This document shows, piece after piece, positions 1 to 64,000 of a stretch of DNA of 64,000 nucleotides (within the stretch, counting starts at the first letter, position 1; each line of letters begins with the position of its first letter). Made by a program: the position numbers and the translations under genes. This stretch comes from Solitalea lacus (lineage in GTDB: Bacteria > Bacteroidota > Bacteroidia > Sphingobacteriales > Sphingobacteriaceae). The stretch is taken from assembly GCF_022014595.1 (NCBI RefSeq), contig NZ_CP091740.1, positions 248,001 to 312,000 on the forward strand, written 5' to 3'. The notes below the pieces were generated by a model. It was not told the DNA's origin and searched no databases. It worked only from the letters and a program-made list of their open reading frames with translations.

Positions 1-2039
1 AATTCCCTTTCGGTTCACAATCAGCTGTTTCCGTGTCGGTTGAAAAAAAAGATGAAAACTACGCTTTTCACCGCATAAAAAGGTCTGTAAACTGGGAACA
101 AAAAAAAGCGAACGAACTGCTTACTTTAGGCTTAACACTAGAAATACCTAACCATTTTCACTTACACCGATTGTCAGCAGAACCGGATGAGTTTTCGCTT
201 CATGAATGGCTCAATGAACATTTCGAGGAATTACAAAAAACCGGCTTTGCAATTGATCAATCGGGAGATAAACGTTATGTGTTTGGAAAATCGTCAATCA
301 ACCTTTCGTTTAAAGAAAATAATGACTGGTTTGATATCCACGCAATTGTCAGATTTGGTTCGTATGAAATTCCGTTTATCGATCTAAAACATCATATTCT
401 TAATCGAAAACGAGAGTTTACATTGCCATCAGGCGAAATTGCAATAATTCCTGAAAGTTGGTTTAATACCTATGGTAACTTGTTCGCCTTTGCCGAAGGA
501 AACAAACACCTTAAACTTAAAAAGCATTTTGTTGGTTTGGTGCAAGAGTATGCTAATTCTGAGCTGGCCGAAGTTACAATGGATAGAAAACTTCGCCGTT
601 TAGAGCAGTTTGAAGAAATTGAAGACATTCCAATTCCCGAACATTTTAAAGGTGAATTAAGGCCTTATCAGAAGGCAGGTTTCAACTGGTTCAATTTCCT
701 GAGTAGTTATAATTTAGGCGGATGTCTTGCCGATGATATGGGTTTAGGAAAAACCGTTCAAACCCTGGCACTTTTACAAAAGGTGAAAGAGCAGAGTGAC
801 GTTCATCAAACCTCACTGCTTATCATGCCTACCTCGTTAATTGATAACTGGATTAGTGAAGCAAAGAAATTCACCCCAAAACTAAAAGTACATGTTTTTA
901 CTGGAGCTGCTCGTGACAAAGACGTTTCACTATTTGCCAAATACGATTTAATTTTAACCACCTATGGCATTGTTCGGATTGATCATGAGTTGTTGGAAAA
1001 ATTCTACTTTCATTACATCATTTTAGATGAGAGTCAGAATATCAAAAATCCCCATAGCAAAAGTGCCCGATCAGTTAAAACGCTAAAATCGAAGCATAAA
1101 TTAATACTTACCGGTACACCGGTAGAAAATACTGTTGCTGATTTATGGACACAACTTTCATTTGTTAATCCTGGCTTACTGGGATCGCATACCTATTTTC
1201 AAAATGAGTTTATCATTCCAATAGAGAAAAAACAAGACGAGGAAAAGCTTCTTCGCTTACAAGCTTTAATAAAACCGTTTATCTTACGTAGAACCAAGGA
1301 CCAGGTTGCCAAAGAGTTGCCGGATAAAACGGAGCAGATTTTCTACTGCGGAATGAGTGAGGAGCAAGAAAAAGTATATGAAGAAACCAAATCATTCTAC
1401 CGTAATGAATTATTGCGCTTAATAACAGAAAGTGGCGTTGCTAAATCGCAGATTCCGGTATTACAGGGTTTAACCCGTTTGCGCCAAATTGCTAATCACC
1501 CTAAACTGGTTGATGAGTCATACAAATTTGATTCGTGGAAATTTTCATTGGTAATTGAACTGTTGCAGAATACATTGACCAGAGGTCATAAAGTACTTGT
1601 GTTTTCACAATTTGTAAAGCATTTGCAGTTGCTTAGAAATGTACTTGATGGCCTAAATATTAATTATGCTTATTTGGATGGAGCCACACAAAACAGAAGT
1701 GCGAACATTAAAGCCTTTAAGGAGAATGATGATATTCAATTGTTTTTAATCTCGATAAAAGCCGGGGGAACTGGTCTCAACTTAATTGAAGCGGATTATG
1801 TGTTTCTGCTTGATCCTTGGTGGAATCCTGCCGTTGAACAGCAAGCCATTGACCGCGCACATCGTATAGGCCAAACCAAAAATGTATTTATCTATAAGTT
1901 CATAACTAAAAACTCCGTGGAAGAGAAGATTTTAAAACTGCAAAAGAAGAAAAAATCACTATCCAGTTCGTTAATAACGGTTGAAGATTCATTTGAGAAA
2001 TCATTAACTACAGAGGATATTAAAGCATTACTTGACTAA
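1..2039 (+). CDS. SNF2-family DNA helicase/translocase, 5' end outside window
   Basis: C-terminal part of a Swi2/Snf2 ATPase. The reading frame is open to the first base of the window, so the GTG at 33 is not a credible start. Visible motifs in order: motif I with DDMGLGKT, a DEAH-box variant reading DESQ (LDESQNIKN), motif III LTGTPVEN, and in the second RecA lobe GGTGLNL and QAIDRAHRIGQ (motif VI). This is the core of bacterial SNF2 proteins that use ATP to move along duplex DNA, often to remodel RNA polymerase or other bound proteins. Family members usually carry a longer N-terminal region, often with a SWIM zinc finger, which would lie outside this window. The family call is firm; the cellular role is not determinable here. 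Confidence 0.93.
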   Translation, partial: FPFGSQSAVSVSVEKKDENYAFHRIKRSVNWEQKKANELLTLGLTLEIPNHFHLHRLSAEPDEFSLHEWLNEHFEELQKTGFAIDQSGDKRYVFGKSSINLSFKENNDWFDIHAIVRFGSYEIPFIDLKHHILNRKREFTLPSGEIAIIPESWFNTYGNLFAFAEGNKHLKLKKHFVGLVQEYANSELAEVTMDRKLRRLEQFEEIEDIPIPEHFKGELRPYQKAGFNWFNFLSSYNLGGCLADDMGLGKTVQTLALLQKVKEQSDVHQTSLLIMPTSLIDNWISEAKKFTPKLKVHVFTGAARDKDVSLFAKYDLILTTYGIVRIDHELLEKFYFHYIILDESQNIKNPHSKSARSVKTLKSKHKLILTGTPVENTVADLWTQLSFVNPGLLGSHTYFQNEFIIPIEKKQDEEKLLRLQALIKPFILRRTKDQVAKELPDKTEQIFYCGMSEEQEKVYEETKSFYRNELLRLITESGVAKSQIPVLQGLTRLRQIANHPKLVDESYKFDSWKFSLVIELLQNTLTRGHKVLVFSQFVKHLQLLRNVLDGLNINYAYLDGATQNRSANIKAFKENDDIQLFLISIKAGGTGLNLIEADYVFLLDPWWNPAVEQQAIDRAHRIGQTKNVFIYKFITKNSVEEKILKLQKKKKSLSSSLITVEDSFEKSLTTEDIKALLD

Positions 2040-2123
2040 TCTACTCCTCCTTAGCGGAGAAGTTTATAGCCTATAATATTCCATATATCGGAAGCTTTTA
2101 ATAACTTAAAGAAAAACATTCTT

Positions 2124-2462
2124 ATGAATTTAATCGTTCAACTGATAATTAGTGCGGCAGTAGCTTTCGGCTTGTCGTACATTTTGCCGGGCGTTCATAT
2201 TGACTCCTTTGGGACAGCAATCCTATTAGCCTTAGTCTTGGGAATATTAAATGCCATAGTGAAGCCTATCCTGGTTTTCCTCACATTCCCTATCACCATT
2301 TTAACACTCGGACTATTTTTATTTGTTATAAATGCCCTAATTATTATTTGGGTAGATAAACTGATTGAAGGGTTTACTGTAGATGGGTTTTGGTGGGCAC
2401 TTTTATTCAGCTTACTATTGTCATTTGTAACCTCTGTTTTCAGTGGAGGCGAAAAGGAATAA
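2124..2462 (+). CDS. Phage-holin-4 superfamily (PF04020-like) small membrane protein
   Basis: A 112-residue, almost wholly hydrophobic protein with about four predicted membrane spans. It has the pattern of the family annotated as 'phage holin family' or mycobacterial 4TM holin: an N-terminal span, the conserved segment LGILNAIVKPILVFLTFPITILTLG, and a charged tail (GGEKE). In free-living bacteria these are chromosomal membrane proteins of unknown role rather than lysis proteins. It lies 84 bp after the SNF2 gene on the same strand and converges with the tricorn-like gene. Nothing nearby is phage-like, so a lysis role is unlikely. Confidence 0.8.
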   Translation: MNLIVQLIISAAVAFGLSYILPGVHIDSFGTAILLALVLGILNAIVKPILVFLTFPITILTLGLFLFVINALIIIWVDKLIEGFTVDGFWWALLFSLLLSFVTSVFSGGEKE

Positions 2463-2527
2463 ATATTAATATGTTACTTCAGGGAAAGAATTTAGCTCTT
2501 ATTCCCTGAAGCAACATTACTAAACAA

Positions 2528-5500
2528 TTATTTTTCTGCCTTCAAACTACCTTTTAGTAATTCATTTACGGCACGTTCAAGTTGTTGATCTACACCAGTA
2601 ACAACTACACTTGGATCGTTGGCAACTTTTACGTCTGGTTCTAATTGCTGGTTTTCAAGGTATTTACCATTAATGTCCAGCATTCCTACCTGTGGAATAC
2701 CAAATACTAAAGTAGGATCAATTTGAGTTTCCCACCAAACAGCAGTTCCGGTACCAGGTACAGGCATCCCTATCAGCTTACCAATATTATTGGCTTTATA
2801 AGCATAAGGGAACATATGTGCATCTGAATAATTGCCTTCTCCCATCAGTACAACCGATGATTTTGTCCACTTACGGAATGGCTCCTGACCACGATGTTTC
2901 TCCCTGGGGAAGATATCGATGTACTTCTTACCACTAAGCAAGGTAACAAGGTCATCATGTAACCACCCTCCGCCGTTAAAGCGCGTATCAACAATTAATG
3001 CTTCCTTTTGAGCATTTTTACCCAAAACCTCCTCATAAACGGTACGGAAGCTGTTGTCATTCATATTCCTCACATGCACGTAACCCACCTTGCCTCCTGA
3101 AAGTTTATCTACTTCTTTTTTTCTGTTTTCAACCCAACGGGTATAAAGCAATTCATTTTGCTCATTTAAGCTAATTGGTTTTACACTTTCTTCCCAACGA
3201 GTACCTGATGAAGGATCGTAAAACGAAACCAAGGTAAGTTTTCCTGCTTTACGATTAAATAAGAGATTAAAGTCCTTATCCTCGGTAATTTCAACTCCAT
3301 CAATTTTTTCTACAACAATACCTGCTTTAACTTTTGTTTTTGATATGCTGAACGGCCCTTTTGCCAATACTTCTGCAATTTTTAGGCCTTTACCAGTGTA
3401 CGATTCATCATACAACAATCCTAAAACTGCCGTTTGGTCCCCACCATCAGCCTGTGCAAAATAACGACAACCTGTATGAGATGCATTTAACTCACCAAGC
3501 ATTTCACTCATCATCTCGGCAAAATCATAGTTATTGTTGATGTAAGGTAAAAATCTGTTGTACTCCTTCCCATAATAATCCCAATCCACATTATGCAGGT
3601 TAGTAACATAAAATTTCTCTTTAACCTGGCGCCAAGCATGGTTGAAAATGTATTCGCGTTCGCCGTATCCGTTGAGCAGCATTTCGCCATTAATGCCCAC
3701 AGAAGTAGTTTTACCGCTTTCAGCCTCAATTTTAGTGATTCTTCCTTTAGAAATTACAAATAGAGATTTACCATCGTTAGTAATTTCCAGCCCAGCAGGA
3801 CCGCCATCTAGTTTAGCCAATATTTTAGTTTCTTTGGTACGGGGCTCGGTAACCCATAAATCGTATCCCTTTTCAAAACTAGTTAAGTAGAATAACTTTT
3901 CTCCATCAGGCGACATTACCGCATCAGAAATATTGGACGAATTGATTGTTAATCGCACTTTGCGATCTTCGATTCCATCCAATTCCATTTTAATCAGCTT
4001 GTCATCAACCTTGGCAACTTGTTTGTCTTTTGACACTTCTTCTTTTTTATTCGCTTCGTCTTTCTCTTTCTTTTCTTTTTCCTCTTGTTCCTTTAATAAA
4101 GCAAAATCATTTTTATTGAGAATGAAACGGTCAAATGCGGCCTGAGTAAAGAACATACCATAAATATCCTGCTGTCCACCCCAACTTGCATGATTCTTCA
4201 TTCCATCGCGATCAGAAAAATAGATCATCATTTTTCCACCCATTGACCACCTTGGGCTACCTTCTCCGTAACCACTTGGAGTCAAATTGACCATTTTTTG
4301 CTTCCCATCAGCTGATATTAACGTTATATCATTATTAAAGTATTGATTGGGTTCATTGAAGCTTGCTAAAATCCATTTGCTATCAGGCGACCATGAATAA
4401 TATTGATCTCCGTCTGAATATGAATAATTGCTATCATCGCTTAAAAGTGTTCTCACTGACTTATCAGCGATTTTGTAAACACGCAACGTAACACGATTTT
4501 CCAAGAAAGCTATCTCTTTACCATCAGGCGAGTAAGCTGGTTGAAACTCATCAACCTTTGTAGCAATAACAGGTTCTTCGTTTAACAAGGTTGATGAATA
4601 AAAATAGGTTTCTTCCTTGCGTTTAATACTGGTTTTATAAACATCCCAGTTGCCATCCCGCTCCGCTGCAAACAATAACGTACGGCCATCCGGGCTAAAA
4701 CTTACTGAACGTTCTTGTGTTGGAGTGTTGGTAACCCGCTTAGTTACTCCACCATCAACAGAGGTTACAAAAATTTCGCCTCTAAACACAAAAGCAATCT
4801 CCTTTCCGTTAGGCGAAAGTGCCATTTCCGTTGCTCCAGACCCAACAGGTAATACCTTTTCTGTATTGGTTCGTCCATCTATCAAAATTTGAACAGAAAC
4901 TTTTTGAGGTTGCGCACCATGTTTTTGTGTAAAAAGTTCTCCGTTTTGAGAATAACACAACTGGTTGTCATTTGAGATGGTTAAGAATCTTACAGGATTT
5001 TTTGAAAACGAAGTGATTTTTGTACTATTTCCTCCGTTTGCAGCCATTTGGTGAACGTTCATAGTTCCACTTTCCTCACTCAGGTAAAACACTTCACCAT
5101 TTGACCCAAATACTGGATTGCGATCTTCACCTGCAAAATTGGTTAGCTTGGCATAGGTCTTGGCATTTGCATCAAATAGCCAAATATCTTTGGTAACAGC
5201 GGACGTATGATGCTTACGCCATTGATCTTCATAACCTTTATAATCTTGATAAATGATTTTCTTTCCGTCTTTGCTAACTCGAGCCATTTCCATGGAGTTT
5301 GAGTTCAGCATGGTTGTTTTTCCTCCTGCAGACGGAACACTATACAACTCAGGCATGCGTCCGTAAGGAAACTGAGCCGATGTAAAAATATCCTGTCGAA
5401 CCGAACTGAAAATTACATTTTTATCATCCGAACTGAAATCTGATGGAAAATCATTTGAAGAATGATAGGTAACGCGTTTAGCCTCTCCACCCGATGCCGG

Positions 5501-5779
5501 CATTACATACACATCGAAATTACCATAACGATCAGAAGCAAAAGCTATTGATTTCCCATCATGCGACCATATCGGCATAAAATCATGTGCTTCATGCATG
5601 GTTAAAGGAATAGCCTGCCCTCCCCCAGATGGCACCTTGTACAAATCTCCCTTATAACTAAAAACGATGGTTTTCCCATCAGGAGAAATAGCCGGATAAC
5701 GCATCCATAATGGATTTTCTTGCGCCTGAGCCGTATTGATTGCTCCAAGGAGTAACAAGGCTCCAATAATTTTCTTCAT
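2528..5779 (-). CDS. Tricorn-type S41 peptidase with WD40-like propeller
   Basis: A 1083-residue exported protease. A Sec signal peptide (about residues 1-19, ending AQAQ) is followed by PD40/WD40-like beta-propeller repeats recognisable by recurrent SPDGK units. Next comes a highly charged Lys/Glu linker (about 565-600), a second propeller, a tricorn C1-like segment containing ELNASHTG, a PDZ-like region and the S41 catalytic core. The probable nucleophile is Ser985 in NYSDAHMFP, preceded by the GGGW loop. The family degrades peptides in the periplasm after feeding them through the propeller. It is monocistronic and convergent with the holin-like gene. A TAatTTTG element on the minus strand lies about 50 bp upstream of the start. 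Length and order match bacterial tricorn homologues. Confidence 0.92.
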   Translation of the reverse strand: MKKIIGALLLLGAINTAQAQENPLWMRYPAISPDGKTIVFSYKGDLYKVPSGGGQAIPLTMHEAHDFMPIWSHDGKSIAFASDRYGNFDVYVMPASGGEAKRVTYHSSNDFPSDFSSDDKNVIFSSVRQDIFTSAQFPYGRMPELYSVPSAGGKTTMLNSNSMEMARVSKDGKKIIYQDYKGYEDQWRKHHTSAVTKDIWLFDANAKTYAKLTNFAGEDRNPVFGSNGEVFYLSEESGTMNVHQMAANGGNSTKITSFSKNPVRFLTISNDNQLCYSQNGELFTQKHGAQPQKVSVQILIDGRTNTEKVLPVGSGATEMALSPNGKEIAFVFRGEIFVTSVDGGVTKRVTNTPTQERSVSFSPDGRTLLFAAERDGNWDVYKTSIKRKEETYFYSSTLLNEEPVIATKVDEFQPAYSPDGKEIAFLENRVTLRVYKIADKSVRTLLSDDSNYSYSDGDQYYSWSPDSKWILASFNEPNQYFNNDITLISADGKQKMVNLTPSGYGEGSPRWSMGGKMMIYFSDRDGMKNHASWGGQQDIYGMFFTQAAFDRFILNKNDFALLKEQEEKEKKEKDEANKKEEVSKDKQVAKVDDKLIKMELDGIEDRKVRLTINSSNISDAVMSPDGEKLFYLTSFEKGYDLWVTEPRTKETKILAKLDGGPAGLEITNDGKSLFVISKGRITKIEAESGKTTSVGINGEMLLNGYGEREYIFNHAWRQVKEKFYVTNLHNVDWDYYGKEYNRFLPYINNNYDFAEMMSEMLGELNASHTGCRYFAQADGGDQTAVLGLLYDESYTGKGLKIAEVLAKGPFSISKTKVKAGIVVEKIDGVEITEDKDFNLLFNRKAGKLTLVSFYDPSSGTRWEESVKPISLNEQNELLYTRWVENRKKEVDKLSGGKVGYVHVRNMNDNSFRTVYEEVLGKNAQKEALIVDTRFNGGGWLHDDLVTLLSGKKYIDIFPREKHRGQEPFRKWTKSSVVLMGEGNYSDAHMFPYAYKANNIGKLIGMPVPGTGTAVWWETQIDPTLVFGIPQVGMLDINGKYLENQQLEPDVKVANDPSVVVTGVDQQLERAVNELLKGSLKAEK

Positions 5780-5829
5780 ACGATTTATCGATTATAAATA
5801 AAGCTTTACAGATTAAACTTAAAACTATA

Positions 5830-5837
5830 CAAAATTA
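5830..5837 (-). promoter_or_regulatory. Bacteroidota -7 element for the tricorn-like gene
   Basis: On the minus strand this reads TAATTTTG, matching the TAnnTTTG -7 consensus of Bacteroidota housekeeping promoters. It lies about 50 bp upstream of the ATG at 5779. No convincing -33 element was seen at the expected spacing. Confidence 0.45.
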
Positions 5838-5939
5838 CCTCTAGCACAAATTTGTAATCAGTAATTTACACATAGAATTTCATTGTTGGAAGTTAGCCCC
5901 TCTAACACCGCTTAGTTTTTTTTAGAAGATTTCGAGGCT

Positions 5940-6221
5940 TTAATTTTGATGTGGATGATGATGCTTTTCCCATTCTTGAATAATTTCCCAAATAAATCCC
6001 ATAAATGCTGCACCGGCTAAAAAACTTATACCTATTGCAACCAACGACAAATTTTGAGACAAATAACTAATGGATTCTTCTTTTACTTCTGAAAAGGAAT
6101 TTTCGGGTTGAATTAAGAGAATGGAAAGCCAATCTGAATATGCGTGTCCCTTTGCCCAACATTGGCACGATGATGATAGAACTATGAACATCATCAGCCC
6201 TATAAAAGCAAATCTCTTCAT
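5940..6221 (-). CDS. Small exported or membrane-anchored hypothetical protein
   Basis: 93 residues: an N-terminal signal peptide or signal anchor (about residues 1-23, with a Cys at 19 and 21), a short polar stretch, one strong membrane span (about 58-78, rich in Gly/Ala/Phe) and a His-rich tail (HHHPHQN). The tail could bind metal, but that is only suggested by composition. No family was recognised. A TAccTTTG promoter element at 6239-6246 just upstream on this strand supports a real gene and the chosen ATG. It is divergent from the DUF1800 gene. Confidence 0.5.
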   Translation of the reverse strand: MKRFAFIGLMMFIVLSSSCQCWAKGHAYSDWLSILLIQPENSFSEVKEESISYLSQNLSLVAIGISFLAGAAFMGFIWEIIQEWEKHHHPHQN

Positions 6222-6238
6222 AGTAACAACTATAATGA

Positions 6239-6246
6239 CAAAGGTA
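6239..6246 (-). promoter_or_regulatory. -7 element upstream of the small membrane protein gene
   Basis: The minus strand reads TACCTTTG, an exact TAnnTTTG match, 18 bp upstream of the ATG at 6221. It supports transcription of the small gene in this direction. Confidence 0.45.
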
Positions 6247-6373
6247 CTTAAATTAATTAGTCAATCCACTTATTTAATTTATTATCAAGTATTTGATAGT
6301 ATTTCTAGAAGATTAAAATTCTTAGTTAAACCAATTTCAGAACAGATGGTCAAAGATGTGTTAACTGACATTT

Positions 6374-7768
6374 ATGGAAAAAGCTACCGCCAAAATTATT
6401 CAACATTTGTATTCCCGCGCCGGGTTTGGAATTTCTTATAAAAAACTACAGCAATTACACAATAAGCCAATTGCTAAAATAGTTAAGGCAATTTTTGAAG
6501 AATCTAATGATTATTCTCAGTTAGATTTAAACCTCGATTTGGAAGAAATGAAGGGAAAGGAAATGATGAGTGAGGAAAATCGTAAGGCAATGCGTAAGTT
6601 TTTTAAAGAAAGTACTGAAAACCTTAACACCCGTTGGATTCAGCAAATGAGCGTTACAAATGCTCAATTACGTGAGAAAATGACTTTGTTTTGGCACGGT
6701 CATTTCGCTTGTAGAAGTTTCAATCCAATTCATAATCAGCAGCTCAACAATATTATGCGCAACTATGGCTTGGGAAATTTTAAGGAATTGTTGGTGCAGG
6801 TTTCCAGATCTCCTGCCATGCTTGCATTTCTTAATAATCAACAAAACCGTAAAGATAGCCCTAATGAAAACTTTGCCCGTGAACTAATGGAGCTTTTTAC
6901 GATTGGCCGTGGCAATTATACCGAAAAGGATGTTAAAGAAGCAGCACGAGCCTTTACCGGATGGGGATTTAAGCCATTAACCACCGAGTTTGTGTTCAGA
7001 GCTAACCAACACGATTTTGGACCGAAAACTTTTATGGAACAAACCGGTAATTTTGACGGAACTGACATCATCGACATTATTCTTAAACATAAGGAAACAT
7101 CCCAATTCATCTGCACCAAACTGTATAAGTTTTTTGTTAATGATAAAATAAACCCACAACATGTGAACATACTTGCGGAGCATTTTTATCAGTCCAATTA
7201 TAACATTGGGAGTACAATGGTCTTACTTTTTACGGCTGATTGGTTTTATGCTTCAGAAAATATTGGTGCCAATATCAAGTCTCCAATAGAATTCATTGTT
7301 GGTTTAAACCGTCAGTTTTATATAAGCTACGAAAGCACTGATATGCTGCTTTTTTTACAAAGGGCGCTAGGTCAAATGCTTTTCTATCCACCCAATGTAA
7401 GCGGCTGGCCAGGTGGAAAAAACTGGATTGACAGCTCAACACTCATGTACCGGTTAAAAATTCCTTCGGTCATTTTAAATAATGGCGTTATTGAATTAGC
7501 CGGTAAACCAGACCCAGAGGAAGAAGCACAACTGGCCATGATGAAAAAAATGACTACTCAAATACAACGCAGAGTGAAAGCGACTCCAGACTGGGACCAA
7601 TTTATGCAAGAACTGCCACAATCCATGAGTCAGGAACAATTGATCGATTATTTACTTGCTCCTGATTTAGCAAAGAGAAAGCTAAATCTGTTATCCGAAT
7701 TATCATCCAAAACGGTAAAGGAACTGATTATACAATTGGTATCAATGCCTGAGTATCAACTTTGCTAG
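6374..7768 (+). CDS. DUF1800 family protein
   Basis: 464 residues with hallmark DUF1800 segments: an N-terminal LYSRAGFG, TLFWHGHFA in the first third, the signature NENFARELMELFTIGRGNYTE followed by EAARAFTGW, and a late NVSGWPGG motif. DUF1800 proteins are of unknown biochemical function and almost always sit beside a DUF1501 protein, as here (30 bp downstream, same strand). The pair is thought to act on or outside the cell envelope. The ATG at 6374 gives the usual N-terminus. No signal peptide is evident on this member. Confidence 0.9.
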   Translation: MEKATAKIIQHLYSRAGFGISYKKLQQLHNKPIAKIVKAIFEESNDYSQLDLNLDLEEMKGKEMMSEENRKAMRKFFKESTENLNTRWIQQMSVTNAQLREKMTLFWHGHFACRSFNPIHNQQLNNIMRNYGLGNFKELLVQVSRSPAMLAFLNNQQNRKDSPNENFARELMELFTIGRGNYTEKDVKEAARAFTGWGFKPLTTEFVFRANQHDFGPKTFMEQTGNFDGTDIIDIILKHKETSQFICTKLYKFFVNDKINPQHVNILAEHFYQSNYNIGSTMVLLFTADWFYASENIGANIKSPIEFIVGLNRQFYISYESTDMLLFLQRALGQMLFYPPNVSGWPGGKNWIDSSTLMYRLKIPSVILNNGVIELAGKPDPEEEAQLAMMKKMTTQIQRRVKATPDWDQFMQELPQSMSQEQLIDYLLAPDLAKRKLNLLSELSSKTVKELIIQLVSMPEYQLC

Positions 7769-7798
7769 GGTATTACCCATTTTTTCAATAATAACTGT

Positions 7799-8995
7799 AT
7801 GAAACGCAGAGATTTTCTTAAAAATACAGCACTGGCATCAGGAGCATTTTTAATCCCATCTTTTATAAAGCCCTTAGAATTGATTGCAGCTGACAACATC
7901 GGTTTTAAGCGATTGGTGATTATTCAGCTTTCAGGAGGGAATGACGGTTTAAACACAATTGTACCATTTGGAGATGACCTTTATTACAAAAAACGTCCTT
8001 CGTTAAATATTGCAGAAAATGAGGTCATCAAGTTAAATAATTACCAAGGATTTAATCCTGCCATGGATGCATTACGGGAGGTTTATGACCAGGGACAAAT
8101 GAGTATTTTAAATGGCGTTGGTTATCCAAACCCCGATCGTTCGCATTTCCGCTCCATGGACATTTGGCATACTGCCAGTGGTTCTGACGAATATCTCCCA
8201 ACTGGCTGGATTGGTCGTTACCTGGATTCTAACTGTGCCGAGTGCAAATCTCCACATACAGCAATTGAAGTAGATGAATCTTTATCACTAGCCTTAAAAG
8301 GAATTACTAACAAAGGTATTGCCGTAAAAAACAGTGAACAGTTATACCGAACCACACGCGAACCATTTTTTAAGATGGCGGTAAATGATGCCAAGCAAAA
8401 CCTTCTTAATGAGGATAATTTGGGTTATTTGTATAAAACACTGATAGAAACTTATTCCTCGGCTCAATACATCAATGATACGGCAAAGCTTTATAAAAAC
8501 ACGGCAATATATCCGATTTCTCAGTTCGCCAATGAGCTTAAAACCATTGCAACATTCATTAACTCAGGCCTTTCAACCCGTGTTTATTATGTTTCACTGA
8601 GTGGGTTTGATACTCATATTGCGCAGCGCGGACAACAATCGCGCCTATTAAAAGCTTTTTCCGAAGCAGTTGCCGCTTTCATAAAAGATTTAAAATCAAC
8701 CCGCAATTTTGATGATACTTTGATTATGACCTTTTCTGAATTTGGAAGAAGAGTTTCACAAAATGCCAGTGGAGGAACGGACCATGGAACTGCCAACAAT
8801 TTGTTTCTATTTAGTGGAAAGCTTAAAAAAGCAGGAATATTTAACACTGCACCGAACCTGAATGATTTAGATAACGGTGATATAAAATACCAGATTGATT
8901 TCAGAAATGTGTATGCTACAGTTTTGAACAATTGGTTGGGAATAACAAATGATAAAATAATCAATCCTGGTTTCAAACCCTTAAGCCTTGTTTAA
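7799..8995 (+). CDS. DUF1501 family exported protein
   Basis: 398 residues starting MKRRDFLKNTALASGAF, a Tat-like N-terminus with paired Arg and a hydrophobic stretch. Core motifs include SGGNDGLNTIVPF, SGFDTHIAQ and GGTDHGTANN, the metal-site-like elements of the alkaline-phosphatase-like DUF1501 fold. It is the downstream partner of the DUF1800 gene in a two-gene unit. DUF1501 members are described as sulfatase- or phosphatase-like, but substrates are unknown. Length is typical for the compact Bacteroidota form. Confidence 0.9.
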   Translation: MKRRDFLKNTALASGAFLIPSFIKPLELIAADNIGFKRLVIIQLSGGNDGLNTIVPFGDDLYYKKRPSLNIAENEVIKLNNYQGFNPAMDALREVYDQGQMSILNGVGYPNPDRSHFRSMDIWHTASGSDEYLPTGWIGRYLDSNCAECKSPHTAIEVDESLSLALKGITNKGIAVKNSEQLYRTTREPFFKMAVNDAKQNLLNEDNLGYLYKTLIETYSSAQYINDTAKLYKNTAIYPISQFANELKTIATFINSGLSTRVYYVSLSGFDTHIAQRGQQSRLLKAFSEAVAAFIKDLKSTRNFDDTLIMTFSEFGRRVSQNASGGTDHGTANNLFLFSGKLKKAGIFNTAPNLNDLDNGDIKYQIDFRNVYATVLNNWLGITNDKIINPGFKPLSLV

Positions 8996-9138
8996 GGAGA
9001 AGCAATCAACCATGACTTCTGGGAAATAAAAAAGGGCCTTTTCTCATTGGCCCCACCGCTTGCGCGTATCTGGATTTGTCTCGATGGCTTATAGATTAAC
9101 TTTACAAATATACTGCAAATTAATATAATTGTAGAATT

Positions 9139-9390
9139 TTATTTTAACCTAAGGTCATCTAGGTTATCAAAAAAATCGTCCCAGCGTTCTTGTACTTTAT
9201 CGCTGAAATAAATGTTTCTACTTACATAATGCCTTTCAAAATCCTGAAATCGCTTTTCTGCTAACTGATCGATATGAAAAATCAGCCCAATACTAGTTGT
9301 TTCCTGTTTTTCAGATGACGTCTTAAAATTAGCTTGCGGAGTTGTGGGGTTGTTTTTGATTTGTATCATGAGCGCATTCATTTGTTTCAA
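9139..9390 (-). CDS. Small hypothetical protein
   Basis: 83 residues, no signal peptide, acidic and aromatic C-terminal half (for example ERWDDFFDNLDDLRLK) after a polar Gln/Thr-rich N-terminus. No domain was recognised. It stands alone between the DUF1501 gene and the TPR protein on the opposite strand, with no promoter consensus found. Amino-acid composition is protein-like, so it is listed, but a chance reading frame is possible. Confidence 0.35.
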   Translation of the reverse strand: MKQMNALMIQIKNNPTTPQANFKTSSEKQETTSIGLIFHIDQLAEKRFQDFERHYVSRNIYFSDKVQERWDDFFDNLDDLRLK

Positions 9391-9574
9391 GCAAGATACC
9401 CGACTTAATTAAACTGTTTGAAAATTTTTGATTAACAATTCGTTAAATATTAAATTTTGAATCATATCATAATTTAAGAACTTTATTTTAAAAAATTTGA
9501 CATTTTGCATTTCAAATTGGATTATTACGCCAAATTTGTTCCGAACCGAATTTTAAAGTACTTACAACCTAGCA

Positions 9575-12460
9575 ATGAAGATTAAAGAAGTTTGTTTAGT
9601 TGCATTATTTACAGCTCTAGGTCTAAATTCGTCAGCAATAAACCCGGATAGTACAGCTGCCGCAAAGCGAGCTTTAGATAAAGAGCGTGCCTCGTTATTA
9701 ACCAATAAAGAGTTAAAACCTGAACCGAAAATTGAACGCATGCTTAAATTAGGTATGTGGAACGATGCTTTGCAACTAATCTCAGCAGATAAGAACCCAG
9801 GTATAGAAATGCGGTTGGTAAATGCTGAATATTTTTTAATTACCAATGATTTCAGAAAAGCTGACTCACTAGTCAATGGAGTGCTACTGCGCAGAAAAGA
9901 AAATCCGAAAGCTTTATTGTTAAAAGCACAACTGGAAACCTGGGCTTGGAAGTTATCTGAAGCAGCTCAAACCTGTGAACAAATCACTGTTCTAAAAGAT
10001 AAACCTTTGTATGCTGAGGCCATGCTTCAACTCGGCCGTGTAAGATTATTGCAAAAAAGATATGATGACGCCTTAAAGATTGCGAAAGAATTACAGCAGC
10101 AATTTCCCCAAAATTCAGACGTGTGCCTACTGGAATCTGATGTTCATTTCTGGAATCAAAAACCAGAATTAGCAGAAACTCCTTTAAAAAAAGCGCTTGA
10201 GCTTGATCCATTTAATGCCGATGCCCGATTCAATTATGGTTATGCCATTTGGAGGAGACGCGATGCCACGCAGTTATTAAAAATGGAAGCACAGTGGCAA
10301 TTGGCTATCGCCATTAACCCGATTCATTTTCAAACTCACTGGCATTGGGGCAATGGCCATACCACCCAAACATACTCTAACTATGCAGAAAAAAATGATG
10401 ATGCTGTGAACAAAGAGCTTGCTGCATCAGAGCAACTGATTAAAAACCATAAACTTCAGGAGGCTATTGATGCTACACGCCTTGTTGAGAAGAAATATCC
10501 AAACTCGGTTCTTCCGGCCATGATGCGTGGTTCAATTTATTATATGGCCTTTAATATGAATCGTCAACAGCGATTGGATTCGGCCCAGGCAATTTTTTTA
10601 AGCATTCTGGCAAAGAAAAAGAACTATGGACCAGCACATAATGGCTTAGCTGCAGTAATAAAATCGAAGCGAATTCCTTATCTAGCTAGTTATGATTCTA
10701 TTGAAACTGCCTTAAAATCACTTCAAATAAATAATGAAAAAGGATTTTTAGCTGTTTTTCCTGATATAAACTATTATACTGGAGAAACTGTAAAAAAATG
10801 GGTGGCCAGCCAAATGTATTCGGCTTCAGCCTACTATCCATTATTGTCAAAGCAAAATTTAACATTTGCAGTCCCCCCGTTACATGTTGATTTGGCAACT
10901 GCCATGAACAGCAATTATTTCAGAACTGCTACAACTTTTGATAACCGCCAATGGATGGATATCCGTGGTGTTGGCAGTGGGGCCGCCGGAATTGAATATG
11001 TTGAGCGTGGTGCTTATAGAGAACGAAATGTGTTACTGCATGAGTTTGTGCATTTATTTCACATGAAAGCATTAACAGATGATGAACTAAGAACAATTCG
11101 CTCATTGTATTTAAAAGCGATGGCTGAAAACAGAATGCTAGACTACTATTCAGCTAATAATGAACATGAGTATTATGCACAAGCATATCCGGCCTATTTT
11201 GAAGTTGAGAAGGTTCATCCTCTTGATTTTAAGTCGATGTGCACCTCACATGATCTTAAAACAAAGGATCCTGGCTTATATAATTTCATAGCTGCAATGG
11301 TAAAAAAAGAACAAGCTGCCATTTCTGGTGATAGCAAGGCTTTAAAGAGCAACTGGGCCCAGGTTTATCTTAATATATTTAATAACACCGAAAACCGTAA
11401 GGCCCCAAATACAGCATTGCTTGACACAGCCTTACAATATGATAGCAATTACCTTCCAGTATTGCTAGCTTATGCAGATCATCATTCTGTCACAGGCAAT
11501 TTTGAGGCTTCCCAATCTTTGTTGAAAAAAGCGGAGACAATAAACCCAAATTACGCCCCGCTTTATGTTTCAAAAGCTAAACTATTGGAATCTCAATCGC
11601 TGAATCAGGGTAACTCTTCTGCATCAATACAAACTGAGACTGCTTTATACAACAAGGCTCTTAGCCTTGAGAGTGATCCAATGGTTAAAGCAGAATTGGT
11701 AAATACAATAGAACAATTTTATACCCGCAACGCATTAATTGCTGATGCAGTTTTTGCTGCTGATGACTTTATTAAATCAGTTCCTGTAACTTCTACTTAT
11801 TTAAGAGACAACCGGGAGGAGCAAATTGCGTATGCAGCTGTTACCAGAGCTGAGTTAGGTTATAATGAAGCTCTTGAAACATTGAAAAAACAAGTTGAGC
11901 AAAAAGCCCAAAACTATGAACTATTAGGACAGTATGCAGATGCGCTTGCCAACAATAAACGATATGACAATGCTATTGCAACCTTGCAATCAGCTCAAAA
12001 GTTATTAAATGCCGCCGGCACTCCCCGCCCCGATTTCACGCTGCGTATTGCCGAATACTACTATCAAAGCGGGGATGCTGATTCGGCTACTTATTTTATT
12101 GAACCTTTAATAAAAGATCAAAGATCAATCTCAAGGTATCAAACTCGACTTATACGCCTTCTGGCAAACATAAATAGAGTTGGCACTGCCGAAAACTTAT
12201 TTAATTCATTACCAAAAGCATCTGATAATTTTTCAAGGGCTGATTATTTTTATACCAAGGCTAAACTTAGAGAGGGTAAAGGAGAAATGATTGAGGCTGC
12301 CGATGAGTATAAACTTGCAATTGCTGCAAACCCATATCATTTTAAAGCAGTATTTGATTTGCTTAAGTATTACCGGGCGATGGGTTATACCAAAGAGGCC
12401 AATGCCTTGTTTGATGGATTAATGGACTTGAAAATAAAACCAGGACCCTCATTTAAATAA
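9575..12460 (+). CDS. Large exported TPR protein with peptidase-MA-like metalloprotease domain
   Basis: 961 residues with an N-terminal Sec signal peptide (about 1-21). Residues about 40-380 contain tetratricopeptide-like helical repeats (for example ALELDPFNADARFNYGYA). A gluzincin-type zinc site follows: His489-Glu490-x-x-His493 in LLHEFVHLF, with acidic candidates for a third ligand about 35-45 residues later (NNEHEYYAQAYPAYFE). More TPR repeats run to the C-terminus. The arrangement matches bacterial proteins with a peptidase_MA-like domain between TPR arrays, probably periplasmic. Substrate unknown. It ends at a strong bidirectional terminator shared with rbfA. Confidence 0.8.
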   Translation: MKIKEVCLVALFTALGLNSSAINPDSTAAAKRALDKERASLLTNKELKPEPKIERMLKLGMWNDALQLISADKNPGIEMRLVNAEYFLITNDFRKADSLVNGVLLRRKENPKALLLKAQLETWAWKLSEAAQTCEQITVLKDKPLYAEAMLQLGRVRLLQKRYDDALKIAKELQQQFPQNSDVCLLESDVHFWNQKPELAETPLKKALELDPFNADARFNYGYAIWRRRDATQLLKMEAQWQLAIAINPIHFQTHWHWGNGHTTQTYSNYAEKNDDAVNKELAASEQLIKNHKLQEAIDATRLVEKKYPNSVLPAMMRGSIYYMAFNMNRQQRLDSAQAIFLSILAKKKNYGPAHNGLAAVIKSKRIPYLASYDSIETALKSLQINNEKGFLAVFPDINYYTGETVKKWVASQMYSASAYYPLLSKQNLTFAVPPLHVDLATAMNSNYFRTATTFDNRQWMDIRGVGSGAAGIEYVERGAYRERNVLLHEFVHLFHMKALTDDELRTIRSLYLKAMAENRMLDYYSANNEHEYYAQAYPAYFEVEKVHPLDFKSMCTSHDLKTKDPGLYNFIAAMVKKEQAAISGDSKALKSNWAQVYLNIFNNTENRKAPNTALLDTALQYDSNYLPVLLAYADHHSVTGNFEASQSLLKKAETINPNYAPLYVSKAKLLESQSLNQGNSSASIQTETALYNKALSLESDPMVKAELVNTIEQFYTRNALIADAVFAADDFIKSVPVTSTYLRDNREEQIAYAAVTRAELGYNEALETLKKQVEQKAQNYELLGQYADALANNKRYDNAIATLQSAQKLLNAAGTPRPDFTLRIAEYYYQSGDADSATYFIEPLIKDQRSISRYQTRLIRLLANINRVGTAENLFNSLPKASDNFSRADYFYTKAKLREGKGEMIEAADEYKLAIAANPYHFKAVFDLLKYYRAMGYTKEANALFDGLMDLKIKPGPSFK

Positions 12461-12461
12461 T

Positions 12462-12503
12462 AAAAAAGAAAGGTGAACAATATATCGTTCACCTTTCTTT
12501 TTT
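12462..12503. terminator. Bidirectional terminator between TPR-protease gene and rbfA
   Basis: Perfect inverted repeat: AAAGAAAGGTGAAC and GTTCACCTTTCTTT around an 8-base loop, with A- and T-runs on both sides. It sits between two convergent genes, so it can end transcription in both directions. Confidence 0.85.
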
Positions 12504-12873
12504 ATTCTTCTTCCGATGATTTGGGTTGTTTTTCAATTTCATCAAACAACTTATTCATTTTCATAACATATTCTTGAGTGTCATCCACAAAGAATTCCAG
12601 CTCAGGAATAACACGTACTTGATCCTTGATTTTTTTGGCCAATTTATACCTTATTTCACCCTGTTGAGCCTTCACTGAATTTAGCGACTGCTGCGCAATT
12701 TGAGTATTTAAGAAACTTAGGTATATGCGTGCAATACCTAAATCAGGTGTTACTCGAACTTTGGTCACAGTTACAAAATTACCAGGGAAAAGACTACTGC
12801 TTTCTTGCTGAAAAAGATCCGCTAAGTCCTTTTGTATCTGACGGGCAAATTTTAATTGTCTTTTCGATTCCAT
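12502..12873 (-). CDS. rbfA: Ribosome-binding factor A
   Basis: A KH-like fold protein that binds the 30S subunit and helps mature the 16S rRNA 5' end. The start at 12873 (MESKRQLKFARQIQKDL...) is preferred over an upstream in-frame ATG at 12912 because family members begin with this basic helix. Recognisable segments are RQIQKDLADLF, VTVTKVRVTPDLGIARIYLSF (beta strands) and the C-terminal VIPELEFFVDDTQEYVMKMNKL, close to the classical P-x-L-x-F-x-x-D motif. About 123 residues from this start, normal for the family. Single gene facing the TPR protein gene. Confidence 0.93.
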   Translation of the reverse strand: MESKRQLKFARQIQKDLADLFQQESSSLFPGNFVTVTKVRVTPDLGIARIYLSFLNTQIAQQSLNSVKAQQGEIRYKLAKKIKDQVRVIPELEFFVDDTQEYVMKMNKLFDEIEKQPKSSEEE

Positions 12874-13025
12874 CTCTACAATTTCATTAATATTAGTGCC
12901 ATATCCAAGCACCCAGCCGGATATTTTTCTTCACATTTCCAAAGGTAACAAGATATGCGTAATTTTTACTTCTCAGCTTTAGACTTGTGAAAAGTTCATT
13001 AATCAAGCTATGAGTGTTATTTCTT

Positions 13026-13033
13026 TATCTTTG
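13026..13033 (+). promoter_or_regulatory. -7 element for the S4-domain gene
   Basis: TATCTTTG, an exact TAnnTTTG match, 20 bp upstream of the ATG at 13054. No clear -33 box. Confidence 0.5.
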
Positions 13034-13053
13034 CCTCCTTAAATTTTTATAAG

Positions 13054-13260
13054 ATGACTTCATTTAAATTAAATACGGAATATATAGAGCTGATTAAATT
13101 GCTAAAAGCTTCCGGTATTGCCGAAAACGGCGGGCATGCTCAAGCCTTGGTTGAGGCAAATCAGATAAAAGTTAATGGCGCTGTTGAAACCCGCAAACGA
13201 GCTAAATTAAAAGCAGGGGATGTAATAGAAACTCCCTTTGGAAATATTAAACTTGAATAA
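13054..13260 (+). CDS. Small S4-domain RNA-binding protein (YbcJ-like)
   Basis: 68 residues forming a single S4 RNA-binding module: YIELIKLLKASGIAENGGHAQALVEANQIKVNGAVETRKRAKLKAGD. The conserved features are the two helices, the 'xxVNGxxxxRKRxKLxxGD' core and a final beta strand. Relatives include E. coli YbcJ and the free-standing S4 proteins found across bacteria, believed to bind structured RNA, probably ribosomal. It has its own -7 promoter element and faces the DUF1365 gene. Confidence 0.85.
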   Translation: MTSFKLNTEYIELIKLLKASGIAENGGHAQALVEANQIKVNGAVETRKRAKLKAGDVIETPFGNIKLE

Positions 13261-13270
13261 AAACCATTTA

Positions 13271-14059
13271 TTAAGGACGGTAAGGCTTGTAAGTTTCACG
13301 CTGAACGTCCTGATTACCAAATGAGTTTGGACTAATAATAATTTTGAACATCAATTTTATTGAGTGCCAACGCAATAGTGTAACCATTCGTAGTGTTACA
13401 AATGGAAACACAATTGCAAACCAAAGGAGATTTAGTGCATTTAATTTGCATTTTTTCCCCATCATGGTGCTTATAAACATTCTGCGTCCTTCAACATTTT
13501 GATCATCAATTTTAATTGAGAACAATTTGCCGGGAACTTCCAGATTAAAATGAACGTTTACATTATTACTGATAAATGGAGATCCATAAAATTTAGGTGT
13601 ATCTAGGAAGAAGCGGTGACCTCTCAAATTTTCCCGACCTATAAAATAATTCCGTTGTTCGCCGATTTTGTTTTTAATTTCAACAATTGCACAAACGGGA
13701 TCACTGTATTCATCCATCAAAAAATAGAAAGATACAGGATTAAACAAGTAACCAAAGGTACAAACATTGGTTAAAAGCATAATACGCTGACTTCCAACCG
13801 CAATACCGTTTTCTTCAAATCGAGCAACAATTCTATCTTTTATTGATTCATGGTTTGCTGTTTCATCATTTTTTAAATGATCAGCATCTCTGAAGTTGAA
13901 GATATTAAACTTATTTCGACTGAAAAACCAACGTTTACGGGCAATCAGATCAATTTCATCCAGGTTGAGGTAGAACATAATATTCTTGTAATAAAACCTG
14001 CTTTTGCGAGGTTCTAAACGATTATGCATTACCAAACATTCGTACAAACAGGAATTCAT
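13271..14059 (-). CDS. DUF1365 family protein
   Basis: 262 residues. Diagnostic segments are MHNRLEPRKSRFYYKNIMFYLNLDEID near the start, LTNVCTFGYLFNPVSFYFLMD in the middle and FYGSPFISNN later. DUF1365 proteins co-occur with an FAD-dependent amine-oxidase-like protein and a cyclopropane-fatty-acid-synthase-like methyltransferase, a set linked to modified (for example furan or cyclopropane) fatty acids. Here the FAD partner lies upstream on the same strand, separated by a divergent small gene. The methyltransferase is absent from the window. The role is inferred from context; the family assignment is firm. Confidence 0.88.
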   Translation of the reverse strand: MNSCLYECLVMHNRLEPRKSRFYYKNIMFYLNLDEIDLIARKRWFFSRNKFNIFNFRDADHLKNDETANHESIKDRIVARFEENGIAVGSQRIMLLTNVCTFGYLFNPVSFYFLMDEYSDPVCAIVEIKNKIGEQRNYFIGRENLRGHRFFLDTPKFYGSPFISNNVNVHFNLEVPGKLFSIKIDDQNVEGRRMFISTMMGKKCKLNALNLLWFAIVFPFVTLRMVTLLRWHSIKLMFKIIISPNSFGNQDVQRETYKPYRP

Positions 14060-14103
14060 AGAAGTTTTATTCTAATTTAACTTAATTTTTGCTCAGGCTT
14101 TTT

Positions 14104-14111
14104 TATTTTTG
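14104..14111 (+). promoter_or_regulatory. -7 element for a 53-residue membrane peptide gene
   Basis: TATTTTTG matches TAnnTTTG and lies 21 bp upstream of the ATG at 14133. It supports expression of the short gene that follows. Confidence 0.4.
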
Positions 14112-14132
14112 CGCTAAATATTTTTAAAGATT

Positions 14133-14294
14133 ATGTTATCAACATTAGCGGCTTATCTTGCTCCGGCTCAATACGTGATTCCTTCTGTAATTGCTATAGG
14201 GTTAATTTTACCTATTTGTATTATCCTTGTTTTCGAAAAACAACGTAAACACGAATTGGAAAATCCTTCACACGAAGAAGATAGCCATCATTAA
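14133..14294 (+). CDS. Small single-span membrane protein (53 aa)
   Basis: A short reading frame beginning MLSTLAAYLAPAQYVIPS, with one strong membrane span (about residues 14-34, VIPSVIAIGLILPICIILVF). It continues with a basic EKQRKHE and an acidic/His tail ending EEDSHH. Charge distribution places the C-terminal tail in the cytoplasm. A -7 promoter element precedes it. It is divergently oriented inside the DUF1365/FAD-oxidoreductase pair. No family recognised; the composition (hydrophobic span, positive then acidic tail) is typical of real small membrane proteins. Confidence 0.5.
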   Translation: MLSTLAAYLAPAQYVIPSVIAIGLILPICIILVFEKQRKHELENPSHEEDSHH

Positions 14295-14328
14295 TATTTA
14301 GCTGGGCCGAAAAATCAACCGGCCCAAT

Positions 14329-15636
14329 TCATTTATATATTTCAACTTGTGAATATTTCATTTGCCCTATTAGGGCATTTGAACAATTTATTGCTGAAGT
14401 GTATGCATCCTCATGAAACCCGTATTTGAAATAACTACCACAAAAATACGTGGTTTTTTCCATACCCTCATTTTCAGGCACTTGATTAAGTTTAGGCAAA
14501 TATTCCTGTGCCTTAATAGCCTTTAAATCAAAAACAGGTTGCTCACGATCTATAGTTTTCAGCACTTTATCCTCTGCAACCAATCCAGTGTCATTAATTG
14601 ATATAAAATAATTTTGGCTTGCGTTTATTTGTTGTAACCTATTTAGCCAATAAATTGCAGTAGTTCTGCCCATTTCAACCCTGTAATTCCATCCACCCCA
14701 TGCCCTTTTATTTTTAGGCATAACTGACTCATCGGTGTGAAGTTTTACAGTATTCGTTTCAACTTTAAAATTACGTAGCAAGCTGTATTCCAAATTTGTT
14801 GCATCATCTTCTAAAATTCTCAAGACTTGTTCGGCATTACAGGCGAATACAACTTTATGATATTTCTCATAAGTACCATCTTCAAAATATAAAACAACCC
14901 CACCCCTATCAAGATCTTTCTGTCGCTTTACGTATACAACCTTACGATTGGTTTGTATATTTTTCTCAATTATTTGAGTTAAAACCTTAATGTAAGTCTG
15001 GCTGCCATTTTCAACGGTATACCAATCATTATTGCCATGATCGCCCAAAATGCCGCAGTTTTTAAGAAAACGAACTAGAAATTCAAACGGAAACTCATTT
15101 GCTTTATGTGGAGGAAGTGACCAAATTCCTGAACAAACCGGAACCAAAAAATTTTCTAACAAGCTATAACTAAAGCCTTTTTCATTGACGTATTGTTTGA
15201 GGCTATAATTTGCAAACTTGTTGCTATCTAAATCACTCCCACAATTTTTATTTAGCTTTATTATTTGAAGCATTAGGTTCAAATGGTCTATATTAAAAAT
15301 ATTTCCCCTTTGAGCCAACATGCCGTTTATACTTGAAGTCAAGTATTCTCTTTCGGTTCTTTTTTGCTGAATACCAAAAGAAACCTCGGTTTTTTTAATA
15401 GGTATATTAAGTTCAGAAAATAGATTATATAAATTAGGATACATGTTTTTATTGAAAACCATAAAAGCTGTATCAATTGGAACTAATTTATCTCCTTCCT
15501 TAATACTTATGGTATGAGCATGCCCTCCCACAGTTTTGTTTTGTTCAATTACTGTAACATCATAATAGTCTTTAAGGTGATATGCTGCACCTAATCCTGC
15601 TATCCCCGAACCAATTATCGCCAGTTTTTGCTTCAT
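14329..15636 (-). CDS. FAD-dependent amine-oxidase-like oxidoreductase
   Basis: 435 residues. The N-terminal Rossmann motif GSGIAGLGAAYHL binds the FAD ADP moiety, followed about 30 residues later by VGGHAHTI, the second FAD-contacting motif. Other family features are IDTAFMVFN and the C-terminal TYFCGSYFKYGFHEDAYTSA, which closes on the flavin. It belongs to the 'NAD/FAD-binding protein' group encoded next to DUF1365 and CFA-synthase-like genes and implicated in desaturation or oxidation of modified fatty-acyl chains. The lipid link is inferred from gene neighbourhood (DUF1365 next, desaturase 0.6 kb away). Confidence 0.88.
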   Translation of the reverse strand: MKQKLAIIGSGIAGLGAAYHLKDYYDVTVIEQNKTVGGHAHTISIKEGDKLVPIDTAFMVFNKNMYPNLYNLFSELNIPIKKTEVSFGIQQKRTEREYLTSSINGMLAQRGNIFNIDHLNLMLQIIKLNKNCGSDLDSNKFANYSLKQYVNEKGFSYSLLENFLVPVCSGIWSLPPHKANEFPFEFLVRFLKNCGILGDHGNNDWYTVENGSQTYIKVLTQIIEKNIQTNRKVVYVKRQKDLDRGGVVLYFEDGTYEKYHKVVFACNAEQVLRILEDDATNLEYSLLRNFKVETNTVKLHTDESVMPKNKRAWGGWNYRVEMGRTTAIYWLNRLQQINASQNYFISINDTGLVAEDKVLKTIDREQPVFDLKAIKAQEYLPKLNQVPENEGMEKTTYFCGSYFKYGFHEDAYTSAINCSNALIGQMKYSQVEIYK

Positions 15637-15794
15637 GAAAAGTTATCTGCTGTATAAGTTTATTGAATTGATGTTAAAATAATTCAACTAAACACATTTT
15701 GCATCAATTCTTTTCATTTTGCGTATTACTACGTTTTCTCAATAATTGAATAGAGGTATAAATACGTTTATGGAGACAATTTCTAAGAAAGAAA

Positions 15795-16184
15795 CTACTC
15801 TGGTGCTATAATAGCCGTAGCTTCAATTTCGACGAGCAATAATGGGTCAATAAGAGCTTTTATTTCAATCATGGATGTTGCCGGCTTTATATCTTTAAAA
15901 AATTCTGCATGTGCACGACCAATTTCTTCCCAATAATTAATATCAGTTACGTATATACGAGTGCGCACTACATCATTCATACTTGCTCCCGCCTTTTCTA
16001 ATGAATCGCTTATTTTTTGAAGAACTGTTTTTGTTTGCAGATAGAAATTATTTACACCTACGATATTTCCCTCTACAACAGCTGTAGTGCCCGAAACTTC
16101 AACAATGTTTCCAATTTTTACTGCACGGCTGTAGCCAACAATATCTTCCCATTTGGCCCCTGAACTAATGTTTTCCCTTTTCAT
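15795..16184 (-). CDS. RidA family (YjgF/YER057c/UK114) protein
   Basis: 129 residues. RidA-type proteins hydrolyse reactive enamine/imine intermediates released by PLP enzymes, forming trimers. Conserved elements are SGAKWEDIVGYSRAV near the start, VEVSGTTAV, the catalytic-region Arg in DVVRTRIYVTDI (as in RidA's VVKTTVFV block), and the end ALIDPLLLVEIEATAI, which replaces the usual LP-x-x-x-x-VEIE. It belongs to the broad 'RidA family' rather than strict archetypal RidA, so the exact substrate is uncertain. It follows a terminator and is probably transcribed alone. Confidence 0.88.
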   Translation of the reverse strand: MKRENISSGAKWEDIVGYSRAVKIGNIVEVSGTTAVVEGNIVGVNNFYLQTKTVLQKISDSLEKAGASMNDVVRTRIYVTDINYWEEIGRAHAEFFKDIKPATSMIEIKALIDPLLLVEIEATAIIAPE

Positions 16185-16234
16185 AATTAGTTGAAATAAT
16201 AAATCAAAATAACTTTTTATTCAATACCGGTCAA

Positions 16235-16263
16235 TAAAAAAGCCTTCGTGAATACGAAGGCTT
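16235..16263 (-). terminator. Rho-independent terminator after the desaturase gene
   Basis: Stem AGCCTTCGT / ACGAAGGCT with a 4-base loop (GAAT). On the minus strand the stem is followed by a T-run (the AAAAA at 16236-16240). It directly follows the desaturase stop codon. Confidence 0.85.
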
Positions 16264-16271
16264 TATATATT

Positions 16272-17018
16272 TTAAGCAGTAACTTTTCTAATTTGAATAA
16301 TCCTTACCCAATGAAGTACTTTCATTACAGGATAAACTGGATCAAATTCCCACCATTTTTTTGCAAAATTCGGACTGTTAGGAAATTTATGGTGATTATT
16401 TTGAAACAATTCACCTAACATTAAAAATTCTATTGGAGTCGTATTCTTTGATTTATCACCATTATCAAAATTTGAGTATCCGTATTTATGTCCACACCAA
16501 TTTACAACTGCTCCATGAATAGGTCCCATTAACCAATGAATTGGCAATAGCAAAAAGAAAAATGGAGAATAGCCTAAACCAAAAATAAAATAGGCATACA
16601 CAGCAACATAAATTATCCCCATGAAAGAGCGAGTAATCAGTGAATCGCCAAATTTATCAAGCCATGCCCATTCAGGATAATTACCTTTAAATTCGTTTTC
16701 AGGTTCTTTTAACCGGGTAACGTAAGCATTATAAATGCGGCGAGTTTCAAGCATCATTTGCCATACATCGTCAAAAAAGTGGGGAGAATGCGGATCTTTC
16801 TCTGTATCTGAATATGCATGGTGCATGCGGTGCATAATTGCATAGGCCCGAGGATTTAAAAAAGATGATCCTTGAAACAGGAAAGTCATGAAATAAAATG
16901 TTCTTTCCCAAAATTTATTAGTAGTAAACATTTTATGCGAAGCATAACGATGCAGAAAGAAAGTTTGGAAAAACAAGGAAATAAACCAATGACACAAAAA
17001 GAAAATTAAAATTGGCAC
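16272..17018 (-). CDS. Membrane fatty acid (acyl-CoA) desaturase
   Basis: 248 residues, hydrophobic, with the three His clusters of the membrane di-iron desaturases: HRYASH near residue 23, HRMHH near 64, and NNHHKFP near 212 in LGELFQNNHHKFPNS. The family inserts a cis double bond into fatty-acyl chains using O2 and a reduced electron carrier. Two further hydrophobic stretches provide membrane spans. Family length in Bacteroidota is about 240-260 residues, so it is complete. A TAccTTTG element lies about 205 bp upstream, suggesting a long leader and possible post-transcriptional control. Such genes are often temperature-responsive, but that is not shown here. Confidence 0.9.
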   Translation of the reverse strand: MPILIFFLCHWFISLFFQTFFLHRYASHKMFTTNKFWERTFYFMTFLFQGSSFLNPRAYAIMHRMHHAYSDTEKDPHSPHFFDDVWQMMLETRRIYNAYVTRLKEPENEFKGNYPEWAWLDKFGDSLITRSFMGIIYVAVYAYFIFGLGYSPFFFLLLPIHWLMGPIHGAVVNWCGHKYGYSNFDNGDKSKNTTPIEFLMLGELFQNNHHKFPNSPNFAKKWWEFDPVYPVMKVLHWVRIIQIRKVTA

Positions 17019-17223
17019 TGTGCAGTAATTAATCGGTTAAAAGATTCTATTAAATTATTATGCAAGCATAATTTATATAAAAACAATAACAGTCTTTTCA
17101 TAAGGATTTATCTACCTGAGAAAAGACCGCAGCTATATTTTAGAATATAAAGAACTCGCCTATTAGCTAAACAATTGATTATGACAGAATAGCAAGGTCA
17201 TAAGGCTTAGCAAATTTCGGGGG

Positions 17224-17231
17224 CAAAGGTA
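17224..17231 (-). promoter_or_regulatory. Possible distal -7 element for the desaturase gene
   Basis: The minus strand reads TACCTTTG (exact TAnnTTTG). If used it gives the desaturase mRNA a leader of roughly 200 bases (17019-17220), in which I see no second gene. Confidence 0.35.
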
Positions 17232-17310
17232 AGGAATTGATCTGAAATTAATCTAAACTGATTAAAGACATTTGAAAATTGATCATTTCCTGTTTTCTGC
17301 AAACAATGAA

Positions 17311-17630
17311 TTATTTATTTCTTATCTCCTGCTCCTTAAACAGCCTGAAAATTTTTTGATAGTTGTAGTTAGGATTTTTAATATCATTATCGGGCACATT
17401 ATGTTTGTTAAACCATACTCCTGTTAACAAACTATTATACCCCACAGCTGAAATCGTAGGAGTTTCACTATATCCTCCCTTTTCTCCCAACATACATTCT
17501 GGTATAGGCTCCATCTTTAATAATTTGCTTAAAATTAGGCAGATTGAGTTTTTCCATAACATCTGCAGGAATTCCGTCGGCAATAACAAAGACAACCTTT
17601 TTATCATTTTGAGCAATTACTTGCAATTAA
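17311..17630 (-). pseudogene. Decayed alkaline-phosphatase/type I phosphodiesterase-like gene fragment
   Basis: Two overlapping frames together read like the N-terminal part of an alkaline-phosphatase-superfamily protein. Upstream frame: [19 protein letters not shown] followed by [16 protein letters not shown]. Then a one-base slip near 17484-17491 leads into the frame [41 protein letters not shown] is the metal/nucleophile-region motif of the superfamily, and 'SETPTISAVGYNSLLTG' is the expected next conserved block. The fragment stops after about 105 residues, whereas functional members have several hundred. Frameshift, missing C-terminus and missing signal peptide all indicate a pseudogene. 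The upstream 17640-17790 region also looks like decayed coding sequence but was not identified. Confidence 0.7.
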
Positions 17631-17839
17631 ATGAGTATTAATTATCTGTTCAATAGGGATTAAACTACCATGATCCCAGCCTTCGGACTTCTTGTTTATT
17701 GATTAAATTTATTACAAAACTGAACAGCCTCAAGCACCCCCATTTCTGCTTGATATTGCTTTTATTGTAAGGACTGGTTGTTGTCATTTTATCTAACCCT
17801 ATACACTATCTATTTTTAAACAAACTCTATGTATTCTTC

Positions 17840-17863
17840 AAAAAAAGCGGCCTTTCTGCCGCT
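17840..17863 (-). terminator. Terminator of the sugar-utilisation operon
   Basis: Stem AGCGGC / GCCGCT with a 6-base loop; the minus strand continues into a T-run (A-run at 17840-17846). It lies 27 bp past the stop of the phosphoesterase gene, the last gene of the locus. Confidence 0.75.
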
Positions 17864-17889
17864 CTGTTATAAAGAATTGTTATCCTCAC

Positions 17890-19392
17890 TTAGCTTAGTA
17901 CTTTAGCCTCTGTATAAACATTTCCAAATCTATCTCTTACACGAATCATAATAAGTTTTGCAGATGTTGAAGGTTTTAGCATAAACAGATGTTCTGTTTT
18001 TATTGGTTCTACCCATTTGCGATAGGCTGGCAAAGTTGAACCCTGGTAAAGTTCAAGAGTTTGCGGATCAAAATCGGCAATTCGTTCCATTTCACCTTTC
18101 TCTGCACCATCTTCCAACCATTCTACTTTCCATTTTTCATCCCAATTCCAAACGTTTACCAAAACATGATCAGGATAACTTTTATGATATCCTTTTTCGT
18201 ACACACAAAATTGATGATTTTTATTTTTTCCGGTTGATTTATAGAACCAAGTTAAACGGGTTTCATCCACTTCAAAAATACCATAGCCGTTTGGCGTTCC
18301 ATCGCCGCAACACGGACCACTCCACCATGCACCGCATGCCGTACCAAGATTATGTTCCATCAACCGATCGCTGATGACTAAGTTTTCATTCCAATGAGTA
18401 TGCCCAGAAATGATATGAGCATTAAATGGTTCCAAAATTTTGTACAGCTGTTTCCGATTCGACAAGACGCCTGAAATACTCTCTTCTTTCAATCCTAGTC
18501 GACTCTTCTCGCCTGAATCAGACGGAATATGCATAGTTACAATAACAAGGGTATCTTTAGATACATACGCCAAATCTTGCTCCAACCAGCTTAATTGAGC
18601 TTCGGTTAAATAGCCAATGTATCTTTTTCCTGCTCCAATGGAAAATACATTATCAAGCACTACATAATGTACTTTACCTCGATTAAACGAGTAATAAGTG
18701 GGCCCGAAAATGCTTTTAAAGGTTTCTGTCGACTGCTCATCACTGCGAACATCCACAAAATCCATATCATGATTACCCAGAACCTGAAAGAATGGAATAC
18801 CTGCTACGGCTACAGCCTGCTTGTAATCAGCAAAAAGTTCATGTTTATCAAACACCAAGTCACCACAGCAAATGCCATGAAACAATGCACTATCTCCGTA
18901 GCTCTTTACAAGTTCACGCAAATCAGGGGCGGTGGTTGTTAAAAGTAAGTCAGCATCTTTTTTATTCTGAATTTGAGGATCGGCCCAAACGGCGAACTGA
19001 TGTTTTATATCCGGCTGCTCCAGTTTTACCAGATTAAAATTGGTTGTAAAGCTCTTTTCTTTCTTATCAACAGGCACATAAAACCTGGCAATACCATTTT
19101 CATTTGCTATCTGAAACCCCGAAGGGATAGAGATATAAACAAACTGAGCGGTTTTATTGCTCAGCAAACGATAATTTCCTTTTGTATCTGTTCGTGTAAC
19201 GTTAATGCCATCAGTTACCGAAACTCCGGCTACGCCTTGCCCTTGACCCAAAACCTGTCCCTTTAAAACAATTTCGGCAACACCAATTGTTGTTGGATCA
19301 TCATTTTTATCAACTGCGTTAACTACACCAACCGGCACAGAAACTGCTGCTCCTAACAGGCCAATATTTTTAATAAAATCTCTTCTGAACAT
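17890..19392 (-). CDS. Calcineurin-like metallophosphoesterase with N- and C-terminal accessory domains
   Basis: 500 residues. The Tat-like leader MFRRDFIKNIGLLGAAVSVP suggests export. Next is a carboxypeptidase-regulatory-like beta sandwich (about 35-120, GQGVAGVSVTDG...). The metallophosphatase core follows, with motifs WADPQIQ, CGDLVFD, LGNHDMDF and SGHTHWNEN that supply the di-metal ligands. A C-terminal beta domain closes the protein. This three-part arrangement matches 'calcineurin-like phosphoesterase C-terminal domain-containing' proteins common in Bacteroidota glycan loci. The substrate is unknown; the position downstream of GH65 and GH13 genes suggests release of phosphate from a sugar or lipid ligand. 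Confidence 0.87.
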   Translation of the reverse strand: MFRRDFIKNIGLLGAAVSVPVGVVNAVDKNDDPTTIGVAEIVLKGQVLGQGQGVAGVSVTDGINVTRTDTKGNYRLLSNKTAQFVYISIPSGFQIANENGIARFYVPVDKKEKSFTTNFNLVKLEQPDIKHQFAVWADPQIQNKKDADLLLTTTAPDLRELVKSYGDSALFHGICCGDLVFDKHELFADYKQAVAVAGIPFFQVLGNHDMDFVDVRSDEQSTETFKSIFGPTYYSFNRGKVHYVVLDNVFSIGAGKRYIGYLTEAQLSWLEQDLAYVSKDTLVIVTMHIPSDSGEKSRLGLKEESISGVLSNRKQLYKILEPFNAHIISGHTHWNENLVISDRLMEHNLGTACGAWWSGPCCGDGTPNGYGIFEVDETRLTWFYKSTGKNKNHQFCVYEKGYHKSYPDHVLVNVWNWDEKWKVEWLEDGAEKGEMERIADFDPQTLELYQGSTLPAYRKWVEPIKTEHLFMLKPSTSAKLIMIRVRDRFGNVYTEAKVLS

Positions 19393-19529
19393 ATGAATGA
19401 GTCATTTAATTAAACAGAGCGTCTTCCGAGGGATAATGCGGAACATAACAGAAGTCCATTAAATTAACTGATGCCTCGTACCTCAGCATGACAAGCTAAT
19501 GTTAGTTCCTTCAAACATCTGAGTCCTCT

Positions 19530-21590
19530 TTACTTCTCCTTCAATGTGGCTGTGGGCCTTATCTCATAAAGTTTTTTCTGTAGTCCCACTCCTTTTATTG
19601 TTAATGATTTCCAATGAGCAGGCAGTTTACTTTTTACTTGTTGTATGCCTTTTGGTGTAATATCTAATCCTCCAAACCCCATTAAAACCGCTTGCAATAC
19701 CCCGCCGGCACCAGTTACGAAATAAGGGTTTGTTCCGCCTTTGGTTTCTGCAATTACCCTGAAAGGAGGATTTAAATTTGGAACAAATGCATCCAGGAAA
19801 TAATGATAGGCTTGTTTCTCATCTCCCAAACGTGCATAGAGCAAGGAAAAAATTGCCTGAGTCATCGCTGGAGTACCTGAAACAGGAACCCTTGTTTGGT
19901 AGTATTCAAGATCCTTCTTGATTTGCTCTTCATTAGAGATTGCTTTAAGCGGATAAGCCAACAAATTCACATCACCCTGCTTAATTGGTTCTCCATTATA
20001 GGTGACGTGTTCACGGGTAACGCCGTCAGGAAATTGAAGAATAGGAATATTTTTAGCTACTAGGCTCCAATCGGCATTTTCTGATTTACCCAATAGCTTT
20101 GCAGCTTGGTTAGCAATTTCCAGATTTACTTTGGCTACGGCATTTGTATAGGCATCATTATCTACATTTTCGGCCCACTCATCAGCTGCTACAACATTTT
20201 TTATATCAAATTTATAGGGGCCGTTTCGTTCAACACGACTAGCCCAAAAATCGGCAGTAGCTTCAATTATTGGCCAACCTTTACTTTTCAACCATTCTCT
20301 ATCCTGTGTAACACAATAATAATTCCAGGCAGCAAAAGCAACACATCCTGTTACATGATGCTCAAACGGACCACTTAACGCCCAAACAGGCGTTTCTTCG
20401 TCGCCTGATTCAGCACTTTCCCAAGGATACATTGCGCCTTTATAACCATGGGCAAATGCATTTTGCTTAGCCGCCTCTAATCGATTAAACCGGTAATCAA
20501 TTAACGATTCTGCGATTTCGGGGTGTAAAACCAACAAAGGAGGGAACATCCAAATGTCGGTATCCCAAAAAACGTGTCCGTTATATCCTAAACCCGATAA
20601 TCCCATTGGCGACAGAGACATTCCGGAGCCTTGGCGCGAGAAAGCATACAAATGATACAGCATGCTTCTAACATCTTGCTGGGCCTGATCATCCCCTTCT
20701 ATCAAAATATCACTTTTCCATAAATCATCCCAAGCCTTGTTATGCAAACTAATTAAGCGTTGCTTACCTTCCATTTTTGCAAAAATTGTAAGTCGCTCAG
20801 CTTCATTTAATGGATCGGGATAATGAGCTGTACTCAAAATAGCACCTGCTATTGCATATGAATAGGTAGTTCCTGCTTTTATTTTCTTTGTAAAGCGCAT
20901 GCTATGTTTATTATTATCATACATAGCATGAATTATGTTTGGCTGCCGATCTTTAGGTTCATCAAATAAAAAGGTGGTTGATGCTGCCAACCCAATTTTA
21001 CCGGTAGGACTTTTAGCCGTTGTGGTAAGCAAACTGATACTTACATGCGAACGAGCAATCTCATTAAAGTAATTTTGGGCATCACGTAATGCATCAGGAG
21101 TTTCCATGTTATTAACAGCGCTTATCTCCAAATCTTGACTGGCGCTTATACTTACATCAACCAGTACCGAATAAGGCAAGTGCCTTAATGAATAAACAGT
21201 ATAACTTACAGTAGCCTTTTCACCAACATTAAATGAAGAAGTGAAACTTCCTTTCTTCATATTCAGATGTTGAGTAAAGTTGTTGATATTATTTACCGAA
21301 ATTGACTTCCCATCTACTGACAAGCCCATATTCAACAAATTAATACTGTTAATAAAGTTACTTACGCGCCCCCGGCCATAAAGGTCATACGCCCCAGCGA
21401 GTACAATGTTTTTAACTTTAAAAGGCTCTGGTGATGAAACAATACCAATCATTCCATTGGCAACACTTACCCCGGAATAATTGGATGGGTCGATCTTGTC
21501 GGCTTTGATTATCCAGGGGTTAACCTGAGCATTAGCATTAAAAAAAATAAATACAAAAGCTGTAATTAAGTGCAGTATGAATTTTCGCAT
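19530..21590 (-). CDS. Glycoside hydrolase family 65 enzyme (alpha-glucoside)
   Basis: 686 residues, Sec signal peptide (about 1-21, ending ANAQ). The (alpha/alpha)6 core carries GLGYNGHVFWDTDIWMFPPL and the general-acid block ADEWAENVDNDAYTN (Glu about 469), equivalent to the PDEYH..VDNNAYTN motif of GH65. GH65 includes phosphorylases and hydrolases acting on trehalose, maltose, kojibiose and nigerose. Export to the periplasm favours a hydrolase, because phosphorylases need cytosolic phosphate and save ATP there. The phosphate-binding loop was not judged. The gene lies 13 bp after the GH13 gene, so it is co-transcribed. Confidence 0.88.
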   Translation of the reverse strand: MRKFILHLITAFVFIFFNANAQVNPWIIKADKIDPSNYSGVSVANGMIGIVSSPEPFKVKNIVLAGAYDLYGRGRVSNFINSINLLNMGLSVDGKSISVNNINNFTQHLNMKKGSFTSSFNVGEKATVSYTVYSLRHLPYSVLVDVSISASQDLEISAVNNMETPDALRDAQNYFNEIARSHVSISLLTTTAKSPTGKIGLAASTTFLFDEPKDRQPNIIHAMYDNNKHSMRFTKKIKAGTTYSYAIAGAILSTAHYPDPLNEAERLTIFAKMEGKQRLISLHNKAWDDLWKSDILIEGDDQAQQDVRSMLYHLYAFSRQGSGMSLSPMGLSGLGYNGHVFWDTDIWMFPPLLVLHPEIAESLIDYRFNRLEAAKQNAFAHGYKGAMYPWESAESGDEETPVWALSGPFEHHVTGCVAFAAWNYYCVTQDREWLKSKGWPIIEATADFWASRVERNGPYKFDIKNVVAADEWAENVDNDAYTNAVAKVNLEIANQAAKLLGKSENADWSLVAKNIPILQFPDGVTREHVTYNGEPIKQGDVNLLAYPLKAISNEEQIKKDLEYYQTRVPVSGTPAMTQAIFSLLYARLGDEKQAYHYFLDAFVPNLNPPFRVIAETKGGTNPYFVTGAGGVLQAVLMGFGGLDITPKGIQQVKSKLPAHWKSLTIKGVGLQKKLYEIRPTATLKEK

Positions 21591-21603
21591 TCGTACATTG
21601 GTT

Positions 21604-23280
21604 TTAGTTTAACTTGAAAATGCCGTAACCGTAGGTCTTAGCTGTAATGGTTAGTCCTTTACTTTTATCAGTGTTCAACTCTACCCCATCAATAAGCGTT
21701 GGGTTTACCTTTTTAACGTTTTTATCAGACTTTATTTGAATTGCTTGTTCTTTAGCTGAAGGATTGATCACAATCAAGAAGGTTTCGTTTTTGAACTTAC
21801 GCTGATAAACCAAGGGATATGTATGCTCAGCAGTGTTATAAAACTGAATAGTTCCTTCTGTTTTCAAAGCCTTGGAAGAGCTTCTTAAAGTCAACAGTTT
21901 ACGGGTAAAATGAAGTAGTGAGTTTGTATCAGCTAATTGAGTAGCCACATCAGGACGGATCAATGAAGAATCCAATGGCAAATAAAACTTCTCGGGATCG
22001 GCACTCGAGAAACCTGCACCTTTGGTTTTATCCCATTGCATAGGAGTTCTTGTTCCGGCACGATTTCCTTTGCTTAACACACTGCCTTCTTTATTAGGTA
22101 ATCCGCTGATGTATTTCATCCCAATCTCATCGCCATAATAAACCAACGGAACGCTTGGCAGGGTTAAGAAAAAAACCATAGCTGCCTTTAACTGCTCAAT
22201 GGTATTCCTGTCGCCACTTGCCGGACGCTGAAAATCATGATTGGAAGTTGGCAAACACAAATACCCTTTGCCTGCAACAACCTCTTTTAATTGTTGATTA
22301 TAGAGGTTGATGAAATTGACCGGAGAGCCATTACCCTGGCTACTGAAATAACAGGTATCATGTCGATAAACGCCTTCTTTATTAAAAAACATAGAACTAT
22401 AACCTGAATTGCGTAAGTGGATGAGAAAATCCATCATAAAATTAGCTTTGATCGATTTTGCCGGATCACCCCATTCTGCAATTAAAATCCCATCAGCATA
22501 TTTCGACTGAAAATGAGAACGGATATCTTTCCATAACTTATTTGTTGCCACTAAATCAGGGTCATTCTTTACTAAAGAGCCCGCCATATCAACCCTGAAT
22601 CCATCAGCGCCTTTATCCATCCAAAAATCTATGATCCTGATCAACTCGGATTTTGTCTTTTGAGGCCCTTCTGCTGTTACAGCTTGTTCCCATGGATTAT
22701 CGGGATTGGGTTTACCATAGCCATAATTCAATGCGGGTTGGCACTCAAAGAAGTTTTTACGGTAAGTGCCATTTCGTTCAAATTTACCGGCAACAAACTT
22801 TTCCGGTTTTAAGGTTGAATCGTTCGTCCAGATGTATCGGTCCGAAAATTCGTTTAGTGTTTGTTGCTGAGATGCTTTGAACCATGGATGCTGATCGGAG
22901 GTATGTCCCGCCACCAAGTCTAAACAAACCTTGATGTTTCGTTTATGAGCTTCTTTAAATAAGTTCTCCAGATCTTGATTGGTACCATATCGAGGAGCCA
23001 CTTTGTAATAATCAGTCACATCGTATCCGGCATCAAAAAAAGGAGACTCAAAACAAGGGTTGATCCAAATTGCATTACAACCCAGCCATTTAATATAATC
23101 AAGCCGATGAGTAATACCGTTAATATCACCAATGCCGTCATTATTGGTATCTTGAAAACTCTGCGGATAGATCTGATAAAATATGGCTGTTTTTAACCAA
23201 ACAGGGACCGGCTGTATTTTTTGGGCCAAAAGCGAGCCTGTAAACATTGTAAAGCACAATGCAATTACGAATTGTTTCAT
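21604..23280 (-). CDS. GH13 alpha-amylase-family glucosidase, exported
   Basis: 558 residues with a Sec signal peptide (about 1-19, LLAQ). The TIM barrel begins WLKTAIFYQIYPQSFQDTNNDGIGD (including the Asp-rich calcium site). It carries the GH13 conserved regions: catalytic nucleophile in GFRVDMAG (Asp about 230), acid/base in LIAEWGDP (Glu about 268) and transition-state Asp in TSNHDFQRP (about 347). A C-terminal beta domain follows. Overall it is close to oligo-1,6-glucosidase, alpha-glucosidase and trehalose-synthase-type subfamilies. Within this operon it most likely cleaves alpha-linked glucose oligomers in the periplasm. Confidence 0.9.
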   Translation of the reverse strand: MKQFVIALCFTMFTGSLLAQKIQPVPVWLKTAIFYQIYPQSFQDTNNDGIGDINGITHRLDYIKWLGCNAIWINPCFESPFFDAGYDVTDYYKVAPRYGTNQDLENLFKEAHKRNIKVCLDLVAGHTSDQHPWFKASQQQTLNEFSDRYIWTNDSTLKPEKFVAGKFERNGTYRKNFFECQPALNYGYGKPNPDNPWEQAVTAEGPQKTKSELIRIIDFWMDKGADGFRVDMAGSLVKNDPDLVATNKLWKDIRSHFQSKYADGILIAEWGDPAKSIKANFMMDFLIHLRNSGYSSMFFNKEGVYRHDTCYFSSQGNGSPVNFINLYNQQLKEVVAGKGYLCLPTSNHDFQRPASGDRNTIEQLKAAMVFFLTLPSVPLVYYGDEIGMKYISGLPNKEGSVLSKGNRAGTRTPMQWDKTKGAGFSSADPEKFYLPLDSSLIRPDVATQLADTNSLLHFTRKLLTLRSSSKALKTEGTIQFYNTAEHTYPLVYQRKFKNETFLIVINPSAKEQAIQIKSDKNVKKVNPTLIDGVELNTDKSKGLTITAKTYGYGIFKLN

Positions 23281-23428
23281 TTATATAATTATAAAAATTA
23301 CCAGGAAATCACTTATGCAATGATCATAGCGGAGCCTTGTAAAAGTAAACAATGCATTAGTTAACCATTGGCAGCCTTCACAAAACAAAGGCCGCCAATA
23401 GTGGTTAACTTTCTTACAATCGTTTCTT

Positions 23429-24958
23429 TTAATTATATCCTATATTCTGAGTTAAATTAGGATTGGCCTCAATTGCGCTAATAGGAATTGGCAGTAACAC
23501 CATGTAAGCAGGTGTTTCAAAATTCTTCTCAGCACGAGGAGCTGTGTATTTATTGAAGCGGATTAAATCAGTTCTACGATTACCCTCCCAATACAATTCA
23601 TATCCGCGCTCATTCAAAATTTTACCTAAATCGAGCGAAGTATAAGCTGGTTGCCCACGTTTGGTGTTTCTTATGTAATTAAGATCGGTCAAGGCACCGG
23701 CAACATCACCTGCTCTAAATTTCGCCTCAGCACGGATAAGATACGTATCAGATAAACGATACAACGGAAAATCATTTCCGGCATTTTGACCTGGAGAAGT
23801 GGAAGCAGGGTTAGGAGCAAACTTAACGATACGTACACCTTGCTCTTCTTTTGAGTTAGAAATGCTGAAATTTTTTGTATAGATTAGTGGATCTCCGGTA
23901 CGTGTCTTTAATGCAACTCCAGCAGTTGAATATTGCTGACCAATTAATAAACCCTGATTAAAGCCTAACTGGCTAACTAAGCGGGTATCTTTAAAGCGTT
24001 TATCATTAACATCCCAGGTATCAACAAAAGCCGGAGTAGTACAGCATCCATTCAATAAACTTGTATAGGTCCCAAATTTCTGGCTATAATGTAGTGTAAT
24101 TGAAGGCGATGCTAAGCCTGTTAAACCATTGGTTTCATCATAAATAACCGATAAAATTGACTCGGTACTTTGTAAGTAGTTGGCATTATCATATTGGAAC
24201 AAACCCCAATAGTCATCAGCAACTTTATACAGGTTCGAGTTAATAATATCGTCGCAAGCTTTAATTGTTTCCTGCCATTTTGCTTTTCCGGTATAAACCT
24301 CATGATTTAAGTAAACATTAGCCAATAGCATTTGAGCCGCTGCTTTTGATACTCTTCCATAAGGAACTTCTGACTTATTCTTTAATACCGGAATAATCTC
24401 ATTGATCTCTTTAATGATACGCTCAACAGCCTGCTCGCGATTATAAATGGTTGGTTGTTTTGAATAATCGGTTTCAGTATACTCCCTGAACGGAAACTTT
24501 CCGAAGTTATCCGCAAGCTTGAACATGCAAAGCGCTCTGATGAATCTCACTTCGGCAATGTAAACGTCCGTTTTCTCTGATTTAGGGAAAGCCGACAAAT
24601 ACTGTAACGCCACATTGCAACGGGTAACACCAAGCATAAAGCTATTCCAGGTGTTACGGATATAAATATTAGTTGGTTTATAATTGTGCGTACAAAGTGT
24701 CTGATAGTCAACTGAAACCCAATCAGCCCCTCTTGCCGGCCATGCCAACTCATCAGTAGTTGCCAATAAGGCACCCCAAACACCTGATCTGCTATTCAAA
24801 TCTCTTAAGTAAGCATAAGCAGGGGCAACAATCATTTCAACATTTTTATTATCAGTAACAACATTTCCTCCGTTAACTTCATCTAAAATTTCCTCTTTTA
24901 CCGAACAAGAACTTATGATAAGAGCCAATGCACTAACTAGAATATATATTTTTTTCAT
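23429..24958 (-). CDS. SusD/RagB family outer-membrane glycan-binding lipoprotein
   Basis: 509 residues. Lipoprotein signal with Cys18 in LALIISSC. The body has the TPR-rich SusD fold: RNTWNSFMLGVTRCNVAL, AEVRFIRALCMFKLADNFGKFP, and the C-terminal block LYRLSDTYLIRAEAKFRAGDVAGALTDLNYIRN plus LNERGYELYWEGNRRTDLIRF. SusD proteins sit on the cell surface as a lid over their SusC transporter and bind the glycan. It directly follows the SusC gene (20 bp gap), the universal order of such pairs. Confidence 0.95.
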   Translation of the reverse strand: MKKIYILVSALALIISSCSVKEEILDEVNGGNVVTDNKNVEMIVAPAYAYLRDLNSRSGVWGALLATTDELAWPARGADWVSVDYQTLCTHNYKPTNIYIRNTWNSFMLGVTRCNVALQYLSAFPKSEKTDVYIAEVRFIRALCMFKLADNFGKFPFREYTETDYSKQPTIYNREQAVERIIKEINEIIPVLKNKSEVPYGRVSKAAAQMLLANVYLNHEVYTGKAKWQETIKACDDIINSNLYKVADDYWGLFQYDNANYLQSTESILSVIYDETNGLTGLASPSITLHYSQKFGTYTSLLNGCCTTPAFVDTWDVNDKRFKDTRLVSQLGFNQGLLIGQQYSTAGVALKTRTGDPLIYTKNFSISNSKEEQGVRIVKFAPNPASTSPGQNAGNDFPLYRLSDTYLIRAEAKFRAGDVAGALTDLNYIRNTKRGQPAYTSLDLGKILNERGYELYWEGNRRTDLIRFNKYTAPRAEKNFETPAYMVLLPIPISAIEANPNLTQNIGYN

Positions 24959-24978
24959 GTTTAATTGTCATTTAGAAT

Positions 24979-27900
24979 TTAGAATTCAACATTTACTCCG
25001 AAAACGACAGTACGAGCTTTGGGATAAGTTGTCCAGTCAATACCCATTGAAGGTACACCTCCTGATGAGTGATCGGCATTAACTTCAGGATCGTAACCAG
25101 AGTAATCAGTAATTACAAACAGGTTGTTGCCCGTTACATTGAAACGGAACTTACTCAACCAGTTAATGTTTTTCAAATTGACTGTGTAACCCAATGTTAC
25201 ATTTGACAAACGTAAGAACGATCCATTTTCAATGAAACGGCTACTGTAAGTCAATGTACCGTTTGAATTCTCTGTACTTTGAGCAGCTTCTTTCGTTGCA
25301 TTCCATTCTTTAGAAATTAAAGTATTCTGACTGATAATATTTGCAACGTTGTTGTAAACCTTATTGCCATAAACACCATTAAAGTTTAACACAAGATCTA
25401 ACCCTTTATAAATTAGGCTTGTATTAAAACCATAGGTTAACTTCGGCAGCGCCGATCCTAAAGATTGCTGAATTTCAACTCCGTCGGCGTCTTTTTCAAA
25501 AACACTATTACCTAACTCATCAAACCCTAAGAATTTACGTCCCCAGAAAGTACCAATTGGATAGCCGTTTTTAATAACCTGCGAAGAGAACCCGGTAATA
25601 CCCGGACCACTTGGCGAGCCCGTTGTGATCTGACTCATTGGCAAGCCCGATACCTCATTTTTAATGGTAGTGATGTTTACACCTGCATCCCAGGTAAGAT
25701 CTTTTTTATTTAAAATGATACCGGTTAAACCAAGCTCAACACCCCTGTTCTTAATTTTCATATCAGGAACATTTGACCATACTTTAGTGGTTGGAGCAGG
25801 AGAAATTGAGAATACTTCCAACAATACGTCGGAGGTGGTTTTATCGAAATAATCGATGGTACCGGTAATACGTCCGTTGGCAAATCCAAAATCAATACCG
25901 GCATTTACCTGGTTGGTTTTTTCCCACCGAATATCAGGGTTTGGCGTACGGGTAAGTGTAATCCCTGGAGTTACGTTTTTGGCCGATCCGTCTAAAATGG
26001 CTGATAAACCAGAAGAAGAAGAACCTAGCAATATTTGAGATATCTTATTAGGAATCTCCTGGTTACCGGTAATACCCCAGCCTAAACGCATTTTCAGGTT
26101 GCTGAAAACACCTAAATTTTTAACAAACTCTTCCTCATTTAATTTCCATGCAACCGAAGCTGAAGGGAATAGTCCATATTTATTATTTGCACCAAACTTG
26201 GTTGAACCATCGCTTCTTAGCGTAGCAGTAACTAAATACTTATTATTTAAGGAATAATTTACACGGCCAAAAAATGATTGCAACGCATTTTTAACAATTG
26301 ACGAGCCAACAGTAGCCGCTTTAGCATTACCTAAACCTAAATTATTGATATAGTCAAAGTCGGTAATGGTAAATCCGTCTTCACTAAACTTATAGCTGTA
26401 AGTTTTAAACTGTTGGTATGAATGACCTGCCAGTACATTAAAACGGTTATTCTCATTAATATTAAAATCATAAGTCAGATAATTCTCAATCAAATTACTC
26501 GACAGAGAAACATTGCTTATATCCACAGTGCCTTTATTCGTTAAATAAATAAGGTTTTGATTTTGCATCACTTTCCTCGATGCATTCGATTGGTCAGCAG
26601 CCAGATTGATCTTATATTTCAAGCCTTTGATAATTTCAAAAGATCCGCTGATATTACCTAAAACACGGTCAGTTTGATTATTATCGCTTGTCAGGTCAAT
26701 CATTGCCAATGGGTTACGCACGTCAGCACTCATCTGTTTAAACGTACCATCTGGGTTATAAACAGGCAAGGTAGGATTCAATTTTAATGACGATAAAATC
26801 ACATCGCCCTCATAGCCTCCGGTTTCTCCAATAGGAACGCGCTGATCGCCGGTACGAGCCGCAGTTAAATTAGCTTCCAAACGTAATTTATCATTTATCA
26901 AGTTTTGGATCACATTAAATCTTCCGGTATACTTCTTTAATCCGGTTTTTTTAATGATACCTTCCTGGTCTAAATAACTTAATGAAGCACGGTATGAGCC
27001 TTTATCATTACCGCCTCCATAGGATAAATTGTGACTTTGCGTTCGAGCTGTTCTGTAAATTTGGCTCTGCCAATTGGTGTTAGCCCCGTAATCACCACCG
27101 GTTAAGCCCTTTTCTGTTCTGAATGCAAGGAACTCTTCAGCGTTCAATAAGTCCAATTGCTTTGGAAGTTCAGATATTGAGGTACTTCCCGAATAAGTCA
27201 ATACACCTTTGCCTGATTTTCCTTTTTTAGTTGTAATCAAGATAACACCGTTTGCTCCACGTGAACCATAAATAGCGGTGGCAGACGCATCTTTCAATAC
27301 ATCCATGCTTTCAATATCATCCGGATTTAAGAAGTTTAACGGATTTTTGGTTGCGGCACTACCCGCTCCGGTAATGGTTGCCCCACTAGGTTGGGCATCT
27401 GTAATGTCTAATGGAACTCCGTCAACTACATATAGAGGGTCCTGACCAGAACGCACAGAATTTGACCCTCTGATACGAACCGATGCACCTGCTCCTGGCT
27501 CTCCTCCATTGTTAACTACGTTAATACCAGGCATACGACCCTGAATTAAGTCAACTGGGTTAACAGCAATTCCTTTATTAAAATCCTTAGTATTAATAGT
27601 TGCTACCGATCCGGTGAGGTCTTTCTTATTTACTGAACCATAACCTACTGCCACGACAACTTCTTTCAACCCAATGACATTGCTAAGTAACTTTATGTTA
27701 ATGGTACTGTTGCCTCCAACCCTAACTTCTTGCGTTGTCATTCCCAGAAAGCTGAAAACCAATACCGATCCGCTCGATGGAACGATTATTTCATACTTTC
27801 CATTAAAATCAGTAGTGGCGCCAATGGTCGAATTTTTAACACTAACCCCAACACCTGGCAAAGCAGTCCCTTCCTCATCAGTGATGATTCCGGTTACTTT

Positions 27901-28287
27901 GCGGCTTTCTTCCTTTGTACCCTGACTAGTTTTAGTGGTTTTAAGAAGGATAAGGTTGTCTTTTTGAATAGTGAAATTAACATTTGAGCCACCGAACAAT
28001 GAGTTTAATACATCTTGAACCGATTTGTTTTTTACATGCAACGAAACTTTTCGATTAACATCAAGTTGTTCGCGCTGATAAAAGAAACGATAAGTAGTTT
28101 TTGCCTCTATAACCTTAAACACCTCTGTAATAGGTGTATTATCAAAATCAAGAGTTAGATTTTGTGATTGTGAATATGCTGTTCCTAAATCAAAAGTTGC
28201 TACTAACAGGATAATCAGCATACACTTAAACCCTACTTTTTTCCATCCATTTATAGGATTAAAGTAGTTTTTAATTATTTTTTGCAT
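24979..28287 (-). CDS. SusC/RagA-type TonB-dependent receptor with STN signalling domain
   Basis: 1102 residues. A long signal region (about 1-40) is followed by an STN (secretin/TonB short N-terminal) domain (about 41-115, LTLDFDNTPITEVFKVIEAKT). A carboxypeptidase-regulatory-like domain (about 130-210), the TonB-dependent plug with DPLYVVDGVPLD, and a 22-strand barrel ending FGVNVEF complete it. STN-bearing receptors contact a FecR-type anti-sigma factor in the periplasm, and the matching FecR and ECF sigma genes lie immediately upstream. This receptor therefore both imports the oligosaccharide (with SusD) and signals its presence. Confidence 0.95.
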   Translation of the reverse strand: MQKIIKNYFNPINGWKKVGFKCMLIILLVATFDLGTAYSQSQNLTLDFDNTPITEVFKVIEAKTTYRFFYQREQLDVNRKVSLHVKNKSVQDVLNSLFGGSNVNFTIQKDNLILLKTTKTSQGTKEESRKVTGIITDEEGTALPGVGVSVKNSTIGATTDFNGKYEIIVPSSGSVLVFSFLGMTTQEVRVGGNSTINIKLLSNVIGLKEVVVAVGYGSVNKKDLTGSVATINTKDFNKGIAVNPVDLIQGRMPGINVVNNGGEPGAGASVRIRGSNSVRSGQDPLYVVDGVPLDITDAQPSGATITGAGSAATKNPLNFLNPDDIESMDVLKDASATAIYGSRGANGVILITTKKGKSGKGVLTYSGSTSISELPKQLDLLNAEEFLAFRTEKGLTGGDYGANTNWQSQIYRTARTQSHNLSYGGGNDKGSYRASLSYLDQEGIIKKTGLKKYTGRFNVIQNLINDKLRLEANLTAARTGDQRVPIGETGGYEGDVILSSLKLNPTLPVYNPDGTFKQMSADVRNPLAMIDLTSDNNQTDRVLGNISGSFEIIKGLKYKINLAADQSNASRKVMQNQNLIYLTNKGTVDISNVSLSSNLIENYLTYDFNINENNRFNVLAGHSYQQFKTYSYKFSEDGFTITDFDYINNLGLGNAKAATVGSSIVKNALQSFFGRVNYSLNNKYLVTATLRSDGSTKFGANNKYGLFPSASVAWKLNEEEFVKNLGVFSNLKMRLGWGITGNQEIPNKISQILLGSSSSGLSAILDGSAKNVTPGITLTRTPNPDIRWEKTNQVNAGIDFGFANGRITGTIDYFDKTTSDVLLEVFSISPAPTTKVWSNVPDMKIKNRGVELGLTGIILNKKDLTWDAGVNITTIKNEVSGLPMSQITTGSPSGPGITGFSSQVIKNGYPIGTFWGRKFLGFDELGNSVFEKDADGVEIQQSLGSALPKLTYGFNTSLIYKGLDLVLNFNGVYGNKVYNNVANIISQNTLISKEWNATKEAAQSTENSNGTLTYSSRFIENGSFLRLSNVTLGYTVNLKNINWLSKFRFNVTGNNLFVITDYSGYDPEVNADHSSGGVPSMGIDWTTYPKARTVVFGVNVEF

Positions 28288-28334
28288 AGTTTTAATTAAA
28301 GATTAATTCAAAAGTTCATTTAAGTTGATCTTGC

Positions 28335-28376
28335 GTGCCGAAAGACTCTTCGACCTTTCTTTCGGCACTTTTTTAT
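28335..28376. terminator. Stem-loop between fecR-like and susC-like genes
   Basis: A perfect 10-bp stem GTGCCGAAAG / CTTTCGGCAC with a 14-base loop, followed by a T-run on the plus strand. On the transcribed minus strand there is no T-run after the stem. It may act as an mRNA-stability or partial-termination element separating regulator from receptor expression rather than a full terminator. Confidence 0.55.
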
Positions 28377-28437
28377 TAATTCCTCATTTGTAATCTTTTT
28401 TATTTCATAAGCAATAAATTTTGGTTTATCTAATACA

Positions 28438-29397
28438 TTAAGGTTGTTTCTCAATCATTATTACATTGCCCATAACCAGCTGATATTTAATTGGAAGTGT
28501 TTCTTTAATTAAATTCAGCACCTGAATAATATTTTCATTCCTAATGCTTCCGTCATAATGGTATTTAAACAATGATGGATCATGAACCTCAAACTGCACA
28601 TTGTATCTGCTTTCCAGAATTTTCAGCAGGTCCCCGAAGTTTTTATTTTCAAATCTCACCTCTGTTTCTTTCCATACCGAAGCCAGCTCAGGCTGAACTG
28701 TAGTTAAGCTTGACTCTTTTTTCTCTTTGTTGAACGTAAACTGTTGGCCCGGAATCATTAGGGTAGGTTTAATTGCACTAATATCGTTTTCGGGTAAAAT
28801 TTCAATAGAACCTTCCTGCAGTGTGGTTATTACCTCTTTATTTTGAGGATAAGCTTTCACATTGAAAACCGTTCCATGTACTGCTACCTTATACTGACCG
28901 GCATGTACAATAAATGTTTTTTCGGGCATTTTGGCAACCTTAAACCAGCCTTCTCCCTTCAAAAACACCTCCCTTTTGTCAGAAGAGTTGAGTTTATAGG
29001 TTAACTCAGAATTTGCATTTAAAAAAACCGTTGAGCCGTCAGGTAAAATAGTCTGTGAACTCGATTTATTGCCGGCAATAATTCTAATTTCTGACTCATT
29101 GATCTTTCTGTTAAAATAAGGCTGAAGAGCAAAAACATAGATCAGCATTCCAAAAATAAAGATTGCTGCCCTTGACCCAATCAAAGTCATCAGACGAATC
29201 AACTTTCTTCTTTTTTGCAGTTTTTCATTTTCAGCAATCGTCTCGCAAATCTTTTCGAACAGCGGCGCTGTTAATGTTTGTTCCTCTGCCGAACTTTCTG
29301 TTTGCTCCAATTGCTTATATAAATCATTCTTAATTTCAAACTCCATTTCACAGTTGTAAAACGATTGAATGATTTTTTCCTTGTTTTCTGATTTCAT
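28438..29397 (-). CDS. FecR-family anti-sigma factor
   Basis: 319 residues: cytoplasmic N-terminus (about 1-70), one membrane span (about 76-95), a periplasmic FecR domain (about 100-205, NKSSSQTILPDGSTVFLNANSELTY then VHGTVFNVKAY) and a C-terminal DUF4974 domain (about 245-319, VRFENKNFGDLLKILESRYNVQFEV) that meets the receptor STN domain. It holds the ECF sigma factor at the membrane until the receptor signals. It lies between its sigma gene and its receptor gene on the same strand. Confidence 0.94.
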   Translation of the reverse strand: MKSENKEKIIQSFYNCEMEFEIKNDLYKQLEQTESSAEEQTLTAPLFEKICETIAENEKLQKRRKLIRLMTLIGSRAAIFIFGMLIYVFALQPYFNRKINESEIRIIAGNKSSSQTILPDGSTVFLNANSELTYKLNSSDKREVFLKGEGWFKVAKMPEKTFIVHAGQYKVAVHGTVFNVKAYPQNKEVITTLQEGSIEILPENDISAIKPTLMIPGQQFTFNKEKKESSLTTVQPELASVWKETEVRFENKNFGDLLKILESRYNVQFEVHDPSLFKYHYDGSIRNENIIQVLNLIKETLPIKYQLVMGNVIMIEKQP

Positions 29398-29514
29398 AAT
29401 TATAAGCTCGCTAAAAGACGCATGATCATCTTTTAAAATTGGTCATTTAATACTAATACGTACAAGTAATCGTAACTACTCACGCGCTCATTAAAAAAAT
29501 AAAAAAGGATTGTA

Positions 29515-30150
29515 TTAAGAGAAATAGAAGAATGCGAGGTACAACATGTACTTGGAATCAATATGCTCTTTCAGAAAAGTCATTGCACGGTAAATCTGAT
29601 TTTCTACCGTTCGTTTAGAAATATTTAACTGTTGAGCAATTTCATCATAACTCAAGCCATCAAACCTGCTCATTGTAAATACTTGCCTTCGTTGTTCGGG
29701 CATTTGAGCAACTAAGCCGTTTAATTGATTTTGAAGATCAATAAGGGCGAGGTTGTTCCAGGTTGAATCATCTTCTTCGCTTTGTTGAAATAAAGCAAGC
29801 TCCGTGTGTAACTTTTCAAGCTTCCTTTTTCTCAAATGGTCATAAATAAGGTTGACTGCCGTTTTAAAAACATAAGCCTTGATATTTTTGGACTCATCAA
29901 GCGATGCTTTCTGATTCCAAAGCCGTATAAAAACTTCCTGAACCAACTCTTCGGCATCATAAGTCGACTTCAGATAAGAATAGCCAAACTTGTAAATTTT
30001 AGGCGCATATAAATCGAACAAGGCCTTAAAAGCGACCTTATTCTGCTTATAATCACTATCTACAAAAGACATGCTATTCTCAGAAATTTTATTCAACTTA
30101 TCTGATGACTGATTTCGGGCGGAAAGATACATAAGTAGTAATAGAAACAC
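29515..30150 (-). CDS. ECF-type RNA polymerase sigma-70 factor
   Basis: Up to 211 residues. Region 2 (FKALFDLYAPKIYKFGYSYLKSTYDAEELVQEVFIRLWNQ) binds core polymerase and melts the promoter. Region 4 (MPEQRRQVFTMSRFDGLSYDEIAQQLNISKRTVENQIYRAM) recognises the -35. It is of the Bacteroidota group that controls SusC/SusD loci. The start is uncertain: ATGs at 30150, 30132 and 30072 are in frame. The one at 30072 (MSFVDSDYKQN) would give about 185 residues, the normal length, without the odd Leu-rich leader. It is the first gene of the minus-strand locus. Confidence 0.9.
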   Translation of the reverse strand: MFLLLLMYLSARNQSSDKLNKISENSMSFVDSDYKQNKVAFKALFDLYAPKIYKFGYSYLKSTYDAEELVQEVFIRLWNQKASLDESKNIKAYVFKTAVNLIYDHLRKRKLEKLHTELALFQQSEEDDSTWNNLALIDLQNQLNGLVAQMPEQRRQVFTMSRFDGLSYDEIAQQLNISKRTVENQIYRAMTFLKEHIDSKYMLYLAFFYFS

Positions 30151-30564
30151 AAAACAGAAGCAAGACGATTATTTACAATCAGTTAAACGACTATTGCTGT
30201 TAACCCGAAAAGCAATCATCACGCCTTTAAGCACGCCACATAAAAAAAGCGCCCACTCGTCGCTTTTCGCCAACAGTAAAATCTTGAGTAACCATAATAT
30301 TGGTTTCCATCTTTATAGCATCAACCAGGCCTACGATGGGCCATTTCAACCTACTACTGTTGCAGAACTGAACTCAGAAAAGCATAAGCATTCAAGATGC
30401 AATCCTGGTTTATAAAAAGGCTTGTGTGTTTTTTAGAAGCATGGAAAAAAAAGCAACACTTTTTTAAAACGGAGAACAATTTTTTAAGGATTTGACGGCC
30501 CTCCCATTTGTATCGAAAGACAAATATTACCCTCCCCATTTAAAAGTTAAATATCATCATGGGG
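30151..30564. other. Gene-free spacer upstream of the ECF sigma gene
   Basis: About 410 bases without a convincing gene. It contains a possible weak terminator (AAAAGCG / CGCTTTT, 30245-30267, preceded by an A-run, so minus-strand oriented) and low-complexity stretches. Short frames here show no family resemblance. Promoters for the sigma gene must lie in this spacer, but I found no exact TAnnTTTG on the minus strand. Confidence 0.5.
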
Positions 30565-31767
30565 CTATTCTTCCTTATGTAGTACAAAGACTTTACTAAA
30601 AAAATATCTAAGGCTAATTTGAATTTTAGTGGCAGATGTTTTCCATCCGTCGTTAAAATTTTCACGATTAATCCACTGCAGTTCAACACCTGCAGTAAGA
30701 TTAGGCACTGGGTAATACAATAAATTGGTACTAGCATAGCGACCTATACGAAAGGCTTGAGCACTTTGTCCGTCTGAATTATCAATAACTATTGATGAAT
30801 AGCCAATTATGCTGCTGAACTGTTTATTCCATTGATGATTAAGGTAAGCGGAGTAACTGTAAAGTGGCAATGCAACTCCTTTAACAGGTGAATTAACATT
30901 CCCTAATTGATTTTTGATTCCTATATCTGTCGGTGCATCGTTCATATAATTCTCAATTCCTTCCCCAACGATTGCTTGTCCCAGAAATACACTTTTCTTT
31001 CCTAATTTAAGATTAGTGCTTAGGTTAAGTCCCCATCCTACGGCTTTTCCTCCGAGATTAAAAGGCTGAGTGCCTTGGTCAACCCATTCAATTTTACGAA
31101 CTAGCCCTGCTAACTCAGCATAGCCCCATTTACGTGTCATACGAAATTCTGCTGACAAATCGGGTAATTCAAACTTTGGATCTACATCTTGTAGCTCAAT
31201 CCTGTCACTGTATATGCCTTGGTCAGCACTTGCTCCTGGGCGTTCAAGTGCAAAAGCCAGCCGATTGGCGCCATTAAGTGGAATAAAACGTAACTGGACG
31301 TTTTTACACAAAGACATACCTACCGGCCCCCAGTATTCAATCGTATTTGGATACCCGTCAAAATCGCAAAACAAGCTCCAGTTGTGACCAAAACCTACCA
31401 TGCCTAACTCCACATAAGCGTAAAGCATATGAAATGTCGTACGACCGGCATCATTTGCCACACCAAATAAGTCAAATGTTAAACGGGTCATTAATTTACC
31501 CAAACGCGTCGGTGTAAAACTTTTAAAATCCAGCATAGACTGACGTACACCAAAATAGACATTACCGTCGGTACCGTATTGATTTTTAAATGCCGGCAAT
31601 TGTGTAGGACGCATTACATCGAAGTAATCGGGATTAACTTGATTAAAGTTATAACCCATATCAGTCATTACCTGAGCCGAGATTTCAAATACAGTTTTTT
31701 GTACCTGCTGTGCAAAAAGGCTCAGACAAATAAAATTTACAAGAAGGGTCAACCAGTACTTCCTCAT
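30565..31767 (-). CDS. DcaP-like trimeric outer-membrane porin
   Basis: 400 residues, Sec signal peptide (about 1-19, LFAQ). The mature part is beta-strand rich, with aromatic residues and alternating polarity typical of a barrel, ending in a strand close to the C-terminus (ATKIQISLRYFF). Segments such as GNVYFGVRQSMLDFKSFTPTRLGKLMTRLTFDLFG and RTTFHMLYAYVELG match DcaP-family proteins, which take up dicarboxylates and similar small anions. The gene stands alone next to the sugar locus; a direct link with it is not shown. Confidence 0.8.
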   Translation of the reverse strand: MRKYWLTLLVNFICLSLFAQQVQKTVFEISAQVMTDMGYNFNQVNPDYFDVMRPTQLPAFKNQYGTDGNVYFGVRQSMLDFKSFTPTRLGKLMTRLTFDLFGVANDAGRTTFHMLYAYVELGMVGFGHNWSLFCDFDGYPNTIEYWGPVGMSLCKNVQLRFIPLNGANRLAFALERPGASADQGIYSDRIELQDVDPKFELPDLSAEFRMTRKWGYAELAGLVRKIEWVDQGTQPFNLGGKAVGWGLNLSTNLKLGKKSVFLGQAIVGEGIENYMNDAPTDIGIKNQLGNVNSPVKGVALPLYSYSAYLNHQWNKQFSSIIGYSSIVIDNSDGQSAQAFRIGRYASTNLLYYPVPNLTAGVELQWINRENFNDGWKTSATKIQISLRYFFSKVFVLHKEE

Positions 31768-32075
31768 AGGTATAGGTTGTGGTGGTTTGTATTTTAATAC
31801 TACTATTTATAGAATTTTCTTTATAATGCAATAATTGTGCAAGTTTAAAAACTTGCACTCTCTTGATATTACCTATGAGTAAAAATATAATTTTTTGACT
31901 TCCAGTCTAGTATGTAAATGAAATAGCTTATAAATAGAAAACAAAAACCCAGCAAATGCTGAGCTTTCCAAAAGTCGGGATGGCCGGATTTGAAACGCCG
32001 CCCTCCAGCACCTATTTAGATGATTTAAATTCTTCTCTATGAAGTGCTCAACCTATACTTCTGGCACAACTTTTT
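31768..32075. other. Spacer carrying a tRNA-Pro remnant
   Basis: About 308 bases without a protein gene. It holds a small hairpin (CAGCA / TGCTG around 31950-31963, with A-run on its left) and the degenerate tRNA-Pro 3' segment at 31975-32012 described separately. Together these look like the 3' end and terminator of a lost tRNA. Confidence 0.5.
31975..32012 (-). repeat. Partial tRNA-Pro 3' end (old attachment-site remnant)
   Basis: 38 bases matching the 3' part (acceptor, T arm and part of the variable/anticodon stem) of the tRNA-Pro genes at 34806 and 54519. The first 20 or so bases are identical and the remainder has three mismatches; homology stops before the anticodon loop. Orientation is the same as the intact tRNAs. 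A tRNA 3' fragment beside accessory DNA is the classic scar of integration by a tRNA-targeting recombinase. Confidence 0.7.
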
Positions 32076-33461
32076 TCATGCCGGATTGATATTCTGATTC
32101 ATCCGAAAAAGATTCATCGGGTCATATTTCCTCTTGAGTTCCACTAAGCGTTTGTATGTAGAACCATAGGCAAACGAAATTCGCTCAGCTTCGTCCTGGG
32201 TGAGAAAGTTGATGTACGCTCCTCCACTGGCGAACGGTTGAGTCTTGGCGAAGAATTCGCGCGACCAAGCTATGCAACTTTCATCCTCAGGGGCCGACTC
32301 CCAGCGGCCATGAACGTTCATTACGTAATTAGCATCTCGGCATGAATATGCCATCGCTTCAGGCGCTACTTGGGCTGTTTGGCCCCCAATCGTACCAATA
32401 AAGATTTCACACTGCGATGACGGCAGCTTGCTTGCATATTCGATAATATTGTCGATCACACCCTCACTGATACGACTGAAATTATGGGACTTCCAATAGT
32501 TGCGCGCACCTCGAGTAAGGAGCGGGTCGAAAGCTTGCTGCCAGGCAGTGAAAGGTTGCACACCGATATGCTCGCCTAGAACCGTGCCAAAGCCGCGCAG
32601 TGGGTCTATCAGCTTTTCTCCCTCAACAGGGTCACCTAGGTAACACAAGGCAAGTGCAATTATCTCCTTCCCATGAACATTTTCTGACAGAAACGGAAGT
32701 GGAGGGGCCTTTCGAGTAACCATCCACACATTAAGTTCATTCGGCATCGTCTCAGTAAAACGGGCGAACTGTGTAAGAACAGACTTTGCCTCGTCGAAAG
32801 GAAAGACAATAAGTCCGCTCAATACGTTTGGTCCAACGGGATGAAGTTGAAACTCAAAGCTAGTGACAATACCGAAATTCCCACCGCCACCACGCAAACC
32901 CCAGAAAAGGTCAGAATTCTCCGTTTCGCTCGCTCGTACTAGATTACCATCGGCCATAACGACATTTGCTGAGAGGAGATTATCGACGGTCATACCGTAT
33001 TTCCGGCTCAACCAACCAAAGCCGCCGCCGAGTGTGAGTCCGGCAACACCAGTAGTTGAGTTGATACCCAACGGAGTGGCAAGACCATGAGCCTGCGCAA
33101 CCTTATCGAAGTCGGCTAGGGTGCAGCCAGGTTCAACAATTGCCCTTCGGGTATTCGGATCTACCACTACGCTCTTCATCAATGAAAGGTCGATCATAAG
33201 GCCATCATCACAGACGGCATTACCGGCAATGTTGTGCCCTCCCCCCCGAATGGAAATGAGCAGATTATGTTGAAGACCGAACTTAACGGCCTGGACGACA
33301 TCTTCTGGTGATTTGCAGCGGGCAATCAGTCGGGGTTTGCGATCGATCATAGCGTTCCAGATCTGGCGTGCTTCGTCATACCCTACATCTGAAGATAAAA
33401 GTACATCGCCCTGAAAGTTCGTTTTAAAATCGTTGATAGTTGTTGTTTCTAGCTCCTTCAT
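32076..33461 (-). CDS. BBE-type FAD-linked oxidase, probably horizontally acquired
   Basis: 461 residues. FAD-binding PCMH domain with IRGGGHNIAGN (His76 is the expected covalent FAD attachment) and GLTLGGGFGWLSRKYGMTVDNL. The C-terminal berberine-bridge-enzyme domain ends KRKYDPMNLFRMNQNI. The Cys used for a second covalent bond in bicovalent members is replaced in this protein (STTGVAGLTLGGG), so single attachment is likely. Family members oxidise sugars, alcohols or secondary metabolites with O2. The DNA is visibly richer in G and C than its neighbours, consistent with transfer. It lies between a tRNA-Pro remnant and an intact tRNA-Pro. Confidence 0.88.
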   Translation of the reverse strand: MKELETTTINDFKTNFQGDVLLSSDVGYDEARQIWNAMIDRKPRLIARCKSPEDVVQAVKFGLQHNLLISIRGGGHNIAGNAVCDDGLMIDLSLMKSVVVDPNTRRAIVEPGCTLADFDKVAQAHGLATPLGINSTTGVAGLTLGGGFGWLSRKYGMTVDNLLSANVVMADGNLVRASETENSDLFWGLRGGGGNFGIVTSFEFQLHPVGPNVLSGLIVFPFDEAKSVLTQFARFTETMPNELNVWMVTRKAPPLPFLSENVHGKEIIALALCYLGDPVEGEKLIDPLRGFGTVLGEHIGVQPFTAWQQAFDPLLTRGARNYWKSHNFSRISEGVIDNIIEYASKLPSSQCEIFIGTIGGQTAQVAPEAMAYSCRDANYVMNVHGRWESAPEDESCIAWSREFFAKTQPFASGGAYINFLTQDEAERISFAYGSTYKRLVELKRKYDPMNLFRMNQNINPA

Positions 33462-33824
33462 AGTTGAATTTTGTTTTTCCTAAAGCATTGTATTGTTTAT
33501 ATATACCTAATTTACAATATATTATATATAATTTTTAAAGCTTATGAAAATGTATTGAAGAAGGAATATTTGTATAAATCTATGTTGTCTTATCAACTCG
33601 AAAGTCACGAGTCTAAAAAGGAGTACGGTTTCTTATTCAGTTAACTAAGGTCCATGCATCTTTGGAAGCTCATCAGTTTTTCCTCTCTACTTGACCGCCA
33701 CCTGATAAATCGAATAGTTTACTATATTACCGTATATATTGCCATTGGTATACCGGTCATAACCTAGTCCAAGATAGAGTTTAAGGATCATTTTGAGATA
33801 AAAATTTGCAACTTTCTGAATGGT
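33462..33824. other. Gene-poor spacer with a possible coding remnant
   Basis: About 360 bases. The left part is very AT-rich and may hold the promoter of the FAD-oxidase gene. On the minus strand at about 33687-33798 a short frame reads KLYLGLGYDRYTNGNIYGN then IVNYSIYQVAVK and stops. This looks like the C-terminus of a longer beta-rich protein and may be a gene remnant. I could not identify the parent. Confidence 0.35.
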
Positions 33825-34730
33825 TCAATTGGCGGAAGCGGAATTGACATGAATCCATTTGTTTTTAACCATCCAATTTTGGAGGTAAGCGGTCCATGCA
33901 ATGGTACTTGCCCGATTAACCAAGCCGAAACCATGTCCGCCTTTTTCATAAAAGTATTTTTCAAACTTAACATTATTATGCTCCAAAGCCCCCATAAAGG
34001 CGGTACTGTTAGCAACCGACACGCCTTTATCATCAAGTGCATGCATAATAAACGCAGGCGGCGTTTCGCTACTGACTTGCTGTTCATTACTAAACAGTTT
34101 TATTTGCTCTCCTGTGGGTTCAGGACCCAACAATGCTATCCGGCTGCCGGCATGGCCTATTTCCTTACTGAAACTGATTACCGGATAGGCTAAAATCATA
34201 AAATTGGGTTTCAGGTTAATTTTATCAGGATTATCGATAAAAGCTCTACCAAAATGCGTTGCTAACGACGCGGCCAAATGCCCACCTGCACTAAACCCCA
34301 TTACTCCAATACTGTTTACATTAAGTTTCCAGTCCTTTGCCCGCGCTCGAACCAATTGAATTGCCCGTTGGGCATCCTGTAGCGGACCAATACTTTTATC
34401 TACCATAATTTCATCACTGGGCAAACGGTATTTCAGCACGAAAGCTGTTATTCCCCAATCATTGAGTAACCTGGCTACATCTGTCCCTTCGTGACTAAAT
34501 GCCAGCAATCCATAACCACCACCGGGACAAATAATTACTGCGGTGCCATTCGCTTTTTCATCGGCCGGACGAAAAACGGTCAGCGTTGGCTGGGTTACAT
34601 TCCTAATTCTAAGGTTTCCATCTGCTCCAACTTCGCTTATTTCAGCAATTGCCGAAGATTTTGAATTGGGAACTGAATGGTTATAAAGTAAAATTTGTTG
34701 CTGAGCCTTGGTACTAGACGAAATTACCAT
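33825..34730 (-). CDS. Alpha/beta hydrolase (acetyl-xylan-esterase/BD-FAE-like), signal peptide truncated
   Basis: 301 residues from the first available ATG. The fold is shown by CPGGGYGLLAFSHEG (oxyanion loop), nucleophile elbow GFSAGGH, the acid in MHALDDKGVS and the catalytic His in KGGHGFG. Related proteins deacetylate plant polysaccharides or act as carboxylesterases. The protein begins MVISSSTKAQQQ, the end of a signal peptide. In-frame codons upstream (SIIYL) continue the hydrophobic core and then meet two stops exactly at the left border of the tRNA-linked repeat (34752). The gene therefore appears cut at its 5' end by the recombination that made this junction. Confidence 0.82.
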   Translation of the reverse strand: MVISSSTKAQQQILLYNHSVPNSKSSAIAEISEVGADGNLRIRNVTQPTLTVFRPADEKANGTAVIICPGGGYGLLAFSHEGTDVARLLNDWGITAFVLKYRLPSDEIMVDKSIGPLQDAQRAIQLVRARAKDWKLNVNSIGVMGFSAGGHLAASLATHFGRAFIDNPDKINLKPNFMILAYPVISFSKEIGHAGSRIALLGPEPTGEQIKLFSNEQQVSSETPPAFIMHALDDKGVSVANSTAFMGALEHNNVKFEKYFYEKGGHGFGLVNRASTIAWTAYLQNWMVKNKWIHVNSASAN

Positions 34731-34766
34731 CAGATAAATAATAGATTATTACTTGGATTTACCAAT

Positions 34767-34795
34767 AAAAGCCTTCTATTTATATATAGAAAGCT
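34767..34795 (-). terminator. Terminator of the left tRNA-Pro
   Basis: AGCCTTCTA / TAGAAAGCT hairpin (one mismatch) followed on the minus strand by TTTTA. It lies directly after the tRNA 3' end. The copy at the right tRNA is a perfect 9-bp stem. Confidence 0.65.
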
Positions 34796-34805
34796 TATTT
34801 CTATG

Positions 34806-34879
34806 TCGGGATGGCCGGATTTGAACCGACGACCTCCAGCACCCCATGCTGGCGCGATACCGGGCTACGCTACACCCCG
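34806..34879 (-). tRNA. tRNA-Pro (anticodon GGG)
   Basis: 74 bases without encoded CCA. The acceptor arm is CGGGGTG / CATCCCG with one G-U pair. The anticodon arm is CCAGC-ATGGGGT-GCTGG, giving anticodon GGG, and the T arm contains GGTTCAAAT. The body is identical to the tRNA at 54519-54592 except for one base in the 5' acceptor strand. The cloverleaf is intact, so it should be functional. It bounds the island on the left. Confidence 0.93.
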
Positions 34880-34999
34880 AAGGTTAATTAAGCCTTCTAT
34901 AATTAGTTTGTTTTCTCCTGTTATTGAACTATTTAAATCAATAATGCGGGTTAATTAATATGTTAATTCTCGTTATTAAATTTCTTTTAAGAAGCTTCA

Positions 35000-35019
35000 G
35001 GGTACAAAAAAGAGTACAG
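35000..35019 (+). repeat. Inner terminal repeat of the island (left)
   Basis: GGGTAC-A6-GAGTACAG. It matches 54417-54436 in the same orientation with one mismatch. The repeat lies about 120 bp inside the left tRNA and about 80 bp inside the right one. It could be a recombinase arm-binding or excisionase site. Confidence 0.55.
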
Positions 35020-35188
35020 ATTTCTAACAGAACTCGTCAAAGATAGAAAATATGATCGTCCGATGATTCCCTTTTACAGCACTCTAATATGATCGTTACC
35101 TTTAACTATTTGCGAGGCCCAGGGGAGATTACTGATGAGCGTTTAAAAGACGTCTTGCCAGAATTGTAAGTAGGCACTTATAGAAACA

Positions 35189-35253
35189 AATAGGGACAAA
35201 GAACTTTCAATTTTTACCTTATAAAAGGTAAGAATCTGTTCTGTGTCCCTATT
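35189..35253. repeat. Large nested inverted repeat (cruciform-capable)
   Basis: Outer arms AATAGGGACAAAGAAC (35189-35204) and its complement at 35238-35253 pair at 15 of 16 positions. Inside lies a second stem TTACCTT / AAAGGTAA. It may be a strong terminator for the subtilase gene (which ends at 35430 on the minus strand) or a DNA-structure element. No T-run is obvious. Confidence 0.55.
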
Positions 35254-35429
35254 ATTGAATTTTAGCTAGCTCCTATCTTGCGGAATATGCTTATAACTAA
35301 TCTCAGTGTTATGAAAAACTCCAGCACTCATGCTTGTGCGTCACCCTTTTTATGTAATTTAATTAGTTGATTTTCAATCTATTTATTATTTAAACCTTCA
35401 TATGAAGGTACACTAAAAGGTACGCTGAT

Positions 35430-37982
35430 TTAAACATTAATTGGGATTTCGACTATGTTTTCAATTGATATTTGAGTTTGTACAGGAGTATAAATATCAA
35501 CCTCTGTTCTTGGTGTTTCAAGAGAGACTATTAGACTATACCTCACTTTGGTATTTGCTTTTCCTAATTTCTTTCTTGTTTTATACCATCCATTTTTAGG
35601 GAACACTGCAATGATATTTCTAGTTGAAAGATCCGCTCCTGACATCACTATAAAGTCCTTTTTAATCGACCCTTTATTTCTAAGCCTTTTTAAAACCCAG
35701 GGTTCACCACTTGTATCTATACTTTCTTCCATTTCTTCTTGCTCAGAAGCGGAGGAAATCCTACGTTTAAAAATGTCAAGAGATTCATTCGGTTTTATAG
35801 CAATGAAATCTAATGCATGAGAATGATACTGAAAACTATTGGAATATCTCCTGTTTCCTGGATTAGGTTCAATGTAATAAGATAAAGTTACAGTAAGTTT
35901 AACATCATTAGTATATAAAACATCTCTTAACACTTCAACTGGCCAAGGAAGTTTAAAAAGATGGTATTCATTATATTTCGGATCATTATTATTATTCTGT
36001 AAGAAAGGCTGTATTTCTCTTTCTGCAATTATAGTCAATGAATTTGAAGCACTATATAATGCTTTGGACAAAACAGGAACTCCATAGCCAACTGTGCGTA
36101 ATAAAGCTCTCTTTCTTGGTTCAGTAAATTGTTCGACTCTCCCATTTCCCAACATTGCACTTGTCCAATCTGCTGAGTGTATCATCAAACCCCTAATAGT
36201 TTCAGGCCATAAATTCGGGTATTTAGTCATTATTTCAGCAGCCATTTTTGAGGCCAATGCCGCAGCTCCACTAGTATCTCCAAATGATTGAAAAATTTTA
36301 GCCCCATTATTATGGGTACTTAATAACCTTAGATTATTGCTAAGGAATGTAAATGTTCCATTGGTTGCCCTGTTTCCACCTTCCATAACAACGTCTGGTT
36401 TATTTGGCCATTGGGAATCCCAAAATAATGAAGTTGAAGAAGAAGGCGACATAGCTCCATATGGAGCTAATGCTGAAAACCCGTTGTTTTGTTCTTCGGC
36501 ACTTAATCTTTCTTTTCTTGTATATGAGCCTACAGTAATTGCATTATAAGATTGACCCGGATCATGAATTGATTCAATTTCATTTTTACTTGGATATTCA
36601 TTATGTCCCTCAATATGGACGTTGCCTCCGCTAACAACAAATATTTGCGGTGGGTCCAATTGATTATTTGGCTCTCCAACAATAATTTTATCAATGGCAG
36701 CAGACCAAGAGGAAGGGCGTCCTTTAAATGCAAAATCTGGGTCACAAATTGCCATACAATAGACTCTTGGATTTTGAGGATTCGAACTTGCTGGAGTATA
36801 GCACGCTGATTTTGTTATACTACCATATAATTCAGGTTCATTAATTACATCCCTCTGAATTAATTTAAATGATTCTAATCCATGAAATATTTGTATTCGC
36901 TCAGGAGAAGCCAACGCCTCCGTTAAGTCTCCATAAACAGCTAAACTTGCCATTCCTGTTCCATGTCCACCTCCACTCCAACTATCATATTTTCCCCAGC
37001 CATCTTTCAATGTAAATAATCTGTCGTCAGGAAGAAAAGGGCTTAAAAGAGGGTGTCGATTATTAACTCCTGTATCAACTAGGCAAATAACCACAGGCGT
37101 TTCAGAGATTCTGTTATCCGTTCGATTAATTAAATCTTGCAGCCACGTTTCTTTATCTTGAGTTGTAATTTCTTCATCCGTGATAAACTCTGGTAACTCT
37201 TGTGGTGATCTCAATTCCGAGAGATTATCCAGCAACATTAAGGACCGAGAAAGTTGTATTGCCGAAGCTTTGATTAATCTTATCGTATGCTCAGGGAAAA
37301 TTATATCAGAGTTAGTAATTTGAGCTCCTATTGAATTAAGATTATTAAGAACTTTGAGCATCTTTTCATCATCATTGGAAGTTTTTCTAAACCACACTTC
37401 CCACCAAACTTCTTGCTCAACATTTGGAAAAGGTTTTTCTGGTGCATCACTCCAGAATGCTTCAAGAGATGCTAATTGAATTAATTCAACATTTGCTAAT
37501 AATGCATTGTTGGATGGAGTTCTACGTGTTTCGTTACCATTTTCATCTATTTTTATTCTGTCCCTACTTTCATCTAAATATTTCTCAACTGCTTTAATAA
37601 AATGACTAATCCCTCCCTTTTTAAGCATTACCAGAACCCGATATCTCTCTTGATTTTCTATCACTTCATTAGATATCTTTAAAAGTTGATAATTCTCTCG
37701 AGAATCATATAAACTTTCAAATTTTAAAGGATAACTCCACTCTGAAACAAATTCTACATAAATGGCTTCATCTCGTTCAACATTTTGAGGAAGTTGCACT
37801 GCTTGCAATTCCTCAAATCGTGCTTTAATATTATTAAGCTGATTTAATATTCTTGCTCCATGAGCAGCTCTATCACGCTCAACTAATCTAGATTGAATGT
37901 TTACCAATCGAGGGTATCGATACGGCTCATCGGTTTTATATCCATTAATTTGGAGGTGAGGTAGTTGTACTGATTCTGGCAT
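35430..37982 (-). CDS. ietS: IetS-like subtilisin-family (S8) serine protease
   Basis: 850 residues, no signal peptide. The catalytic triad of the S8 family is readable: Asp303 in VICLVDTGVNN, His340 in GGHGTGMASL and Ser571 in GDTSGAAALAS. A long N-terminal region (about 1-290) precedes the protease, and a beta-rich C-terminus of about 250 residues follows. A cytoplasmic subtilase encoded directly after an AAA ATPase is the IetA/IetS pair, known as a plasmid incompatibility/stability determinant and reported as an anti-phage system. Its start codon abuts the stop of the ATPase gene, so translation is coupled. Which substrate it cuts is unknown. Confidence 0.85.
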   Translation of the reverse strand: MPESVQLPHLQINGYKTDEPYRYPRLVNIQSRLVERDRAAHGARILNQLNNIKARFEELQAVQLPQNVERDEAIYVEFVSEWSYPLKFESLYDSRENYQLLKISNEVIENQERYRVLVMLKKGGISHFIKAVEKYLDESRDRIKIDENGNETRRTPSNNALLANVELIQLASLEAFWSDAPEKPFPNVEQEVWWEVWFRKTSNDDEKMLKVLNNLNSIGAQITNSDIIFPEHTIRLIKASAIQLSRSLMLLDNLSELRSPQELPEFITDEEITTQDKETWLQDLINRTDNRISETPVVICLVDTGVNNRHPLLSPFLPDDRLFTLKDGWGKYDSWSGGGHGTGMASLAVYGDLTEALASPERIQIFHGLESFKLIQRDVINEPELYGSITKSACYTPASSNPQNPRVYCMAICDPDFAFKGRPSSWSAAIDKIIVGEPNNQLDPPQIFVVSGGNVHIEGHNEYPSKNEIESIHDPGQSYNAITVGSYTRKERLSAEEQNNGFSALAPYGAMSPSSSTSLFWDSQWPNKPDVVMEGGNRATNGTFTFLSNNLRLLSTHNNGAKIFQSFGDTSGAAALASKMAAEIMTKYPNLWPETIRGLMIHSADWTSAMLGNGRVEQFTEPRKRALLRTVGYGVPVLSKALYSASNSLTIIAEREIQPFLQNNNNDPKYNEYHLFKLPWPVEVLRDVLYTNDVKLTVTLSYYIEPNPGNRRYSNSFQYHSHALDFIAIKPNESLDIFKRRISSASEQEEMEESIDTSGEPWVLKRLRNKGSIKKDFIVMSGADLSTRNIIAVFPKNGWYKTRKKLGKANTKVRYSLIVSLETPRTEVDIYTPVQTQISIENIVEIPINV

Positions 37983-38960
37983 CTATGATTTTCTCTTCCT
38001 TAATAAGGCTATAAAATAGTCCTTATTTAAAACATTATTTTCACTAAGAATCATTTCTTTAATTGATTCTTCGCAAGCTTTTACAATATCTGAATAATTT
38101 AAACCCTCTGCGATTTCGGAAACTTGTTTGTAGTTGATTTTAGTATCAAAAGAGAATCCTGAAGTGTTTTTCTTTATAGTTGAAACAATCTCTGCCTTAC
38201 CGGGCAAAGGGTAAGTAACTATATCATCGAAACGTCTAAACAGTGCTTTATCTAGGGACTCTGGTAGATTTGTTGCAGCAATTATAATACTATTACTATG
38301 ATCCTTCTCGATGTTAATTAAAAAACTGTTTAATACCCTTTTAATTTCTCCAACATCTTGTCCTTGATTACGATGAGACCCAATCGAGTCAAATTCGTCA
38401 AATAAGTATACTCCTCTATAATCAGGCATTGCATCAAATATCTGCCTTAACTTAGAAATAGATTCTCCCATGAATTTTGACATCAACCCATCTAACCGAA
38501 TTATAAAAACAGGAATTCCAAGTTCACCAGCTATTGCTTGTGCTGTCATTGTTTTACCACAACCCGGTGGACCTATCAAAAGTATTTTTCTTCTAGGAGA
38601 AAGATTGTGCTGCCTGATTATTTCCCACTTTTGCTGTTCTGCTATTAACCTTTCCAACGCACTCTGAACATGCGTATCCAAAATCATATCATCGAGCTTT
38701 AGCTGAGGCTGAAAAACATCAATAAGTTCATTAAGTTCCCGTTTTGGTTGAGAAATTGAAATGGTTTTATTCCGACCAACAAAAGATAATGATCTGTTCT
38801 TTCTAGCCCTATCAATCAATTCTTTTAGCTCTTGAGCAATTGTAGTATGACCTTGACGGGCCTCTGATGCCGCTATTTGTATTGCAGAAGAAAAAAAACG
38901 TTCATCGTCCCCATCTCCAAACGATTTGATTAAGCTTTTTATTTGATCAGATGCTGCCAT
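37983..38960 (-). CDS. ietA: IetA-like AAA+ ATPase
   Basis: 325 residues. After a helical N-terminal region comes an AAA module: Walker A GPPGCGKT (Lys136), Walker B VYLFDEFD, sensor-1 AATNLPES and the arginine-finger pair in FRRFDD. A small C-terminal helical lid follows. The form is close to FtsH/spastin-type AAA proteins without the protease. It is the first gene of a two-gene operon with the subtilase and probably senses infection or controls the protease. Whether the ATPase restrains or activates the protease cannot be read from the sequence. Confidence 0.87.
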   Translation of the reverse strand: MAASDQIKSLIKSFGDGDDERFFSSAIQIAASEARQGHTTIAQELKELIDRARKNRSLSFVGRNKTISISQPKRELNELIDVFQPQLKLDDMILDTHVQSALERLIAEQQKWEIIRQHNLSPRRKILLIGPPGCGKTMTAQAIAGELGIPVFIIRLDGLMSKFMGESISKLRQIFDAMPDYRGVYLFDEFDSIGSHRNQGQDVGEIKRVLNSFLINIEKDHSNSIIIAATNLPESLDKALFRRFDDIVTYPLPGKAEIVSTIKKNTSGFSFDTKINYKQVSEIAEGLNYSDIVKACEESIKEMILSENNVLNKDYFIALLRKRKS

Positions 38961-39021
38961 AAGTTCAAAAGTACAATAAATATGATTATTAAAATTATAA
39001 GTTTCAAGTCAAAGAGAGAGG

Positions 39022-39489
39022 CTATAAAAGCCCCTCATCTCCAAAACTGTAATAACTATCACTCGTTATTATCAAATGATCCAATATCTCAATATTCAAC
39101 ACCCTTCCGGCTTCTTTAAGCTGCTTAGTTAGTTGAATATCCTGTTGACTTGGACTTAATGTCCCAGAAGGGTGATTGTGACAAAGGATAATAGCAGATG
39201 CATGCGATAACAATGCAGCAGCAAAGATGATCTTCGCATCTACCACTGTTCCTGAAACCCCACCCAAGGAAACCTGATAAATCCCGATTACCTTATGACT
39301 GCGCTTTAATAAGAGAATCTTGAATTCTTCCAAAAATCCTATCAATCCGTCATCCCAATGCCCTTTAAAAATTGTGTAAGCGTCTTTTGATGAATGAACG
39401 GTTTTCATATCTGATGCCTTTACTTTTGGGTTATACCGTAAAGAGATTTCGGAAACCATAGAAATAGTGTTAACCTGTGAATTTTTCAT
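39022..39489 (-). CDS. RadC-like JAB/MPN domain protein
   Basis: 155 residues with only the C-terminal JAB domain of RadC (the N-terminal helix-hairpin-helix is missing, as in the short mobile-element form). Metal-binding JAMM features: Glu in FLEEFKILLL, then HNHPSGTLSPSQQD. SLGGVSGTVVDAKIIF is the usual RadC block. Short RadC proteins are frequent passengers on Bacteroidota islands and ICEs; their role is unknown and the historic DNA-repair label is doubtful. The gene precedes ietA on the same strand. Confidence 0.88.
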   Translation of the reverse strand: MKNSQVNTISMVSEISLRYNPKVKASDMKTVHSSKDAYTIFKGHWDDGLIGFLEEFKILLLKRSHKVIGIYQVSLGGVSGTVVDAKIIFAAALLSHASAIILCHNHPSGTLSPSQQDIQLTKQLKEAGRVLNIEILDHLIITSDSYYSFGDEGLL

Positions 39490-40154
39490 GTAAATAGTGA
39501 TAAAAAATGATTTATGACTGAGTTAATTGATAGCAACGACAGAACGTGCTCGCCGCTGCGAGTTAAGTGAAGGGTCAAAGCAAAGAAGCCCGCTAGGGCG
39601 ATGCTTTGATATGCTTTGCACAAGGAACTGGCGAAGCTTTTGAATTAGGTTTGTGTGTAGGCTCTCAAAAGCTATGATCAGTTCCGCAGCCCTTCACGAC
39701 AAGCAGGCGAGCCAAACGTGTAAAGCGGTTAGCTTTTAAATGGATGAAGCTTTAGCGGAATTAGATTTAAAAGATAAAGGCAGCTTTACGATGACGAATG
39801 GAGAAGTGGACAAAAATTGTGACAGAAAGCGAAGGGTTGGGTAAGCCTGGAAGATTTTATAAGGGTAATGTATTGGACTAAAATGTTCCAAGCTGAAAAG
39901 CGTTGGGGCTTGTAAAGCATAGCTTTACGAATCTGGCGGAATTTTAGGTAGCTTCGGAATGAGGAACGCCTAATTTCCTTTCAGTTATATATTCCGATCC
40001 AGTAACACCCCTATATAAGCAGTCCAGTAACCACTTATAAAGGAAAATAGAATGAGTTTTCCGAAGATCAGTTTTTGGCTTATCCCTCCTTAGTCCACCA
40101 CATGAGGGTAGGGCAAAAACTGGATCTGTACGGCTTGCAGAAAGGTAGTTAAAC
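39490..40154. ncRNA. Candidate structured non-coding region
   Basis: About 660 bases with no credible reading frame but a dense set of pairings. Domain 1 (39545-39715) has closing stem GTGAAGGG / CCCTTCAC (39567-39574 with 39690-39697) around two arms. Arm a: CAAAGCA / TGCTTTG with inner GCCC / GGGC. Arm b: GGAACTG / CAGTTCC (39624, 39679) continuing, after an internal loop, into AGCTTTTGA / TCAAAAGCT. A flanking hairpin CTCGC / GCGAG lies at 39549-39562. GTAAAGC / GCTTTAC forms a hairpin at 39912-39928. Domain 2 (40066-40126) has a 12-bp stem with one bulge (GATCAGTTTTTG with CAAAAACTGGATC) and inner CCCTC / GAGGG. The pairings are seen by eye. Function (RNA, transfer origin or replication site) is unknown. 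Confidence 0.45.
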
Positions 40155-40187
40155 GAAAAAACTCCATAGCGGTTAACTATGGAGTTT
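40155..40187 (-). terminator. Terminator of the small exported-protein cluster
   Basis: Perfect stem AAACTCCATAG / CTATGGAGTTT with a short loop; the minus strand continues into TTTTTT. It ends transcription of the three genes at 40213-41645 and isolates them from the non-coding region. Confidence 0.85.
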
Positions 40188-40212
40188 AATCTTTTATGTT
40201 ATGAATTCATTA

Positions 40213-40755
40213 TTATTCTTCTACAATTCTTAATTCAACTGAATATGCCATTGGACTTAAGTCATTTGAGGTAGAATAATGTTCAAAAATTGTGTATTGA
40301 ACATTCTCATGCACATAAATTTTACAACGATTTTTTTTCTCCCATTGAGGAGATGACCCAATTTGTTTAGGTTTTAACGCTAATATTTTTTTTAGATATA
40401 AATCTTTTAGGAGCTTACTAGTGAAGCCATAAATTAATTTGTATTCATATCGGCCATCCTCCCAATCACTGTAACTTGCATTCAATGCTTGTTCTCCAAT
40501 TTTAGATTTAGTTAATTCCCATAAATAGAAATAATAATCTTCATCCATTTGTAGGTCAGTTGATGAGCGTTTCCATTTCGGAGTAATAATAAATAGTTCT
40601 TTGTCTATCTTTTGGGGAGTTTTAGATTTCCATGAATCCAGTAAATTATGCAGTTTTTCGAAAGGAATGCTTTGAGAACTCGCTACAAGTGAGGAGCAAT
40701 TTAATATGATGAATGGCGTTAATGCCATTAATAATAATCTTTGAAACTTTTTCAT
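40213..40755 (-). CDS. Small exported hypothetical protein (180 aa)
   Basis: N-terminal signal sequence (about residues 1-27; a Cys at 20 in FIILNC leaves a lipoprotein possible, though the lipobox is not canonical). The mature part is rich in Tyr, Trp and Lys, with segments DEDYYFYLWELTKSKIG and VHENVQYTIFEHYSTS. No family recognised. It is the last of three small exported proteins in a row on the minus strand, with 9 bp to the preceding gene, so co-translated and likely co-functional with it. Confidence 0.65.
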   Translation of the reverse strand: MKKFQRLLLMALTPFIILNCSSLVASSQSIPFEKLHNLLDSWKSKTPQKIDKELFIITPKWKRSSTDLQMDEDYYFYLWELTKSKIGEQALNASYSDWEDGRYEYKLIYGFTSKLLKDLYLKKILALKPKQIGSSPQWEKKNRCKIYVHENVQYTIFEHYSTSNDLSPMAYSVELRIVEE

Positions 40756-40764
40756 AAAAAAATG

Positions 40765-41190
40765 TTAGATCTTTCCTTTTGCAAATTCTTGTAATGCGGG
40801 CAAAAGAACATAATGTTGAACCCAGCCTGCTCTTGCTCTATTTTTTTTATTTTTATTTTCTTCCGTAGAGCTAGGCCAGTCATTACTGATATTATAAAAC
40901 CAAAGAGAATTTGATTCTGTAACTTGAACTTTAAAATCTGATCGTGTTAAATTTTGAACAGTTTTATTATATATATCAGTATAATCGCCATAGTCGTAAT
41001 ATCTCCATTGAGATGCTTGATTATTTAAAAAATAAGACCATTGGTTGTTAAGTATTTGAAAGAAGCTTCTGTCAAGTTTAATGTCTTTTCCCCAATAGTC
41101 TAATGTTGCATAACTCTGTGCTTTAATTTTTGTTGATGATAGTAGGGCAAGAAATGAAATAAGCAATGTCAGTTTAAGTGTTCTTTTCAT
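40765..41190 (-). CDS. Small exported hypothetical protein (141 aa)
   Basis: Sec signal peptide (about 1-24, SSTKIKAQ). The mature part is about 117 residues, aromatic-rich (FFQILNNQWSYFLNNQASQWRYYDYGDYTD), with a polar Lys/Asn segment NKNKKNRARAGW and an alpha-helical end. No family recognised. The 9-bp gap to the next gene and the 62-bp gap from the previous one suggest one operon. Confidence 0.65.
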   Translation of the reverse strand: MKRTLKLTLLISFLALLSSTKIKAQSYATLDYWGKDIKLDRSFFQILNNQWSYFLNNQASQWRYYDYGDYTDIYNKTVQNLTRSDFKVQVTESNSLWFYNISNDWPSSTEENKNKKNRARAGWVQHYVLLPALQEFAKGKI

Positions 41191-41252
41191 GTGATTATAT
41201 TTAAGTGATAAGATGTGAGTTTTAACCCCATAAGAAAGTTTTAAATAAAAAA

Positions 41253-41645
41253 TTAAAATCTTGTTGCTTTAAGTTCATACCATGCAGATCGATTTAATCC
41301 TCCATTTTCACGTATATATTTTGTAAAATTCGCAGATGTAATAACAGACATTGTTTTATTGACTATCAATTCAAAGCTTACGGTTTCCTTTTCGCTTGAC
41401 GATTCAGTCTTTGAATATTTGTTTTCAGAAACCATTTTGAGAACTAACGTCCCATTCGTAGTTTTTACTAAAACACTATTGTCGTAAATAGTTAATGTTA
41501 ACTCCTTACCTAATTCTCTAGGAGCTATTCTATTATATAATTTATCATCAGATGCATTAACTGATGTAACTTTTAGAGTTTGAGCATAGACAGAAATAGC
41601 TGAAAATAAAATGATCAATATAGTTGTGAATAGAGTTTTTTTCAT
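41253..41645 (-). CDS. Small exported hypothetical protein (130 aa)
   Basis: Sec signal peptide (about 1-21, SVYAQ). The mature domain alternates beta-type segments (KELTLTIYDNSVLVKTTNGTLVLKMV, then ETVSFELIVN), suggestive of a small beta-sandwich or lipocalin-like fold, but no family can be named. It is the first of three exported-protein genes on the island. Confidence 0.65.
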   Translation of the reverse strand: MKKTLFTTILIILFSAISVYAQTLKVTSVNASDDKLYNRIAPRELGKELTLTIYDNSVLVKTTNGTLVLKMVSENKYSKTESSSEKETVSFELIVNKTMSVITSANFTKYIRENGGLNRSAWYELKATRF

Positions 41646-42131
41646 AAATAGGTTATCGTTTTTTTGTAAGGGTTAATTCTGAAATTTATTTAAATAATTG
41701 TAATTAAAAAGTGTTCGTTAATGGAAAGTTTTTATTCTTCTTATTATGAGTGATTTAAGTTTTTCAGAAAGTGAATTACTGTAATGAATTCCCCTTTAAA
41801 TGATACTACCTAATTGGAGATTAACCATAAGTATATCACTCTTAAAATCATAAATCCGAAGAAAATTACTAAGCCCCATAACCAAAGTTCAAGGAAATTA
41901 ACAATCAATAGAATAGCGATTACCAACCCAACTACGGTTATGGTAAGCTGAAGAATCTGATTTGACATAGATGTTTCAATTAATAGTCTTAAAAATCCGT
42001 TAGTGGCATTAATTTATGTTCTTTTTACAGGGAGTGACCACCATTTTACCTTATAAAACAACAATCTAACGGAAGTTAATAAGTGACTGAATATCGAGTC
42101 AGGAATGATGTCTTAATAATTAAATCGCTAA
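41646..42131. other. Spacer with one small membrane-protein gene
   Basis: About 485 bases holding the 52-codon gene at 41810-41968. No other gene or recognisable element was seen; the left part is very AT-rich and probably contains the promoter for the exported-protein genes. Confidence 0.4.
41810..41968 (-). CDS. Small two-span membrane protein (52 aa)
   Basis: Starts MSNQILQLTITVVGL and consists of two hydrophobic stretches (about 8-24 and 28-50) separated by a short turn with an acidic residue (NFLELWLW), ending SN. Such a helical hairpin is typical of small membrane proteins, including some toxin or modulator peptides. No family recognised. It is transcribed in the same direction as the exported-protein cluster, 165 bp upstream of it. 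Confidence 0.5.
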   Translation of the reverse strand: MSNQILQLTITVVGLVIAILLIVNFLELWLWGLVIFFGFMILRVIYLWLISN

Positions 42132-42380
42132 ATGAAGACTGAACTTTTAAAGGAAAAATACGGCGAGGATAGCAGCCTTCGAGAGTGTATGACAGCCAAC
42201 TTTTTAAAAGCTAAAACATTGCGCTTTTTCCTTTTAAAAGGAATATCTTATAAAGTTCTTTCGAAAAGATTTCACTTACTTCAGAAGCATGTGAGGGGAT
42301 ATTTCTCACGGCTACCCTTGCATGGTCAACATACCCTACAAAAGAAAAACCCCTTCTACCTTATAGATAGAGGGGGATGA
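42132..42380 (+). CDS. Possible small hypothetical protein (82 aa)
   Basis: Begins MKTELLKEKYGEDSSLRE; the N-terminal half looks protein-like and the C-terminal half is basic. No ribosome-binding or promoter signal was seen, and the 3' end overlaps a G/C-rich imperfect hairpin. It is the only plus-strand candidate between minus-strand island genes. May be spurious or a remnant. Confidence 0.25.
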   Translation: MKTELLKEKYGEDSSLRECMTANFLKAKTLRFFLLKGISYKVLSKRFHLLQKHVRGYFSRLPLHGQHTLQKKNPFYLIDRGG

Positions 42381-42384
42381 TAAT

Positions 42385-42443
42385 TTCGGACACTAATTTT
42401 ATAGGGGGTATATAATAACCTTTTTTCGATTTTAGTGTCCGAA
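42385..42443. repeat. 12-bp perfect inverted repeat around a 35-base spacer
   Basis: TTCGGACACTAA at 42385-42396 and its exact complement TTAGTGTCCGAA at 42432-42443. It lies just past the stop codon of the helicase-like gene, so it may be a terminator-like hairpin. The form, with terminal-repeat-like arms, also fits a tiny insertion-sequence remnant. No target duplication is visible. Confidence 0.5.
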
Positions 42444-42453
42444 CTTTTAAAGA

Positions 42454-44241
42454 CTATATTTTCACAGATTTAATCACAAAGCCTTTAACTTGCTTGCCAT
42501 CTAAGGTGGTTGCAATTGTAGTTCTGGCCGATAATTCAAAGTAGTCTTCCATGAGTTTTAGTGAAGCCTTCAATTTTAAACCGAATTTTCTGATTCCGTA
42601 ATTCAGAACTTTTAGGATTGAGTTTGTTGTAAAGCTCTCACCAACTTTAAACCTTAATTTTAATAATGAGATAAAGCCGAAATGCTCTTTCTCTTTTGCT
42701 CGTTTTATTTTTTCAACTTCATCGAAAATCCATCTAGGTTTAAATTCAAGCTCTTTCAGTTTTTGATAACCCAATAAATTATAGACTTCAACTATCGCGG
42801 GGAACTTTCTGTTTAGATCCATGACAATTTGATGGGAGTAAATATTGTATTTATTTGCCTCACTATTTAAATCTTCTAAGATTCCAGTAACGTAGATAAT
42901 CAGTTGTTTATAGGATAAGACTTTCTTTAACTGATTTGCTTGCACATCATTTAAGGGGAACTCATCCTCTTTAACAGTTATTTTAAAGTGCTCAGTATCC
43001 TCATAAGCCTTTATAAGGTTCTCATTGGATAAGTAATAGCCGTTTATCCTTTTGTCTTGTACTTCGTTGTCAACTCTATAATGATTTTCCGATCCATCGT
43101 ATTTAAGGAACTCAGCATAATAAATCTTCTTCAGGGCTTGATCCAATGTAGCACGGGAACCTTCTGTAGTAGCTCCATCTCTTAAGGCTTTAATCTGCAT
43201 ATAAGCTTCTCTACAACCTGATAAAAATGAAAGCACTTGTTCCTTAGCCTTATGGTCAAGATTGGGGTCGATGTTGGTGATATGTGTTAAGCTTTTAATT
43301 TTATTTCTTAATCGACCCTCAATTTGGATAGTATCTGTATAAGGATCAATAATAGAGTGTTTTGCCTTGGTTAAATCGGTAACAATTAAAACATCAGGCT
43401 GTTCATCAATTTTTAGGTCAACTGCTGAAAAGAAACGACTGGTTAGAAAATTGTATTTATTCATCTTTTTCTTTTCAAAATGATGCCATGAGTCATTAAA
43501 GCCGCTTGCTTTTAGTTTGATTCGGCTATCCTCTGCGCAAAAAACATAGCTATCCTCTCTAATTTGAAGTGCTTCGATTATTGAAGCAATAACTTCTGTT
43601 GAGTTGATGAATATAAAATAACGATTACTTTTAGTTTGCTTTAAATAGTGTTTTAAAGATAACAGTATATTGTTGGTAGGATTTAATAGAATTGGAATCC
43701 TATAATCGAAGGTTGGCCTTACGACTAACTCTGAAAATCTTTGTTTTATAAATCTTGGGTCTGATGGCATCAATGGTGTAGCCGAAATGAAGACTTTCCG
43801 TTTAAACTTAAAGAAGTCATCCATTGGAAGAACGATGTTCTTTCTGAAATTAACATCTTTAACAGCTCGATCGCACTCATCGAACATTAAGAAAAAGGTT
43901 TTGTACATATTAATGCCAAGATCTTCACAGGCATCTTTAACTTTTGAAAAGGATTCTGGTGTAACAATTATCTTTTTATGCACAACATCATTAGTTAAAT
44001 AATCAATTATATCATCCTTGTAAATTCCTTCACTAACTCCTAGGATCTCATTAGTTTCTTTGCATTTAATAACAGGGAGATTAGGTTCAATTATTATAGA
44101 ATGTCTTTCACTTTCAAGTTCTGATGTTGTTGCACCAATTGCAGTAAGCGTTTTGTAGATAATTCTGTTGGATGGCAACCCTTTTTTGAATATATCTGCC
44201 ATGTATTGATCTTTATTTATTTTGATAAATCTTCTTTTCAT
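42454..44241 (-). CDS. SF2-helicase-like protein with degenerate Walker A
   Basis: About 595 residues from the ATG at 44241 (MKRRFIKINKDQYMADIF; an upstream in-frame ATG at 44271 is less likely). The helicase-like core shows LPSNRIIYKTLTAIGATTSELES where Walker A should be, with GATT in place of GKT/GKS. It continues with a DExD-type motif FLMFDECDRAV, motif III-like FISATPL and a second domain with QIEGRLRNK resembling motif VI. The C-terminal 250 residues are unlike helicases. It resembles proteins common on Bacteroidota mobile elements. Loss of the GK(T/S) suggests altered or absent ATP hydrolysis. Confidence 0.6.
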   Translation of the reverse strand: MKRRFIKINKDQYMADIFKKGLPSNRIIYKTLTAIGATTSELESERHSIIIEPNLPVIKCKETNEILGVSEGIYKDDIIDYLTNDVVHKKIIVTPESFSKVKDACEDLGINMYKTFFLMFDECDRAVKDVNFRKNIVLPMDDFFKFKRKVFISATPLMPSDPRFIKQRFSELVVRPTFDYRIPILLNPTNNILLSLKHYLKQTKSNRYFIFINSTEVIASIIEALQIREDSYVFCAEDSRIKLKASGFNDSWHHFEKKKMNKYNFLTSRFFSAVDLKIDEQPDVLIVTDLTKAKHSIIDPYTDTIQIEGRLRNKIKSLTHITNIDPNLDHKAKEQVLSFLSGCREAYMQIKALRDGATTEGSRATLDQALKKIYYAEFLKYDGSENHYRVDNEVQDKRINGYYLSNENLIKAYEDTEHFKITVKEDEFPLNDVQANQLKKVLSYKQLIIYVTGILEDLNSEANKYNIYSHQIVMDLNRKFPAIVEVYNLLGYQKLKELEFKPRWIFDEVEKIKRAKEKEHFGFISLLKLRFKVGESFTTNSILKVLNYGIRKFGLKLKASLKLMEDYFELSARTTIATTLDGKQVKGFVIKSVKI

Positions 44242-44354
44242 TATGTTACTTTTTGGGCATAGCAATGCCATTAAGCTTTTATAGGCTTTTAATTTTTTTA
44301 ATTATTGTAAATGTTGATTTAAAAGGAGGGCGATTGCCCTCCCTTTGGGCAGTT

Positions 44355-44819
44355 TTATGCTTCTAGAGCCTCTAAGTATAACTCATTTAGCGTAAAGCCA
44401 GGGTAGAAGATCCCTTGTTGATAATGCTTGATAAATTTATCAAGATCAGCCGTAACGATTAGCTTGAATTCCTGCACTGACTGGGCCATGATAAACTTAC
44501 ACCAAATGTATGGGGTGCCATTTTTATCTAACCTCACAATAGGCAGGCTGTTCATTTTAATGGTTTCTCCCATGTATTCTAGGAGTAGGCCAAAGTTCTC
44601 ACGATCTTTTGAAGGGATTTTGTGGATGTACTCCACAAAATCTTCTTTAGTGATGTAACCTTCGTTACCATCCTTTGAAAAGAAAGAAGTAGCACTTCTT
44701 CTTAGTCTTCTGGTCGGTAAAGTTTGTTTTAAAACTTCACAGATATTTAGCTTACCGTCTTTCAGGTTTGCAATTTGATCAGCATTTAATGATGCTAAAG
44801 TAAATTTATGCGTTTGCAT
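44355..44819 (-). CDS. Island-associated hypothetical protein (154 aa)
   Basis: Soluble protein with no signal peptide and no recognisable domain. It has a basic stretch (LPTRRLRRSATSFF) near residue 40 and an aromatic/acidic C-terminus. It lies 113 bp upstream of the helicase-like gene on the same strand, so probably in the same unit. Likely an accessory factor of the mobile element. Confidence 0.6.
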   Translation of the reverse strand: MQTHKFTLASLNADQIANLKDGKLNICEVLKQTLPTRRLRRSATSFFSKDGNEGYITKEDFVEYIHKIPSKDRENFGLLLEYMGETIKMNSLPIVRLDKNGTPYIWCKFIMAQSVQEFKLIVTADLDKFIKHYQQGIFYPGFTLNELYLEALEA

Positions 44820-45047
44820 TTTATTAATAATGTTATGTTAAAATGCTCTATTCTTTTTGAGGTCGTTGAGCAGGATACCGACCTTTGCTTTGCCTGGCCA
44901 GGCTGCCAACTTGATTAAGAACCTTGTTAATTATTGTTCTTTTCTCTTGTTGACATTACAAAGGTGCGGAGAGTACAGAAGGCTGGAGGGATTATTAATT
45001 TAGGTTTTTGAAGTTTTTTTATTTCCTTATAAATGAGCAAGTTGTAG

Positions 45048-45482
45048 TTACTTGATTTTGTTGATATAGTTTAAAAGGAAAGTGCGCATGTAATCTTTAG
45101 GTGTAACAGTGTCCGTATTAAAGAAACCGAATTGAACACCTATATCGAAAAGGAGATACAATTGTGCATCGGAAAACATTGCCCCTTCAGCGACCTTCAT
45201 TAAGGTTTGATCGTTTAAATAGGCTAAAACTTTAAAGCAGAATTGAGCAATAGCTTTATTTCGTTCTGTAATTGGTTTCTTAATTCTTTTAACTGCTGCC
45301 TTTTCTAATTTAGAAGCATCATAACCGTTTTGAAAAGTATATAAGATAGGTTCTCCTAATGCGATGGGAAGTTGTTTGTAATCGTTTAATTCTTTTTTTA
45401 CAGTTTGACCAATCCATTGTGATAGGAAACCATCTGTAATTTTAACCTTTTGACTGCCTAGTTTAAATGAGATTTCAATGCT
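45048..45482 (-). pseudogene. 3' part of an island gene split by an insertion sequence
   Basis: From the IS junction the minus strand reads in frame: IEISFKLGSQKVKITDGF..., through LAYLNDQTLMKVAEGAMF, to YINKIK and a stop at 45048-45050. This is 145 codons including the codon inside the duplicated ATGCT target. The 5' part lies at 52633-53037 beyond the IS cluster. Removing the insertion and one copy of the 5-bp duplication fuses the two parts in frame as ...NNPDRS-IEISFK... into a protein of about 270-278 residues. No domain family was recognised; it is probably inactive now. Confidence 0.8.
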
Positions 45483-45548
45483 TGTCTATAACGGTGATAC
45501 TGGGCCACTCAAAACGGATGATACTGGTTCTTCGTCAATTTTGGTGAA

Positions 45549-47165
45549 TTATGCAGATTTCGCTAGTACCATTTTTCTTAACAGCTCAAAGCTGGCTCTG
45601 CCATACATTTTTCTTTTGATATTTTTAATCCGGTTGACTTGCCCTTCCACCTGCCCATTACTAAAGGGTGTGATCACGGCATTATTTACGGCTTCATAAT
45701 CCTTCAAGATATTTTTGGCGAAATTTTTTAAGCCGCATTCAGATTTGGCGGTTTCATCTATCCATTTCATCAGTGACCCATCTTCCTTAAGGAGAAAAAG
45801 GTTTTTAAAGCTTTTTACTAACTGTTCCATCTGTTTTATATCAGGACATTTCTCATACAGGAGCTTGAGGAAGTCCTGGTCATCCTTCCGCGGAAGTTGA
45901 TCCGGCTCCAGGTATAACATAAAGGATAACTTGGTTGGCGACCATGTTTTTATAGGTGTGGGGTTTATTTTCTTGGCTCTGAACGAGGGTTGCATTTTGT
46001 TCATTTTGAAACAAAACTGCGAATACTTACCATTAAAGCCCATCTGGGTTATGATCTGGTGTAATTCCCGATAAGTTTTACCTCGATTGTTTTCCTGTAG
46101 CAAAAAGTCAAGGAAAGCATCCAGGTTAGTGATAGTGCAGGATTCCCTTTTGGGCAGTTGCTCCATATGCACATATTTCTGGGTGGTTGTCCGTGATACA
46201 TTTACCGTTTTGGCGATTTGCCTTATCGAATAACCTGCATTGTATAATTTTTTCACTTGCTCGAATTTATGCTGTCTATCAATACTAATGTTTGCAACAG
46301 AATCCCCGGATGTTTCCAACTCTGGGGTGCACTGAACCGGCTGTGGCCTTGGAGCTGCAGGTGCATGCTCCTTTTGGGGATTATTGTAGAGATTGAATAC
46401 CTCCTTCAGCTCTTTTCCTTTGGATTGAATAACTCTTTTGACTGCTTCTCCAAGATTCATTAATAAATGAAAGCGGTCTGCTACCTGATGAGCTTGTGGG
46501 GCGCCTTTTTTCACCCCTAATGCATAAGGTCCATACCGGTCACGGGAAACTGTTTTTATTTCTGGATGTTTTTTAAGCCATTCGGCTAGGGTTTCCGACT
46601 CCCGATCCGGCAACAGGTCGATCACTTCCTTTCTTTCCAAATCAACAAGAACAGTTCCGTACGTTCTTCCCTTTTTGAATGCCCAATCATCCACCCCAAT
46701 GATTCCCGAGGTCAATGTTTTAGATTGTATTTCCAGCTTTTTAACCACGCGTAATACGGTAGACGGACTTACGGGTATGCCCACATACCTGCTGATGGTA
46801 GCACCCGTATTCCCGCCCAGTTCAAGTGCCATTCTTGCTAGCAGGTCATTGGAACGCAGCATTCTTCTGTAATAAGGCTTAATTTCAGAATCAAAACGCT
46901 CCGTAAAGATTTTTCGGTGGCACGCAGGGTTATCACAAAAGTATTTCCTTGCTTTGAGCTTAACTCTTGCCAAATGCCCCGAAACAGGCAGGTCCAAAAG
47001 CTTCCTGGAGTATCGGCTGTGGATCCTATTGCTTTTTTTGCTGCAAATGGGGCAGGTAGAGCAGGGCTGACAAACCGATGCACAAATGTGCAATACTCCA
47101 GGTTCAGAAGAAATGGCATCAGCTTTTAGCTGTACGTTAGCAGGGAGAATAAATGATGGTATCAT
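45549..47165 (-). CDS. ISL3-family transposase (copy 1)
   Basis: About 538 residues from the ATG at 47165 (MIPSFILPANVQ); an upstream in-frame ATG at 47195 also exists. N-terminal zinc-ribbon-like cysteines (CxPCSTCPIC and CDNPAC), a helix-turn-helix (YSIRQIAKTVNVSRTTTQKYVH), and the DDE catalytic core: IIGVDDWAFKKG, SRDRYGPYALG, and the Glu near the end in NGQVEGQVNRIKNIKRKMYGRA. All conserved residues are present, so it should be active. It mobilises this IS by cut-and-paste. Confidence 0.93.
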   Translation of the reverse strand: MIPSFILPANVQLKADAISSEPGVLHICASVCQPCSTCPICSKKSNRIHSRYSRKLLDLPVSGHLARVKLKARKYFCDNPACHRKIFTERFDSEIKPYYRRMLRSNDLLARMALELGGNTGATISRYVGIPVSPSTVLRVVKKLEIQSKTLTSGIIGVDDWAFKKGRTYGTVLVDLERKEVIDLLPDRESETLAEWLKKHPEIKTVSRDRYGPYALGVKKGAPQAHQVADRFHLLMNLGEAVKRVIQSKGKELKEVFNLYNNPQKEHAPAAPRPQPVQCTPELETSGDSVANISIDRQHKFEQVKKLYNAGYSIRQIAKTVNVSRTTTQKYVHMEQLPKRESCTITNLDAFLDFLLQENNRGKTYRELHQIITQMGFNGKYSQFCFKMNKMQPSFRAKKINPTPIKTWSPTKLSFMLYLEPDQLPRKDDQDFLKLLYEKCPDIKQMEQLVKSFKNLFLLKEDGSLMKWIDETAKSECGLKNFAKNILKDYEAVNNAVITPFSNGQVEGQVNRIKNIKRKMYGRASFELLRKMVLAKSA

Positions 47166-47234
47166 TAATAAAAAGTATAATATAAAATTACACATATATT
47201 ATGCTTATTTTTATCATCCGAACAGAAAATTATT

Positions 47235-47702
47235 ATGGGAAAAACTGTATTGAAAGTCCAGCGGTCAGAAGCCGGAGAGATCAAGAAGCTATTAAACACA
47301 AATGACGACTATACCGTGGGCGTAAGACTGTTTCTTGTATACTTAGTGGCCTTGGGCCATTCCTCCAGGAAGCTGGCTGAACTTCATGATATAAGCTTTA
47401 AGCAGATAACCAACTGGGTGCATCGATACGAAAAAGAAGGGATTGAAGGATTGAAAGATCGAAAAGGACGAGGTAGGCGCAGTGCCCTATCGGAAGATCA
47501 ACTAAAGAGAATTAAGTCATTAGTCCTCTTGGAAAGCCCGAACCAGCACGGATTAACATCGGAAAAATGGACCGGCCCCCTTCTGGTGAAATGGATCAAA
47601 AATGAATATGGATTAGAGTATCAGAAGGCTCAGGTATACAATCTGCTTGAGAAAGTCGGCATTACATTTGAAAAGAAGCGCGGATTGATAAATAAAGTGT
47701 AA
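47235..47702 (+). CDS. Helix-turn-helix passenger protein of the ISL3 element (copy 1)
   Basis: 155 residues divergent from the transposase, inside the same terminal repeats. The sequence VYLVALGHSSRKLAELHDISFKQITNWVHRYEKEGIEGLKDRKGRGRRSALS is a helix-turn-helix plus winged-helix segment like the N-terminal DNA-binding part of IS630-type transposases. There is no catalytic domain. It may be a transcriptional repressor or transposition regulator of the IS. Position and orientation share an intergenic promoter region with the transposase. Confidence 0.8.
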   Translation: MGKTVLKVQRSEAGEIKKLLNTNDDYTVGVRLFLVYLVALGHSSRKLAELHDISFKQITNWVHRYEKEGIEGLKDRKGRGRRSALSEDQLKRIKSLVLLESPNQHGLTSEKWTGPLLVKWIKNEYGLEYQKAQVYNLLEKVGITFEKKRGLINKV

Positions 47703-47807
47703 TTAATTTATATACTTTTCACCAAAAGTGACGAAGAACCATGATACTGGGCCAGCTGTTACGGGAATCAACGGGCCACTTTTCAATACAATTATAAGCG
47801 TTTAATT

Positions 47808-48545
47808 TTAATGACTCAATTGTTTTTTTCTCCGGAAAGATTCACCTTCTAGTTCAATTCGGTGAGAGGAGAAAACGATCCGGTCTAATATCGCGTCGGC
47901 AGCTGTACTTTCTCCAATCAGGCCATGCCAATTTGCTACCGGTATCTGTGTGGCAATAATGGTTGAAGAGGTTTCATGTCGTTCTTCAATGACATCCATT
48001 AGCACATTCCTGGCAGCCTGATCAATAGGAACGAGTCCAAAGTCGTCCAGGATGAGCAGCTCCGTTTTTTGTATCCGCTTGATCAGTTTAGAGTAAGTAC
48101 CTTGCAGTTTAGCGAGTTTGGCCAGGTCAAAGAACCGCGCCGTATTGTAATACATTGTTCGATGCAGCATTTGACAGGCTTTAACACCTATGCTCTGAGC
48201 CAGAAAACTTTTACCGCAGCCACTATAGCCAGTAATTATGATATTTTCCTTTTTTTTAATAAAGTTAAGCCCCAGTAGCCTTTCAAAGGTTGTTTTATCT
48301 AAACCTCGTTGAGTTTGGTAATCAATATCTGAAGCAGAAGCGGCCTGTTTAAAGCCAGCACGCTGGATCAGGCTATCAATATTTCGGTTCTGTCGGCTTT
48401 CCCATTCAGTATCTACCAACAGGGAAAGAAAGTCATCCAGGGTATAATCCTGATAAAGGTGTTCGCTGATACTGCGGTGGTAAAGGGCCGCCATGGCATT
48501 CATGCGCATGCGGCGCATCTTTTCTACGGTGTTGTGTTCATTCAT
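47808..48545 (-). CDS. istB: IS21 helper ATPase IstB
   Basis: 245 residues with an AAA+ DnaC-like fold: Walker A GYSGCGKSFLAQSIG, Walker B ELLILDDFGLVP, sensor region IIATQIPVANWHGLIGE and a C-terminal HRIELEGESFRRKK. IstB binds DNA and ATP and helps IstA choose the target. It follows istA on the same strand (67-bp gap). Intact. Confidence 0.95.
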   Translation of the reverse strand: MNEHNTVEKMRRMRMNAMAALYHRSISEHLYQDYTLDDFLSLLVDTEWESRQNRNIDSLIQRAGFKQAASASDIDYQTQRGLDKTTFERLLGLNFIKKKENIIITGYSGCGKSFLAQSIGVKACQMLHRTMYYNTARFFDLAKLAKLQGTYSKLIKRIQKTELLILDDFGLVPIDQAARNVLMDVIEERHETSSTIIATQIPVANWHGLIGESTAADAILDRIVFSSHRIELEGESFRRKKQLSH

Positions 48546-48612
48546 AATTTGTTGTTGGATCTGTTTAATAAGTAAGTATTGACTGGTGGGGTCAGCATGC
48601 CCCGGAACCTGT

Positions 48613-50163
48613 TTATTGATAGTGACTTGCCCCCCGGATGTTGCTGTGTTCTGGGATCGGGGAACCGGATGGTTCCGCTGGATCTTCCTGCTCCATATCC
48701 AGGTTGTTCTTCAGTATCATTTCAATGGTGCGGTAAGAAGCCTTATGGTATTCCAAGCCTCTTTTGCATGCCTTTTCCAGGCGTTCATTGTTGTACGTTT
48801 TCCCGAAAGCGAGGATTCCCTGACTCTGCTTATAAGCGATTTCTGGATAATTATATTGGGTAAACAAGCGCTGAATATAGGCCAGGGTAAAAGGACCTAC
48901 CTGGCGGGCACGACCCTGGAAGTATTCAGGACTCCATTGTCCGTAAGCCTGGTGCGAGGAAGGCATGTGTTGGGGTATGGTAGTATAATTGCCTGCCTTA
49001 TAATTTCGTTCATGGCTGGCAATACGGTCGTAATTATAGAAGATCTCTACCTTATCCTGATTGTATTGTACCTCCACATGCAGGCCGGTAAAGCGGTAAG
49101 GAACGCTGTAATAGTTGCGATCTTCACTCATGTAGACATGTGCTGTCTTTTGTACTTTAGCCCGCCTGTATTGTCGGATACTGTAAGAGTCGGTCGCAAT
49201 TCCCTGTAAGTATTGTTGCTCCAGATCAATGAAATAACTCCTGCGGCTGCCGCCTCCATGAGAGAACAGGTAATCATTATATTCCTCCAAGAGCTCCGCA
49301 ATCGCTTTATTCAGGTCTTTAAGGCTAAAATAGGTATGCTTACGCAAATGATAATAGATGCGCTGGTAGACCAGCTCTACGCTGCGTTCCACCAGTGCCT
49401 TATCTTGAGGGTGATGCGGACGGGCAGGATCGACCACGCAACCATAATGCAGGGCAAAGTCGGCAAAGGTTTTATTGATCACAGGAGCGTATTTACTACC
49501 CTTGCTAACTGCGGATTTGAGATTATCAGATACGATGGCCTGTGGAACCCCACCCATCCACCTCAGGCAAGATTCCATGCAACTGATCAGATCTTCGCGC
49601 TTTTGGGAAGGAACTGCCTTGACAAAGGTATACTGGCTGCAAGGGAGCACAGCGATAAATACTTCCACATCAATCTGTTCACCGGTAGATTTGTCTACAT
49701 AATAAGGCTTCTTGCCGCAAAAGTCGACAAAGAGCTTTTCCCCAGCTTTATGGATTAATTTACCGCTGTGATGGCTCCGGCTCTTCCAGTTTCGGTAGTG
49801 CAGGGCAAACTGGGTGTATTTATAGCCTTTGGGGTTCTTTTCAAAGTAGTCTTTCCAGAGCTCCTGTAAAGTGCCTCCAGGTTTGTGCAGTTCCTTTTGT
49901 ATAGCAGGAAACTGACTGCTGAGGATCTCGTAACGCGCTTTTTCAGTCTGGCTGTTTTCGGTAAACAAATCCCTAAGATCAGCCTCCCCGAGCTCTATGA
50001 GCTCCTGGTAAGAGAGGTTCAGTGCTTTGAAACGGCTGGTATAACTGTCAACCGTTTTACGGTTAACTTTTAAAAAATCTGCTACCTTGCGGTTGCTTAA
50101 GCCTTTAAGTTTAAGGGAAATTAAACTGCGTAATTCCATGATATCAATTCGTTGTCCTGCCAT
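48613..50163 (-). CDS. istA: IS21 transposase IstA
   Basis: About 516 residues from the ATG at 50163 (MAGQRIDIMELRSLISLKLKG). Upstream in-frame codons run into the terminal repeats of the IS, so the longer start at 50307 is rejected. N-terminal helix-turn-helix (LSNRKVADFLKVNRKTVDSYTS), RNase-H-type rve catalytic core (EKLFVDFCGKKPYYVD with Asp, then SDNLKSAV with the second Asp, and the Glu in PQDKALVERSVELVYQRI), and a C-terminal basic tail. Intact and probably active. Confidence 0.95.
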   Translation of the reverse strand: MAGQRIDIMELRSLISLKLKGLSNRKVADFLKVNRKTVDSYTSRFKALNLSYQELIELGEADLRDLFTENSQTEKARYEILSSQFPAIQKELHKPGGTLQELWKDYFEKNPKGYKYTQFALHYRNWKSRSHHSGKLIHKAGEKLFVDFCGKKPYYVDKSTGEQIDVEVFIAVLPCSQYTFVKAVPSQKREDLISCMESCLRWMGGVPQAIVSDNLKSAVSKGSKYAPVINKTFADFALHYGCVVDPARPHHPQDKALVERSVELVYQRIYYHLRKHTYFSLKDLNKAIAELLEEYNDYLFSHGGGSRRSYFIDLEQQYLQGIATDSYSIRQYRRAKVQKTAHVYMSEDRNYYSVPYRFTGLHVEVQYNQDKVEIFYNYDRIASHERNYKAGNYTTIPQHMPSSHQAYGQWSPEYFQGRARQVGPFTLAYIQRLFTQYNYPEIAYKQSQGILAFGKTYNNERLEKACKRGLEYHKASYRTIEMILKNNLDMEQEDPAEPSGSPIPEHSNIRGASHYQ

Positions 50164-50207
50164 GCATCCATTGAGTTCAGATACAAGGCTATTAAAAATC
50201 ATGAAAA

Positions 50208-50395
50208 GTGGCCCAATGACTTCCGTTTTAAGCAAGGAATCCCTGGTGCTATTTTGGCCCAATGACCTCCGTTTTGCTTTTAGGAGCAGACATTGCTTTT
50301 GGCCCAATGACCTCCGTAATAACGGTTATCTTTTTGGCCCAATGATTCCCGTTATGACTGGCCCGGTATCACCGTAATGGCTGGCCCATTGACTA
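50208..50395. repeat. Right-end multiple terminal repeats of the IS21 element
   Basis: Five copies of a word like TGGCCCAATGACCTCCGT, with variants, occur between 50208 and 50395. A sixth lies at the true end beyond the second ISL3 insertion (52619-52630, joined to ATTGACTA). Three inverted relatives lie at the left end. Such arrays are the binding sites of the IS21 transposase. Confidence 0.7.
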
Positions 50396-50418
50396 GGTTC
50401 TTCGTCAATTTTGGTGAA

Positions 50419-52035
50419 TTATGCAGATTTCGCTAGTACCATTTTTCTTAACAGCTCAAAGCTGGCTCTGCCATACATTTTTCTTTTGATATTTTTAATC
50501 CGGTTGACTTGCCCTTCCACCTGCCCATTACTAAAGGGTGTGATCACGGCATTATTTACGGCTTCATAATCCTTCAAGATATTTTTGGCGAAATTTTTTA
50601 AGCCGCATTCAGATTTGGCGGTTTCATCTATCCATTTCATCAGTGACCCATCTTCCTTAAGGAGAAAAAGGTTTTTAAAGCTTTTTACTAACTGTTCCAT
50701 CTGTTTTATATCAGGACATTTCTCATACAGGAGCTTGAGGAAGTCCTGGTCATCCTTCCGCGGAAGTTGATCCGGCTCCAGGTATAACATAAAGGATAAC
50801 TTGGTTGGCGACCATGTTTTTATAGGTGTGGGGTTTATTTTCTTGGCTCTGAACGAGGGTTGCATTTTGTTCATTTTGAAACAAAACTGCGAATACTTAC
50901 CATTAAAGCCCATCTGGGTTATGATCTGGTGTAATTCCCGATAAGTTTTACCTCGATTGTTTTCCTGTAGCAAAAAGTCAAGGAAAGCATCCAGGTTAGT
51001 GATAGTGCAGGATTCCCTTTTGGGCAGTTGCTCCATATGCACATATTTCTGGGTGGTTGTCCGTGATACATTTACCGTTTTGGCGATTTGCCTTATCGAA
51101 TAACCTGCATTGTATAATTTTTTCACTTGCTCGAATTTATGCTGTCTATCAATACTAATGTTTGCAACAGAATCCCCGGATGTTTCCAACTCTGGGGTGC
51201 ACTGAACCGGCTGTGGCCTTGGAGCTGCAGGTGCATGCTCCTTTTGGGGATTATTGTAGAGATTGAATACCTCCTTCAGCTCTTTTCCTTTGGATTGAAT
51301 AACTCTTTTGACTGCTTCTCCAAGATTCATTAATAAATGAAAGCGGTCTGCTACCTGATGAGCTTGTGGGGCGCCTTTTTTCACCCCTAATGCATAAGGT
51401 CCATACCGGTCACGGGAAACTGTTTTTATTTCTGGATGTTTTTTAAGCCATTCGGCTAGGGTTTCCGACTCCCGATCCGGCAACAGGTCGATCACTTCCT
51501 TTCTTTCCAAATCAACAAGAACAGTTCCGTACGTTCTTCCCTTTTTGAATGCCCAATCATCCACCCCAATGATTCCCGAGGTCAATGTTTTAGATTGTAT
51601 TTCCAGCTTTTTAACCACGCGTAATACGGTAGACGGACTTACGGGTATGCCCACATACCTGCTGATGGTAGCACCCGTATTCCCGCCCAGTTCAAGTGCC
51701 ATTCTTGCTAGCAGGTCATTGGAACGCAGCATTCTTCTGTAATAAGGCTTAATTTCAGAATCAAAACGCTCCGTAAAGATTTTTCGGTGGCACGCAGGGT
51801 TATCACAAAAGTATTTCCTTGCTTTGAGCTTAACTCTTGCCAAATGCCCCGAAACAGGCAGGTCCAAAAGCTTCCTGGAGTATCGGCTGTGGATCCTATT
51901 GCTTTTTTTGCTGCAAATGGGGCAGGTAGAGCAGGGCTGACAAACCGATGCACAAATGTGCAATACTCCAGGTTCAGAAGAAATGGCATCAGCTTTTAGC
52001 TGTACGTTAGCAGGGAGAATAAATGATGGTATCAT
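50419..52035 (-). CDS. ISL3-family transposase (copy 2)
   Basis: Identical to the transposase at 45549-47165 in translation; see that entry for the motifs. It appears intact. Confidence 0.93.
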   Translation of the reverse strand: MIPSFILPANVQLKADAISSEPGVLHICASVCQPCSTCPICSKKSNRIHSRYSRKLLDLPVSGHLARVKLKARKYFCDNPACHRKIFTERFDSEIKPYYRRMLRSNDLLARMALELGGNTGATISRYVGIPVSPSTVLRVVKKLEIQSKTLTSGIIGVDDWAFKKGRTYGTVLVDLERKEVIDLLPDRESETLAEWLKKHPEIKTVSRDRYGPYALGVKKGAPQAHQVADRFHLLMNLGEAVKRVIQSKGKELKEVFNLYNNPQKEHAPAAPRPQPVQCTPELETSGDSVANISIDRQHKFEQVKKLYNAGYSIRQIAKTVNVSRTTTQKYVHMEQLPKRESCTITNLDAFLDFLLQENNRGKTYRELHQIITQMGFNGKYSQFCFKMNKMQPSFRAKKINPTPIKTWSPTKLSFMLYLEPDQLPRKDDQDFLKLLYEKCPDIKQMEQLVKSFKNLFLLKEDGSLMKWIDETAKSECGLKNFAKNILKDYEAVNNAVITPFSNGQVEGQVNRIKNIKRKMYGRASFELLRKMVLAKSA

Positions 52036-52104
52036 TAATAAAAAGTATAATATAAAATTACACATATATTATGCTTATTTTTATCATCCGAACAGAAAAT
52101 TATT

Positions 52105-52572
52105 ATGGGAAAAACTGTATTGAAAGTCCAGCGGTCAGAAGCCGGAGAGATCAAGAAGCTATTAAACACAAATGACGACTATACCGTGGGCGTAAGACTG
52201 TTTCTTGTATACTTAGTGGCCTTGGGCCATTCCTCCAGGAAGCTGGCTGAACTTCATGATATAAGCTTTAAGCAGATAACCAACTGGGTGCATCGATACG
52301 AAAAAGAAGGGATTGAAGGATTGAAAGATCGAAAAGGACGAGGTAGGCGCAGTGCCCTATCGGAAGATCAACTAAAGAGAATTAAGTCATTAGTCCTCTT
52401 GGAAAGCCCGAACCAGCACGGATTAACATCGGAAAAATGGACCGGCCCCCTTCTGGTGAAATGGATCAAAAATGAATATGGATTAGAGTATCAGAAGGCT
52501 CAGGTATACAATCTGCTTGAGAAAGTCGGCATTACATTTGAAAAGAAGCGCGGATTGATAAATAAAGTGTAA
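52105..52572 (+). CDS. Helix-turn-helix passenger protein of the ISL3 element (copy 2)
   Basis: Identical in translation to the protein at 47235-47702; same divergent position relative to the transposase of this copy. Confidence 0.8.
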   Translation: MGKTVLKVQRSEAGEIKKLLNTNDDYTVGVRLFLVYLVALGHSSRKLAELHDISFKQITNWVHRYEKEGIEGLKDRKGRGRRSALSEDQLKRIKSLVLLESPNQHGLTSEKWTGPLLVKWIKNEYGLEYQKAQVYNLLEKVGITFEKKRGLINKV

Positions 52573-52632
52573 TTAATTTATATACTTTTCACCAAAAGTG
52601 ACGAAGAACCATTGACTACCGTTTTAGACAAT

Positions 52633-53037
52633 GCTACGGTCTGGGTTGTTTTCATATAGCAAAAGCATTTGAGCCAGTTCCTTTAAACAGACTTCCGATT
52701 GATAGGAATCGTTATAGTACTCCATTGTTGCATAGAAGTCTTCATAAGCATATAAACAAATGGTAAGTAGATTGTGGAAATGCTCTATAAGGTTATAGTC
52801 GGATCTATCTTGTTGATCTTCGCCTATCCCTGCTAAGGTGTCAATAAAGTCATGTTGGAATTGAAGTATTCCATCCGTAGAAACGATAAAAGATGCCATT
52901 TGCATTGGCTTCCCATTATAGGTATTTAAGAACCTTTGCCACTCATCATCATTTAAGTGACTAAATAGATGATCCTTTAAAAGGGAATAGTTCGGTTCTA
53001 AAATGAAATGATTCATAGATCTAAAGTAAAAAGGCAA
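52633..53037 (-). pseudogene. 5' part of the island gene split by the insertion sequence
   Basis: 135 codons from the start (MPFYFRSMNHFILEP; MNHFILEP at 53016 is an equally good start) to ...LLLYENNPDRS, where the IS21 end begins. With the IS in place translation stops three codons later. The rest of the gene is at 45048-45482. The protein is acidic, with no signal peptide and a high content of aromatic and Leu residues; no family recognised. It sits 83 bp from the recombinase gene and may have had a regulatory role in the element. Confidence 0.8.
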
Positions 53038-53119
53038 CTCAATGTGAATTGCCTTTAGAATGGGACAAACTTAAGATTTTACCCTTTAAAAGAATAAGAA
53101 GTATTATAGTGTGTCCTTG

Positions 53120-54388
53120 TTAAAAATCAAAGATTCTTGCCTCCATTGAAGAGATCACTCCTTTTTCAAATTCATCCAAGTAGGTTTGTGTTTGATATTC
53201 GGTTTGATGACCTAACGCTTCACTGATGATGCTTGTTGCTACTCCTGATCGTTTGAGATTGGTTGCATAGCTGTGGCGACTAACATAGGTAGTAAGATTT
53301 AATCCCTTTTCATCAATCAATCCAGCTATCTTCTTAAGATTGTCATTTACTTTCTTAATAGCAGTTTTCTTTCGAGTGTACTTCTGTTTTTCTGTAATAT
53401 GAATCGAATCGTTAAGAATTGGGAAAACGTAGTTTTCTGTTTGTTGACTAGACTCATAGTAATTGATAATCTCCAATGCATACTGATTTAACGGTATTGT
53501 AAACAGTTGGCCTGTCTTTCGTCTGGTGTAATGAATCTCATTATTATGAATATCTGACCATTCGAGGAAAGCCATATCAACGAAGTTCATTCCACGCATA
53601 TAGAAGCTGAATAAGAAGACCTGTTGAGCGAAGTGGACTCCTGTTCCTTCTTTAAGTTTTAAGTCTTTAATCTTCTTGATGATGTCGAGATTAATAGAAC
53701 GCTTTCTTGTTTTATGATTCAGGCGTTTGTTAATGGAGTATTTCTTCTCACCGAAAGGGTAGTTTTCTTTTTTATAAAGACCGTCTTCAATAGCAAGATT
53801 AATTACCCGTTGAAGGTTGCGGATTTTGACACTAATGGTTGTGTCTTTATTCTTGCGCTCAAATCTTAACCAATTCTCGAAACCTTCGAGGAACTTAACA
53901 TTTAAATCATGTAGCATTGCAACAGGTCGATATTTAAGTAAAATGCTTTGATTTTCTTTATATAAGGCTGCTGAACCAGTTTTCCGATTGTTTTCGAGTT
54001 CTTCAATTAAATGCGTGTAATAATCCTTTAAAAGCTGAGAAGGTTTTTGTTTCTTTAGATCACGTTCAAATTGAATAAATGAAAAAGCGGTTCCGTTTGA
54101 CTCATAATTTAGAAGTATCTGCTTTGCTTCCGAAAGTTTTTCCTTTAGAATCGCATTATACTCTTTATAGGTTTTAAAAGACCTTTTAAACCTACCCAGT
54201 CCTTCATCTTCCTTTTCAGCAGGCTTCCACTCTTCTTGTTTAGCTTTAAAGTCCAATCCTCTGTTTGTTAGCAATGAGGTAATCGCAAAATATTTCCTTT
54301 GAGAACCTTGAGTTACTCTTAAACAAATTGGATAAAAATTGTTTACTAATCCTTTTGATGTGTGTAGCACAATAGCAACTGTAGCCAT
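53120..54388 (-). CDS. Tyrosine recombinase (integrase) of the island
   Basis: 422 residues. An N-terminal Arm/SAM-like DNA-binding part (about 1-200, phage-integrase SAM-like) is followed by the catalytic domain with the R..HxxR..H..Y signature: Arg in FYMRGMNFVDMAFLEW, His-Ser-Tyr block TYVSRHSYATNLKRSG, LGHQTEYQTQTYL with the nucleophilic Tyr about residue 407. It belongs to the Bacteroidota integrase group that inserts into tRNA 3' ends. It is the first gene inside the right end, about 130 bp from the tRNA-Pro, reading away from it, as expected. Confidence 0.95.
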   Translation of the reverse strand: MATVAIVLHTSKGLVNNFYPICLRVTQGSQRKYFAITSLLTNRGLDFKAKQEEWKPAEKEDEGLGRFKRSFKTYKEYNAILKEKLSEAKQILLNYESNGTAFSFIQFERDLKKQKPSQLLKDYYTHLIEELENNRKTGSAALYKENQSILLKYRPVAMLHDLNVKFLEGFENWLRFERKNKDTTISVKIRNLQRVINLAIEDGLYKKENYPFGEKKYSINKRLNHKTRKRSINLDIIKKIKDLKLKEGTGVHFAQQVFLFSFYMRGMNFVDMAFLEWSDIHNNEIHYTRRKTGQLFTIPLNQYALEIINYYESSQQTENYVFPILNDSIHITEKQKYTRKKTAIKKVNDNLKKIAGLIDEKGLNLTTYVSRHSYATNLKRSGVATSIISEALGHQTEYQTQTYLDEFEKGVISSMEARIFDF

Positions 54389-54416
54389 TTTTTAGTTGTT
54401 GTGCATTAAGATTTAA

Positions 54417-54436
54417 GGGTACAAAAAAGGGTACAG
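54417..54436 (+). repeat. Inner terminal repeat of the island (right)
   Basis: GGGTAC-A6-GGGTACAG, one mismatch from the copy at 35000-35019, same orientation. It is between the integrase start codon (54388) and the attachment repeat, so it may also overlap the integrase promoter. Confidence 0.55.
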
Positions 54437-54474
54437 TCTAAATAGAATTCCTTGGATTTACCCTTTCCTAAGGA

Positions 54475-54508
54475 ATAAAAAAAGCCTTCTATTTATATAT
54501 AGAAGGCT
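54475..54508 (-). terminator. Terminator of the right tRNA-Pro
   Basis: Perfect stem AGCCTTCTA / TAGAAGGCT (54483-54491 with 54500-54508), followed on the minus strand by a run of seven T. Directly after the tRNA 3' end. Confidence 0.8.
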
Positions 54509-54518
54509 CATTTACATG

Positions 54519-54592
54519 TCGGGATGGCCGGATTTGAACCGACGACCTCCAGCACCCCATGCTGGCGCGATACCGGGCTACGCTACATCCCG
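54519..54592 (-). tRNA. tRNA-Pro (anticodon GGG)
   Basis: 74 bases without encoded CCA. Fully paired acceptor stem CGGGATG / CATCCCG, D-arm region GCGTAGCCCGGTATCGC, anticodon loop ATGGGGT giving anticodon GGG, T arm with GGTTCAAAT. It is the probable chromosomal target of the integrase encoded next to it. Its 3' half could be supplied by the element after integration. Confidence 0.95.
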
Positions 54593-54760
54593 AGGAGTTT
54601 ATAGGCTTTGGGGCCACCAAATCCTCCATTTAATAATGTGGATTTAACATCGTTTTTATGCTTATTGTTCAAAAATAATATCTTTTTGCCCTTTCAGAAA
54701 AATCAATTGTAATTTTATTAATGAATGCTATAAAATAATTCTTTTAGGTAAATTAATATC

Positions 54761-54768
54761 TAAATTTG
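54761..54768 (+). promoter_or_regulatory. -7 element for the DUF4175 gene
   Basis: TAAATTTG, exact TAnnTTTG, 21 bp upstream of the ATG at 54790. It overlaps an upstream in-frame TTG (54766), which argues that 54790 is the real start. Confidence 0.5.
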
Positions 54769-54789
54769 TTATTAACCCTAAATCTGTTT

Positions 54790-57700
54790 ATGCATAAAGC
54801 AAATACCAATTACGAATTGCTGATTGGCAAGTTGGATGAGTTTATCCGGAAATATTATAAAAACCGGCTTATCAAAGGAAGTTTGTATGTTACAGGTATC
54901 CTTGCTTGTCTTTACTTAGTTCTTGCCGTAACCGAGTATTATTCGTTTTTGGGTATCTCCGCACGTACTTTCATTTTTTTCGGGTTCGTGTTATTGTCGT
55001 TGGTTGTGTTATTACTTTATGTTATCAGGCCGTTATTATCATTATTCAGATTAGGGGCTATTATTAATCATAGACAGGCTTCCGAAATTATTGGCAATCA
55101 TTTTCCAAATGTAAAGGACAAACTGCTCAATACACTTCAGCTTAAAGAAATGGCCAACCAGTTAAGCGACAATAAACTAATTGAGGCCAGTATCAATCAA
55201 AAAATCAGCCAGCTTAAACCCATTCCGTTTGCTTCAGCTATCAATCTGGGCGAAAATAAAAAGTACCTCAAATTTGTTATTCCTCCCATTTTGTCTTTAA
55301 TAGTACTGGGAGCAGCAGCTCCTTCGGTTTTAAAAGACGGAACCACTCGTTTGGTTAATTATGATACACCTTTTGAACGAAAAGCACCTTTTGAAATAAC
55401 GCTTAGTAATAATAAACTGAGTGCACTTCAAAATGATGATCTTACTTTAAACGTGAAACTTTCAGGAGATGAAATTCCACAAGATATTTATTTGATTGAG
55501 GGTGAAAACCGGTATAAACTCGATAAAAAGAATATTTTAGAATTTTCATACACCTTTAAAAATCTTCAAAAAACACAAACCTTCCGTTTATTGGCGGATG
55601 GTTTTTATTCAAAAGAATATCGAATAGAAGTATTGCCTAACCCAATATTGTTAAACTTTGAAGTTACGCTGGTTTATCCTTCTTACACCAAAAAGGTAAA
55701 TGAAACACTACAAAATATCGGCGATTTTTCAGCGCCGGCAGGGACACTGGTAAGTTGGAATTTTAAAACAGCCAATACTGATCAGCTAGACATGCTGATT
55801 GATGGTGTAAATCAACCTACACAAAAGAAATCAACATCATCATTTTCGTTAAGCAAAAAGCTTTTTAAATCGGCTAAATATACTGTACAAACCAAAAATG
55901 GATTTGTTTATAAGAAAGATTCTCTCAATTATTCTATCAATGTGATTTCTGATGCTCACCCATCAATTAATATAGCTGAACGTTTTGATTCGCTAACCAA
56001 TAAGCAGTTTTATTTTTCGGGTGAAATTAGCGACGATTATGGCTTCTCCAAACTCACTTTCAACTATCAAATACTTAATAAAAACAAAAAGAAAGTTTAT
56101 ATAAAGCAAATACCTGTAAACGTAAATCAAAACACTGAGCATTTCTTTTTCGACTGGAATATGGAAGATGCAGGTATTACGCCGGGTGATGAAATAAGTT
56201 ATTATTTCGAAATTTTTGATAATGATGGTATTAATGGAGCTAAATCCACCAAATCGGCTATTAAATCTTTAAAAAGTCTTTCAAAAACCGAAATTGAAAG
56301 TCAGCTGGATAGCAAGCGTGATGAATTAAAAGAAAAAATGGAAAATGCCCTTCGTCAGGCATCAAAGATTGAGCGTGAAGCAAAAAAACTGAATGATAAA
56401 CTGGTCGATAAAAAGAACCTGACTTTTGAGGAGAAAAAACAAATTACTGAGCTGATTGAAAAACAGAAACAACTGGAAGAAAATATTCGTGAAATTCAGC
56501 AAGAAAATAAACTGAATAATCAACAAAACAGTGAATTGAATGAGCTTGACCAAAAAATTATGGAAAAGCAAAAACAGTTGGAAGACATGTTTAACAATGT
56601 TCTTGATGAAAAAACAAAGGAAATTTTAGAAAACCTCCAAAAACTAATGGAGGAAAACAATAAAAACCTTACGCGCGAGCAACTGGAAAACATGCGAATG
56701 GACAACAAGAGTTTGGAAAAAGAACTAGATCGCATGCTTGAACTTTATAAACAATTGGAATTTGAGCAAAAGCTTCAACAAAACATAGATAAACTGGATG
56801 AGTTATCACAAAAGCAGGAAAATTTATCAAACCAATCAAAAGATAAAAATTCAGACGCTGATAAACTCAAAACTGAACAGAATAAGCTCAATAAAGAGTT
56901 TGATGATGTTAAAAAAAATTTAAATGACCTTGAAAAGAAAAATAATGAATTAGAGAATAAAAATAACCTGGAAAACACTGACAAAGAACAACAGGAAATT
57001 GATAAAGACCTGAAAAATAGTTCAGAACAACTTGAAAATAATAATAAAAACAAGGCTTCTGAATCACAAAAAAATGCTGCAAACAAGATGAAAAATCTGT
57101 CGCAGAAAATGCAACAAATGCAAGAACAAATGGAAGGCATGAAACTTGATATGGATATCGACGGTTTACGCCAAGTGCTTGAAAATTTGTTGAAAGTTTC
57201 TTTTGATCAGGAAAAACTAATGCAGCAGTTTAAAACGTTAGGAATAAATGACCCAGGGTTCTCTACATTGGTTCAAAAGCAAAAATCATTAAAAGATGAT
57301 ATTGGAATGATACGCGATAGTATTTTTTCAATCAGTAAACGTATCCTTCAAATAGAAAGTTTCGTAAACAAGGAAACCGACAACATAAACAAGTATATGG
57401 ATAAAACCATGGAAAGTTTAAGTGAACGTCGTACAGGCGAAGCTGCTGGTCATCAACAATACATCATGACTTCAGTAAACAACCTGGCCGTGATGTTAAG
57501 TGAAGTGTTGGATCAATTGCAAAATCAGCAATCAAGCATGGGCAAAGGCAAATCAAAAAGTAAAAACAAAAAGCCAAGTCTATCACAATTGAACAAAATG
57601 CAAGAGGAGCTGAACCAGCAGATGCAGCAAATGAAAAATGGCATGAAACCGGGACAAACACCACGTGGTCAGCAAAGTGAGCAAATAGCCAAAATGGCCC

Positions 57701-58104
57701 GTCAACAACAAGCCATACGTAATGCATTGCAAGAAATTAACCGTGAACAAAATAAAGACGGAAAAGGCAAACTGGGTGATTTGGACAAGTTAGGTAAAGA
57801 CATGGAACGTACCGAAACCGAACTTTACAACAAACAACTTACTCAGGAAATGCTTAAACGCCAACAAGAAATAAAAACGCGTTTATTGGAAGCTGAAAAA
57901 GCTGAAAAAGAGCGTGACGAGGATGAAAAACGCGAAGCAAAACAGGGTAAAGAGCAAACAGCTGATTTTAAAGCTATTTTTGATCAATATCAAAAAGCCA
58001 GGCAAAAAGAGCTTGAATTATTAAAAACTCTTCCACCAGGTGTAAGTTCATTTTATAAGTCAAAAATAAATTCCTACTTTAACTTACTAAATAAAGGGAA
58101 ATAG
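54790..58104 (+). CDS. DUF4175 family membrane protein with long coiled coil
   Basis: About 1104 residues from the ATG at 54790 (MHKANTNYELLIGKLDEF). Two N-terminal membrane spans (about 38-60 and 64-85), a third about residue 165, then a beta-sandwich region (about 190-500). A very long Gln/Glu/Lys/Asn-rich coiled coil (about 510-820 and again 920-1060) includes runs such as KMQQMQEQMEGMK. It matches DUF4175 proteins, envelope proteins of unknown function in Bacteroidota, sometimes linked to gliding or envelope stress. Next gene 4 bp downstream, so co-expressed. Confidence 0.85.
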   Translation: MHKANTNYELLIGKLDEFIRKYYKNRLIKGSLYVTGILACLYLVLAVTEYYSFLGISARTFIFFGFVLLSLVVLLLYVIRPLLSLFRLGAIINHRQASEIIGNHFPNVKDKLLNTLQLKEMANQLSDNKLIEASINQKISQLKPIPFASAINLGENKKYLKFVIPPILSLIVLGAAAPSVLKDGTTRLVNYDTPFERKAPFEITLSNNKLSALQNDDLTLNVKLSGDEIPQDIYLIEGENRYKLDKKNILEFSYTFKNLQKTQTFRLLADGFYSKEYRIEVLPNPILLNFEVTLVYPSYTKKVNETLQNIGDFSAPAGTLVSWNFKTANTDQLDMLIDGVNQPTQKKSTSSFSLSKKLFKSAKYTVQTKNGFVYKKDSLNYSINVISDAHPSINIAERFDSLTNKQFYFSGEISDDYGFSKLTFNYQILNKNKKKVYIKQIPVNVNQNTEHFFFDWNMEDAGITPGDEISYYFEIFDNDGINGAKSTKSAIKSLKSLSKTEIESQLDSKRDELKEKMENALRQASKIEREAKKLNDKLVDKKNLTFEEKKQITELIEKQKQLEENIREIQQENKLNNQQNSELNELDQKIMEKQKQLEDMFNNVLDEKTKEILENLQKLMEENNKNLTREQLENMRMDNKSLEKELDRMLELYKQLEFEQKLQQNIDKLDELSQKQENLSNQSKDKNSDADKLKTEQNKLNKEFDDVKKNLNDLEKKNNELENKNNLENTDKEQQEIDKDLKNSSEQLENNNKNKASESQKNAANKMKNLSQKMQQMQEQMEGMKLDMDIDGLRQVLENLLKVSFDQEKLMQQFKTLGINDPGFSTLVQKQKSLKDDIGMIRDSIFSISKRILQIESFVNKETDNINKYMDKTMESLSERRTGEAAGHQQYIMTSVNNLAVMLSEVLDQLQNQQSSMGKGKSKSKNKKPSLSQLNKMQEELNQQMQQMKNGMKPGQTPRGQQSEQIAKMARQQQAIRNALQEINREQNKDGKGKLGDLDKLGKDMERTETELYNKQLTQEMLKRQQEIKTRLLEAEKAEKERDEDEKREAKQGKEQTADFKAIFDQYQKARQKELELLKTLPPGVSSFYKSKINSYFNLLNKGK

Positions 58105-58108
58105 TGTT

Positions 58109-58534
58109 ATGGGTCATATTTCTACAGATACAAGCAAACTATACACGTTGCAACTTGCATCGAAATTGGACAGTATTGTTGAGCTTGAAAACTTTCTAGA
58201 ACTGTTATTAGAGGAACATCATGTTTCCAATGAAAGCTATGGAAATATTATGACCTCTTTAAATGAGGCCACTATGAATGCAATTGTTCATGGAAATAAA
58301 TGTCTCGAAAATAAAAAGGTATATATCAATGTTGAAGTAGTGAACAAAAGTAAATTCATTTTTACTGTTGCAGATGAAGGCAAAGGTTTCGATTTCCGTA
58401 ACCTAACTGATCCTACCTTACCTGAAAATATTGAAAAGGATAATGGCAGAGGCGTCTTTATTATGAAACACCTTGCCGATCAGTTGATCTACAATGATTT
58501 AGGAAACGAAGTAGAAATGCACTTTAAGTTTTAA
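58109..58534 (+). CDS. RsbW/SpoIIAB-like ATP-binding (anti-sigma regulatory) protein
   Basis: 141 residues forming a single GHKL ATPase domain: N-box NEATMNAIVHGNK, G1 box DEGKGFDF, G2 GRGVFIMKHLAD. Without a histidine-phosphorylation domain it belongs to the serine-kinase/anti-sigma regulatory group, which phosphorylate or sequester partner switch proteins. No STAS partner gene is in the window. Follows the DUF4175 gene with a 4-bp gap. Confidence 0.87.
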   Translation: MGHISTDTSKLYTLQLASKLDSIVELENFLELLLEEHHVSNESYGNIMTSLNEATMNAIVHGNKCLENKKVYINVEVVNKSKFIFTVADEGKGFDFRNLTDPTLPENIEKDNGRGVFIMKHLADQLIYNDLGNEVEMHFKF

Positions 58535-58633
58535 ATTAAACGAATAAATTAAGGCAACTGAAATAGTTGCCTTAATTATTATCGACTACGTCCAATCAAA
58601 AACCGCTTTTAACATTCATCCTATCATTTTCCC

Positions 58634-58641
58634 TATCTTTG
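58634..58641 (+). promoter_or_regulatory. -7 element for ybeY
   Basis: TATCTTTG, exact TAnnTTTG, about 63 bp upstream of the ATG at 58704. Confidence 0.5.
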
Positions 58642-58703
58642 CCGCAATTAATTAATCAGGTAATGTATAACTGATTAAAAACTAACTGTTGTTAACTGAT
58701 AAG

Positions 58704-59120
58704 ATGGCAATTAATTTTTTTAACGAAGACATCGATTTCAAATTAAAAGATAAAGCAAAACTAAAAACCTGGATTAAATCTACTGCAGCAGAAGAAGGTT
58801 ATAAGCTTAAAGAAATCAATTTTATTTTTTGTTCTGATGAATATCTGTTGACGATAAATCAACAATATTTGAACCATAATACCTACACTGATATCGTAAC
58901 CTTTGATAACTCAGAAAAAGAGGGTCAATTAATAGGAGATATTTTTATAAGTGTGGAAAGAACCTATGAAAATGCTCAAAAATTTGGAGTTGCTGCGTCC
59001 ACCGAGCTCTATAGGGTGATGATACATGGTATCTTACACCTTTGTGGATATTATGATAAAAAACCAGAGGATAAAGCCTTAATGACCGAGAAAGAAAACT
59101 TTTATCTGCAGAAGGTATAG
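58704..59120 (+). CDS. ybeY: Endoribonuclease YbeY (rRNA maturation factor)
   Basis: 138 residues from the ATG at 58704 (MAINFFNEDIDF); an upstream TTG start is less likely. The zinc/RNase signature H-G-x-L-H-L-x-G-Y-x-x-x appears as IHGILHLCGYYDKK. YTDIVTFDNSEKEGQLIGDIFIS is the expected preceding block. YbeY helps mature 16S rRNA and in quality control of ribosomes. Length normal. Confidence 0.94.
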   Translation: MAINFFNEDIDFKLKDKAKLKTWIKSTAAEEGYKLKEINFIFCSDEYLLTINQQYLNHNTYTDIVTFDNSEKEGQLIGDIFISVERTYENAQKFGVAASTELYRVMIHGILHLCGYYDKKPEDKALMTEKENFYLQKV

Positions 59121-59187
59121 AAAAAATTATGAGTTATGAATAAAATAAACCATTCATAACTCATAATTACTATTAATAATCAATTAC

Positions 59188-59838
59188 TTAAATTACTTCC
59201 ACAATCTCATTTAAAGGTTTTCTTACCTTTTTAACAAACTGGAATGTATCGTCATTTGCACGGTAACCAATTGCTGCCACTACTATAGCATGTAATCCTT
59301 TTTCCTTCAAACCTAAAATTTCGTCATAGGCATTGCTATCAAAACCTTCCATTGGACAAGCATCAATTCCTTCCAATGCACAATAAGTTAATAAATTACC
59401 TAAGGCAATGTAGGTTTGACGAGCATTCCAATTAGAAAGAGTCTCAGGATTTAAATTTGCAACAGTACCCTTCATCATGGTTTCAAAACCCCGCAATGTT
59501 TCACGTGAAATATTACGTGTTACAGCAATGTTATCAATATATGTTTCAATTTGGGCATTATCCACAATTTGCTGATGAGCAAATACAATTAAATGTGATG
59601 CATCAGTAATTTGGGTTTGACCCTTCGACATCCCCTTTAATTTTTCTCTAACTTCAGGATCCTCAACAACTATAAACTTATAAGGTTGTAATCCATATGC
59701 TGATGCACTTAAAGTAATAGCTTTTAATACCTTAGAAAAATCTTGTTGACTCAATTTCTTTGTAACATCAAACTTTTTTGTTGCATAACGGAAGTGTTCC
59801 AAACGATCTAAAACATTCACCTTTTCAATTATTTCCAT
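59188..59838 (-). CDS. NAD(P)H nitroreductase-family oxidoreductase
   Basis: 216 residues, FMN-dependent nitroreductase fold: RYATKKFD near the start (FMN-phosphate site), SASAYGLQPYKFIVVEDPEVREKL, ALGNLLTYCALEGIDACPMEGF and the end AAIGYRANDD. It is similar to NfsB/YdjA/DHPR-like members that reduce nitro groups, quinones or dihydropteridine using NAD(P)H. Next to a pirin gene in the same orientation (25-bp gap), a common pairing in oxidative-stress clusters. The coding region contains a near-perfect parS-like palindrome at 59497-59512. Confidence 0.9.
   Translation of the reverse strand: MEIIEKVNVLDRLEHFRYATKKFDVTKKLSQQDFSKVLKAITLSASAYGLQPYKFIVVEDPEVREKLKGMSKGQTQITDASHLIVFAHQQIVDNAQIETYIDNIAVTRNISRETLRGFETMMKGTVANLNPETLSNWNARQTYIALGNLLTYCALEGIDACPMEGFDSNAYDEILGLKEKGLHAIVVAAIGYRANDDTFQFVKKVRKPLNEIVEVI
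59497..59512. promoter_or_regulatory. parS-like palindrome inside the nitroreductase gene
   Basis: TGTTTCACGTGAAATA matches the general parS consensus TGTTTCACGTGAAACA at 15 of 16 bases. parS sites are bound by ParB and often lie within genes near the origin, so a coding location is acceptable. Confidence 0.5.
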
Positions 59839-59863
59839 ACTTTCTAATTGTTCATTTTAATAA

Positions 59864-60574
59864 TTAATTCATTGGAACATCAATTAATAACAGTTCTGTT
59901 TTAGAATTTGTTTTAACAATTATTGTGTCCACATCATTTATACCTATCGCGTCCCTAGTACCTAAAGTTTCAGTTGCAATTTCTACCTCACCATTCAAAA
60001 CAAACACATAAACGCCATTACCCTTATTTTTAATAGAATATTCAATAGTTTCACCAGCATCAAAGTTTCCTAGTGAAAAAAATGCATCTTGATTAATCCA
60101 AACACCGCCCTCTTCCCTATTTGGAGAAACTACCACTGAAAACTTGTTATCTCTATCTTCAGGAAAAAAGGTTTTCTGTTCATAACGAGGTTCTATATCA
60201 CGCTCTTTTGGAAACACCCATACTTGTAGGAACTTAACCTCATGCTCACGTGAATTATTATATTCTGAGTGTGCAATACCGCTACCACCAGACATAATCT
60301 GTACATCATTCGTTTTAATCACTTCTTCCCTACCTGTACTGTCTTTATGACGTAATTCTCCTGATAATGGAATACTTACAATTTCCATATTATCATGAGG
60401 ATGCGTTCCAAATCCCATGCCTGGAGCAACTGTATCGTCATTCAATACTCGTAACAGCCCAAAATGAATTTTTTCAGGATCATAATAACTGGCAAAACTG
60501 AATGAGTGATAGCTTTTTAACCAACCAATATTGTTATAGCCACGTTCATTTGCACGATGAATTATAGTTTTCAT
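59864..60574 (-). CDS. Pirin family protein
   Basis: 236 residues, double beta-barrel cupin. Conserved N-terminal motifs HRANERGYNNIGWLKSYHSFSFASYYDPEKIHFG, and FGTHPHDNMEIVSIPLSGELRHKDSTG with metal-binding His residues; GSGIAHSEYN follows. Bacterial pirins can show quercetinase activity or modulate metabolism; the function here is unknown. Transcribed ahead of the nitroreductase gene and probably co-transcribed. Confidence 0.92.
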   Translation of the reverse strand: MKTIIHRANERGYNNIGWLKSYHSFSFASYYDPEKIHFGLLRVLNDDTVAPGMGFGTHPHDNMEIVSIPLSGELRHKDSTGREEVIKTNDVQIMSGGSGIAHSEYNNSREHEVKFLQVWVFPKERDIEPRYEQKTFFPEDRDNKFSVVVSPNREEGGVWINQDAFFSLGNFDAGETIEYSIKNKGNGVYVFVLNGEVEIATETLGTRDAIGINDVDTIIVKTNSKTELLLIDVPMN

Positions 60575-60764
60575 TTTATATCCTTTTTAAATGATGATAC
60601 AAATATACGTAAAAACATTATTTGTTACAACATATATGTTTTATTTAATAGAATTAAAAATTCAATTCATTCAATCATAGGTAGATAAGAAAATACGAAA
60701 AGGATAAAAGCCACTGTTTAAACAGAATAGCCTGCCATTCAGGCGGATGCTGCCCCCCTTTAGA

Positions 60765-61383
60765 GATTAAACGGAACCCTACCGGAGCATATTGACCCCC
60801 TTACAAGGAGTTCAGCGGTGGTATACCGGAGCATGTTGACCCCTCTAGCTATTGGTTTTGGTTATACTTAGTGATTTTATCACCTAAAAGATCACTGATA
60901 GCCGAAAAACCAAGACCCATGAATCAGATAAAACAACTATTACGATTACACAGCCAGGGCCATTCCAATAAGGCCATAAAACGCATCTTAAGCATCATTA
61001 CGAACATAGTTAAATCTTACCTGCATAAACTTCATTCAGCAGGTCTGGATCCACAGGCATTACTTCAGCTGGAAGATCCGGAGGTGGAAACGAAGTTCCA
61101 TACCGGCAATCCGGCCTATAAAGTTCATCACTATACGCATTTCAAAGGGAAGCTGGAGTACTTCTCAACAGAGCTGCAGAAGCCTGGCGTTACTAAAAAA
61201 CTATTGTGGGAAGAATACCTTATAGGCTATTCCTCAGGCTATGGCTATTCCCAGTTCTGTCATCAACTCCACCAACAACTTGTTGCCCGCAAATCTACCT
61301 CTGTTCTTCAGCATGAGCCTGGTGATAAACTGTTTATAGCATTACAGGGAAACACAGACCTATTTAACCCAAATAAAAGATAA
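60765..61383 (+). pseudogene. Truncated IS21-family transposase (istA remnant) with its left end
   Basis: A frame starting around 60919 (MNQIKQLLRLHSQG; upstream ATG at 60871) reads as the N-terminus of an IstA: helix-turn-helix segment NKAIKRILSIITNIVKSYLHKL, then HHYTHFKGKLEYFSTELQKPGVTKKLLWEEY and HEPGDKLFIAL, after which it leaves the family and stops. The rve catalytic core and istB are missing. In front are two copies of a TACCGGAGCATRTTGACCCC-type terminal repeat (about 60780-60845). This is a different IS21 lineage from the one at 45.5 kb. Confidence 0.8.
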
Positions 61384-61506
61384 AGCTTATTTACTCAGTA
61401 AATCAATTTAAATGATCATAGAAGAAACAAGTGCACAAAATAAATTATAGTAATTTAGAAAATTACATTCTTTAAAAAATTAGTCAATACAGTTCTAATA
61501 AATAAT

Positions 61507-62175
61507 ATGAAAACAGCAATAATTATTGGTGCAAGTGGTTTAATAGGTAGTGATTTACTTAATCTCTTATTAAACAATGATAAGTTCAATCAAATAACAG
61601 TTATAGTACGTAAACCAATACCAATACACCACCCCAAAATAATACAACTGGTAATAGATTTTACTAAAATTTCCGATTATGCTAATGAACTTAAAGGCAA
61701 CTGTGTATTTTGTTGTATTGGATCAACACAAAAAAAAGCCGGTACTAAAGAAAAATATGAGTTAATTGACAGAATATATCCAAGAGAAATTGGAAAAATA
61801 GCATTACAAAACGGCGCAAAACATTTCCTATTAGTAAGTGCTATGGGTGCAAATAATAATTCAAGAATATTCTATAATAAACTAAAAGGATTAACAGAAC
61901 AGGATATAAATGAATTAGGCTATGAAGCAGTAAGTATTTTTAGACCATCATTACTAGTAGGACAAAGAGAGGAAAATAGACCAGGTGAAAAATTAGGTAT
62001 ATGGATAATGAAATGGTTAAATAATGTACTTATAGGAAAATTAGCAAAATACAGATCAATAAAAACTAAGGATGTAGCGAAAGCAATGACAACTATTGCT
62101 TTAATTAAGGCTAAAGGAACCGACATTTACCAATCTAACGAAATACAAAAAATTGCCGATAATTCAATTAGTTAA
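61507..62175 (+). CDS. NAD(P)-binding (NmrA/HTATIP2-like) oxidoreductase
   Basis: 222 residues, atypical short-chain-dehydrogenase fold. Nucleotide-binding motif IIGASGLIGSDLL at the start, CVFCCIGST at the end of beta-4, and FLLVSAMGAN followed by YNKLKGLTEQDINELGY (the YxxxK-like position) and IFRPSLLVGQREENRPGE. It resembles NAD(P)H-binding proteins with the same length (YwnB/HTATIP2 group). Substrate unknown. Stands alone upstream of the next gene (67-bp gap). Confidence 0.88.
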   Translation: MKTAIIIGASGLIGSDLLNLLLNNDKFNQITVIVRKPIPIHHPKIIQLVIDFTKISDYANELKGNCVFCCIGSTQKKAGTKEKYELIDRIYPREIGKIALQNGAKHFLLVSAMGANNNSRIFYNKLKGLTEQDINELGYEAVSIFRPSLLVGQREENRPGEKLGIWIMKWLNNVLIGKLAKYRSIKTKDVAKAMTTIALIKAKGTDIYQSNEIQKIADNSIS

Positions 62176-62242
62176 AAGAAATCAATTTATCACTTAATAT
62201 AAAATACTATATTTCACATAAATTCATTACAAAAACAAGTTT

Positions 62243-62800
62243 ATGAAAAAAATCTTACTAAGCTTATTAATACTATCCGCAACCTGTATTACAACTACCA
62301 TTAAGGCTCAATCAACATCTAAAATAGCAAACAAGTTATTCTATACAGAACTTGGTGGCCCAGGTGTATTATTTTCAGCAAATTTTGATGGAAGATTTGA
62401 TAAAAATAAGAAATTAGGTTTAGGTTATCGGATTGGGCTTGGGTTTTCAACCTATGAACAGGATATCTCTTCTAGTAGCAACACTAACAACTATTATTAC
62501 GAAACTGAAACAAGAAATTATCTTACTCTACCAATTGGAATTAATTATATATTAGGTAAAGAAGGATCTGCGAATATGTTTGAAATAGGTGCTGGCTTAA
62601 CTTTATTATCAAAAAAGGTAAGCATCTATAACTACGAAAACCAAGATGAGGGTAGCAACATTATTGGAGCTATATCATTTATGTATAGAAGACAACCAAT
62701 TGATGGTGGTTTTAGTTGGAGAATAGGCTTTACACCTATAATAGGTACATCAGGAAATATATTTCCATCAGGTGCTATAGGTATAGGTTATAACTTCTAA
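62243..62800 (+). CDS. Small outer-membrane beta-barrel-like protein
   Basis: 185 residues with a Sec signal peptide (about 1-22, TTIKAQ). The mature protein is Gly/aromatic-rich with alternating strands (LGLGYRIGLGFSTYEQ, NYLTLPIGINYIL, IGAGLTL, FSWRIGFTPIIG) ending in a terminal strand IGIGYNF with a C-terminal Phe, as for barrel insertion. It belongs to the small 8-stranded outer-membrane-protein type; function unknown. A strong terminator follows. Confidence 0.75.
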   Translation: MKKILLSLLILSATCITTTIKAQSTSKIANKLFYTELGGPGVLFSANFDGRFDKNKKLGLGYRIGLGFSTYEQDISSSSNTNNYYYETETRNYLTLPIGINYILGKEGSANMFEIGAGLTLLSKKVSIYNYENQDEGSNIIGAISFMYRRQPIDGGFSWRIGFTPIIGTSGNIFPSGAIGIGYNF

Positions 62801-62827
62801 ATCAAAATTAAAATAATACAAATCATA

Positions 62828-62862
62828 TAAAAAACCCGTTAGTTAGAGCTAACGGGTTTTTT
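62828..62862. terminator. Terminator after the outer-membrane protein gene
   Basis: Stem AAAACCCGTTAG / CTAACGGGTTTT with a 6-base loop and T-run on the plus strand (A-run on the other side). Strong rho-independent terminator. Confidence 0.9.
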
Positions 62863-63144
62863 ATTTATCTATATACACCTAAAATCATTATCCTATCTTG
62901 AAATTATAAATAATCCTCATTTAAATAATAATCAATTCGCTAAAATAAAGAAACATTATAAATCAATTAGATTAGAGTATTACAACACAAACACGGTCTT
63001 TAAATTAATTCCTAACTTAATATTATTATACTGAATTACAATTAAACAGATAAATCTAATAAAGTATATAATAATAAAATACCAATTAAAACACCTTACC
63101 ACTATTAACTTAATATTCTCAATATTATTCAATCTTAAAATTAA

Positions 63145-63160
63145 TGTTCCACGTGAAACA
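63145..63160. promoter_or_regulatory. parS-type palindrome upstream of mnmG (site 1)
   Basis: TGTTCCACGTGAAACA, 15 of 16 bases of the consensus TGTTTCACGTGAAACA. ParB-binding sites with this CACGTG core occur near mnmG/parAB at bacterial origins. Confidence 0.65.
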
Positions 63161-63203
63161 TTAATACAACATCAATATAAATAAACTACTAAAATCAATT
63201 TCG

Positions 63204-63211
63204 TAACTTTG
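63204..63211 (+). promoter_or_regulatory. -7 element for mnmG
   Basis: TAACTTTG, exact TAnnTTTG, about 60 bp upstream of the ATG at 63271 and between the two parS-type sites. Confidence 0.5.
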
Positions 63212-63241
63212 CAAATTATTTAAAATTAAAGAGATAAACCA

Positions 63242-63257
63242 TGTTCCACGTGGAACA
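63242..63257. promoter_or_regulatory. parS-type palindrome in the mnmG leader (site 2)
   Basis: TGTTCCACGTGGAACA, a perfect 16-bp palindrome that differs from the consensus by the symmetric C/G change. It sits 13 bp before the mnmG start codon, so ParB binding there could also affect mnmG expression. Confidence 0.65.
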
Positions 63258-63270
63258 TTATTAAATAGAT

Positions 63271-64000
63271 ATGTTTTCGGAATACGATATTATAGTAGTA
63301 GGAGCTGGTCATGCCGGTTGTGAAGCAGCAGCAGCAGCTGCAAATCTAGGTTCTAAAGTTCTATTAATTACAATGAATCTACAAACTATTGCACAAATGT
63401 CGTGTAACCCAGCAATGGGTGGCGTGGCTAAAGGACAAATTGTTCGAGAAATTGATGCAATGGGTGGATATTCAGGAATTGTGAGTGATAAAACTACAAT
63501 TCAATTTAGAATGCTGAATCGTTCTAAGGGTCCAGCAATGTGGAGTCCACGAGCACAAAATGATCGCTACAAATTTCATGAAGAATGGCGTTATATGCTA
63601 GAGAATACCAAAAACCTGGATTTCTTTCAGGATATGGTAAGTGGCCTATTAGTAAAAGGAAATACTATTTATGGTGTAAAAACATCACTTGGTTTAGAAA
63701 TAAAAGCTAAAGCAGTAGTACTTACTAATGGAACGTTCTTAAATGGTACCATTCATATTGGAGAAAAACGATTTGGTGGTGGACGAATGGGAGAAAAAGG
63801 CGCAACCGGATTAACCGAAAATTTAGTTGAACTAGGTTTTGAAGCTGGTAGAATGAAAACAGGTACCCCTCCTCGTATTGATGGTAGAAGTATCAATTAT
63901 TCAGTTATGGAAGAACAACAAGGCGATGAGAATCCAAGTCGCTTTTCATACCTTGATTTTGAACTACCAAAAGAACAACGTTCTTGTTATATTACCTATA
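63271..64000 (+). CDS. mnmG: tRNA uridine-5-carboxymethylaminomethyl enzyme MnmG (5' part)
   Basis: The frame starts MFSEYDIIVVGAGHAGCEAA and is still open at the window end (243 residues present of about 620). The FAD-binding motif GAGHAGCEAA is followed by MSCNPAMGGVAKGQIVREIDAMGG, NRSKGPAMWSPRAQ, and TGTPPRIDGRSI, all diagnostic of MnmG (GidA). With MnmE it installs the cmnm5 modification at U34 of tRNAs. It is near the replication origin in many bacteria, in agreement with the parS-type sites directly upstream. Confidence 0.97.
   Translation, partial: MFSEYDIIVVGAGHAGCEAAAAAANLGSKVLLITMNLQTIAQMSCNPAMGGVAKGQIVREIDAMGGYSGIVSDKTTIQFRMLNRSKGPAMWSPRAQNDRYKFHEEWRYMLENTKNLDFFQDMVSGLLVKGNTIYGVKTSLGLEIKAKAVVLTNGTFLNGTIHIGEKRFGGGRMGEKGATGLTENLVELGFEAGRMKTGTPPRIDGRSINYSVMEEQQGDENPSRFSYLDFELPKEQRSCYITY

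Follow-up and report, generated by a model that had tools for sequence, protein, structure and literature searches.

A large conserved structured nucleic acid, most likely an RNA, in tRNA-integrated elements of Bacteroidia

Introduction

Large structured RNAs without an assigned function are few, and each is hard to tie to a process. GOLLD and ROOL, which are large, multi-domain and strongly structured RNAs of this kind, occur in phage or mobile DNA of other hosts. Folding nucleic acids also adjoin particular genes in two well-known systems: integron cassettes are exchangeable genes bounded by the folding site attC, and retrons combine a structured RNA and a defence effector in one unit. Two further RNAs are listed in PMC2864571: the Pedo-repair RNA (RF01715), likewise a structured RNA, listed for Pedobacter, and the radC RNA (RF01754), named for radC and listed for Proteobacteria.

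Here we describe a conserved non-coding structure of three folded domains at 39543-40133 (+) of a 64,000-nucleotide stretch of Solitalea lacus DNA (the window). It shares with GOLLD and ROOL a long, covarying multi-domain fold, but Rfam gives no match to either of them and the structure here adjoins exchangeable cargo. As in an integron, an exchangeable gene lies beside a folding site; however, the structure is much larger, there is one slot, and the integrase seen is that of a tRNA-inserted element. Like the RNA of a retron, it adjoins a defence-type gene in some loci, but no reverse transcriptase was found by Pfam among the proteins scanned. The Pedo-repair RNA was rejected as the same RNA: its model has no match in the window's genome, and our own covariance model, R1, has none in the five loci that the RF01715 model brought in, all of them below the Rfam cut-off. 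The structure does adjoin a radC-like gene in the window, but the radC RNA model has no match here. Of the 43 loci drawn, only 13 were found to have radC-like genes, which in short forms of the structure lie downstream of the cargo, so a RadC-linked leader was rejected as a general explanation.

The initial annotation of this locus could name no RNA family for it, and this agrees with Rfam 15, which has no match on the structure's strand. Over the whole window only two tRNAs exceed the cut-off; within the element region, at E up to 5, there are four weak matches, all on the - strand and none over the cut-off; and the loci of 11 relatives again give only tRNAs over the cut-off. Group I and group II introns were discarded as candidates, as no Rfam intron model matched. 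The literature searched, including PMC11109978, PMC8632094 and PMC2864571, holds no description of the structure, and as far as these searches reach the family is unpublished.

Results

The window locus folds into three domains

The whole 665-nt stretch that the initial annotation had singled out (39490-40154) has a folding z of -6.8 on the + strand; the - strand gives -5.6, and in neither case did any of 20 shuffles fold as well. The 5′ domain alone (173 nt, 39543-39715, +) has a z of -4.8, and none of 200 shuffles was as good. This domain, comprising P1-P4, is defined by its fold, the family consensus and covariation, and it is the part modelled as R1. In the fold, the closing stem pairs GCTCGCC at 39548-39554 with GGCGAGC at 39706-39712, and the closing pairs of the family consensus are 39556-39559/39703-39706. 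Within the closing stem lie P2 (39567-39575/39689-39697), P3 (39576-39582/39602-39608, with an inner hairpin at 39588-39591/39596-39599) and P4 (39627-39630/39679-39682 plus 39637-39643/39665-39671). The nested inverted repeats claimed for 39545-39715 are thus present.

The middle domain (39716-39978, +) ends near a conserved GGCG...GAACGCCTAATTTCC and contains a hairpin at 39912-39928, present as annotated; in the window this domain was assigned by eye against the middle domains of short forms, and its covariation comes from 14 short forms only. The 3′ domain (40059-40133, +) is confined to the long form and consists of a stem at about 40069-40122 with a conserved internal loop, which corresponds to the stem claimed at 40066-40126.

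Past the 3′ domain lies a terminator-like inverted repeat at 40150-40196 (arms 40150-40169/40177-40196), which is shared with a convergent gene. Its T run is on the - strand and best suits the leftward gene at 40213-40755, so the repeat is not clearly the terminator of the structured RNA itself. A terminator had been claimed at 40155-40187, and the repeat exists there. The claim that the region lacks a reading frame holds for the + strand, where the window's ORF list, which served as the frame check, has no ORF of at least 50 aa inside 39490-40154, but not for the - strand, where an ORF of 51 aa with a TTG start lies inside the element region. A protein-coding region was rejected on the lack of such a + strand ORF in the window copy together with the covariation described below. 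The RadC-like gene reported beside the structure is indeed there, at 39022-39489 (-), diverging from it, and encodes a JAB protein.

The structure recurs in the family Sphingobacteriaceae

When 100 genomes were searched at the DNA level, 11 had matches, the window's own among them; three loci from this search (L010, L011 and L013) were judged on inspection to be chance matches and were dropped. The first alignment held eight copies, the window's among them, with the structure written by hand. At E up to 0.01, R1 matched 114 of the 301 genomes searched in the window's family, spread over 14 of 25 genera, with up to 7 matches in a single genome. Among 295 genomes of the class R1 matched 22; 7 of these belong to the window's own family, and three of the remainder match only weakly, at E from 1e-5 to 4e-4. 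In the phylum sample it matched 6 of 247 genomes, 5 of the 6 again from the own family. An exact-pattern scan returned 13 named contigs, from Sphingobacterium (8), Parapedobacter, Desertivirga, Rhinopithecimicrobium, Fluviicola and a Crocinitomicaceae bacterium; R1 scores at least 52 bits in 12 of these and only 20 bits in the Fluviicola contig.

Two forms can be told apart, a short one of about 300-400 nt and a long one of about 560-610 nt, to which the window copy belongs. The 3′ domain is absent from the short forms, and all 16 of these come from one genus, designated g16.

The window's genome holds a second, GC-rich copy (G000:C1:426381; about 1505-1845 of locus L016) in which the motifs GGGTATGACAGCCTG...AGGCTGGCGTACCC and GGAATGCC are kept. 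It scores only 29.9 bits with R1 while retaining the motifs, which indicates that the family is wider than the R1 model sees. A DnaJ-like start behind this copy went unconfirmed, with no closed ORF listed there, and was set aside. The same genome also has a weak copy of 27.6 bits (L017, about 1514-1685), similar to the L016 5′ domain and located on the strand opposite to the displayed one. At L014 (G003:C12) a copy with a deleted middle sits beside radC, with a second 5′ fragment across radC, and L075 has two copies of the structure on a single contig, separated by 3.9 kb and close to genes that by eye resemble Rhs genes.

Stems covary in all three domains

Compensatory changes in the stems, the test that had been set beforehand, were found in each of the three domains. 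In the first alignment of eight copies, 20 of 38 pairs show double changes, with 40 double-changed cells compared to 14.0 in shuffles. With 88 homologues of the 5′ domain, 92.7% of cells are paired, 33 of 38 pairs are double-changed, and 720 double-changed cells stand against a shuffled mean of 191.7, in an alignment that was fitted to R1 and hence is biased towards the model, a bias of which the eight-copy alignment is free. When the partner was slid by one to three columns, the number of double-changed cells was 86-122.

In the middle domain, whose structure was predicted from the same alignment as used for the counts, 38 of 69 pairs are double-changed over 14 short forms, with 100 double-changed cells compared to 30.4 in shuffles; L050 and L066, which have a different, shorter middle part, were excluded from the 16 short forms. 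The 3′ domain, predicted likewise from the alignment that was then counted, was compared in 21 long forms, obtained from 27 non-short loci after three had been dropped before stem location and three after it (wrong stem picked). Here 13 of 16 pairs are double-changed, a count equalled in 12 of 500 shuffles, and there are 82 double-changed cells versus 30.8, equalled in none of the 500.

The + strand is the probable folding strand

The tolerated mismatches differ between G-U and A-C when read on the + strand. One U-G junction pair of the 5′ domain is nearly invariant (85 of 88 sequences); outside it, G-U outnumbers A-C by 59 to 39 over all cells with gapped helices left out, and by 43 to 16 in well-formed helices. 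The middle domain gives 50 G-U against 6 A-C, and the 3′ domain 39 against 15. An early count over 44 sequences was less clear, with 70 G-U, 44 of them from one invariant pair, against 29 A-C, and 14 against 6 in well-formed helices. The excess of G-U over A-C argues that the + strand is the strand that folds. G-U is rare in the 5′ domain nonetheless (43 of about 2,520 cells, and 14 of 1,232 in the earlier 44-sequence set).

A fold on this strand could also form in single-stranded DNA, where it would act as a replication or transfer origin, the latter already suggested in the initial annotation, or as a site of cargo exchange. The loops of the P3b hairpin fit such a DNA element: of 80 hairpins found in the 88 sequences, 23 have GNA, 19 GNRA and 14 GNYA loops, so that GNA/GNNA loops make up 56 of the 80, and very stable DNA hairpins are the more typical place for GNA and GNYA loops. 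The upstream DNA is consistent with it as well, because no promoter was recognised there: the Bacteroidetes promoter motif TANNTTTG occurs within 120 nt upstream on the structure's strand in 7 of 88 cases, where 7.1 are expected from shuffles, and on the opposite strand in 14 of 88 (7.1 expected). Two results given below, the sharp exchange of cargo at the 3′ end and the resemblance of a linked protein to SF2 helicases including viral origin-binding proteins, point the same way. On the other hand, the excess of G-U over A-C on the + strand, clearest in the middle domain, speaks against DNA, although G-T is tolerated in DNA too; a covarying fold of this size is unusual for a DNA site; and no relaxase was found by Pfam among the proteins scanned, whether the 9 window proteins near the structure or the 9 proteins of an 11-kb element in genome G018, several of these proteins being without any family. 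An element without a recognised relaxase may still be mobilised in trans. We regard a DNA-level role as unlikely, and the structure as more likely, short of proof, to be RNA than single-stranded DNA.

The structure belongs to tRNA-integrated elements with a recurrent helicase-like protein

The structure is part of tRNA-integrated elements, 11-20 kb long, whose genes include those for a tyrosine integrase, RadC and a helicase-like protein. In the window, the island lies between two copies of tRNA-Pro, with shared 72-bp direct repeats at 34803-34874 (left att) and 54516-54587 (right att), 19.7 kb apart, and its tyrosine integrase is encoded at 53120-54388 (-). Terminal repeats were found in 5 of 7 elements examined (46, 48, 101, 102 and 72 bp) and in two there were none. 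The repeats of 46, 48, 101 and 102 bp belong to four g16 elements, are tRNA-like by inspection, and have one copy 0.4-0.7 kb ahead of the structure and the other 10.4-13.6 kb past its start. These four elements share one order: att, structure and cargo on one strand, then, all on the other strand, RadC, the helicase-like protein B1, small proteins and the tyrosine integrase, followed by att. The window differs from this order in that RadC and a pair of genes matching anti-phage models, an AAA ATPase (37983-38960, -) that matches IetA models and an S8 peptidase (35430-37982, -) that matches IetS models, lie on the structure's other side.

B1 is the recurrent partner of the structure. The window copy (42454-44271, -) has 605 aa and those of g16 elements about 606 aa. 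Its structure model (pLDDT 87) shows an SF2-helicase fold; in Foldseek the model matches RecQ, DEAD-box proteins and viral origin-binding proteins. B1 occurs in 71 of 301 family genomes, at least 61 of which also carry the structure, and at least 63 of 82 B1 places have a 5′ domain within 25 kb, at a median of 6.1 kb; these linkage values are lower bounds, since the weakest RNA matches were not entered. Seen from the other side, B1 lies no more than 25 kb away at 63 of the 129 structure places entered, with contig ends and decayed copies accounting for part of the rest. A small protein adjoins B1 in the window (44355-44819, -) and has weak matches in L068, G134 and G018 (E 1e-7 to 1e-3). B5, a protein of about 365 aa beside the integrase (structure model pLDDT 75), was matched in 4 of 201 genomes by protein search, and a 330-aa protein in its place in G018 has no Pfam family. 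Over the Pfam cut-offs, the G018 element has a GmrSD_N restriction-type cargo, RadC and the integrase.

Between B1 and the integrase the window also holds two ORFs of equal length (548 aa) at 45549-47195 and 50419-52065, one of which matches the ISL3 transposase and each of which lies beside a 155-aa ORF, and an IS21-type pair at 47808-50307. Relatives of B1 are present in three viral contigs. A phage origin was nevertheless set aside: one exact 21-letter pattern, a weak test, had no match in viral contigs, and R1 found nothing convincing in the three viral contigs, two Bacteroides finegoldii records and one phage record (best E 0.1). In one Bacteroides finegoldii locus (L179, NZ_OY725919.1) the gene order is kept, from an integrase through two uncharacterised proteins and a relative of B1 to a JAB protein, but R1 recognises no structure in this B1-bearing element. 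The record is labelled a plasmid yet has chromosome-like genes.

Could the structure be a mobile or decaying RNA-type repeat that inserts itself and sits in these elements only by chance? There are truncated copies (L003, L014 and L123), genomes with as many as 7 matches, and pairs in which identity covers the structure only, between unrelated flanks (L055/L060, L060/L062 and L063/L065). However, the orientation relative to B1 is constant in all 14 loci with B1 in the drawn stretch, no mobility protein of its own was seen, and in other pairs identity extends 5′ beyond the structure, by 90 nt in L049/L051, 79 in L057/L058 and 256 in L074/L078; sharp ends are also what selection on the structure alone would yield. 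We therefore consider a self-inserting repeat very improbable.

The slot at the 3′ end holds exchangeable cargo

In 18 of the 19 short forms for which a downstream ORF was available, the next ORF lies on the same strand, and most of these ORFs begin soon after the 3′ end of the structure. Among long and other forms this is true of 21 of 61, the next ORF being convergent in 40 of 61. The sorting by motif is rough: "other" includes L050, a short variant, and truncated copies such as L123, and "short" includes L146, from another genus. A same-strand gene directly downstream is thus a property of short forms and not of the family as a whole.

Comparison of pairs of loci shows that this gene is exchanged. 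From -90 up to the precise 3′ end of the structure, L049 and L051 share 96.2% identity; different cargo follows, after which identity returns at 94.2%. Conversely, the cargo of L055 and L066 is 93.5% identical from 16 nt before the 3′ end, while their structures agree at only 75.8% over 248 nt. Among the pairs that were compared, the exchange of cargo stops sharply at the structure's 3′ end. Where identity resumes past the cargo there is a small conserved hairpin with a consensus near CTCACAGAAACCC-AAAGTTTCAAGTGAGTG, found in 9 of 16 short forms (E up to 5.2e-6), of which 6 formed the search seed and three (L060, L062 and L067) did not. Its covariation is slight (2 of 8 pairs), and in L060 the 250 nt ahead of it contain no same-strand ORF end.

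A PADLOC scan (E up to 0.001) covered 20 of the 25 downstream same-strand proteins, 14 of them behind short forms and 6 behind long ones. Five of the 20 match defence models, all behind short forms: PDC-S28, NsnA/PD-T4-2, a ThsA-like SIR2, PDC-S33 (RelA/SpoT by Pfam) and, weakly, an Argonaute-type model on a Schlafen/AlbA protein. Pfam, applied to 10 of the 20, adds a NACHT protein and a CoiA-nuclease protein. As the other 13 of 20 have no such defence-type match, a "defence slot" is a tendency and not a rule. The window itself has its IetAS-matching pair on the structure's other side.

These data bear on a leader RNA, in which the structure would form the 5′ part of the cargo mRNA and control or standardise the gene in the slot, with the 3′ hairpin marking the end of the unit. 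The tight same-strand coupling in short forms, with most ORFs starting soon past the 3′ end, and the post-cargo hairpin, allowing for its six seed members, fit a leader. Yet in long and other forms, the window included, the next gene is mostly convergent; no promoter was recognised upstream; and near-identical structures precede unrelated genes, with one case of the same gene behind unlike structures, so that any control by a leader would have to be independent of the gene. A leader RNA is accordingly a rather doubtful reading. A bolder version, that the structure and the small 3′ hairpin are a universal frame around one plug-in gene, often a defence gene, which would be replaced precisely where the RNA ends on its 3′ side and be expressed or silenced by the same phage- or element-sensing RNA, is speculative and in our view unlikely.

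Discussion

The best reading of these results, to which we give a probability of about 0.5, is a new family of large structures that are most likely plus-strand RNAs, belong to tRNA-integrated elements of Bacteroidia and act as stand-alone molecules, possibly with B1. The initial suggestion of a novel structured RNA thus stands as regards structure, conservation and absence from Rfam 15, and transcription is the part that we infer. The structure would serve the element itself and not one particular neighbour, as a stand-alone RNA that may work together with the helicase-like B1. Three observations favour a stand-alone RNA: the long form more often has a convergent next gene, like structures precede unlike genes, and the structure stays with the element. 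Thus, the structure probably acts independently of the neighbouring gene.

Several points speak against a stand-alone RNA. There is no promoter enrichment, G-U pairs are few in the 5′ domain, many hairpins end in GNA or GNYA loops, B1 is near only 63 of 129 entered structures, the Bacteroides finegoldii element has no match to the structure, and the 3′-domain count of double-changed pairs is reached by some shuffles (12 of 500). The tight same-strand coupling of short forms fits a leader RNA equally.

Element-borne large structured RNAs are already a known kind; the unusual part here is the framed cargo slot. The mobile element is defined, the cargo beside the structure is exchangeable and the helicase-like protein recurs, so that function becomes testable by deletion. 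If the structure controls or guides the cargo, it would explain how these elements swap genes, defence genes among them, and yet express them. A search model of the R1 type flags candidate defence genes in Bacteroidia, namely the genes that adjoin the structure.
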